DNA from: an uncultured Croceitalea sp.
Lineage (GTDB): Bacteria > Bacteroidota > Bacteroidia > Flavobacteriales > Flavobacteriaceae
Direction of reading: 5' to 3'
NCBI GenBank assembly: GCA_937926215.1
Contig: CALEYA010000111.1
Span: forward strand, 1-33,185
Length of the DNA: 33,185 nt
In this document: in pieces, positions 1-33,185 of the stretch
Position numbering within the stretch: position 1 is the first letter of the stretch
Layout of the letters: each line of letters starts with the position of its first letter
Notes under the pieces: model-generated
The model's input: the letters and a program-made list of their open reading frames with translations, nothing else
What the model was told of the DNA's origin: nothing
Database searches by the model: none
Translations under genes and position numbers: made by a program

Positions 1-1475
1 AAATCCGCACCTAAAATATCGGTCAATTCCGCATAATTGTTAGAATCCAGATTCCTGTAGCTAACCCCTAAGTCCAAGGCAAGACCTTCTCTAAGTCCTA
101 TGTTAGCTGTACTGGCTAGCTGTAACGATTGATCATCAACAACATCATCGGCCAAAACATAGGCCGCTTTTCCATTGTTTCGGTTGGCAGTAAACAAATT
201 GCCCCAATTGATCTGTGGATTGTTCAAAAATCCTTCCCGGGCCAAAGCTGCATTGGTAAAATCCGCACCAATGGGGTTGTTGATATAAAAACTGGGCAAA
301 AACCTAAAAAAAGTGGGATCCGGATTGGGGGCGTTAAAAAAGCGAAGACGGCTTCTTTCATTTTTTCCAAATTGATAGGAAGCCCCTGTGCTAATGGTGA
401 TGTTTTTGCCCTTATAATAATGGTTGAACATAAATATAGGTTCAAAAATGGAACGTTCTCGGGCATTTCTAATACGACCGTTTTGATCACCCCAATAGGG
501 ATTATAGCGATTGCCTACCAAATTAAAGACCTCTTCGGTAATAGCGGCGGATCGGCCCCTTCTGTTTTTTGCGGCCAACCCCGTTACCCCAATTTGATGT
601 TTTTTATTGATTTGATACGTAAGTGCCCCAAAGAACGAAAAAGCATTGTAAAAAGTTCCGTTGGTATAACCCTGATTCGCCAATCTACGGGAGGCGGATA
701 AGGTAAAAGATATGCCTTTGTTTGATGTAGGAGCGGTATATGTAGCCATGATTCTCCCTGTATATGTTCTATTGGATAAGGAGGAGGAAATCCGGGTGCC
801 CGGTCTTAGGCCATTAGGTCTTAAATCAATATTGGTATTTCCCAATACGCCTCCAAAAGTATGATCGGAAGCCTCCATCCCGTTAGTGAAAGCTTGGTTT
901 CTGATAATGTCGTTCAATCCGCCCCAATTGTTCCATTCCGGTCTGCCGTTAAAAAACTTGTTCATAACAAGGCCGTTCAATAGTACTTGGCCTTCCCTGG
1001 AATCCAAGCCCCTAACCCTAAAGAATGCCTGTCCAAAATCAAAGGCAGCCCTAGTTAAAAAAATATCACGTGTGGCTTGTAATAGGCCTGCGGAGTTGGA
1101 TAGGGTTTCGTCATCATCGGAAAGGTCATTTTCCGTTAAAGTGATGAGATTATCCGTTTTCTCTAGGGTAATATTTTTTTCCATGATCAGGGTTCCCAAA
1201 TCGATAGATTCGCCATTCAAGAAGAGCGGTAGCCGTTTGATTTCATACCCTATTTTGGAGATAGAAAGAATATAATCGCCTTTTAGACTTGTTTTTAGTT
1301 CAAACCAACCTAATGCGTCACTTTGGGTAGTGAAATTTGTACCCTCAATGGTTACGGATACTGCTATAACGGGTATTTCACTTGTACTCACAAGCTTTCC
1401 ACTTATAGTGCCGTTCCCCTGGGTAGCAAATATACCATAGCAACTTACCATGCACAATAACAACAGTATCCTCAT
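1..1475 (-). CDS. TonB-dependent receptor with carboxypeptidase-like regulatory domain (C-terminus cut by window)
   Basis: Reading on the minus strand from an ATG at 1475, the frame stays open to the window edge, giving about 491 residues of an outer-membrane receptor. Residues 1-18 form a signal peptide (MRILLLLCMVSCYGIFA), followed by a beta-sandwich regulatory-like domain (about 20-90: GTISGKL, then DALGWFELK and YILSISKIGY) and a plug domain (about 100-220) with the typical FRVRGLDSREGQVLLNG stretch. The rest alternates aromatic and polar residues as in a beta-barrel. Such receptors take up ligands across the outer membrane using TonB energy. The substrate cannot be read from the sequence. 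It diverges from the secreted EEP-family enzyme at 1555 across only 79 bp, so the two may share a control region. The barrel C-terminus lies outside the window. Confidence 0.88.
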   Translation of the reverse strand, partial: MRILLLLCMVSCYGIFATQGNGTISGKLVSTSEIPVIAVSVTIEGTNFTTQSDALGWFELKTSLKGDYILSISKIGYEIKRLPLFLNGESIDLGTLIMEKNITLEKTDNLITLTENDLSDDDETLSNSAGLLQATRDIFLTRAAFDFGQAFFRVRGLDSREGQVLLNGLVMNKFFNGRPEWNNWGGLNDIIRNQAFTNGMEASDHTFGGVLGNTNIDLRPNGLRPGTRISSSLSNRTYTGRIMATYTAPTSNKGISFTLSASRRLANQGYTNGTFYNAFSFFGALTYQINKKHQIGVTGLAAKNRRGRSAAITEEVFNLVGNRYNPYWGDQNGRIRNARERSIFEPIFMFNHYYKGKNITISTGASYQFGKNERSRLRFFNAPNPDPTFFRFLPSFYINNPIGADFTNAALAREGFLNNPQINWGNLFTANRNNGKAAYVLADDVVDDQSLQLASTANIGLREGLALDLGVSYRNLDSNNYAELTDILGAD

Positions 1476-1554
1476 TTTTGGTTAGTATAGTCTCCAAGAT
1501 ATAAAAAAGGCAGAAAATACACCACATTTATTAAAACTTGGCTATTTTAGGGGA

Positions 1555-2601
1555 ATGCGATGGTCTACATACCTTCTTATTTTTTCCTTCTTCTTAGGGG
1601 TATCCCAAGAAGGGAAAACCTACCAAGTACGGACTATTGCATTTTACAATGTTGAAAATCTTTTTGACACGCTCAATGATTCCTTGATTTTTGATGATGA
1701 ACGAACACCTAAAGGTCGCTACGCATGGACAAAGGAGCGATATCACACTAAAATTGGCAATATTGCGAAAGTAGTATCGGAAATTGGCGTTGAAAAAACA
1801 GGCACTTCCCCAGATATTATTGGATTATGTGAGGTGGAAAATAAATCCGTATTACAAGATTTGGTAGCCCATCCCCATTTAGAAGCTAAGGATTACGGTA
1901 TCATCCATTTTGATTCTCCGGATGAACGTGGGATTGATGTGGCGTTGCTCTACAAAAAAGCGGTGTTTATTCCCTCGTCCGTGAAATCACAACGCTTGCT
2001 GTTGTTCAATGAAGAAGGATTTCGGGATTATACCCGCGATCAATTGATCGTTGGCGGACTTTTGGACAATGAGCAATTGTACTTTTTGGTGAACCACTGG
2101 CCTTCCAGAAGTGGTGGGGAGCAAAGAAGTAGGCCTAACAGGATAAAAGCCGCCCAACAAAACAAAAGGATTATCGACTCCTTACAAACTCTTGATTTTA
2201 ACGCGAAGATTATCAGCATGGGTGATTTTAATGACGATCCTATAGATGATACCTTTAAAAAAGTCCTGAAAACTGAGGGTAAGCTAAAGAAACTGGATAG
2301 CACCCAACTTTTTAATCCTATGGAAAAATGGTTTCGCAAAGGAGTGGGCACTTTAGCCTATAGGGATAAATGGAATCTTTTTGACCAGTTTGTGCTTAGT
2401 CCAAATCTTGTGGATACCAAGAGTAAAAGAAACTATTCGTTTTGGAAGGCCGGAATTTACAGTCCTGCCTATCTTAAAAACCCAACGGGCAAATACAAAG
2501 GCTATCCGTTTAGGACCTATGTAGGAACCACCTATTATGGTGGTTATGCAGACCACTTTCCGGTGTATTTGTATTTGATTCGGAAAGCGGTAATCAAATA
2601 G
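1555..2601 (+). CDS. Secreted endonuclease/exonuclease/phosphatase (EEP) family protein
   Basis: A 348-residue protein with a short hydrophobic N-terminus (about residues 4-17) that fits a signal peptide. EEP-fold landmarks appear in order: FYNVENLFD (30-38, Asn), GLCEVEN (90-96, metal-binding Glu), RGIDVALLY (125-133), VNHWPSRSGG (179-188, catalytic His), MGDFNDDP (222-229, Asp/Asn) and ADHFPVY near 332-338 (terminal Asp-His pair). All catalytic positions of the DNase I-like superfamily are therefore present. The family cleaves phosphodiesters in nucleic acids or phosphomonoesters; export suggests scavenging of extracellular DNA or phosphate, but the exact substrate is unknown. ATG at 1555 gives the signal peptide directly. 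It diverges from the TonB receptor at 1-1475 and converges on the membrane protein at 2632. Confidence 0.9.
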   Translation: MRWSTYLLIFSFFLGVSQEGKTYQVRTIAFYNVENLFDTLNDSLIFDDERTPKGRYAWTKERYHTKIGNIAKVVSEIGVEKTGTSPDIIGLCEVENKSVLQDLVAHPHLEAKDYGIIHFDSPDERGIDVALLYKKAVFIPSSVKSQRLLLFNEEGFRDYTRDQLIVGGLLDNEQLYFLVNHWPSRSGGEQRSRPNRIKAAQQNKRIIDSLQTLDFNAKIISMGDFNDDPIDDTFKKVLKTEGKLKKLDSTQLFNPMEKWFRKGVGTLAYRDKWNLFDQFVLSPNLVDTKSKRNYSFWKAGIYSPAYLKNPTGKYKGYPFRTYVGTTYYGGYADHFPVYLYLIRKAVIK

Positions 2602-2631
2602 CGGGGTTAGTACTAAAGCGCGTTACATCTT

Positions 2632-3069
2632 TTAATTAAACCACTGCCCCCAAGGAATACGGCTTAGAATTAAAAGAAGACCAAGGCCATAGAAAATGGC
2701 AATGCTTTTAAACTTGGCACCATCATCCATTTTCTTTTTATGACGGGACCATCCAATGGTAATAAGAGCTAAGGCTATGATGTTTATAAATGGGTGCTCC
2801 ACCGCCAATAGGCGCGCAGGAGCATTTAGACCGCCCATGCCCAAGGTTTGGATCGCTTTTAAGCCGTTTGCCGATATAAAGAACAGCACCAATCCAATAA
2901 GTAGTTGGATATGGCTTAGGATTAGGGCAAATAGGCTTACACGCAAATCTTTTTCAAACCGAAATTCCTTTTTGCCCAACCAGCCTGCAAAGGCATTGAT
3001 AACGGCGAGGATAAGAATGAGTAAAACGATATACGCAAAATAGGAGTGGAGGGTCTTTACAATTTCCAT
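2632..3069 (-). CDS. Four-helix integral membrane protein, cytochrome b-like in layout
   Basis: A 145-residue, very hydrophobic protein with four predicted transmembrane segments (about 8-30, 43-66, 90-107 and 122-140) and a basic loop (SRHKKKMDDGAKFKS) between the third and fourth. Histidines lie in or next to helices: H8 at the start of helix 1, H53 in helix 2 (SHIQLLIG) and H91 at the start of helix 3 (AVEHPFIN). A four-helix bundle with paired His could bind b-type heme, but this is inference. From memory, flavobacterial relatives are often labelled cytochrome b or, wrongly, ribosomal protein L27. No catalytic motif is visible. It stands alone: upstream is the receptor terminator at 3110-3146, downstream is the converging EEP gene with a 30-bp gap. 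Confidence 0.8.
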   Translation of the reverse strand: MEIVKTLHSYFAYIVLLILILAVINAFAGWLGKKEFRFEKDLRVSLFALILSHIQLLIGLVLFFISANGLKAIQTLGMGGLNAPARLLAVEHPFINIIALALITIGWSRHKKKMDDGAKFKSIAIFYGLGLLLILSRIPWGQWFN

Positions 3070-3109
3070 GGTTGTTCAATTAAGGTTTAAATGTACAGAA
3101 TTTTAGACA

Positions 3110-3146
3110 TAAAAAAATCCGCGACATCAAATTTGATGTCGCGGAT
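3110..3146 (-). terminator. Intrinsic terminator of the Oar-like receptor gene
   Basis: A perfect 30-bp palindrome spans 3117-3146 (half-site ATCCGCGACATCAAA) and is followed on the minus strand by seven T residues (3110-3116). It starts 29 bp after the stop codon of the receptor gene at 3175. The stem can pair over nearly its full length, a strong Rho-independent terminator. Confidence 0.9.
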
Positions 3147-3174
3147 CTTATAAGCTTAGCTGTTGGATATATCC

Positions 3175-6100
3175 TTAGTCAAAGATATAACGTAAGCCTA
3201 TTTGTGCTTGCCATCTGGAAGACTGGATACCAAAATCATCTAGTTCTATGCGATTGTCAGATCCATCCAAGTTTACAATACCCGTATTCAAGGTAAATGT
3301 TGGAGTGTCCCCTGTTGCAACCGTTGTAAGTGGACTTACCTCACTTCTAATAAATCTACGTTGTCCCCAATCACTATTTAAAAAGTTGGTGAAGTTGAAG
3401 ATATCCGCGGATAGCTGGAACGTATGGTTCTTTTGACCTATTTTTAAAGAGAAATCTTGGAGTAGTTTAAAATCTACAATATGGTTCCAAGGTCCTCTAG
3501 AACCGTTTCGCTCAGCGTAGTCACCTCTTCTTGTACTAAGATAATCATCGTTTTCAATAAAAGTATTCAACGCTTCCCACTGCTGCTCAGGTGTGGCAGT
3601 GACATTTCCATTACCGTCCGATATAGGCGCCAACTGAATTTCTGAAGCATCCCTAGGCACATAAATCAAAGCATTGTCCCTAGAATCATCGTTCAACAAG
3701 TCCCTTCCTTCATTGTAAGAAAAACTGTATGGATTGCTTTGGGCACCTTCGTAAAATAAAGCAACGGTAGTTTTAATGTTGTCGCTCCATTTCAATTGAT
3801 ACGATACATTGGCAGTAATTCGGTTACCGATTGCGAAATCTGAACGTGTTACAGGCAAGTCTGAATTCTTACCATTTACGGTCAATAGGTTTCTCCATTG
3901 CGAACTGTTCTGTGATGAGGTACCATCAAAAATCTTGTTGGACTCTCCGTAAGTATAGGAAACAGAACCGGCAAAACCTCCATCAAAAGGTTTGCTTAGG
4001 GTAAAGGTTGCGTTTGTTGCATTACCCCCACCCGTATTGGAAGCCAAAATGATCCTACCATAGGTGTTGTCCAGCAAATCACCGAAACTTCTGGTATAAA
4101 AGGGTCTGTTGTCCGCCCCTTGATAATTCCCTATTGGACCGGGGATGTTCAGGTTTTCATAGAAAACATCGGTAATGACATCGGTATATAAAAAGTCAGC
4201 AGAAGCTATTAATCCCCAAAATGGTAATTTTTGGTCTACAGCTATATTGTATTTCACTACTTGAGGTAGTTGGAAATCTTCTGCTATCAAATCAATATTA
4301 CCACCTAAACCACCTGTTCCAGGCTCAACAGCCCTTGTTTGGTCATTAACATCTGGGTTGAATTCGGTTACATTGGTATTAAAATCCCCGGAGAAACCAC
4401 CTGTAATACCATTATTGTTATATGAACCACCTGGCCAAACTAAAGGAAGTCTTGAGGTGAAAACACCTAATCCACCACGTACTTGTGTGGAACGATTCCC
4501 ATTTACGTCCCAGTTAAATCCTAATCGAGGGGAGAATACCGCATTGCTGATTTCTTGACCAACCCTTGCGCCCTGTAAATCTTTACCGTTAGCCTCAAGG
4601 ATGCCTACGGTAGTGGTGTTGAATTCTTCGTTTACGGGCCCTTCTTTCCATTGTGGAATATCGATTCTGGCACCAAAACTGAATTTAAAATCATCTGTGA
4701 TATTAACATCATCTTGAACATAGAACCCGTATTGTGCGGTTTCAAAATCTGCCGAACCATCGGATTCGTCACCAACGGCAGTACCACCTACCAAAGAATA
4801 TCCATGCTGAAATTCATCGGGAGCACCGTTGTTAAGGAACTGATCTAAGGCCGTTGTAATTAGATTTCCATCATCGTCGGTAACATCCACATACGTGTAA
4901 CTACCAAAGTTAAACGCAAAGAAAAGGTTCTTTACGGTAGCGAATTCCAAGTTGGCACCCAAGGTTATGGTATGACGTCCTGAGTAAATTTCGAAATTGT
5001 TGGTAATTGTAAAATAGTCCGTATTCAACAAGTTAGCTGTTGAGAACGGTTCTGCACCAAAGGAGAGAAAACCACCACCATCTTCAATGCCTACCGTTGG
5101 GAAAGGATCTCCTAAAGGATCTCTGTCATCCCTTACCGCAGCATAACTAACTACTAAATTATTGGAAAATTTGTTGCCAAATCTTGAGTTCAATTCCAAA
5201 GCTGTGGAATTGGTGTTGGAAACAAAGGATTCGGAACCATTTAAGAAACCAATGCTTCTGTTTCCGGAGTTTCTAGCTTCTAAGTTGTCCGCTCCAACAA
5301 AACTGTGCCTTAGGGAAAGGTTATGGTTTTCGTTGATGTTCCAATCTATTTTGGCAACAAGCGTGTTACTTTCTAGAGTTCTTGTGTTGTTATCAAAAAT
5401 ACCGATATCGTAGTTGTAGGTATTTTGGACAAAATTTCTAAGATTCGTTAAATCAGCTTCAGAAGAACGTCCGGTATAGTTGCTGAAGTTAAAGGGTTGT
5501 GGTGTTTCTGTTTCCCCTCTTTCGTAGTTGACAAAAAAGAACAGTTTATCCTTGATTAGCGGTCCACCTAAACGAACTCCATATGTATTGGCAGAGAAAT
5601 CGGCCAATCTTTCCCTTTCCTCGCCATCACCTACCAAATCTGGTGGTGTTCTGCCGGCCAAGGATTCATTTCTAGTAAAGAAATAGGCAGAACCTTTAAA
5701 ATCATTGGATCCAGAACGGGTTACGGCGTTGATGGAACCACCGGAAAAACCGGACTGTCTTACATCAAACGGCGCAATATTGACCTGAAAGGTCTCAATG
5801 GCATCAACAGAAAGTGGATTAACACCTGTTTGTCCACCATTTGTTCCAGAACCTGCCAAACCAAAAACATCGTTGCTTACCGCACCATCTACATAAATTG
5901 CGTTATACCTGTTGTTCTGTCCAGCTAAGGAAATTGAAAACCCATCATCACCCTCGGTTAACTGCGCTTGAGGTGTTAGACGAACAAAATCTGCTAAGGA
6001 CCTAGATGCTGCAGGGGTTGTCGCTACTTGACGTTGGGAAATGTTAGTGTTCGTACCTGTCTTGTTGGATCCAAAAACGCTATTGGCAACTGCCGTAATG

Positions 6101-6453
6101 ACAACTTCATCAAGAGCTGTTGCGCTTTCCACCATTTGTACACTAATTCTGTTGGTAGAACCTAGGTCTAAAAATACGCCTTCTTTAACGTTGTCGTTAA
6201 AACCTACATAAGAAATAGTCACTTTATATGGACCACCCGTACGCATACCGGAGATACGGTAAAATCCATCAAAATCAGTTGCTGCACCATATACGGTTCC
6301 AGAAGGAACGTGAAGTGCTACGATACTCGCGCCGGGTAGTGGTTCCCCTGCGTTGTCGGTCACTTTTCCACCAATGGCAGAAGTGGTAACCCCTTGTGAA
6401 AATGCCATTGCAGAACAGAGTAACGCAAGAGCAACTAAGTAGAAGTTTTTCAT
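3175..6453 (-). CDS. TonB-dependent receptor, Oar-like (1092 aa)
   Basis: A full-length outer-membrane receptor. Signal peptide at 1-20 (MKNFYLVALALLCSAMAFSQ), carboxypeptidase-regulatory-like domain at about 25-112 (GGKVTDNAGEPLPGASIVAL, DFDGFYRISGM), plug domain at about 125-245 (RYNAIYVDGAVSNDVFG, GFSGGSINAVTRSGSNDFKG), then a long beta-barrel ending in the aromatic strand IGLRYIFD. Length and the TRSGSN plug motif match the Oar-like branch of TonB receptors, common in Bacteroidota and Myxococcota. Ligands of this branch are mostly unknown, with proteins or peptides among the candidates. No SusD partner lies next to it, which argues against a polysaccharide-utilisation pair. It is a single-gene unit with its own terminator at 3110-3146 and an interrupted palindrome 54 bp upstream of the start (6507-6521). 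Confidence 0.93.
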   Translation of the reverse strand: MKNFYLVALALLCSAMAFSQGVTTSAIGGKVTDNAGEPLPGASIVALHVPSGTVYGAATDFDGFYRISGMRTGGPYKVTISYVGFNDNVKEGVFLDLGSTNRISVQMVESATALDEVVITAVANSVFGSNKTGTNTNISQRQVATTPAASRSLADFVRLTPQAQLTEGDDGFSISLAGQNNRYNAIYVDGAVSNDVFGLAGSGTNGGQTGVNPLSVDAIETFQVNIAPFDVRQSGFSGGSINAVTRSGSNDFKGSAYFFTRNESLAGRTPPDLVGDGEERERLADFSANTYGVRLGGPLIKDKLFFFVNYERGETETPQPFNFSNYTGRSSEADLTNLRNFVQNTYNYDIGIFDNNTRTLESNTLVAKIDWNINENHNLSLRHSFVGADNLEARNSGNRSIGFLNGSESFVSNTNSTALELNSRFGNKFSNNLVVSYAAVRDDRDPLGDPFPTVGIEDGGGFLSFGAEPFSTANLLNTDYFTITNNFEIYSGRHTITLGANLEFATVKNLFFAFNFGSYTYVDVTDDDGNLITTALDQFLNNGAPDEFQHGYSLVGGTAVGDESDGSADFETAQYGFYVQDDVNITDDFKFSFGARIDIPQWKEGPVNEEFNTTTVGILEANGKDLQGARVGQEISNAVFSPRLGFNWDVNGNRSTQVRGGLGVFTSRLPLVWPGGSYNNNGITGGFSGDFNTNVTEFNPDVNDQTRAVEPGTGGLGGNIDLIAEDFQLPQVVKYNIAVDQKLPFWGLIASADFLYTDVITDVFYENLNIPGPIGNYQGADNRPFYTRSFGDLLDNTYGRIILASNTGGGNATNATFTLSKPFDGGFAGSVSYTYGESNKIFDGTSSQNSSQWRNLLTVNGKNSDLPVTRSDFAIGNRITANVSYQLKWSDNIKTTVALFYEGAQSNPYSFSYNEGRDLLNDDSRDNALIYVPRDASEIQLAPISDGNGNVTATPEQQWEALNTFIENDDYLSTRRGDYAERNGSRGPWNHIVDFKLLQDFSLKIGQKNHTFQLSADIFNFTNFLNSDWGQRRFIRSEVSPLTTVATGDTPTFTLNTGIVNLDGSDNRIELDDFGIQSSRWQAQIGLRYIFD

Positions 6454-6506
6454 TTTAAATGTGTTTCAATTGTTTGCAGCAAAAGTCTTGTTTTAGTCCT
6501 TTTCTT

Positions 6507-6521
6507 ACGTTAACATAACGT
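6507..6521. promoter_or_regulatory. Interrupted palindrome upstream of the Oar-like receptor
   Basis: ACGTTA-ACA-TAACGT is a perfect 6-bp inverted repeat with a 3-bp spacer, 54-68 bp upstream of the receptor ATG, about where a promoter or operator would lie. A near-consensus -7 box (GACTTTTG on the minus strand, 6480-6487) follows it. This is a candidate operator only; no regulator can be named. Confidence 0.35.
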
Positions 6522-6610
6522 TAAGAATGACCCAAAAAAATTAACAACAATAAAATTAAAACACAGAAAAACAGGAGGTTAGATACTGCCCTTGTTTGTG
6601 TAATTCTTAA

Positions 6611-8248
6611 TTAACTCTTAAAAAATTGCAAAAGCCTTAGTGTTGAGGAATCATGATCACCAATTTCTGAATTTTGGATGTCCCCGAGTATGGTTTTTGC
6701 CAGTTGTTTGCCCAGTTCCACTCCCCATTGATCATAACTGAAGATGTTCCAAATAATCCCTTGCACAAAAATTTTGTGCTCATAAAGGGCGATGAGGGAA
6801 CCTAAAGTGTTGGGCGTTAACTTATCGATCAGTAAAGTGTTTGTGGGTTTGTTGCCCTCAAAGACCTTAAAAGGAAGGAGTGCATCTATTTGCGCTTGTG
6901 AGATGCCGTTCGCTTGCAGTTCTTTTTCTACTTCTGCTGCCGTTTTCCCATTCATAAGCGCTTCCGTCTGCGCAAAAAAATTGGCCATAAGTTTATTATG
7001 GTGGTCCGTATTGCCATGTAGCGATTTCTTAAACCCTATGAAATCCGCAGGTATCAACTTTGTACCTTGGTGTATCAACTGAAAAAAGGCATGTTGGGAA
7101 TTGGTTCCGGGCTCTCCCCAGATGATAGTGCCCGTTTCGTAGGATACCCTATTGCCATTCTGATCGACACTTTTTCCGTTACTTTCCATGATACCCTGCT
7201 GTAGGTATGCTGGAAAACGTCCTAGGTACTGGGTGTATGGAATTAAAGCTTCTGTTTCAGCACCATGGAAATTGTTATACCAAATACTGATCAAGGCCAG
7301 AATAACCGGAATGTTTTGATCAAAATCCGCTGTTTTAAAATGCTCATCCATATCATGGGCACCGTCAAGTAAACCCTCAAAATGGTCATAACCAACGGCT
7401 AAAGCAATGGTAAGCCCTACGGCACTCCAAAGGGAAAAACGCCCTCCGACCCAATCCCACATTGGAAATACATTTTCACTGGCAATGCCAAATTCCGCAA
7501 TTTTTTCGGTATTGGTAGAGACGGCCGCAAAATGACTGGCAATATCTTCTTGACGGGCATGTTGTAAAAACCATTTCTTTATGGTGGTCGCATTGCTTAA
7601 GGTTTCCTGGGTGGTGAAGGTTTTAGAAACGACAACGAACAAGGTCGTTTCCGGGTCCAGCTCTTTTAATATTTCGTTCACATGGTCCCCATCAACATTA
7701 CTAACAAAATAGGTTTTTAAATGGTTTTTGTAAAACTGTAGGGTATCTACGACCATGGCCGGACCTAAATCGGAGCCTCCAATACCTATGTTGACGACAG
7801 TGGTAAAGGATTTTCCTGTATACCCTTTTTTCTTTCCGGAAATGATGGCTTCCGTAAAGCTTTTCATATGTTGCTTAACCTCAAAGACCTCTGGGACAAC
7901 GTTGGTGCCGTCAACTTCTATAACATCCCCTTTCTTGGCCCGTAAGGCCGTATGCAAAACGGAACGCCCTTCGGTTTGGTTAATCTTACCGCCTTTAAAA
8001 TAGGCTTCTATAGCTTTTTGAAGGCCTATTTCATCAGCAAGCTCCAGCAGCAGTCCCAAAGTTTCTTTGGAGATGCGGTTCTTGGAAAAATCTACCATAA
8101 AATCATTCCAAATAATGGTGAATTCTGCCGCCCTATCGGGGTCGGTCTTAAAAAGTTCTTTTAGATGTTTTTTATGGATGTCCTTGTAATGTGATGCAAG
8201 CTTGGACCAAGCTTTAGTGGTTGTGGGGTTGGTTTTTGATAGCTCCAT
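6611..8248 (-). CDS. pgi: Glucose-6-phosphate isomerase
   Basis: A 545-residue phosphoglucose isomerase (interconverts glucose-6-phosphate and fructose-6-phosphate; cytoplasmic; glycolysis and gluconeogenesis), close to the 549 residues of the E. coli enzyme. Both family signatures are visible: [15 protein letters not shown] in the middle and [18 protein letters not shown] near the C-terminus. Also present are the phosphate-binding stretch [20 protein letters not shown], and [15 protein letters not shown] with the conserved His. The start overlaps the end of the upstream M23 peptidase gene by 35 bp in another frame, which supports co-transcription and translational coupling. It is the last gene of the DUF3108 - tryptophan dioxygenase - M23 - pgi cluster. 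No strong hairpin is visible after its stop; the 157-bp gap to the receptor gene is AT-rich. Confidence 0.97.
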
Positions 8249-9542
8249 TAGTGTGGTTAAGCGTTAGCAAATCTTCTTCATCTTCTTTTTCGGACGTCTG
8301 ATATTCTATACAATCCAATTGTCTTTTAAGGGGGTCGATAAAATCCAGATAAGCAGTCTTTAAGGAGTCTACGATAGGTTCGGCCGTTGGCAGTTTTTCA
8401 CGTAATGGATCTACTTGGGCCCCATGTTTCCAAAACCGATAGCAGACATGTGGTCCACCGGTATTTCCGGTCATTCCTACCCAGCCAATAACATCGCCTT
8501 GGCGTACGTATTCCCCTTTTTTTACTTTTTGCTTGCGCATATGGAGGTATTGGGTACTATAGGTACCGTTATGTCTTATTTTAACATATTTTCCATTGCC
8601 GCCTTTTCTTCTGGATTCCGTAACCGTTCCATCCGCAGTTGCAATAATTGGCGTGCCAACGGGGGCGGCGTAATCCGTTCCCTTATGGGGTCTCACTTTA
8701 TATCCGTAATACGCGATGCGTCTTTTAAGATTGTATCTGGAAGAAAGGCGATACCCAAACTTTATAGGTGCCCTTAAAAAAGTGCTTCGCAAATTATTGG
8801 CCTCATCATCATAGTAGTCCATGGCCTGCTTTAAGGAATCCGTTTGGTAGGCAAAAGCATAGACGGGCGTGCCTTTATGCTCAAAATAGGCTGCTTCTAT
8901 ATCTTCCGAACCGGCGTAAATACTATCATTGATGTACCGTTCTTTGTAGATGATCTTAAATTTGTCCCCTTTTTCCAACCGAAAGAAATCAATGGTCCAC
9001 GCATAGATTTCAGAAAGGTTAATGGTAACGGCGTAATCCACACCTAAGGTGTCCAAGGATTGGGATAAGTTGTTTTCAACTACGCCGGCCACCTCACGGG
9101 ATTTATAGGTAACTTTTTTCTTCCTTTTGTATGCACGTACGGAATCCCTTAGATCTACTACCGTATAATTGATGCGGTCATTTTCATAAATGAAAATACG
9201 CGCTTGTTCCAAAGTGTCCTTGGATTTAAGGATGACATAGGGTTTGCCAACTTTAATACGCTTTACATCAAACGTGTCTTTGTACTGTTCGGCTATCGTA
9301 ACAATTTTAGGATAATCTACCTTGTTTTCCAACATCAATTGCCCAAAACTATCCCCGTTTTTTATGGTGTCCCGCACTACGGTGAAAGCGTCAAAGTCGA
9401 AGCCGTATTTTTTTGGGATAGGTTTTTCCATAGGCGCCTCGGCCAGCTCCTGTGAAGGTGCTTTCACCTCTTTTTTACAGGCTATAACAAGAATGCTTAC
9501 CAGCACAATACCCCAATATCTTCGCATGCTTTTAGTTTTCAT
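8214..9542 (-). CDS. M23-family metallopeptidase lipoprotein with HxC zinc motif
   Basis: A 442-residue putative cell-wall endopeptidase. The N-terminus carries a lipoprotein signal with lipobox LVIAC (Cys22). Residues about 45-250 form a LysM/OapA-like region seen in periplasmic M23 enzymes; the LytM domain is at about 265-385. Zinc and catalytic residues: HKGTD (H286, D290), QYLHM (H334) and [10 protein letters not shown] (H365, C367). The last motif is normally HxH, so the third zinc ligand would be Cys367 instead of His. The family cuts peptide cross-links of peptidoglycan. The ATG at 9542 overlaps the end of the tryptophan dioxygenase gene by 11 bp; a second ATG at 9527 would give a tighter signal peptide and is a possible start. 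The gene also overlaps pgi by 35 bp. Confidence 0.92.
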
Positions 9543-10497
9543 TTGCTGGGTTAAACAGGTGTTCTACCCATTGTTTTCCCCAATCGTTCCGTTCGGTTTC
9601 GGAATACAAAGTTGGGAAAAATATTATTTTCTGAAAACTTGGGGGCAGATACTCTTTCCAATTGGTGCCGCCCGTAGCATCTACGGCTGCTTTATCTTTG
9701 GCCAAATATCGATATGCGGACCCCATATGCATTAAAGGCCAATTGACGTTTGCATTGACATCCAACTTCTTTAAGGCATTCATCAATTTTTCATTTTTTT
9801 GATGCTGCTCTGGTAGGTTTAAGTATTTCTGATAAATGGTATTGCCTTTTACTTGATTGGCAATACGGATCAATCTTGGTGTATAGCGGTACTCAAATTG
9901 CTTAAGGGTTAGGGTCTTTTCGCCCGTGGCCTTATCCGTGGCACCTTTTTTCCAATAGATATGCTCATAGAGTTTTTCAATAGTGTCTTCGCCAGAGAAA
10001 TCGTTTCTTTCCGTATGGTGTACCAAGTTTTCCATAGGGGTTGCATAGAGCTCTATCATACGATATTGGGCAGATTGAAAACCGCTGGCGGGCAACAAGG
10101 CCATTCGATACCGTAAAAATTGTTCACGTTGCATCCCGTTGATCATAATACTAAAAGAAGAAACAAGGGCTTTAAAATAGCTGTTGATACGGTTGGCTTT
10201 TTCCAGAAAAAAATCCAGGTCTTGGGACTTGTCATCCGTTATTTGCTTCTGCTCATGTAAAATCAGCTTAAAATAGAGTTCCGTAATTTGATGGTACATG
10301 ATAAAAATCTCCTCATCCGGAAAATGTGTTCTTGGTACTTGGATGCTGAGAAGGGTATCTAGGTGGATATAATCCCAGTACGTGAGGTATTTTTGATATA
10401 ATAGACCGTCCAAATACGAACTAAGGTCCTGACCAGAGTTTTTGAACTTTTCTTCAAGCTTAATGATTTGGGAGGCAATCTGCTTGTCTTTATCCAT
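9532..10497 (-). CDS. kynA: Tryptophan 2,3-dioxygenase
   Basis: A 321-residue heme enzyme that opens the indole ring of L-tryptophan to N-formylkynurenine, the first step of the kynurenine pathway. Visible family features: YWDYIHLDTLLSIQ (40-53), DEEIFIMYHQITELYFKLILHE (61-82, distal His69), ASGFQSAQYRMIE (137-149, substrate-binding region) and the likely proximal heme ligand His257 in WPLMHMGSAYRYL, then ATGG (274-277) that contacts the substrate ammonium. Length matches bacterial homologues (about 280-320). No other kynurenine-pathway gene lies in the window; its neighbours are a DUF3108 protein 15 bp upstream and the M23 peptidase overlapping its end, so its operon partners are envelope genes. 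Confidence 0.93.
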   Translation of the reverse strand: MDKDKQIASQIIKLEEKFKNSGQDLSSYLDGLLYQKYLTYWDYIHLDTLLSIQVPRTHFPDEEIFIMYHQITELYFKLILHEQKQITDDKSQDLDFFLEKANRINSYFKALVSSFSIMINGMQREQFLRYRMALLPASGFQSAQYRMIELYATPMENLVHHTERNDFSGEDTIEKLYEHIYWKKGATDKATGEKTLTLKQFEYRYTPRLIRIANQVKGNTIYQKYLNLPEQHQKNEKLMNALKKLDVNANVNWPLMHMGSAYRYLAKDKAAVDATGGTNWKEYLPPSFQKIIFFPTLYSETERNDWGKQWVEHLFNPANEN

Positions 10498-10512
10498 GGG
10501 TTGTTGTCAATT

Positions 10513-11292
10513 CTACTTCATAAGTATCTTGAACTGATTTTTAAGCCCATTATAACCATCTAAATCCGCTTTTATGGAACCTACCGCCAAATCTGCTTTT
10601 ATACGAATGGGAATCTTGTTCAAATCGTTAGAAACCCACAAAGTTAAACTTTCTTTTTCTTTAAAAACCCGGCCAGATTGCACGTAAGGTCTAAATTTTA
10701 AACATTCTACTTTGCCAAACTTGGTTTTGACGATTTCCTTACCCAAGAATTTGAGTTTAAATTGATACACACCATCATCATCATACAACATATCCATTAC
10801 AATACTCTCATTGACTACCAAGTCTTTTGATGAAAAGTTGTTTCTTAAATGATAGGCGGCGGAAAGTAAATCCTGTATGTTGTTATCGATATCAAAGTCG
10901 AATGTCTTTTTATTTTTATTGTCGGTCAACAACGCTTTGTTCTCATTGTAATCAAAATCAATTTCTATGTCCTTGGTGTACCCTCCTTCGTCAATTTTCC
11001 GTACAAACTTGTAGGGTCTATTGTCCTTGCGCCCAAAGTAACTTTCGTAGGTATCGTCCACCTTAAAGAAAACCCGAGCCAAACCGCTGGTTTTACCTTT
11101 GCCGACCACATGGTATACGGGGATACTGTCTAATTTTTCGGATTCCAGCTTTAAGGTTGCAAAACACGCATTCAGCCAACCGTAGTGTATTCTGAACTTT
11201 AACCACTCGCCAGATTTATATGCTTGCGGCTCTTGGGCAGAAACCTTTAGGGTAACCATAGCGAAGAATACAAGAAAAGCAATCTTTTTCAT
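10513..11292 (-). CDS. DUF3108 domain-containing exported protein
   Basis: A 259-residue protein with a clear signal peptide (1-19, MKKIAFLVFFAMVTLKVSA) and one DUF3108 domain over the remainder. This is a beta-rich periplasmic fold recognised here by GEWLKFRIHYGWLNACFATL, VVGKGKTSG, FVRKIDEGGYTKD and the end region ESLTLWVSNDLNKIPIRIKA. Homologues are widespread in Bacteroidota and Proteobacteria but have no proven function; an envelope role is inferred from export and linkage. It is the first gene of the unit that continues with tryptophan dioxygenase (15-bp gap), the M23 peptidase and pgi. The promoter should lie between 11293 and the small-RNA terminator at 11384, but no perfect TAnnTTTG box is visible (the nearest is AACTTTTG on the minus strand). 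Confidence 0.88.
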   Translation of the reverse strand: MKKIAFLVFFAMVTLKVSAQEPQAYKSGEWLKFRIHYGWLNACFATLKLESEKLDSIPVYHVVGKGKTSGLARVFFKVDDTYESYFGRKDNRPYKFVRKIDEGGYTKDIEIDFDYNENKALLTDNKNKKTFDFDIDNNIQDLLSAAYHLRNNFSSKDLVVNESIVMDMLYDDDGVYQFKLKFLGKEIVKTKFGKVECLKFRPYVQSGRVFKEKESLTLWVSNDLNKIPIRIKADLAVGSIKADLDGYNGLKNQFKILMK

Positions 11293-11383
11293 AAGGAGAT
11301 TATTACCGTAAAATTATTAAAATACGCCAATACTTAAACGTATTTACTCTTACTTAAACAAAAGTTATTCCAAAGTATTGTAT

Positions 11384-11414
11384 AAAAAAAGCCCTAGTGT
11401 GTTCACCAGGGCTT
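11384..11414 (-). terminator. Intrinsic terminator of the intergenic small RNA
   Basis: On the minus strand an 11-bp stem (AAGCCCTGGTG / CACTAGGGCTT, one G-U pair in RNA) closes an ACA-rich 4-nt loop and runs into seven T residues (11384-11390). On the plus strand the same position is an A-C mismatch, so the RNA hairpin is better on the minus strand. Confidence 0.85.
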
Positions 11415-11488
11415 TTCCTAAATAACCAACCAAACTTTAAATTATGAAAAACCAATACTTAAAGTTAAGAGGGAACCACCCCTCTTGA
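11384..11488 (-). ncRNA. Candidate small RNA, about 105 nt, three stacked hairpins
   Basis: Downstream of a perfect -7 box (11494-11501) the minus strand can fold into three consecutive hairpins. Hairpin 1 is 11486-11467 (7-bp stem AAGAGGG/CCCTCTT, 6-nt loop). Hairpin 2 is 11466-11433 (8-bp stem AACTTTAA/TTAAAGTT closing an 18-nt loop). A 17-nt unpaired linker rich in GGTT (11432-11416) leads to a strong terminator (11414-11384). No convincing ORF lies on this strand. The layout of a standalone promoter, compact folds, a free linker and a terminator is typical of a trans-acting small RNA. It could instead be a 5' attenuator for the DUF3108-kynA-M23-pgi operon, which starts 91 bp further on. 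I cannot match it to a known RNA family. Confidence 0.6.
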
Positions 11489-11493
11489 TGTCT

Positions 11494-11501
11494 CAAATAT
11501 A
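11494..11501 (-). promoter_or_regulatory. -7 box of the candidate small RNA
   Basis: Minus-strand TATATTTG is a perfect match to the Bacteroidota primary-sigma -7 consensus TAnnTTTG. Transcription would start near 11486-11489, at the foot of the first hairpin. No clear -33 TTG is seen at the usual spacing. Confidence 0.55.
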
Positions 11502-11594
11502 CGCTCGTATAAAATGGCTTTTTAGGTTTTTAACCAACTTTAACCAAAAACAAGGAATATTTGGAATTCGTTAATAGCTTTTGGCGGTTTTTTA

Positions 11595-11788
11595 AGAACT
11601 CATTTGGACTTTTTTGGATTGAAGCGAGAATCAGCTATTTGTTGCACTGTTGTCCCGAAAACTTTAGGGATTGAGTTGCACCCGCCTTGCCGCGAGGCAG
11701 GTAGCTGGGCTACGGAAAGAAAGAAAGGCGAGAACAGGCTTAAAAAGAGCAATTTTTTTAGCCAATTGAAAAAGTCTAAATGAGTTCT
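11595..11788. repeat. MITE/REP-like inverted-repeat element
   Basis: Two 20-bp arms, 11595-11614 (AGAACTCATTTGGACTTTTT) and 11769-11788, are inverted copies with one mismatch and enclose about 154 bp. Inside are smaller inverted repeats: a decayed CCCGAAAACTTTAGGG at 11654-11669, TGCC-GCGA-GGCA at 11688-11699 and GTAG-CTGGG-CTAC near 11701-11713. The element holds no credible gene; a 79-codon frame running through it (11839-11600, minus) overlaps the patatin gene in another frame. The right arm lies 10 bp beyond the patatin stop codon, so the element may also form its 3' end. Similar GC-rich palindromic filler is, from memory, common between genes in flavobacteria. Confidence 0.6.
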
Positions 11789-11798
11789 AAGAAAAAAA

Positions 11799-14051
11799 TC
11801 AGAACCAATAGCCCACACTGAAGAATAAATTGCCTGCATCTGTCTGGGGTGTCCAAGAATAATAGATTTGCACGGGCCCCAAAAAGGATTCTAAACCATA
11901 ACCTACCCCAAAGCCGGAAAAGTCGGGTTCCGTAAACCATTCGCCCGTTCTAAATAGGTCGTCCGCAACATTGGCAATATTGGCGGTAAATAAAAAATGG
12001 TTCTTTTTAGCAAATTCATAGTCCAATCTCGCGTAGGATTTTACAAAACTATTCCCGGGTAGACTTAAAAAATCATACCCAAAAAAAGGAATAAAATTGT
12101 TGACCAGATCATTGCCAAAACCGCCGAGCACAAAATCAAAAGAAGTGACCCCGGAGGTCCCCAATTTAAAACCACCTTCAGATTCTATATTGAGGGAAAG
12201 CTTGGGCAGGATGTTGAACGCCGCACCCATGCGGGCTTTGCCAATGGAAAACTCCTTAAAATTATCGTTAAAGTCAGACGATAATACATAGAAATGGAAA
12301 TCACCGTCAAAGAACAATCCTTTGGTAGGAAAGTATTTGTCATCATAGGTATCAAAAACCAATTGGGCATAAGTGCTAATATAATTGCTGTCCTCAAAAA
12401 AAGTCCTTTCGTTGGACGTTGGTGGGGACGTCAATTCTGGATCGGGCATTAAATTGTTTAATGTTCTTGTGCTATACCTAAGGAGTTTGTGCTCCACGCC
12501 AATGCTAAATGAAAATTCCTCTCGTAATACGGTTTGTAGATACACTTGATTGGTCAAATCCGTTACATCCAAATTAATTTCGCCAATATTGGGATCGTCC
12601 ACCGCATCAAAATTAGTCCTGATCAGGTCAAAGTTTATCTCTTCTTCAAACGCATTGAACGTAGAGTTTATGCCAAAACTCCAGTAAAACCCCTTGTCCA
12701 GATAATACTGAAAATTATAGCGTATGTTATCACCCACAATAAGGTCAAAAGAGGTAACATCATCCTTCATGAAAAGATTTTTTCGAGTAAGGTTGATAAG
12801 GGCGGAACTTTTGTACAGATCATCATAATGCGCCCCCATTTTTATAAACATCCTAGTTTCCTCTTCTTTTAACTTTAAGATCAGGTCCGTGCCCAGGCCA
12901 TTGGATATCAATTGATAGCGAATGGCTTTAAAGTTTCCTGTTGCGGCCAGGTTGTTGATTCCCCGCTTCAATTTTTTGAAAGGTATTTTTTGCGCGAGGT
13001 TAAAACGCAATTTTCCTTTGATATAACCCCGGGTATAGGTATCGTTTCCCTCAATGATCAACCTATTGATAAACAAACTGTCCTTGGTAATCACCTTATT
13101 TTTAGGACGTTTTTTAGAGCGTTGTTTGCGGGCTAGATCTTCCAGTTCCCTATAAGATGCTTTAGCTGCCGTACTGCCGGTTTCAATAATAATGGGGCCT
13201 TTTTCAAAATCGATTACGGAAAAACCTTGGATATCCGGCTGAATATATAAGTCGGTAGCGGCTTTTTTTACTACCATGTCGTTTACGGTACGGTAGTTAT
13301 TTATCTGCAGCAATATTTCCGTAGCGCTGCCCAGGGCTTCCCTATCGGCAAGTTTATCTTGGACATCGATACCCAAAATGTAATTTGCACCCATACGTTT
13401 AACCTCTTCAATGGGATAGTTGTTTACAACCCCGCCATCGATCAATAGTTGACCATCGATTTCGCTAGGTTCAAAAAGGGATGGAAAAGTACCACTGGCC
13501 ATAATAGCTTCCGGTAAATACCCTTTATCAAGAAGGACCGGGTCGCCGGTTTCTACGTTGGTGGCCATACAAAGAAAAGGGATGGGCAGTTTTTTAAAAT
13601 CCTTGATATCTTTTACATGGTATAGCAGGCGAACAAATTCATTATAAATATTCTGTCCCCCAGAAATAGCTTGCGGAAAGGCTACTTTAAAATTGTCGAA
13701 GGGCAGTCCAAGAGCATACCGCTCCGAGTCGTCCTTTTCATAAAAAGTTTTTGCCCCGCGGGGCACGTCATCTTGTATGAGCAAAGGAAGGTTGGTGGTT
13801 CTAAAAATGGAATCAAGTTCGTTGGCAGAATAGCCAGAGGCGTACAGTGCGCCAACAATGGCTCCCATACTGGTGCCGCCAATATAATCTATTTGCACCC
13901 CGGCTTCCTCTATAACTTTTAAGGCCCCAATATGCGCCAAGCCCTTTGCCCCGCCACCGCTAAGCACCAAACCAACTTTAGGGGGTTCCTGTGCCCAACC
14001 AAGCGTGGTCATCAAAAGCAGAATAAGAATGAAAAATCTTTTTTTTGGCAT
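11799..14051 (-). CDS. Patatin-like phospholipase with C-terminal outer-membrane barrel (PlpD-like, type Vd)
   Basis: A 750-residue protein joining a lipase to an outer-membrane barrel. Signal peptide 1-19 (MPKKRFFILILLLMTTLGWA); patatin domain about 24-220 with oxyanion loop GGGAKG (31-36), nucleophile GTSMG (Ser60) and catalytic Asp204 in DGGVVNNYP. Then a POTRA-like segment (about 320-385, starting SLFINRLIIEGNDTYTRG) and a BamA/surface-antigen barrel ending in FFSVGYWF. This order defines PlpD-type (type Vd) secreted phospholipases; Bacteroidota members are common and their role is little known. I chose the ATG at 14051 because it gives a clean signal peptide and starts 10 bp after the uvrC stop; an ATG at 14078 in frame would add nine residues and overlap uvrC. 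Confidence 0.93.
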   Translation of the reverse strand: MPKKRFFILILLLMTTLGWAQEPPKVGLVLSGGGAKGLAHIGALKVIEEAGVQIDYIGGTSMGAIVGALYASGYSANELDSIFRTTNLPLLIQDDVPRGAKTFYEKDDSERYALGLPFDNFKVAFPQAISGGQNIYNEFVRLLYHVKDIKDFKKLPIPFLCMATNVETGDPVLLDKGYLPEAIMASGTFPSLFEPSEIDGQLLIDGGVVNNYPIEEVKRMGANYILGIDVQDKLADREALGSATEILLQINNYRTVNDMVVKKAATDLYIQPDIQGFSVIDFEKGPIIIETGSTAAKASYRELEDLARKQRSKKRPKNKVITKDSLFINRLIIEGNDTYTRGYIKGKLRFNLAQKIPFKKLKRGINNLAATGNFKAIRYQLISNGLGTDLILKLKEEETRMFIKMGAHYDDLYKSSALINLTRKNLFMKDDVTSFDLIVGDNIRYNFQYYLDKGFYWSFGINSTFNAFEEEINFDLIRTNFDAVDDPNIGEINLDVTDLTNQVYLQTVLREEFSFSIGVEHKLLRYSTRTLNNLMPDPELTSPPTSNERTFFEDSNYISTYAQLVFDTYDDKYFPTKGLFFDGDFHFYVLSSDFNDNFKEFSIGKARMGAAFNILPKLSLNIESEGGFKLGTSGVTSFDFVLGGFGNDLVNNFIPFFGYDFLSLPGNSFVKSYARLDYEFAKKNHFLFTANIANVADDLFRTGEWFTEPDFSGFGVGYGLESFLGPVQIYYSWTPQTDAGNLFFSVGYWF

Positions 14052-14061
14052 GATGGGCAGA

Positions 14062-15849
14062 TCAGTGAAAGGAGGCAAATACTTTTTTGGCTTTAACCAT
14101 TCCTATTGACTTTGCTAAGGTATCAATAGATGCTTCCTTTATGCGTTTTACACTCCTAAATTCTTTCAACAATTGCGCTGCCGTTTTGGCCCCTATACCG
14201 TCAATGCCTTCCAATTCGGAATTTATGGCCGCAGCACTTCTTTTGTTCCTATGAAAGGTGATGCCAAACCTATGGGCTTCATTCCGTAGCTGTTGGATTA
14301 TTTTTAAGGTTTCCGATTTCTTGTCCAGATACAAGGGGATGGGATCATCTGGAAAATAGATTTCCTCCAAACGTTTTGCAATCCCAATGATGGCAATTTT
14401 ACCTCTTAAGCCTAACAATTCCAGACTTTTTAATGCTGATGTGAGTTGTCCTTTTCCGCCATCAATAACAATAAGCTGCGGCAAACTTTGCCCTTCATTG
14501 ACCAATCTTTTGTACCGTCTAAAAACGACCTCTTCCATAGAGGCAAAATCATCTGGACCGGTAACGGTTTTGATGTTAAAATGCCGGTATTCTTTTTTGG
14601 CCGGTTTACCATCAAAGAATACCACGCATGCGGCCACGGGATTGCTGCCTTGTATGTTGGAATTGTCAAAACATTCAATATGCGTAGGCTCTAGCGAAAG
14701 CCTTAAATCTGCCTTCATCTGCCCCATAATACGTTTGGTGTGGCGATCGGGATCCGTAATCTTCATTTGCTTAAAGCGCTCTTGGCGGTAGAATTTTGCA
14801 TTGCGCAAGGACAGTTCCACCAGTTTCTTTTTGTCCCCCAGTTTGGGAACGGAGATTTTTAAGGTCTCCTCCAATGCTATGGTAAAAGGAAGGTACAGTT
14901 CTTTGGATTCCGAAGAAAAACGCTGTCTAAGTTCAATAACCGCAAGTTGAAGCAAATCCTCATCGCTTTCGTCCAATTTCTTTTTGATTTCCAAGGTATG
15001 CGAACGTATTATGGACCCGTGGGCAACCTGTAAAAAATTCACGTAGGCGTGGGTTTCATCTGAAAATATGGAGAATACATCAACATTGCTGATTTTTGGG
15101 TTGACGATGGTGGATTTTACCTGATAGTTTTCCAAAACCTCGATTTTCTCCTTTACGCGTTGTGCCTTTTCAAATTCCATTTCTTGCGAAAAAGCGTTCA
15201 TTTGGTGCTTAAAATAGGTTATCGAACTTTTAAAGTTCCCCTTGATGATTTCCCTTATTTCTGCAACTTGCCTATGATAGTCGTTAGCACTTTGTAAGTC
15301 TTCGCAAGGTGCTTTGCAGTTCCCTAAATGGAATTCCAAGCAACGTTTGTATTTGCCGTTAGCTATTTTCTCCTTGGAAAGATCATAACTACAGGTGCGC
15401 AAAGGGTAAACGCTCCTAACCAGGTCCAAAAGCACTTTTACGGTTTTCATGCTTGTGTAGGGACCGTAATATTCAGACCCGTCATTGATTAGCTTTCTAG
15501 TAGGAAAAATTCTTGGAAAGCGTTCATTTTTAATACAGATCCAAGGGTAGGTCTTATCGTCCCGTAACAAAACATTATACCTAGGTTGGTGTTTTTTGAT
15601 CAAACTATTTTCCAAGAGCAATGCGTCAGATTCCGTGGCAACTACAATATGCTTAATGCTATTGATCTTACTAACCATCACTTTGGTCTTTCCGTAGGCG
15701 TGGTTTTTGGTAAAATAAGAAGCCACTCGTTTTTTAAGATTTTTTGCCTTACCTACGTAGAGAATCTTATCGTTGGCATCATAAAACTGATAAACCCCAG
15801 GACTATTGGGAAGTGTGCTTAATTGGATTTTTAAAGAAGGATTTGCCAT
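14062..15849 (-). CDS. uvrC: UvrABC excinuclease subunit C
   Basis: A 595-residue nuclease that makes the incisions on both sides of bulky lesions in nucleotide excision repair. Domains in order: GIY-YIG nuclease (about 12-92, SPGVYQFYDANDKILYVGKA), a cysteine cluster (C153, C170, C178, C182) of the type reported to hold an iron-sulphur cluster, a UVR motif (about 205-240, contacts UvrB), an RNase H-like nuclease (from about 360; HIECFDNSNIQGSNPVA with the catalytic Asp) and tandem helix-hairpin-helix motifs at the C-terminus (LEGIDGIGAKTAAQLL). All domains are intact and length is normal. The patatin gene follows 10 bp downstream and is probably co-transcribed. Upstream is a 570-bp AT-rich gap. 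Confidence 0.97.
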   Translation of the reverse strand: MANPSLKIQLSTLPNSPGVYQFYDANDKILYVGKAKNLKKRVASYFTKNHAYGKTKVMVSKINSIKHIVVATESDALLLENSLIKKHQPRYNVLLRDDKTYPWICIKNERFPRIFPTRKLINDGSEYYGPYTSMKTVKVLLDLVRSVYPLRTCSYDLSKEKIANGKYKRCLEFHLGNCKAPCEDLQSANDYHRQVAEIREIIKGNFKSSITYFKHQMNAFSQEMEFEKAQRVKEKIEVLENYQVKSTIVNPKISNVDVFSIFSDETHAYVNFLQVAHGSIIRSHTLEIKKKLDESDEDLLQLAVIELRQRFSSESKELYLPFTIALEETLKISVPKLGDKKKLVELSLRNAKFYRQERFKQMKITDPDRHTKRIMGQMKADLRLSLEPTHIECFDNSNIQGSNPVAACVVFFDGKPAKKEYRHFNIKTVTGPDDFASMEEVVFRRYKRLVNEGQSLPQLIVIDGGKGQLTSALKSLELLGLRGKIAIIGIAKRLEEIYFPDDPIPLYLDKKSETLKIIQQLRNEAHRFGITFHRNKRSAAAINSELEGIDGIGAKTAAQLLKEFRSVKRIKEASIDTLAKSIGMVKAKKVFASFH

Positions 15850-16417
15850 GGGATTACAGCTTTAAAATTAAGCTAGTTCAAAGGATTATGCAACGACCTT
15901 GTTTTGTTTAACTTTTATGGAATGATCGAGGCAAATAACTAACTACCTTTAGGAAGTTGTTTTTGGGATATGATGCTGCACTTGTTTTGGATAAACTTGT
16001 TGAGGTAAAAACACGTTTTGGAATGGAAATCCTTGTCGTTGTATTTGCAAAAATAGTGGCCAAGGAAACGGTGTTTGGATTTAGGTAATTTTCATTCTCT
16101 TAAAAAAGAAGGTTTTTTTTACTTTTTGTTCATTTTGTCCTACAAAAAAATGTTGAATCGCAAATAGGAAGCTACTTTTTCCTTAAAAAAATTAACGGTT
16201 TTGAATGTGGTTTTCAAAAAAAACGGAATTCCAAAGAATATTTAATACGCGAAATAATTTACTGAAAATCAGATAGATATGTAGATTTCTTTCATCGTTT
16301 TACTTTTTTTTGATGTTAAATTTTCCAAAAAAAAGTGTATTTCAACGATAAAATCGATCCTTTCATGGGTAATTCTCCCTTTTTTTTGCTATTTTTAAAG
16401 ACTGTTAAAATTAACAC
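15850..16417. other. AT-rich non-coding stretch between uvrC and the 16418 microORF
   Basis: About 570 bp with no plausible ORF and many A/T homopolymer runs. A minus-strand -7-like box TATTTTTG lies at 16048-16055, about 200 bp upstream of uvrC. An AT-rich imperfect inverted repeat spans roughly 16293-16351 (ATCGTTTTACTTTTTTTT against the complement of AAAAAAAAGTGTATTTCAACGAT). No tRNA or known RNA motif was recognised. Confidence 0.5.
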
Positions 16418-16504
16418 ATGGAAAATTATTTAATCGTTTTGGGCATGTATCTGGTTTTGATGTTGTTCTTCAAAATCTATTTTGCCGTTTCAACAAGAGA
16501 GTAG
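16418..16504 (+). CDS. Possible 28-aa single-pass membrane microprotein
   Basis: ATG at 16418 opens a 28-codon frame ending in TAG at 16502-16504. The peptide has an acidic start (MENY), one uninterrupted hydrophobic stretch of about 20 residues (LIVLGMYLVLMLFFKIYFAV) and a polar tail (STRE), as expected of a small inner-membrane protein. The leader just before the ATG (TTAAAATTAACAC) is A/T-rich like flavobacterial start regions, and a near-consensus -7 box (TATTTTTA, 16390-16397) lies upstream. It ends 49 bp before the 5-formyl-THF cyclo-ligase gene on the same strand and may be co-transcribed with it. Short length makes chance occurrence possible; function unknown. Confidence 0.4.
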   Translation: MENYLIVLGMYLVLMLFFKIYFAVSTRE

Positions 16505-16553
16505 TTTTTGTTCCCCAAACGCTGCCCCCAAAAAAATCTATCTACAGAAGTAG

Positions 16554-17114
16554 ATGACCAAAAAAGGACTGAGATTAAGCTTTAGGAATAAAAGAGGCCT
16601 ACTTACATTTCCATTAATTGAAGGTTATAGTATCGACATTGCCAATAGGGCATTAGAGCTTCCTATTTGGAATTTTTTGCATTTCCATATATTTCTACCC
16701 ATAGAAAAGAACAAGGAGGTGTCTACACTTCCATTACTTTCCATTCTTCAAGGCAAGGATAAAAATATCATCGTGCCTAAAATAGTTGCCAAGAACCAAT
16801 TGGAACATTATTTATTGACGGATAACACTACCTTATTGCCCAATTACCTGGGTATACCGGAGCCGGTTGACGGAATTGGGGTCCCGGAGCATAAATTGGA
16901 CGTCGTATTTGTACCACTATTGGCATTTGATATTCACGGAAACCGGGTAGGCTACGGTAAAGGTTTTTACGACGGTTTTTTACGAAAATGCAGGAAAGAC
17001 GTGGTCAAAATAGGGTTGTCTTTTTTTGAAGCCTCTGACAGTATTGACGATATACATGAAGGGGACATACCATTGGATTATTGCATTACCCCAGAAAAGA
17101 CCTATCGCTTTTAG
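16554..17114 (+). CDS. 5-formyltetrahydrofolate cyclo-ligase
   Basis: A 186-residue enzyme that converts 5-formyl-THF to 5,10-methenyl-THF using ATP, returning stored folate to one-carbon metabolism. Family hallmarks: LPIWNFLHFHIFLPIEKNKE (36-55), VPKIVAKNQLEHY (74-86), YLGIPEP (98-104), the region LDVVFVPLLAFD (115-126) and the nucleotide-binding signature GYGKGFYD (133-140), followed by IGLSFFE. Length is normal (180-200). The ATG at 16554 begins the usual N-terminal helix. Its TAG stop is immediately followed by the complement of the lspA stop, so the two genes converge with zero spacing and any terminator must lie inside the partner gene. Confidence 0.93.
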   Translation: MTKKGLRLSFRNKRGLLTFPLIEGYSIDIANRALELPIWNFLHFHIFLPIEKNKEVSTLPLLSILQGKDKNIIVPKIVAKNQLEHYLLTDNTTLLPNYLGIPEPVDGIGVPEHKLDVVFVPLLAFDIHGNRVGYGKGFYDGFLRKCRKDVVKIGLSFFEASDSIDDIHEGDIPLDYCITPEKTYRF

Positions 17115-17735
17115 TTAGGCCGTTTTGGCAAATGCCTTCTTATTAAAGAAAATCAATATGCCTACCCCAGTGCTGATGGCTGTATCGGCAATGTTAAAAA
17201 TTGGGTCAAAGAAAGAAAAGGAATTTCCCCCAAAATAGGGAATCCATTCCGGCCATGTAGCATTTTTAATTATAGGAAAATAGAGCATATCCACAACCTT
17301 GCCATAAAATAATTTTCCATAAGGATCATTGGAAAAAAGCGTGGCGACCTCTTGATTGCTTTCATTGAACAGAACGCCGTAAAATATAGAATCTATGATA
17401 TTGCCCAGCGCTCCCGCGAATATGAGCGAAACGGCCAAGATAAGTACTTTGGGGGATTTTTTCTTGATGATATCGAACAACCAATATCCAATACCGCCAA
17501 TGGCAAAAATTCTAAAAACGGTCAAAAAAAGTTTCCCTGCGCTGTCCGATATCGGTAAGATATCGCTAAGCTTTGTACCCCAGGCGGCACCTTCATTTTC
17601 TATAAACAATATCTTGAACCAGCTGAATACTTCAACCGACTCTTGATACATAAAATGGGTCTTAATATAAATTTTGCTTAGCTGGTCGATCACTAGGATG
17701 ATTACGACCAGAATTAGGGATTTTTTCAAACTCAT
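17115..17735 (-). CDS. lspA: Lipoprotein signal peptidase (signal peptidase II)
   Basis: A 206-residue inner-membrane aspartyl protease that removes signal peptides from prolipoproteins after lipid attachment. Motifs: DQLSK (17-21), FIENEGAAWG (44-53), GALGNIIDSI with catalytic Asp115, VVDM (147-150) and FNIADTAIS with catalytic Asp184. Four hydrophobic helices are visible. It is longer than E. coli LspA (164), with an extra loop at about 120-147 and 155-175, as is usual for Bacteroidota. I start at ATG 17735; upstream TTG codons at 17744 and 17741 extend the frame but are less likely. A TATTTTTG box lies 20 bp upstream (17755-17762), suggesting its own promoter. The many lipoproteins here (M23, 22419, 29162) would be substrates. 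Confidence 0.95.
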   Translation of the reverse strand: MSLKKSLILVVIILVIDQLSKIYIKTHFMYQESVEVFSWFKILFIENEGAAWGTKLSDILPISDSAGKLFLTVFRIFAIGGIGYWLFDIIKKKSPKVLILAVSLIFAGALGNIIDSIFYGVLFNESNQEVATLFSNDPYGKLFYGKVVDMLYFPIIKNATWPEWIPYFGGNSFSFFDPIFNIADTAISTGVGILIFFNKKAFAKTA

Positions 17736-17754
17736 TTGCAACAACTAGATTCGG

Positions 17755-17762
17755 CAAAAATA
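17755..17762 (-). promoter_or_regulatory. -7 box upstream of lspA
   Basis: Minus-strand TATTTTTG matches TAnnTTTG and lies 20 bp before the lspA ATG, just past the stop codon of the upstream adhesin-like gene. No clear -33 partner. Confidence 0.4.
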
Positions 17763-17768
17763 GCCATA

Positions 17769-18392
17769 TTATTTGGGATTGGTGACTTTGATATCCCCTT
17801 CTATTGACGCCAATATAAAAGAAGTATTCCCTATAGGTAAGGGCACTAAGGCTACCTTGCCGTAAATACTGTTCGCTTGTACGTTTCCTTCTTCAGTTAG
17901 CACTAGGATATTTCCTTTCTGGGTTTTTACCTCAACGTTTTCCTTAACACCGTTCAAGGTGCAATCGCCATTGGCGAGTACGATCTTTAATGTTTCGTAA
18001 TTGCCGCGTGCATTGACCTTGGTATTGGAACCAAAAACGTCTACTTGGCTATATTCCGGGACGCTTATGGTTAATGCTATCGAGATGACTTTGTGCGCAC
18101 TTAATTTATCGTTTGGATGTTTAAAATTTGGAAGGAAAGAAGCCCCAACCAAAACGGTATTGCCGTTTTCTTCTAGATTAATAGCCAGGTCTTTCTTGTA
18201 TTCCCCCTCTATTGCCGCTTCCACCACAAGTTCTTTTCCGGTAGTAGTCTTAAGCTCCAAGACATAACAGTTTTTGGCATCAATCTGAACGTATTGCTTT
18301 TCAGGATTGATAATGGTCTTTCGCACCAATTTTTGGGAAAACCCCAATTGGTGGCATGCGAGCAGACAAGATATAGCTAGGAGGTGTTTCAT
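17769..18392 (-). CDS. Exported adhesin-like beta-repeat protein (DUF4097/GIN-domain type)
   Basis: A 207-residue protein with signal peptide 1-19 (MKHLLAISCLLACHQLGFS) and a body of short beta-strand repeats (for example TKVNARGNYETLKIVLANGD, CTLNGVKENVEVKTQKGNI, VQANSIYGKVALVPLP, SIEGDIKVTNPK), like the right-handed beta-helix of DUF4097/head-GIN proteins. That family is probably cell-surface or periplasmic; no enzyme motif is seen. The frame extends upstream to 18443, but those 17 residues would run through the hairpin terminator at 18393-18416 and overlap the TraR/DksA gene. The ATG at 18392 gives a perfect signal peptide, so I chose it. It lies between the ileS-traR pair and lspA on the same strand. 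Confidence 0.75.
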   Translation of the reverse strand: MKHLLAISCLLACHQLGFSQKLVRKTIINPEKQYVQIDAKNCYVLELKTTTGKELVVEAAIEGEYKKDLAINLEENGNTVLVGASFLPNFKHPNDKLSAHKVISIALTISVPEYSQVDVFGSNTKVNARGNYETLKIVLANGDCTLNGVKENVEVKTQKGNILVLTEEGNVQANSIYGKVALVPLPIGNTSFILASIEGDIKVTNPK

Positions 18393-18416
18393 CAAAAAAA
18401 CGCCCGAAGGCGTTTT
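18393..18416 (-). terminator. UUCG-loop intrinsic terminator after the ileS-TraR pair
   Basis: On the minus strand, AAAACGCC-TTCG-GGCGTTTT forms an 8-bp stem (18397-18416) with the very stable UUCG tetraloop, extended by T residues to 18394. It begins one base after the TAG stop of the TraR/DksA-like gene and ends just before the ATG of the next gene, so read-through to the adhesin gene would be attenuated. Confidence 0.88.
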
Positions 18417-18417
18417 G

Positions 18418-18801
18418 CTATTTTTGCATGTTTTTTGCTTCAATACTCAACGTAGCATGTGGCACCAGCTTTAAACGCTCCTTATTGATCAACTTGCCGG
18501 TTACACGGCAAATACCATAGGTTTTGTTTTCAATACGCAAAAGGGCGTTCTTAAGATCCCGGATAAATTTCTCCTGTCTAATGGCCAATTGGGTATTGGC
18601 CTCTTTGCTCATGGTTTCGGAACCCTCCTCAAAGGCCTTAAAGGTTGGTGACGTATCGTCCGTACCATTGTTGCCATCATTCATATAGGCACTTTTCAAT
18701 AGCTCCAAATGGTTTTTCGCTTTTTCTATTTTTTCCTCTATCAAGACCTTAAACTCCCCAAGGTCTTTATCCGAATATCTTACTTTTAAATCTTCTGCCA
18801 T
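18418..18801 (-). CDS. TraR/DksA-family regulator with degenerate zinc finger
   Basis: A 127-residue protein with an N-terminal coiled-coil (about 12-95) and a C-terminal DksA-type domain. Proteins of this family enter the RNA polymerase secondary channel and modulate initiation, often with ppGpp. The canonical finger is C-x2-C-x17-C-x2-C. Here it reads YGICRVTGKLINKERLKLVPHATLSIEAK: C98 is kept, but the other three positions are T101, S119 and A122, so zinc binding is not expected. The fold around it (GKLINKERLKLVPHAT) is well conserved, and such Cys-poor forms are, to my knowledge, common in Bacteroidota. It starts 2 bp after the ileS stop, is co-transcribed with ileS, and is followed at once by the UUCG terminator. 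Confidence 0.92.
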   Translation of the reverse strand: MAEDLKVRYSDKDLGEFKVLIEEKIEKAKNHLELLKSAYMNDGNNGTDDTSPTFKAFEEGSETMSKEANTQLAIRQEKFIRDLKNALLRIENKTYGICRVTGKLINKERLKLVPHATLSIEAKNMQK

Positions 18802-18803
18802 TT

Positions 18804-21800
18804 TTAATGTTTTTGGATAAACAATTTAGTGTTCACGTCGTCAAAAGCAATTTCCGTGCCTTTGTCCAACTGTTCTTCATATTTCAGTTCTGTGGTTAGT
18901 GTTTCACTTTTCAAATACTGTTCGTTGTTGGCTACCGCCTTTTCTACCAGGCCGTCCTTTAAAATGCTCAATGCGATTTTATCGGTTACCTCAAATCCAG
19001 AATCTTTTCTAAGGTTCTGGATCCTATTGACCAATTCCCTTGCAATACCTTCGTTTTTAAGGGTTTCATCAATAGTAATATCCAATGCGACCGTTAAAGG
19101 TCCGGAACTGGCCACAAGCCACCCTTCAATATCTTGAGAGGTAATTTCTACATCAGACAACTGTAAAATAATACTTTTATTATCTAATGGCACGGATAAT
19201 TCGCCTTCTTGTTCAATTTTTTGGATGTCTTCCTTTTTTAAACCATTGATCGCTGTTGATACGGCCTTCATATCCTTTCCGAATTTTGGACCCAAAACCT
19301 TAAAATTAGGTTTGATCTGTTTTACCAAAATCGATGAGGCATCATCCATCAAATCTATTTGTTTTACATTGACTTCAGATTTGATGAGGTCCGCAACCGC
19401 TTCAATGGCCTCCCGTTGTTCTTGGTTGAGCACGGGCACCATAATCTTCTGCAAAGGTTGGCGCACTTTGATTTTTTCCTTTTGACGTATGGATAACACC
19501 AAGGATGCTATCTTTTGCGCGGTCTGCATCTTATTTTCCAAACTTGGGTTTACAATGGTGTTGTCATGGGTTGGAAAGTTGGCCAGGTGAACGCTCTGCA
19601 AATTTTCTTTGCCGGTAGCGGTGTCCAAATCTTTATAGAGTTTGTCCGTAAAGAAAGGCGCTATAGGCGCAGCTAGCTTTGCAACCGTTTGCAAACAGGT
19701 ATATAGGGTTTGGTATGCCGCAATTTTATCATGCTGATAATCGCCTTTCCAAAAACGCCTTCTGCTTAGTCGTACGTACCAATTGCTTAAATTTTCTTGC
19801 ACAAAATCCGAAATTACCCTTGCGGCCCTTGTGGGCTCATAGTCCGCATAGGCTTCGTCCACTTTTTTAATGGCGGTATGTAGTTCAGATAATATCCATT
19901 GATCTAACTCTGGCCTATCTTCTAGTGGAATTTCCTGCTCCGCATAGCTAAAACCATCAATATTGGCGTACAAGGAAAAGAAGGAATAGGTATTGTATAA
20001 GGTGCCAAAGAACTTCCGCTTGACTTCTATAATACCATCAATGTCAAATTTAAGGTTGTCCCATGGGTTTGCATTGGAGATCATATACCATCTGGTAGCA
20101 TCTGCACCATGTTCCGGTAGGGTGATGAATGGATCAACGGCATTGCCCAATCTCTTGGACATTTTTTTGCCTTCCTTGTCCAAAACAAGTCCGTTGGAGA
20201 CGACATTTTTGTACGAAACGGTATCAAATACCATGGTTGCGATAGCGTGCAGCGTATAGAACCATCCCCGTGTTTGGTCAACACCTTCGGCGATGAAATC
20301 CGCAGGAAAGGTTTTGCCTTCATCGATCAAATCCTTGTTCTCAAAAGGGTAGTGCCACTGTGCGTAGGGCATGGAACCACTATCAAACCAGACATCGATA
20401 AGGTCCGCTTCCCGTTTCATGGGTTTGCCGGTCGGCGACACCAACACGATTTGATCCACAATATTTTTGTGTAAATCTATTTTATCATAATTAGCCTCGC
20501 TCATATCACCCACGGTAAAATCCGCAAAAATATCGCGTGCTAAGACTCCCGCCTCAATGGCTTTGGCCATCTCAGCTTTTAGTTCCGCCACGGAACCGAT
20601 CATGAGTTGCTCTTGACCATCTTCCGTTCTCCATATGGGTAACGGAATACCCCAATACCTGGAGCGCGATAGGTTCCAATCATTGGCATTGGCCAACCAA
20701 TTTCCAAAACGGCCTTCCCCTGTGGCTTTGGGTTTCCAGTTGATGGTCTGGTTCAACTCAAACATACGGTCTTTGATATCCGTTACTTTAATGAACCAGG
20801 AATCCAAGGGGTAATATAGAATAGGTTTGTCCGTACGCCAACAGTTGGGATAACTGTGCACATACTTTTCAACTTTAAATGCCTTATTTTCCTCTTTTAA
20901 TTTTATGGCAATCTCAACATCAATGGAACGCTCTGGGGCGTTACCATCTTCGTAATATTCGTTCTTTACATATTTGCCGCCAAACTCCTTAAGTTCTGGT
21001 CTAAATTTTCCTTGCAGGTCCACCAACGGAACGGCATTATTGTTTTCATCAAGGACCAACATTGGGGGAATCTCCGGCTGGGCCAGTTTGGCAACAAGGG
21101 CATCGTCTGCCCCAAAAGTGGGTGCCGTATGCACAATACCTGTTCCATCCTCCGTAGTAACAAAATCCCCGGCAATAACCCTAAAAGCATTTTCAGCGTT
21201 TTGATAGGGTGATGCATAATCGATGAGCTGCTCGTACCTTATTTCCAGTAAATCGGAACCTTTACAAGCTGCAGCTACCAGAAACGGAATTTTCTTGTCT
21301 CCTTTTTTATAGTCCGATAGCACCGAAACCTCTTGGGTTTCTTCGTATTTCCCGCTAAATTGTTTGCCCACTAAGTTTTTGGCAAGCACTACTTGGATGG
21401 GCTTAAAAGTATATTGGTTAAAAGTCCTGACTAAAACATAATCGATCTTGGGACCTACTGTTAATGCGGTGTTAGATGGTAATGTCCATGGTGTGGTCGT
21501 CCAAGCCAGAAAATAGGCGTCTCCAAAACCCCCTCCACCTTTGGCACCTTCCCCAAGGGAGGAATCCAAACCAAAAGCATCCAAAATTGATTTCCCCCCT
21601 TTGGGGGCTAGGGGGCTTTTAAATTGGGCCGTTACCGTAGTGTCCGTAACATCTTGATAGGTGCCAGGTTGGTTCAACTCATGCGAGCTAAGGCCCGTAC
21701 CCGCTTTTGGGGAGTAGGGTTGAATGGTGTACCCTTTATAAATCAACCCTTTGTCATAAATCTGTTTGAGCAACCACCATACAGACTCCATGTATTTGGA

Positions 21801-22256
21801 TTTGTAGGTGATGTAAGGGTCGTCCATATCTACCCAATAGCCTACTTTTTCGGTCATTTCGTTCCAAACGTCCGTATAGCGCATGACTGCTTTTTTACAG
21901 GCCGCATTGTATTCTTCTACCGTGATTTTTGTGCCTATATCCTCTTTGGTAATCCCCAATTCCTTTTCTACACCAAGTTCTATGGGCAAACCGTGCGTAT
22001 CCCAGCCTGCTTTGCGTTTTACTTGATAGCCTTTCATGGTTTTATACCTAGGAAAAATATCCTTAATGGTCCGTGCCATGACATGGTGTATGCCGGGCAT
22101 TCCGTTTGCAGATGGAGGCCCTTCGTAGAAAACATAGGGCTCTTTGCCTTCCCTAGAAGAAATGCTTTTTTCAAAGATGTTGTTCTCCTTCCAATAGGCC
22201 AGTATTTCATCGGCTACTTTTGGGAGGTCCAATCCGCTATATTCTGCAAACTTCAT
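18804..22256 (-). CDS. ileS: Isoleucyl-tRNA synthetase with swapped GxHH signature and repeat-derived insert
   Basis: A 1150-residue class I synthetase that charges tRNA-Ile. The catalytic domain is split by the editing (CP1) domain, which has the hallmark WTTTPWTLPSNTAL just after residue 246. KMSKR is at 698-702. The first class I signature, usually HxGH after NGxP, reads NGMPGIHHVMA (52-60): positions one and three are swapped (GxHH). Residues 214-244 (starting SPLAPKGGKSILDAFG) are low-complexity and Gly-rich and come from a 96-bp palindromic repeat inserted in frame at 21525-21620. The overall length and lack of a C-terminal zinc-Cys cluster suggest the eukaryote-like IleS2 class, by inference. 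The TraR/DksA gene follows 2 bp downstream; a -7 box lies 30 bp upstream (22286-22293). Confidence 0.97.
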   Translation of the reverse strand: MKFAEYSGLDLPKVADEILAYWKENNIFEKSISSREGKEPYVFYEGPPSANGMPGIHHVMARTIKDIFPRYKTMKGYQVKRKAGWDTHGLPIELGVEKELGITKEDIGTKITVEEYNAACKKAVMRYTDVWNEMTEKVGYWVDMDDPYITYKSKYMESVWWLLKQIYDKGLIYKGYTIQPYSPKAGTGLSSHELNQPGTYQDVTDTTVTAQFKSPLAPKGGKSILDAFGLDSSLGEGAKGGGGFGDAYFLAWTTTPWTLPSNTALTVGPKIDYVLVRTFNQYTFKPIQVVLAKNLVGKQFSGKYEETQEVSVLSDYKKGDKKIPFLVAAACKGSDLLEIRYEQLIDYASPYQNAENAFRVIAGDFVTTEDGTGIVHTAPTFGADDALVAKLAQPEIPPMLVLDENNNAVPLVDLQGKFRPELKEFGGKYVKNEYYEDGNAPERSIDVEIAIKLKEENKAFKVEKYVHSYPNCWRTDKPILYYPLDSWFIKVTDIKDRMFELNQTINWKPKATGEGRFGNWLANANDWNLSRSRYWGIPLPIWRTEDGQEQLMIGSVAELKAEMAKAIEAGVLARDIFADFTVGDMSEANYDKIDLHKNIVDQIVLVSPTGKPMKREADLIDVWFDSGSMPYAQWHYPFENKDLIDEGKTFPADFIAEGVDQTRGWFYTLHAIATMVFDTVSYKNVVSNGLVLDKEGKKMSKRLGNAVDPFITLPEHGADATRWYMISNANPWDNLKFDIDGIIEVKRKFFGTLYNTYSFFSLYANIDGFSYAEQEIPLEDRPELDQWILSELHTAIKKVDEAYADYEPTRAARVISDFVQENLSNWYVRLSRRRFWKGDYQHDKIAAYQTLYTCLQTVAKLAAPIAPFFTDKLYKDLDTATGKENLQSVHLANFPTHDNTIVNPSLENKMQTAQKIASLVLSIRQKEKIKVRQPLQKIMVPVLNQEQREAIEAVADLIKSEVNVKQIDLMDDASSILVKQIKPNFKVLGPKFGKDMKAVSTAINGLKKEDIQKIEQEGELSVPLDNKSIILQLSDVEITSQDIEGWLVASSGPLTVALDITIDETLKNEGIARELVNRIQNLRKDSGFEVTDKIALSILKDGLVEKAVANNEQYLKSETLTTELKYEEQLDKGTEIAFDDVNTKLFIQKH
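21525..21620. repeat. 96-bp palindromic repeat inserted in frame in ileS
   Basis: The ends are inverted copies: AAAACCCCCT (21525-21534) and AGGGGGCTTTT (21610-21620), 10 of 11 matching with one gap. Inside are CCCCC-TTT-GGGGG (21595-21607) and CCTT-CCCC-AAGG (21547-21558). Length is exactly 32 codons, so the reading frame is kept. Composition (C/G runs) is unlike the rest of ileS. The element falls in the variable loop just before the editing-domain WTTTPWTLPSN motif, where family members differ in length. Confidence 0.75.
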
Positions 22257-22285
22257 AAGGCTTTCATTCTGGATTTACAAGTTTG

Positions 22286-22293
22286 CAAAAATA
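22286..22293 (-). promoter_or_regulatory. -7 box upstream of ileS
   Basis: Minus-strand TATTTTTG fits TAnnTTTG, 30 bp before the ileS ATG, giving a leader of about 20-25 nt. No T-box or other leader structure is seen. A -33 TTG is not evident. Confidence 0.4.
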
Positions 22294-22359
22294 AAAATTT
22301 ACACGGAATTAGGTAGTATTCAGTGACCTAAATGAAAAGTACGTGTCTTATTTTTATAA

Positions 22360-22388
22360 ATACGTCTAAAAACGATTTTTAAACGTAT
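22360..22388. promoter_or_regulatory. 13-3-13 inverted repeat upstream of the LEA-like lipoprotein gene
   Basis: ATACGTCTAAAAA (22360-22372) and TTTTTAAACGTAT (22376-22388) are inverted copies with one mismatch and a 3-bp spacer, 30 bp upstream of the ATG at 22419. Without a T-tract it is not a terminator. The symmetry suits a dimeric regulator, or a 5'-UTR hairpin. Confidence 0.45.
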
Positions 22389-22418
22389 ATCTTGTCAACA
22401 AACATAAAACCTATTAAA

Positions 22419-22820
22419 ATGAAAAAAGTAGTACTGGCCGTTTTGGCACTAGTAATCACAACATCGGCGTTAACGTCTTGCAAAGAGGCTGCAAAGAAAG
22501 CGGAAGATGCTGCAGAGGCAACTGAAAATGCAATGGAGGAAGCAGGAGAAGACCTTAAAGAAGCAGGAGAGGATGCCATGGATAAAGCCAAAGAAGTGGG
22601 AGATGATATGAAAGAAGCCGGCGAAAAGGCAATGGATAGTATCAAAGCAGCTGGAGAAGGCGCTATGGACAAAGCTAAGGAAATGGGAGATGATGCCATG
22701 GACAAAGCAAAAGAGATGGGTGACGATGCCAAAGATGCTATGGACAAAGCAGGTGACGATATGAAAAAGAAAGCGGATGAAATGGCCAAGAAAGCGGAAG
22801 ACGCTGTTCAGGACCATTAA
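22419..22820 (+). CDS. Small lipoprotein with LEA/apolipoprotein-like 11-residue repeats
   Basis: A 133-residue protein. Signal peptide with lipobox LTSC (Cys21) at 1-21 (MKKVVLAVLALVITTSALTS), then an all-helical, highly charged, Ala-rich tail built on 11-residue units such as AMDKAKEMGDD, repeated twice in a row and in diverged form throughout. There is no aromatic residue after the signal peptide and no Cys after Cys21. The pattern matches amphipathic 11-mer helices of LEA and YtxH-like proteins, linked to desiccation, osmotic or envelope stress, though that role is inferred. ATG 22419 is chosen over an upstream TTG at 22392 because it starts the signal peptide exactly. An inverted repeat (22360-22388) precedes it and a shared bidirectional terminator (22842-22869) follows. 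Adjacent repeats differ mainly at third codon positions, so selection acts on the protein. Confidence 0.88.
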   Translation: MKKVVLAVLALVITTSALTSCKEAAKKAEDAAEATENAMEEAGEDLKEAGEDAMDKAKEVGDDMKEAGEKAMDSIKAAGEGAMDKAKEMGDDAMDKAKEMGDDAKDAMDKAGDDMKKKADEMAKKAEDAVQDH

Positions 22821-22841
22821 ATTTTTGCCCAAAAAACTTAG

Positions 22842-22869
22842 AAAAACCCGGCCATCGCCGGGTTTTTTT
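22842..22869. terminator. Bidirectional intrinsic terminator
   Basis: ACCCGGC-CATC-GCCGGGT (22846-22863) has a 7-bp GC-rich stem, with seven T residues on the plus side (22863-22869) and five A residues (22842-22846) giving T on the minus side. It lies between the converging stops of the lipoprotein (22820) and the TonB receptor (22871) and can serve both. Confidence 0.92.
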
Positions 22870-22870
22870 G

Positions 22871-25285
22871 TTAAAAGCGATAATCCAGACTCAAAATAAG
22901 GTTGCTTCCCGGGGCAGAAATACCGGAGGAATACGTGCGGTATAGCTGGTCGGTGATATTTTCAAGAATCACACTGGTGGTTATGGAATTGGAAATCTGG
23001 TACTGTGACCTTAAGTTCAAGGTGTACCAAGAAGGAGAAAAAGGATTGCCATTTTCGTCCAGGGCGTATTGAAAGGTTTTGCTTCGTTCCGACAATGCCA
23101 AATCATCAAAAGCAATTTCCCCATTGTAATTAAGAAAAAAGTCGGCCGTAAAACGCTGGTTCTTGTAAACGATATGCGCATCCGCAAAAGTAGGGGCCGC
23201 ATGCCTTGCCCCAGATTCAACCCCACTTTTATCCTCTTCGATTCCTTCTGTGATGGTAAGGTTGCCATTAAAGGACCAATGCTCGTTTAAAAAGGCTTGC
23301 ACCCCAAACTCAAAGCCGTATACATACGCTCTGGCAGCATTTTGAATGGCTTGTACATTACTGAGTTCCCCATTGAACTCAATCTCCCTTTCCCCATTGA
23401 ATTCAAAATCCCTTCGTACCAAGGCGTCCACAAGAAAGGTATAATATGCGGCACCTTTTAAGACCAATTTATCATTGAAGTTCTTTTGGATACCTATTTC
23501 AAAATTATAGGCGTATTCCGGCTCCAAATCTGTATTGGGCACTACTACGGAACCTGGTTCTGAGTCAAACACCTTTCCAATATCATCAATATTGGGAGCC
23601 CTAAACGCGGTTGATCCGTTGGCGGTAACCTGAAGGTTTTCCCTAGGAAACCAACTGACACCAATACTGCCTGTCAAAGCACCGGTAATGAGGTCCGCTT
23701 CATCAAAAGGGAATGCAAAAAAAGTGTCGTCAAATTGCGCATCTACCCATACTTGACTGTAGCGAAGGCCTGACAACAAACTAAGATTGGGCTTAATTTG
23801 ATATTCTGAGTTGATATAGCCCGCAAAGGTCTGCCAAGTAGAGTTGTCCGGATGTCTTGGTTGTGCACCAACCGTTTCATTGGTTAGGATGTTTCTGTCC
23901 GTACCAATGGACCCTACTTTGTTAAAAATATATTCCGCTCCGTAATAGAGTTGCAAACCCCCAATTTTTTTGTTCTCAAAATCGAGGTTTAAGGACAGTG
24001 CATCCACTTTTTCTTCCGTTCTATTAAGAATTGGATCTTGAAAGTCCCTAACATTTCTGCTTTCTTCAAAGAATTGATAGGCTGCGGTAAGTTTAACCCC
24101 ATCATAGAATTTGTTGTTCCCTTTTTTAGTGACTTGAAAGTTGGTCATAAACCACTCCTGCGGCCCATAAAACCATTCAGCAGACCTTAACCCATCACCA
24201 CTGTCGTTGGGGCGTATGAGTCGGTCATACCTCCCATAATCCGAAGTGGTGGAATAGTAAAACCCTAGATCGTAATTCCAATTGTTGTTAGGGCGGTATC
24301 TAAATTTTTGCAAGAGATTGATTTGGTCATAACCGGAACCTACCTGTATTTCAGGGTTCGGATTGGTTACGAGTACGTCCTGTCCATCTTGCCGTTCCGC
24401 AAAATTTGGTCGTAAAAAGCGCTCCCTTCCATTAGTACCGGCCCTTAAATCGTCAAAACCGCTGTAGGTTACGCTCGTAAACGATGCCCAGTTTTTATGT
24501 CCTAGATTAAAATCCGCATGCACGGTATTTTCATTGTTCGCCGTTGAGAATCGATATCCGGCCCTTCCCGAAAAGGTCAGACTATCCGTATAGGAGAACC
24601 TAGGATCTTTGGTAAAAAAATTCATGACGCCCCCAATAGCATCACTACCATAGATTACGGAACCGGGTCCAAAGATGACTTCCGTATTTTTAATGGTGAA
24701 GGGATCTATGGAAATTACGTTTTGCACATTGCCTCCCCTAAAAATAGCATTGTTCATACGAACGCCATCAACGGAGAGTAAAACCCTATTGGTAGCAAAC
24801 CCACGTATTAATGGGCTTCCGCCCCCAAGCTGACTTTTCTGCACAAAGACCTTTCCGCTATTCTGCAATAGATCGGCAGCGGTCTGCGGATTGTTAAAAG
24901 CAATACTTTTTGCATCTATGGAGGCAATTTTTTGTGGGATATCCTTGCGTTGTTGTTCCCATTTGGAGACGGACATCACCACTTCCTCCAATTGCTCCGC
25001 TTTTAATTTGAGGTAAACCCGATTTCCTTTTTTTGAAAGTTGTGCTTTATTGGTTTGAAACTGCTCATAACTAAGATGCTTAAAATAGATGCGTTCGTTA
25101 CCGTTGAAAACGGCCAGATTGCACCTGCCGTCAAAATCGGTTATAGCGGTTTTGGATTTATCTTTGTTGTAGACCGCAACGTTGACTACCGGATTGCCAG
25201 AATCTACGTCCAATACGATTACTTGCTGGGCGTATATGGAAACGGAAATGAGGAAAAAAAAGATAAGCCAAACTATCTTGCGCAT
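22871..25285 (-). CDS. TonB-dependent receptor, heme/hemoglobin-receptor type
   Basis: An 804-residue outer-membrane receptor. Signal peptide 1-19 (MRKIVWLIFFFLISVSIYA), a regulatory-like beta-sandwich (about 20-95), then a plug with GGGSPLIRGFATNRVLLSVD and GVRMNNAIFRGGNVQNVISID, followed by VIFGPGSVIYGSDAIGGVMNF. These plug motifs match HmuR/BtuB-like receptors of Bacteroidota; heme or another iron or cobalamin chelate is a reasonable guess. The barrel ends in ISAPGSNLILSLDYRF. I start at ATG 25285, one base after the recO stop, because it opens the signal peptide; an in-frame ATG at 25303 would overlap recO. It is probably co-transcribed with recO. No hemophore or heme oxygenase gene is nearby. 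Confidence 0.92.
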   Translation of the reverse strand: MRKIVWLIFFFLISVSIYAQQVIVLDVDSGNPVVNVAVYNKDKSKTAITDFDGRCNLAVFNGNERIYFKHLSYEQFQTNKAQLSKKGNRVYLKLKAEQLEEVVMSVSKWEQQRKDIPQKIASIDAKSIAFNNPQTAADLLQNSGKVFVQKSQLGGGSPLIRGFATNRVLLSVDGVRMNNAIFRGGNVQNVISIDPFTIKNTEVIFGPGSVIYGSDAIGGVMNFFTKDPRFSYTDSLTFSGRAGYRFSTANNENTVHADFNLGHKNWASFTSVTYSGFDDLRAGTNGRERFLRPNFAERQDGQDVLVTNPNPEIQVGSGYDQINLLQKFRYRPNNNWNYDLGFYYSTTSDYGRYDRLIRPNDSGDGLRSAEWFYGPQEWFMTNFQVTKKGNNKFYDGVKLTAAYQFFEESRNVRDFQDPILNRTEEKVDALSLNLDFENKKIGGLQLYYGAEYIFNKVGSIGTDRNILTNETVGAQPRHPDNSTWQTFAGYINSEYQIKPNLSLLSGLRYSQVWVDAQFDDTFFAFPFDEADLITGALTGSIGVSWFPRENLQVTANGSTAFRAPNIDDIGKVFDSEPGSVVVPNTDLEPEYAYNFEIGIQKNFNDKLVLKGAAYYTFLVDALVRRDFEFNGEREIEFNGELSNVQAIQNAARAYVYGFEFGVQAFLNEHWSFNGNLTITEGIEEDKSGVESGARHAAPTFADAHIVYKNQRFTADFFLNYNGEIAFDDLALSERSKTFQYALDENGNPFSPSWYTLNLRSQYQISNSITTSVILENITDQLYRTYSSGISAPGSNLILSLDYRF

Positions 25286-25286
25286 A

Positions 25287-26006
25287 TTAGTCAAACACTG
25301 CATTTAAAACTGCCAAAGATTTGGGTTTTCTAAAGCCGTGCAAATGTAGCTCAAAATAGAGAATTAAGGTTTTCACCAGGGATTCGCGCTGCGCTTTAGG
25401 TACTTTTATTCCCAATAGTGCATCAAAATTTATGCCTAAAAACTTTTTGAAGTACTCCAAGGTATCATTTTCCAGTAATGGGTTTAATGAGGGGCGTTCT
25501 ATAAACTGCCCTTCCATAAGGTCAAAATAGGCTTCTGGCCCTTTTGGATGTTCTGGATAAAAGCCAAGATGTTGGCATAGGTTTAAAAGAAAAAGGATAT
25601 GAAAATTGGCAATAGTATCGTTATTGTCCAACCAAAACAAAGCGTCTTCCAAATAGGCATATAGGATTTTGTTTTCTTCTTGTTCCTGGATACTGTTCGC
25701 CAGCATTTCCGCCAAAAACAACACCAAACTGTTTTTAACGATATCTGTATGGACGGTTTTATAGGGATAACGCACTTTAACCTCTTTCATACGTTCCAAA
25801 GTGCCTTTGTTTTTGTGTACGGCCGTGATTTCCAATTGGGTAAGAGGCTGAAAATAGGCTGCCTTTAGTTTGCCTTTTTTGGAGGATAACACCCCTTTTA
25901 ACAGATACGATTTTAGCCCGTCCGAAGCGGTATAGGCCTTAACGATTAAGCTGCTGTCCCCATATTTTATGGCAGATAGTACGATAGCGTTGGTGGTCAC
26001 TTGCAT
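25287..26006 (-). CDS. recO: DNA repair protein RecO
   Basis: A 239-residue recombination mediator that works with RecF and RecR to load RecA on gapped DNA. The N-terminal OB-fold is seen in MQVTTNAIVLSAIKYGDSSL, then KAYTASDGLKSYLLKGVLSS and FQPLTQLEITAVHKNKGTLE, followed by a helical C-terminal part (from about 80). The zinc-finger cysteines of some RecO proteins are absent; only one Cys is visible (LCQHLGFYPE), as in other flavobacterial copies. The ATG at 26006 fits the family N-terminus. A perfect -7 box (26011-26018) is only 5 bp upstream, so transcription may begin at or next to the ATG (leaderless). The TonB receptor gene follows with a 1-bp gap. Confidence 0.95.
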   Translation of the reverse strand: MQVTTNAIVLSAIKYGDSSLIVKAYTASDGLKSYLLKGVLSSKKGKLKAAYFQPLTQLEITAVHKNKGTLERMKEVKVRYPYKTVHTDIVKNSLVLFLAEMLANSIQEQEENKILYAYLEDALFWLDNNDTIANFHILFLLNLCQHLGFYPEHPKGPEAYFDLMEGQFIERPSLNPLLENDTLEYFKKFLGINFDALLGIKVPKAQRESLVKTLILYFELHLHGFRKPKSLAVLNAVFD

Positions 26007-26010
26007 GCTA

Positions 26011-26018
26011 CAAAGGTA
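26011..26018 (-). promoter_or_regulatory. -7 box immediately upstream of recO
   Basis: Minus-strand TACCTTTG (plus CAAAGGTA) matches TAnnTTTG and is identical to the box upstream of the cystathionine gamma-synthase gene. It ends 5 bp before the recO ATG, which implies a leaderless or near-leaderless transcript. No -33 TTG at standard spacing. Confidence 0.45.
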
Positions 26019-26055
26019 TGAACCCTTACCATGTAATTTTTAATACTAAGAATGC

Positions 26056-26361
26056 CTATTCTTTAATAGGGGTAAGAATACGTATAGGGATTACATTGGC
26101 CGTGTCCGCAGGAAAGATTGGAGTCGCATGTTTGGTTTGTGGCACTATCACGGGCATTTTAAAGACAGGGTCGGAATTGGCCTGTGGCAATTCGAACCTC
26201 AAAAATTTGGGAATTAAGGTGGAGTCTGGATCAAGAAATAGTGCTTCCGGGATTATGGAGTGTTTTTTGGGATTTGTAGAGTTGGGTTGCGGATCAAGGT
26301 TTTTTTGGGATACCACCAAAACGGGAAATAAGACCAAGGAAATTAAAAATAGACGTTTCAT
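26056..26361 (-). CDS. Small exported hypothetical protein
   Basis: A 101-residue protein with signal peptide 1-18 (MKRLFLISLVLFPVLVVS) and a short proline-rich mature part (DPQPNSTNPKKHSIIPEALF, then IPKFLRFELPQANSDPVFK and PVIVPQTKHATPIFP). No domain or catalytic motif is recognised. The frame extends upstream to 26427, but those 22 codons would overlap the gdhA terminator hairpin (26389-26431) and hide the signal peptide, so the ATG at 26361 is preferred. It lies 49 bp upstream of recO on the same strand. Probably a lineage-specific envelope protein; function unknown. Confidence 0.65.
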   Translation of the reverse strand: MKRLFLISLVLFPVLVVSQKNLDPQPNSTNPKKHSIIPEALFLDPDSTLIPKFLRFELPQANSDPVFKMPVIVPQTKHATPIFPADTANVIPIRILTPIKE

Positions 26362-26388
26362 AGGTTTGGATACTCCCCTAAAAATACA

Positions 26389-26431
26389 AAAAGTGCAATG
26401 ATAAGCCATAAGGCTCAACAATTGCACTTTT
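26389..26431 (-). terminator. Intrinsic terminator of gdhA
   Basis: Perfect 11-bp arms AAAAGTGCAAT (26389-26399) and ATTGCACTTTT (26421-26431) enclose 21 nt that contain a second pairing (AGCC/GGCT). On the minus strand the stem ends in five T residues. It starts 22 bp after the gdhA stop. Confidence 0.85.
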
Positions 26432-26452
26432 CAATTCGGGCTATTTTAAAAC

Positions 26453-27796
26453 TTAAATCACCCCTTGGGCTAGCATAGCGTCGGCTACTTTTACAAAACC
26501 GGCAATATTTGCTCCTTTTACATAGTTGCAATACCCGTTTTCTTCTTTTCCATATTCAATACAAGAATCGTGGATGTCTTCCATGATTCCTTTTAAACGT
26601 TCGTCCACTTCTTCCCGTGTCCAACTGATGCGGAGCGAGTTTTGCGACATTTCCAATCCGGAAGTGGCCACACCACCCGCGTTGGATGCTTTTCCAGGCG
26701 CAAAAAGGATTTGTGCCTCATGAAATGCGTGTATAGCTTCTGGTGTGGAAGGCATATTGGCACCCTCTGCCACGGCAATACAACCGTTGTCAATCAAGAT
26801 TTTGGCATCATTCCCGTCCAATTCGTTCTGTGTGGCACAAGGTAGCGCAACATCGCAAGGGACTTCCCAAGGTGTTTTTCCTTTATGATAGGTTGCGGAA
26901 GGATACTTATCCGCATATTCCGATATACGGCCCCGACGGTTGTTTTTAAGGTCCATCACGAAAACCAATTTTTCTTCATCAACGCCGTCTTTATCATAAA
27001 TATAACCAGCGGAATCTGATAAGGTGAGCACTTTACCTCCTAGATGCAGCACTTTTTCCGCCGCATACTGTGCTACATTACCCGATCCGGAAATGACCAC
27101 GTTTTTACCCTTAAAGGAATCGTTCTTGGTCTTTAGCATACTATCCGCAAAGTACACGGTGCCATATCCGGTAGCTTCCGGTCTAATTAAGGAACCGCCC
27201 CAAGAACGGCCTTTTCCGGTCAATACCCCGGTAAACTCATTTCGTATTTTCTTATACATACCAAAAAGGAAACCGATTTCTCGGGCACCTACGCCAATAT
27301 CCCCAGCGGGGACATCGGTATTTGGCCCAATATGACGGTTCAATTCTAGCATGAACGCATGGCAAAAACGCATGACCTCATCATCGGACTTTCCCTTTGG
27401 ATTAAAATCGGAGCCTCCTTTACCGCCACCCATGGGTAAGGTGGTCAAGCTGTTTTTAAAAACTTGTTCAAAGGCCAAGAATTTAAGGACACTGGCATTT
27501 ACCGTTGGATGGAAACGTAGCCCCCCTTTATATGGGCCAATGGCAGAGTTCATCTGGATACGGTATCCCCTGTTGACATGGATTTCCCCGTCATCATCTA
27601 CCCATGCGACCCTAAAGGAAAGTAAACGTTCCGGTTCTACCATACGTAAGAGGATGTTCTTACCGTTATAAATTTCTTGTTTTGCAATGTACGGGATTAC
27701 CGTTTCGGCCACCTCTTGTACCGCTTGTATGAATTCTGGCTCATGACCGTTTCTGGTCCTTACCTCATCCATAAACGCTTTGATTTTTTCTTCCAT
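26453..27796 (-). CDS. gdhA: NADP-type glutamate dehydrogenase
   Basis: A 447-residue hexameric-type enzyme (2-oxoglutarate + NH4+ + NADPH to glutamate), the main ammonium assimilation route in many Bacteroidota. Motifs: YKGGLRFHPTVN (89-100), PMGGGKGGSDF with catalytic Lys126, VPAGDIGVGAREIG with catalytic Asp166, and the Rossmann loop SGSGNVAQYAAEKVL (236-250). The length and the KGGLRFHP form fit the NADP-dependent 450-residue class (E. coli GdhA, 447). A TAATTTTG -7 box overlapped by a palindrome lies 71 bp upstream (27867-27891), and a strong terminator follows at 26389-26431, so it is likely a single-gene unit under its own control. Confidence 0.97.
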   Translation of the reverse strand: MEEKIKAFMDEVRTRNGHEPEFIQAVQEVAETVIPYIAKQEIYNGKNILLRMVEPERLLSFRVAWVDDDGEIHVNRGYRIQMNSAIGPYKGGLRFHPTVNASVLKFLAFEQVFKNSLTTLPMGGGKGGSDFNPKGKSDDEVMRFCHAFMLELNRHIGPNTDVPAGDIGVGAREIGFLFGMYKKIRNEFTGVLTGKGRSWGGSLIRPEATGYGTVYFADSMLKTKNDSFKGKNVVISGSGNVAQYAAEKVLHLGGKVLTLSDSAGYIYDKDGVDEEKLVFVMDLKNNRRGRISEYADKYPSATYHKGKTPWEVPCDVALPCATQNELDGNDAKILIDNGCIAVAEGANMPSTPEAIHAFHEAQILFAPGKASNAGGVATSGLEMSQNSLRISWTREEVDERLKGIMEDIHDSCIEYGKEENGYCNYVKGANIAGFVKVADAMLAQGVI

Positions 27797-27866
27797 AAAG
27801 GATTGCTAATTTGTTAAACGTAGCCCTTTAAAAAGGGTTTATTTTATTGATTATGAAATATAACGG

Positions 27867-27891
27867 CAAAATTATGCTATTTACATAATTT
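27867..27891 (-). promoter_or_regulatory. gdhA -7 box overlapped by a palindrome
   Basis: Minus-strand TAATTTTG (27867-27874) matches TAnnTTTG, 71 bp before the gdhA ATG. It overlaps an 8-7-8 inverted repeat, AAATTATG (27869-27876) and CATAATTT (27884-27891), which is placed like an operator. The stem is too AT-rich for a good terminator of the upstream gene. Confidence 0.45.
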
Positions 27892-27927
27892 GGCCTTCCA
27901 ATTGTTACAAATATTTCAAAAAAAGTA

Positions 27928-29082
27928 TTATCCGATAGCCTGTTGTAAATCGGCGATGAGGTCATCCACATCTTCAATACCAACACTTAGGCGAATCAAG
28001 GCATCTACCACACCACTTTTTTCGCGTTCCTCCTTAGGAATACTGGCATGGGTCATACTAGCCGGATGCCCCGCTAAACTTTCAACCCCACCCAAAGATT
28101 CCGCCAAGGTGAATACTTGTAGTTTTTCAACAATTTTTATGGCATCGTCATAACTGCTCCCATGAGGCACAAAAGAAATCATGCCACCAAAGTCGTCCAT
28201 TTGTGCTTTGGCAATGTCATGATTGGGATGGTCTTCCAAACCTGGCCAATAGACCTTTCCAATTTTAGGATGATCGGTTAAATAGGCTGCAATAGCTTTG
28301 CCATTTTCGCAATGGCGCTGCATACGTACATGAAGTGTTTTTATTCCCCTAAGGGTCAAAAAACTATCCATAGGCCCACAAACGGCGCCACTGGCATTTT
28401 GTATAAAGTAAAGCTTGTCCGCAAGATCTTTATCTTTTACGACCAACGCGCCTACCACAACATCGCTGTGCCCACCCAAATACTTAGTGGCGGAGTGCAT
28501 CACAATATCGGCCCCTAAATCTAGGGGGCGTTGCAAATAAGGTGTGGCAAAAGTGTTGTCCACGGCCAACAATAGCCCGTGTTTTTTTGCTAGATGGGAA
28601 ATTGCCTTGATGTCAATAATGTTCATCATGGGATTGGTGGGGGTTTCCACCCAAATAAGTTTGGTGTTGTCATTGACCTTTTTTGCAATTTGTTCCACAT
28701 CTTGCATACCCATAAAATGAAAGGTGATACCAAATTTTTCAAACACTTGTTTGAACAACCGGTAACTGCCCCCATAAAGGTCGTTGGTAGAGATGACCTC
28801 ATCCCCTGGGTTCAATAGCTTAATAACGGCATCAATAGCGGCCAAACCACTACCAAAAGCCAAGCCGTAAGCCCCATTTTCTATACTGGCCAGTGCATTT
28901 TCCAAGGCCGTTCTCGTAGGGTTGGCACTCCTGCTATATTCAAAGCCTTTGTGGCCTCCGGGCGTGGATTGTGCGTAAGTAGAAGTTTGGTAAATTGGGG
29001 GCATTACCGCACCGTAAGCTGCATCTGGTTTTTGCCCTCCATGAATGGTTTTACTATTGAATTTTAAGTCTTGTTTCGCCAT
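27928..29082 (-). CDS. metB: Cystathionine gamma-synthase/lyase family PLP enzyme
   Basis: A 384-residue Cys/Met-metabolism PLP enzyme (fold type I). PLP Lys200 is in HSATKYLGGHSD, with Asp175 (AVDNTF) for the pyridine nitrogen and EYSRSANPTR (48-57) supplying Tyr49 and Arg51 that bind cofactor phosphate from the neighbouring subunit; FGSGLAAI is the glycine loop. ETPTNPMMNIIDI and GGVESLAGHPASMTHASIP near the C-terminus place it in the cystathionine gamma-synthase/gamma-lyase branch (trans-sulfuration). Sequence alone does not separate MetB (synthase) from the lyase or an O-acetylhomoserine sulfhydrylase, so the symbol is tentative. No SAM riboswitch is seen; a good promoter lies 19 bp upstream (29101-29131). 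Confidence 0.9.
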   Translation of the reverse strand: MAKQDLKFNSKTIHGGQKPDAAYGAVMPPIYQTSTYAQSTPGGHKGFEYSRSANPTRTALENALASIENGAYGLAFGSGLAAIDAVIKLLNPGDEVISTNDLYGGSYRLFKQVFEKFGITFHFMGMQDVEQIAKKVNDNTKLIWVETPTNPMMNIIDIKAISHLAKKHGLLLAVDNTFATPYLQRPLDLGADIVMHSATKYLGGHSDVVVGALVVKDKDLADKLYFIQNASGAVCGPMDSFLTLRGIKTLHVRMQRHCENGKAIAAYLTDHPKIGKVYWPGLEDHPNHDIAKAQMDDFGGMISFVPHGSSYDDAIKIVEKLQVFTLAESLGGVESLAGHPASMTHASIPKEEREKSGVVDALIRLSVGIEDVDDLIADLQQAIG

Positions 29083-29100
29083 TGTTTTAAATTATATACA

Positions 29101-29131
29101 CAAAGGTAGAGTTAACTTTTAGAGTAATCAA
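29101..29131 (-). promoter_or_regulatory. Promoter of the cystathionine gamma-synthase gene
   Basis: Minus-strand TACCTTTG (29101-29108) matches the -7 consensus and is preceded 20 bp upstream by TTG (29129-29131), the -33 element, at standard Bacteroidota spacing. The leader would be about 12-15 nt. This is the best two-element promoter in the window. Confidence 0.65.
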
Positions 29132-29161
29132 CGAAAGCCTATTTTTGAAAAAAATTCCGTC

Positions 29162-29914
29162 TTGAGATATCCCTTGTGTTGCTTATTGTTGTTTCTGTGT
29201 GTGCTTGGTTGCCAAACCGATTCAAAACTTACAGTGGAGACACGTAACCTCAACGTTCCAACATGCGATGACTGCGCGCGTTTTGAAATTAAGTTCCCCT
29301 ACGTTATCAATAAGCTTAAGATTGCGAACACCATAAATACGGCTATAGAGGAAGAGATTATCTATACGCTGCAGTTTAATGAAACGGATGCTGTAACCAC
29401 TGCCGAAGGGGCAGCAAGCTCCTTCAATAAAAGTTTCCAACAAATGGTTTCAGAATTTGGGACCTTTGCCCAACCTTGGGAAGCTACTATTGATGGAGCA
29501 TTAACCTATGAAGGTGAGGAGCTGGTAACCATTGCCCTTGAGATGGGGACGTACACCGGCGGTGCCCACGGGTATTATTCCAAAGTGCTACTTAATTTTG
29601 ATAAAAACAGCGGAAAGGAATTGGAAGTCTATGAACTCTTTCGGGATATGGAAGGGTTTTTATTCTTGGCGGAAGCCCGATTTAGGGAAACCTATGAAAT
29701 GCCCAAAACCGGGAATATCAATGCTACCGGATTTATGTTTTCTGATGATATGTACGTCTTGCCTGAAAACATAGGATTCATGCCAGAAGGTCTGGAATTG
29801 CATTACAATCAATACGAGGTGTCTTCTTATGCCGATGGTCCCCTGATCGTTTCCATTCCCTACAAAGACGTAAATCCTTTTTTAAGGGAAACATACCAAA
29901 TAAAGGGACTTTAG
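29162..29914 (+). CDS. DUF3298/DUF4163-type lipoprotein
   Basis: A 250-residue exported protein with lipobox CVLGC (Cys17), followed by a DUF4163-like region (about 30-120) and a DUF3298-like region (about 130-245; EMGTYTGGAHGYYSKVLLNF, SGKELEVYELF, PEGLELHYNQYEV, DGPLIVSIPYKDVNPFL). This fold is shared with the extracytoplasmic part of RsiV anti-sigma factors and with other envelope proteins that bind muropeptide-like or lysozyme-like ligands; a specific role here is unknown. The only start giving the signal peptide is TTG at 29162; there is no in-frame ATG upstream before the stop at 29120. It diverges from the cystathionine synthase gene by 79 bp, and its TAG overlaps the stop of the converging DinB-like gene. 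Confidence 0.82.
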   Translation: MRYPLCCLLLFLCVLGCQTDSKLTVETRNLNVPTCDDCARFEIKFPYVINKLKIANTINTAIEEEIIYTLQFNETDAVTTAEGAASSFNKSFQQMVSEFGTFAQPWEATIDGALTYEGEELVTIALEMGTYTGGAHGYYSKVLLNFDKNSGKELEVYELFRDMEGFLFLAEARFRETYEMPKTGNINATGFMFSDDMYVLPENIGFMPEGLELHYNQYEVSSYADGPLIVSIPYKDVNPFLRETYQIKGL

Positions 29915-30372
29915 TTCTTTAAAGCCCTGGCCAATGCCATGATACTCCCTAAATGAAGTCCCTCATGATATACGTTAAAAGCAATGGCGTCTTCCACAGA
30001 ATTAAGCTCCACCTTTGGCGTGGTCATATAACTTTTAAAGGAGGTGAATATGCCGTTGTCAAAATCCGTTTTGGTTTTTTCGGGTAAGTTAAAAAGGAGC
30101 TTTGTGATCCCCTCTTGTTCGCTTTTATCCGGTTTTCCCTGTGGAAATGAGCCTTTTTGGTATTTTTCCACTAGATCCGAATCAATATTTAGGGGTAAAC
30201 CACTTAATCCGTAAACCAGTTTTTGCTCAGTAACCACTACATGGGCAATATTCCACCAGATGCTGTTGTTGAACCCTTTGGGAATTGTAAATAGCGCTTC
30301 TTCCGGCGTATGCTTTAGAAATTGATAAAAGACCTTTCTGTTTTGTTGGATAATGGTGAATTGCGTTTCCAA
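29911..30372 (-). CDS. DinB-superfamily protein
   Basis: A 153-residue four-helix-bundle protein with the three-His metal site of the DinB/YfiT superfamily: His44 (NIAHVVVTE), His136 and His140 (YHEGLHLGS). Members include nickel-dependent or bacillithiol/mycothiol-dependent thiol transferases and many uncharacterised stress proteins, so this one may be a metal-dependent thiol transferase, but no substrate can be assigned. Flavobacteria make bacillithiol, which would make such a function plausible. The frame start at 30372 gives the usual N-terminus (METQFTI). Its stop TAA overlaps the TAG of the convergent DUF3298 gene (29911-29914). Upstream, 105 bp separate it from the divergent ArsC-like gene. 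Confidence 0.88.
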   Translation of the reverse strand: METQFTIIQQNRKVFYQFLKHTPEEALFTIPKGFNNSIWWNIAHVVVTEQKLVYGLSGLPLNIDSDLVEKYQKGSFPQGKPDKSEQEGITKLLFNLPEKTKTDFDNGIFTSFKSYMTTPKVELNSVEDAIAFNVYHEGLHLGSIMALARALKN

Positions 30373-30477
30373 TACTGTATGTTTTAGGTAGGGTTAAAAA
30401 TAGTTCAATTTGATAGAATTGGGTTTCTTTGTATTTCAAAATATAATGAACCATAACAGGGAGAAAAAGGACAAAAA

Positions 30478-30828
30478 ATGAAAACAATATTCCACCTAGC
30501 AACATGTAAAACCTGCCAGAAGATTTTAAAGGAATTGGAACCTCTTGAAGGCGTTGAACTTAGGGAAATAAAATCCAAAGGAATAACACCGGAGGAACTG
30601 GAAAGCATGCGCGCACTGACCAACAGCTATGAAGACCTTTTCAGCAGAAGGGCAATGCTTTTTCGTCAACGCGGATTGAACGACCAAGAATTGGGGGAAG
30701 AAGACTATAAAAGCCTTATCTTGGAACATTATACTTTTTTAAAACGACCTGTTGTAGTTGTTGATGATCAGATTTTTATTGGGAATGCCAAAAAGCAGGT
30801 AGAAGGCGCAAAAGCTGCATTACATTAA
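30478..30828 (+). CDS. ArsC/Spx-family thioredoxin-fold protein
   Basis: A 116-residue protein of the ArsC/Spx/YffB thioredoxin-like family. An N-terminal redox motif TCKTCQK (Cys10, Cys13) replaces the single Cys of arsenate reductase, as in Spx-type CxxC proteins. The helical insert and TNSYEDLFSRRAML come next, then the C-terminal KRPVVVVDDQIFIGNA, the classical ArsC-family end motif. Roles in the family range from arsenate reduction to redox-controlled transcription. With the CxxC and no Spx-like RNA-polymerase evidence, I assign a reductase-like protein of unknown substrate. Its stop codon overlaps the ATG of the EamA transporter by one base (TAATG), so the two are translationally coupled. 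Confidence 0.88.
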   Translation: MKTIFHLATCKTCQKILKELEPLEGVELREIKSKGITPEELESMRALTNSYEDLFSRRAMLFRQRGLNDQELGEEDYKSLILEHYTFLKRPVVVVDDQIFIGNAKKQVEGAKAALH

Positions 30829-31715
30829 TGAGCAAAAGGGTACTGGCCTTATTGGCCGCATTGGGTGCTACCACTATTTACGGCATCAACCACACGATCG
30901 CTAAAGGCGTAATGCCTTTGTATATTAAACCTTTTGGATTTATTTTTCTTCGCGTCGTAGGAGCTACGGCACTTTTTTGGGGCATATCCTTTTTTGGCCC
31001 AAAACAGCGGATTGCCAAAAAGGACTGGGGTAGATTAGTGCTTGCGGCACTATTGGGCATGTCCATTAATATGCTTTCTTTTTTTAAGGGCCTTGAACTT
31101 TCCACACCCATAAATAGTGCTGTACTTATTACCATAAGTCCAATAATCGTCGTCGTGCTTTCCGCATTTATTTTAAAGGAAAAGGTGACCAGGCAAAAAA
31201 CACTGGGTATAGCCTTTGGTTTTATTGGGGCCCTCACCTTGGTTTTGTTTGGGGCGGAGTTGCGGCAAGATGCCCCCAATATCCCGTTTGGGAATGTCCT
31301 TTTTATCGTTAATGCCGCGGCTTATGCCAGTTACCTCATAGTAGCTAAAAGACTGCTGCAAAAATACCATCCATTTACCTTAATGAAATGGTTGTTCACC
31401 ATTGCCCTAGTAATTAACTTGCCCATTACCCTTCCAGAGTTTTTGGAAATTCAGTGGGATACCATGCCGTCTTGGGTATATGGTTCCATAGTTTTTGTAG
31501 TGGTTTGCACTACGTTTATGACCTACTTGTTCAACATATTTGCCATGACCCAATTAAAGGCGTCTACAGTAGGGGCATTTATTTACCTACAACCCTTATT
31601 TGGAATTGGTTTTGCCTTGCTCTCCGGGAAAGATAGTCTTGGTCTTGTCCAAGTGCTAGCAACGGTGCTGGTACTCGTTGGGGTTTATTTGGCCAGTAGG
31701 AACGTACAGGCATAG
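30828..31715 (+). CDS. EamA/DMT-family membrane transporter
   Basis: A 295-residue protein with about ten transmembrane helices in two homologous halves, typical of the drug/metabolite transporter (EamA, formerly DUF6) family. Recognisable: YGINHTIAKGVMPLYIKPFG in helix 1-2, LSTPINSAVLITISPIIVVV, GIAFGFIGALTLVLFG and the second-half counterpart KASTVGAFIYLQPLFGIG with LATVLVLVGVYLAS. Such proteins export metabolites, amino acids or toxic compounds; substrate cannot be told. It is coupled by a 1-base overlap to the ArsC/Spx-like gene, which could fit a redox or arsenic-linked export function, but that is inference. The C-terminus (SRNVQA) is short and cytoplasmic. Confidence 0.92.
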   Translation: MSKRVLALLAALGATTIYGINHTIAKGVMPLYIKPFGFIFLRVVGATALFWGISFFGPKQRIAKKDWGRLVLAALLGMSINMLSFFKGLELSTPINSAVLITISPIIVVVLSAFILKEKVTRQKTLGIAFGFIGALTLVLFGAELRQDAPNIPFGNVLFIVNAAAYASYLIVAKRLLQKYHPFTLMKWLFTIALVINLPITLPEFLEIQWDTMPSWVYGSIVFVVVCTTFMTYLFNIFAMTQLKASTVGAFIYLQPLFGIGFALLSGKDSLGLVQVLATVLVLVGVYLASRNVQA

Positions 31716-31812
31716 GCAAAGACGAGCAATTTTCTCAGTATATTAGTTTCGTGCATGACGGATATAAGACTAGGTACTCTAAGTATTCCGTTGTGCTTAA
31801 CCAATTTTACAC

Positions 31813-32736
31813 ATGATACCAGGAACCCATAATGCCCTAGCCGATTCAAGGAATCAGGATATAAAAATCTTTATCAATGGCGAGCTGCTCTCAAGGGATG
31901 ACGCCAAAATATCCGTCTTTGACAGCGGCTATTTGGTTGGTGATGGGGTTTGGGAAGCCTTTCGCTTACACCAAGGGGTGCTCGTCTTTTTGGACCAGCA
32001 TCTAGATCGCTTATGGCAAGGTGCGGCAACCATAGGCATGGCACTTCCTTTTAGCCGTGCAGACCTCATTGAAGACGTATGGAAAACCATTCGTGCCAAT
32101 GAAATGCATGACCATGTGCATATAAGGGTGATGGTTACGCGGGGGATTAAAAAAACACCTTCCCAAGATCCGCGGCTTACCATATCCGGACCAAACGTGG
32201 TTATCATTGCAGAACATAAAATAGCATCACCGGAAACCAAAGAAAAAGGCATTACCTTATTTACCAGTACCATTAGAAGGGGCTCCCCAGATTATTTAGA
32301 TCCCCGGCTAAATTGCCACAGCAAACTGCATGAAGTGCAAGCCTTGGTACAAGCCTTGGAAGCAGGAGCCGATGAAGCATTAATGTTGGACGTGAACGGT
32401 TTTGTGGCTACCTGCAATGCTACTAACTTTTTTATGGTAAAAGATGGTGAAGTTTGGACGTCTACTGGTCAATATTGTATGAACGGCATCACAAGGGGGA
32501 ACGTGATCTTGGTCTGCGAACAGCATGGTATTCCCTGCAAACAAAAGAATTTTTCCCTTTTTGATGTCTATGGCGCGGATGAAGCTTTTGCCACGGGAAC
32601 CTTTGGTGGGTTAACACCTGTTATCAAAGTCGATGGCAGAGTAATTGGTAAGGGACAGTATGGCCCCATGACCAGAAAATTGGACGTACTCTACCAAGAT
32701 TTGATTCAAGCGGAAACCAAAAAACAGGAAAAATGA
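31813..32736 (+). CDS. Class IV (fold type IV) PLP aminotransferase-like enzyme
   Basis: A 307-residue enzyme of the branched-chain/D-amino-acid aminotransferase superfamily. FINGELLSRDDAKISVFDSGYLVGDGVWEAFR (20-51) is the classic N-terminal signature. Candidate PLP lysine is Lys171 (NCHSKLHEVQALVQALEAG), followed by GADEALMLD, and GITRGNV (225-231) binds phosphate. At the position of the conserved Glu that holds the cofactor pyridine nitrogen (GxVxE in relatives), the sequence is GFVATCNATNFF, with Thr200. The substrate cannot be assigned. The TGA stop overlaps the ATG of the sulfotransferase gene (ATGA, 32733-32736), so they are translationally coupled and likely act in one pathway. The N-terminal 15 residues are outside the domain and the start is slightly uncertain. 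Confidence 0.9.
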   Translation: MIPGTHNALADSRNQDIKIFINGELLSRDDAKISVFDSGYLVGDGVWEAFRLHQGVLVFLDQHLDRLWQGAATIGMALPFSRADLIEDVWKTIRANEMHDHVHIRVMVTRGIKKTPSQDPRLTISGPNVVIIAEHKIASPETKEKGITLFTSTIRRGSPDYLDPRLNCHSKLHEVQALVQALEAGADEALMLDVNGFVATCNATNFFMVKDGEVWTSTGQYCMNGITRGNVILVCEQHGIPCKQKNFSLFDVYGADEAFATGTFGGLTPVIKVDGRVIGKGQYGPMTRKLDVLYQDLIQAETKKQEK

Positions 32737-33185
32737 CAGAAGACGGTATCAAGCGGATTTGTCTCTGGTCCGGGCCAAGAAATGTTTCTACGGCCTTGAT
32801 GTATTCCTTTGCGCAACGCAAGGATACCCAGGTTTTTGATGAACCACTATACGCCCATTATTTAAGCAAAACCAACGCAAAAACCTACCACCCGGGTGCA
32901 GATGCCATACTGGCGTCCATGGATAATAATGGGAATAATGTGGTCCGAATGATGATGGGAACACAAGATAAACCGGTAGTCTTTTTCAAGAATATGACGC
33001 ACCATCTTTTGGATGTGGATCGTTCTTTTATGAAAAACGTAACCAATGTAATGCTTACAAGGGACCCTATTGAAATGCTGCCTTCATTTGCTGAGGTCAT
33101 TGAAAATCCCACGATGAAGGATGTGGGGTACGAACTTCATACAGAATTGGTTGAATACCTCCAAGGGTTGGATGTTTCCCCCATT
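32733..33185 (+). CDS. P-loop sulfotransferase-family protein (C-terminus cut by window)
   Basis: The frame is open from ATG 32733 to the window end (151 codons). Near the N-terminus LWSGPRNVSTALMYSF resembles the 5'-phosphosulfate-binding P-loop of PAPS-dependent sulfotransferases; DEPLYAHYL follows and VMLTRDPIEMLPSF contains the R-D of the 3'-phosphate site. The family transfers sulfate from PAPS or acts on related phosphorylated substrates. The target here is unknown. The gene begins in the stop of the class IV PLP enzyme (ATGA overlap), a pairing I believe recurs in other bacteria, so the product of one enzyme could be the substrate of the other. The C-terminal half, including much of the acceptor site, lies outside the window. 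Confidence 0.85.
   Translation, partial: MTEDGIKRICLWSGPRNVSTALMYSFAQRKDTQVFDEPLYAHYLSKTNAKTYHPGADAILASMDNNGNNVVRMMMGTQDKPVVFFKNMTHHLLDVDRSFMKNVTNVMLTRDPIEMLPSFAEVIENPTMKDVGYELHTELVEYLQGLDVSPI

Follow-up and report, generated by a model that had tools for sequence, protein, structure and literature searches.

A palindromic in-frame piece of an uncultured Croceitalea ileS gene and its probable kinship with a DUF559 nuclease element of Bacteroidota

Introduction

Genetic elements that invade essential genes are expected to need either self-splicing or a means of precise exit. Excerpts of two reports describe protein-coding palindromes in housekeeping genes of Rickettsia and Wolbachia, where they recur at the same sites (PMC3767692, PMC3733652), and homing nucleases of the EDxHD family, including I-Bth0305I, are described among group I introns in part of a third (PMC3943268). 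The DUF559 domain has been placed in the EDxHD homing family for a cyanobacterium, according to an extract of that work (PMC9403480), and a similar extract describes it as a Vsr-like domain in Caulobacter (PMC12907096). In a further study, a phage methylase insertion of the ShiLan type keeps the host frame open, is not identified as an intron or intein, is linked to a nuclease and is proposed to home (PMC11855218). We found no description of in-frame, palindrome-ended DUF559 elements in the open-licence literature of PMC.

Here we analyze a 96-bp palindromic piece of the isoleucyl-tRNA synthetase gene (ileS) in the window, by which we mean the whole stretch of 33,185 nucleotides taken from an uncultured Croceitalea sp. 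(contig CALEYA010000111.1). A first-pass annotation, made from the letters alone, had read this piece as a protein-coding palindrome of the Rickettsia type (RPE) in a flavobacterium, which was right as far as it went but missed the link to a full form bearing a DUF559/Vsr-type nuclease. With a probability of roughly 0.7, our comparisons of sequences point to the ileS piece as a nuclease-free form, deleted or miniature, of an in-frame, non-splicing, homing-like element of Bacteroidota.

Results

The palindromic element in ileS

The host gene, which is the sole strong IleS match in the source assembly (92% complete), reads the element in frame on the minus strand, as the first-pass annotation had proposed; the positions of the gene and of the parts of the element are collected in Table 1. 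The terminal inverted repeats that had been claimed are also there, with outer arms of 10 nt at 90% identity and the inner palindrome CCCCCAAAGGGGG, while the right end is a longer variant that differs from the left one and has no second copy in the source genome in a genome-wide search.

Table 1. Positions of the ileS gene and of the parts of the palindromic element in the window.
Feature	Position	Strand	Detail
ileS, isoleucyl-tRNA synthetase, host gene	18804..22256	-	1150 aa, frame open throughout; PF00133, PF08264, PF19302
Palindromic element, in-frame IleS residues 213-244	21525..21620	-	K-SPLAPKGG-KSILDAFGLD-SSLGEGAKGGGG-F
Left (upstream) end of element	21594..21620	-	outer C arm and inner hairpin CCCCCAAAGGGGG
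21-nt end CCCCCTAGCCCCCAAAGGGGG inside left end	21595-21615	-	pattern match
Spacer of element, 30 nt	21564..21593	-	encodes KSILDAFGLD
Right (downstream) end of element	21525..21563	-	TCCTCCCTTGGGGAAGGTGCCAAAGGTGGAGGGGGTTTT

The element is closely followed by the strand LAWTTTPWT, which we take to open the editing domain of IleS, and its placement in a variable loop just before that domain was borne out, as the length of this loop varies among Flavobacteriaceae. Comparison with other sequences finds the IleS motifs intact despite the element, and on that ground the enzyme is probably still functional. A structure model of IleS, on which the proposed surface position of the loop would be judged, was of low confidence (mean pLDDT 62).

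The support for the element is the recurrence of its ends and not its folding energy. Folded as RNA, the element gave a z of -1.61, with 16 of 200 shuffles equally good, and folded as DNA a z of 0.07, with 102 of 200 shuffles equally good; folding energy was therefore dropped as support, RNA barely beating the shuffles and DNA not beating them. The 13-mer CCCCCTTTGGGGG, with up to two mismatches, is likewise not rare in the window, where it occurs four times against 1.5 expected and as many are reached in 9 of 100 shuffles.

In the genus relatives with an ileS (six of the seven other genomes), the spacing from QFK to LAWTT is 18-19 residues, compared with 36 in the window. The net gain is thus 17-18 codons, which contradicts the earlier claim of an exact 32-codon insertion, since these relatives keep 18-19 residues at the site, and no clean empty site is seen in close relatives; in the window the native loop sequence is replaced rather than interrupted. 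Conservation of the same residues in all relatives, with no other copy of the DNA in the genome, had been named as grounds for abandoning the proposal: the residues are not conserved in the relatives, which favours the proposal, and the genome holds no other full copy, which counts against it. The search of the same genome that had been suggested returned, as the next best match to the 96 bp, 26 bp at 88% identity inside metH. The left-end core of the ileS element nonetheless recurs in this genome, at the DUF559 insert of metH.

The spacer KSILDAFGLD is similar to those of the short forms that occupy this ileS site in three other genomes (G080, G142 and G145) and, less so, that of a fourth (G132), its counterparts in other genera being SIWDAFK in two and SVWEAFK in one. 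The motif SI[LW]DAF[GK] is as similar to the native helix SLPEFLK as to the N-terminal helix of DUF559, and the spacer may be either element sequence or an altered host helix. Given the resemblance to SLPEFLK, the ileS short form might consist of the native helix with a separate palindrome on each side.

The ileS site across relatives

The ileS site was present in 147 of 149 genomes in a survey of Flavobacteriaceae, from which 14 loci were fetched as outliers by match length or frame length. Short palindromic forms occupy the same site as in the window in G080, G132 and G145 and, in worn shape, in G142, that is, in four other genera of the family; the copy in G132 is nuclease-free and has near-perfect inverted ends 52 nt apart. 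The loops of G022, G076 and G153 terminate in apparent worn right ends (LPFG.DLGG and variants), those of G030, G077, G123 and G151 are of other kinds, and those of G061, G106 and G140 are normal.

A full DUF559 element sits at exactly the window's ileS position in a Bacteroidales contig (locus L106), its ends matched by AGCCCCTCTAAATCTCCCCAAAGGGGAGA and, as reverse complement, by AGCCCCCTCTAAATCTCCCCCCAAGGGGGAGA. No further full form was found at this site among the matches listed for the 149 genomes and for 395 genomes of a class-wide survey; the latter gave ileS matches in 367 of the 395, with about 150 matches listed, a sample in which insert-bearing ileS genes that match weakly are invisible. 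When the L106 insert was the query, 96 of the 395 genomes matched at E 1e-20, and among the 150 matches listed 92 lay in frames of at least 300 aa, none of which spanned the ileS-DUF559-ileS query in full.

By ileS, G004 is the closest relative. Its identity to the window's ileS is 91-97% in each of six 30-codon windows that together cover codons 210 to 31 upstream of the site, 87% in the last 30 codons before it and 57% in the loop window, followed downstream by 71, 82 and 83% in the next three windows and by 82-98% farther on, two windows excepted (80% and 73%). G004 also drops out of the four best matches when overlapping windows of 40 codons are taken from starts at residues 215-255; comparison with G005 and G006 reveals no dip at the element. 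The pattern is only suggestive of a short ileS tract acquired together with the element by horizontal exchange, because the 73% window has no insert and there is no clear dip around the metH and leuS inserts between the source genome and G004.

Recurrence of the palindromic end

Expressed as the pattern CCCCCTARCCCCCRAAGGGGG, the left end has 63 matches in 13 of the 149 Flavobacteriaceae genomes, whereas the reversed pattern, used as a control, has none in the same 149. In the source genome the exact core CCCCCAAAGGGGG is found at two places only, ileS and metH. Loci were extracted for 30 of the 63 exact ends. Nine fall in open frames, two of them in ileS (window and G132) and seven at in-frame inserts of DUF559. 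No open frame covers the remaining 21; no partner was found within 700 nt for 17 of these, and four have one at 19-92 nt. Solitary intergenic ends may have been moved by something other than DUF559.

A strong DUF559 match (E below 1e-20) occurs in 12 of the 13 genomes with the exact end and in 39 of the 136 without it (p 1e-5), compared with 10 of 13 and 48 of 136 for Y1 transposases (p 0.006). The Y1_Tnp domain (PF01797) has no match in three of the 13 end-bearing genomes and none in the source genome (G000, 92% complete), on which ground a RAYT was rejected for that genome. From these co-occurrences, DUF559 appears the better candidate for the mover.

In-frame DUF559 inserts in the source genome and its genus

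In the metH gene of the source genome, the two cobalamin domains of methionine synthase are separated by a DUF559 domain (E 4e-36) that keeps the frame; the CCCCCAAAGGGGG core lies at its left edge and another C/G-run palindrome closes its right edge. A second in-frame DUF559, flanked on both sides by CCCCCTCCACCGGAGGGGG, lies in leuS, and the stand-alone DUF559 genes scored in this genome have no such palindromic ends.

The DUF559 element is optional at the same site among close relatives in all three of leuS, metH and recG. Within the genus, the leuS site is occupied in G000 and G007, the metH site in G000 and G001, and the recG site in G005 and G007, the last being empty in five genomes; recG was not found in the source genome, nor leuS and metH in G002. 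The G001 locus (L065) is identical at 3324 of 3324 bases to a locus of a Croceitalea dokdonensis contig (L217). In G004, leuS holds CCTCCCCCCAGCCCCCTCTATCGGAGCGGGTCAGGGGGAGG, consisting of the outer arms and one inner palindrome in frame, and, judged from its composition, it appears to be what remains as an in-frame scar when everything between two like inner palindromes is deleted. The inverted ends expected of a MITE are present, and the occupied and empty sites are too divergent for a target-site duplication to be defined.

A family of DUF559 elements in Bacteroidota

In its full form the element spans about 420 bp, with two inverted ends of about 21-27 nt around an open frame for a DUF559 nuclease of about 105 residues; each end combines an outer arm, a C-run or a G-run, with an inner hairpin (CCCCC-RAA-GGGGG and variants). 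When bacterial genomes were searched with the metH insert, 191 relatives were obtained and 80 kept; 66 of these 80 loci have a DUF559 frame that stays open for 60 aa or more on each side. An earlier scoring of 129 DUF559 frames, before class-level loci were added, found 82 with 60 aa or more of open frame on each side, 14 downstream only, five upstream only and 28 alone. The final count covers 153 domains, including class-level loci and excluding identical left flanks and domains near the end of a locus; 109 of them, from 107 loci, are in frame inside a larger protein (at least 60 aa open on both sides), in 21 site clusters.

Palindromic ends were detected at the left of 73 of the 109 in-frame copies, at the right of 92, on both sides of 66 and on at least one side of 99, by a C/G-run end pattern that allowed one mismatch and was selected after inspection of the data; in control windows of the same loci the end patterns occur in 1.0% and 1.2% of 4360. 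Patterns placed the wrong way round match in 31 and 24 of the 109 flanks, because an inner palindrome and a nearby run can satisfy both patterns. An earlier count of hairpins with stems of at least 6, which misses the common 5-bp stems, found 30 at the left, 47 at the right and 25 on both sides of the 109, with about 2% in the control. An end is present at 7 of 26 stand-alone DUF559 genes and at 9 of 18 that are open on one side. The 76 two-ended copies comprise 66 in frame on both sides, five on one side and five alone, proportions that describe this branch and not all DUF559, as the loci come mostly from searches with element-type DUF559. Across the 66 two-ended in-frame elements, an element's own ends are on average more alike than shuffled pairs (0 of 5000 permutations), and its own right end is rarely the best match of its left end (median rank 9.5 of 66).

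According to Pfam and NCBIfam, host sequence flanks the insert both upstream and downstream in MetH (two sites), LeuS (two sites), ValS and RecG, at a second site of IleS, before VDQTRGWF, and further in CoA transferase, acetyl-CoA synthetase, UvrA, CinA, a UvrD-type helicase, methylmalonyl-CoA mutase and adenine deaminase. DUF559 stands ahead of the host in guanylate kinase, HemD, an isocitrate-type dehydrogenase and the RNase P protein, and behind it in histidinol dehydrogenase. One site cluster joins the inserts of LeuS, ValS and the L106-type IleS, which are lumped because these class I enzymes share a homologous loop ahead of the editing domain's first strand. The same DUF559 branch is found at two different metH sites with up to 78% identity, and at one metH site across genera the identity is 64-81% for most; cross-site identity thus lies within the same-site range, which indicates that the branch has moved between sites too.

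The nuclease

With residues numbered after the aligned DUF559 domain of the source genome's own metH, Thr27, Glu30, Trp34, Asp59, Glu70 and Gly73 are present in all 110 in-frame copies aligned, His76 in 109 and Asp72 in 108; this set includes two repeats (L303, of that same metH, and L217, identical to L065), neither of which is among the 109 counted above. The dN/dS ratio of DUF559 was 0.05-0.22 in 8 of 15 pairs, dS being not estimable in the other seven, and that of the host flanks at the same site was 0.02-0.11 where estimated, often with high dS; one comparison, between different metH sites, gave 0.42 for the flanks. The low ratios of both parts indicate that nuclease and host alike have been kept working.

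In sequence searches the domain matched a known DUF559 protein (3HRL) and the homing endonuclease I-Bth0305I (3R3P), the latter at E 2e-4 with a profile and 8e-4 with a single sequence. A model of the metH fragment has a mean pLDDT of 71, with residues 71-180 in blocks of 81-93, and superposes on 3HRL with Z 14.4 (94 residues, 1.8 A), on I-Bth0305I with Z 10.0 (93 residues, 3.1 A) and on Vsr (1CW0) with Z 8.8 (99 residues, 3.1 A). The matches and the model together argue for homology of the DUF559 domain with Vsr and the EDxHD homing endonucleases and for a predicted fold of that kind.

No splicing domain was detected by Pfam in 21 insert-bearing proteins, for which it lists host domains, DUF559 and the related MTES_1575, nor by NCBIfam among the matches listed at E 1e-10 for 10 such proteins, and an intein was rejected for the DUF559 inserts on these scans. 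A known group I or II intron was likewise rejected, as Rfam at the gathering score gave no match in seven loci covering the ileS, metH, leuS and recG inserts.

Discussion

A coherent account of these observations would be as follows. The DUF559 nuclease, made within the host protein, would cut alleles without the element, and repair would copy the element, together with some flanking host sequence, into the cut alleles; new insertion sites would be reached less often than empty alleles. The C-runs and G-runs, read as Pro- and Gly-rich stretches, presumably serve as linkers, so that the host protein would carry an added loop or an added folded domain. Loss would proceed by in-frame deletion, for instance from one inner palindrome to the other (the two double as direct repeats), and would leave a short in-frame scar. 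The ileS allele of the window would carry such a short form, perhaps received through horizontal exchange of a short ileS tract, and we infer that it became nuclease-free by deletion or as a miniature. The wider proposition, an element class that lives permanently inside proteins, with palindromic ends as linkers, an in-frame Vsr-fold nuclease, no splicing, and scars and miniatures, is more tentative, and we rate it at slightly below even odds.

Different origins of the ileS piece have to be weighed against this account. If the palindromes were moved on single strands by a Y1 (RAYT) transposase, as in REP/REPIN systems, DUF559 would be a passenger or a separate parasite and the ileS piece a REP doublet. 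The inverted hairpin doublet does look REPIN-like, most of the exact ends examined (21 of 30) are not in an open frame, with no partner found within 700 nt for 17 of the 21, and Y1_Tnp is the commoner in end-bearing genomes (10 of 13 against 48 of 136, p 0.006); nevertheless, the domain is missing from the source genome (92% complete) and from three of the 13, DUF559 correlates better with the exact end (12 of 13, p 1e-5), and in-frame positions within genes account for 66 of the 76 two-ended DUF559 copies, for which reasons we hold this origin to be unlikely. Distinctly improbable, in our judgement, is a selfish in-frame repeat of the Rickettsia kind with an unspecified mover and no tie to a nuclease, its association with DUF559 arising from a shared composition of C/G-run linkers. 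RPEs of 100-150 bp, in frame in ORFs including that of a tRNA synthetase, provide the precedent (PMC3767692, PMC3733652), but palindromic ends accompany 99 of the 109 DUF559 copies that lie in frame and occur in about 1% of control windows, the ends match within an element, and the full form of L106 occupies the same ileS site.

Growth of the IleS loop by local duplication and C/G-run slippage, with a chance resemblance of the ends, must be regarded as very improbable: it is countered by the 63 matches of the end pattern in 13 of 149 genomes, with none for the reversed pattern, by the palindromic short forms at the same place in four other genera, and by the G132 copy, whose inverted ends are nearly perfect, even if loop length does vary in the family, the genome lacks a second full copy and the folding is hardly above that of shuffles. 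We attach still less credence to an element that leaves the host protein normal, whether removed from the RNA as a novel intron or bypassed by ribosomes through pairing of its ends. Although the two ends can pair and so bring the host borders together, neither mechanism requires junctions that are open and in frame on both sides, as they are in 109 copies; purifying selection acts on the nuclease frame in those pairs for which it was tested, and the scans returned neither an Rfam match at the gathering score (seven loci) nor an intein domain in Pfam or NCBIfam.

A nuclease-free relative of the DUF559 element thus remains our preferred reading of the ileS piece. There is a fair chance that the palindrome-ended, in-frame DUF559 element of many Bacteroidota housekeeping genes, together with its nuclease-free short forms, may merit a class of its own. 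In MetH, LeuS, IleS, ValS, RecG, UvrA and others, translation apparently just runs through the insert and yields either a linker or an additional nuclease domain. If this holds, it would represent an additional way, besides introns and inteins, for a homing-type nuclease to inhabit conserved genes, and would offer a candidate mover for protein-coding palindromes and a mechanism to test for the unexplained RPEs of Rickettsia. For annotation, a tRNA synthetase or MetH with a 'DUF559' need not be a gene fusion of new function, and in the insert context a function that can be tested is now at hand for DUF559, so far a domain of unknown function.

Comparison with known systems

Inteins, of which nuclease-free mini forms exist, resemble the Bacteroidota insert in being in-frame, nuclease-carrying insertions in conserved enzymes; in contrast, the Bacteroidota insert has no splicing domain in the Pfam and NCBIfam scans and apparently stays in the protein. 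With I-Bth0305I it shares the nuclease fold and motif, as well as the optional presence at fixed sites in conserved genes, whereas the Bacteroidota nuclease lies in the reading frame of the host between palindromic ends, with no intron or intein detected. The REP/REPIN elements with their RAYT and the MITEs are alike in their noncoding inverted hairpin doublets and their solitary intergenic copies; the inverted hairpin pair is shared with REP/REPIN in particular, but the source genome is without a Y1 match and the full form here encodes DUF559.

To our knowledge, no nuclease is linked to RPEs. They are similar to the ileS element in being short palindromic DNA, in frame in housekeeping genes that include a tRNA synthetase. 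The ShiLan-type insertion differs in that its nuclease is of the HNH type and out of frame (PMC11855218), while DUF559 is in frame in the Bacteroidota element, which has palindromic ends and affects many genes. The ileS element fits the picture of an in-frame palindrome in a gene that is probably functional and absent from the relatives in the genus, and what distinguishes it from RPEs is its occurrence in another phylum, with a flavobacterium as host in place of Rickettsia or Wolbachia, probably also its sequence, and the nuclease-bearing full form of the element in Bacteroidota.

Insertion sites and host genes

The inserts in LeuS, ValS and IleS that make up site cluster 1 (a grouping of insert sites that includes, among others, the fetched loci L057, L106, L122, L134 and L116) lie in a homologous loop ahead of the editing domain. 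That one loop is hit in three related tRNA synthetases reflects either structural tolerance or a common target sequence. The acetyl-CoA synthetase frame at 3105-6023 of locus L093 contains two distinct inserts of DUF559, a Vsr-type nuclease domain (two stretches by Pfam), and has been invaded twice. Locus L077 belongs by title to a Bifidobacterium breve MAG, yet its metH is of the flavobacterial type with a DUF559 insert; the bin is probably mislabelled or contaminated.

DUF559 also occurs in frame upstream of a housekeeping protein start, at nine loci with four host types, the hosts being identified by family models at four loci and by likeness at five. There, the domain is either a fused leader or an intergenic element whose frame continues into the next gene. 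The window's own genome, G000, additionally encodes stand-alone DUF559 genes; the element's palindromic end pattern is absent on both sides of all four, and they apparently represent a separate DUF559 branch.

Upstream in-frame and stand-alone DUF559 features
Feature	Position	Host named from
Upstream of RNase P protein	L061	family models
	L221	likeness
Upstream of HemD-like protein	L190	family models
	L195, L204, L214	likeness
Upstream of guanylate kinase-like protein	L115	family models
	L135	likeness
Upstream of isocitrate-type dehydrogenase	L142	family models
Stand-alone genes, G000	C103:11214-11531; C70:296-616; C146:3129-3437; C42:3911-4222	

Repetitive sequences and clustered ends

On the plus strand of the window, a frame of 142 aa at positions 22392-22820 begins like a lipoprotein and is of low complexity, with a repeat rich in Lys/Glu/Ala (KEAGEDAMDKAKEVGDD...). 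In the adenine deaminase of locus L100 (3678-6713), the palindrome-derived peptide SEIPPLGGRGAFYQTDG... is repeated in tandem around the DUF559 insert, as if the element end had been amplified. Ten exact element ends, all on the same strand, are found within ~8 kb of genome G057 (C21:63696-71699), a cluster that, by exact end-pattern search, differs from the other copies, which are scattered.
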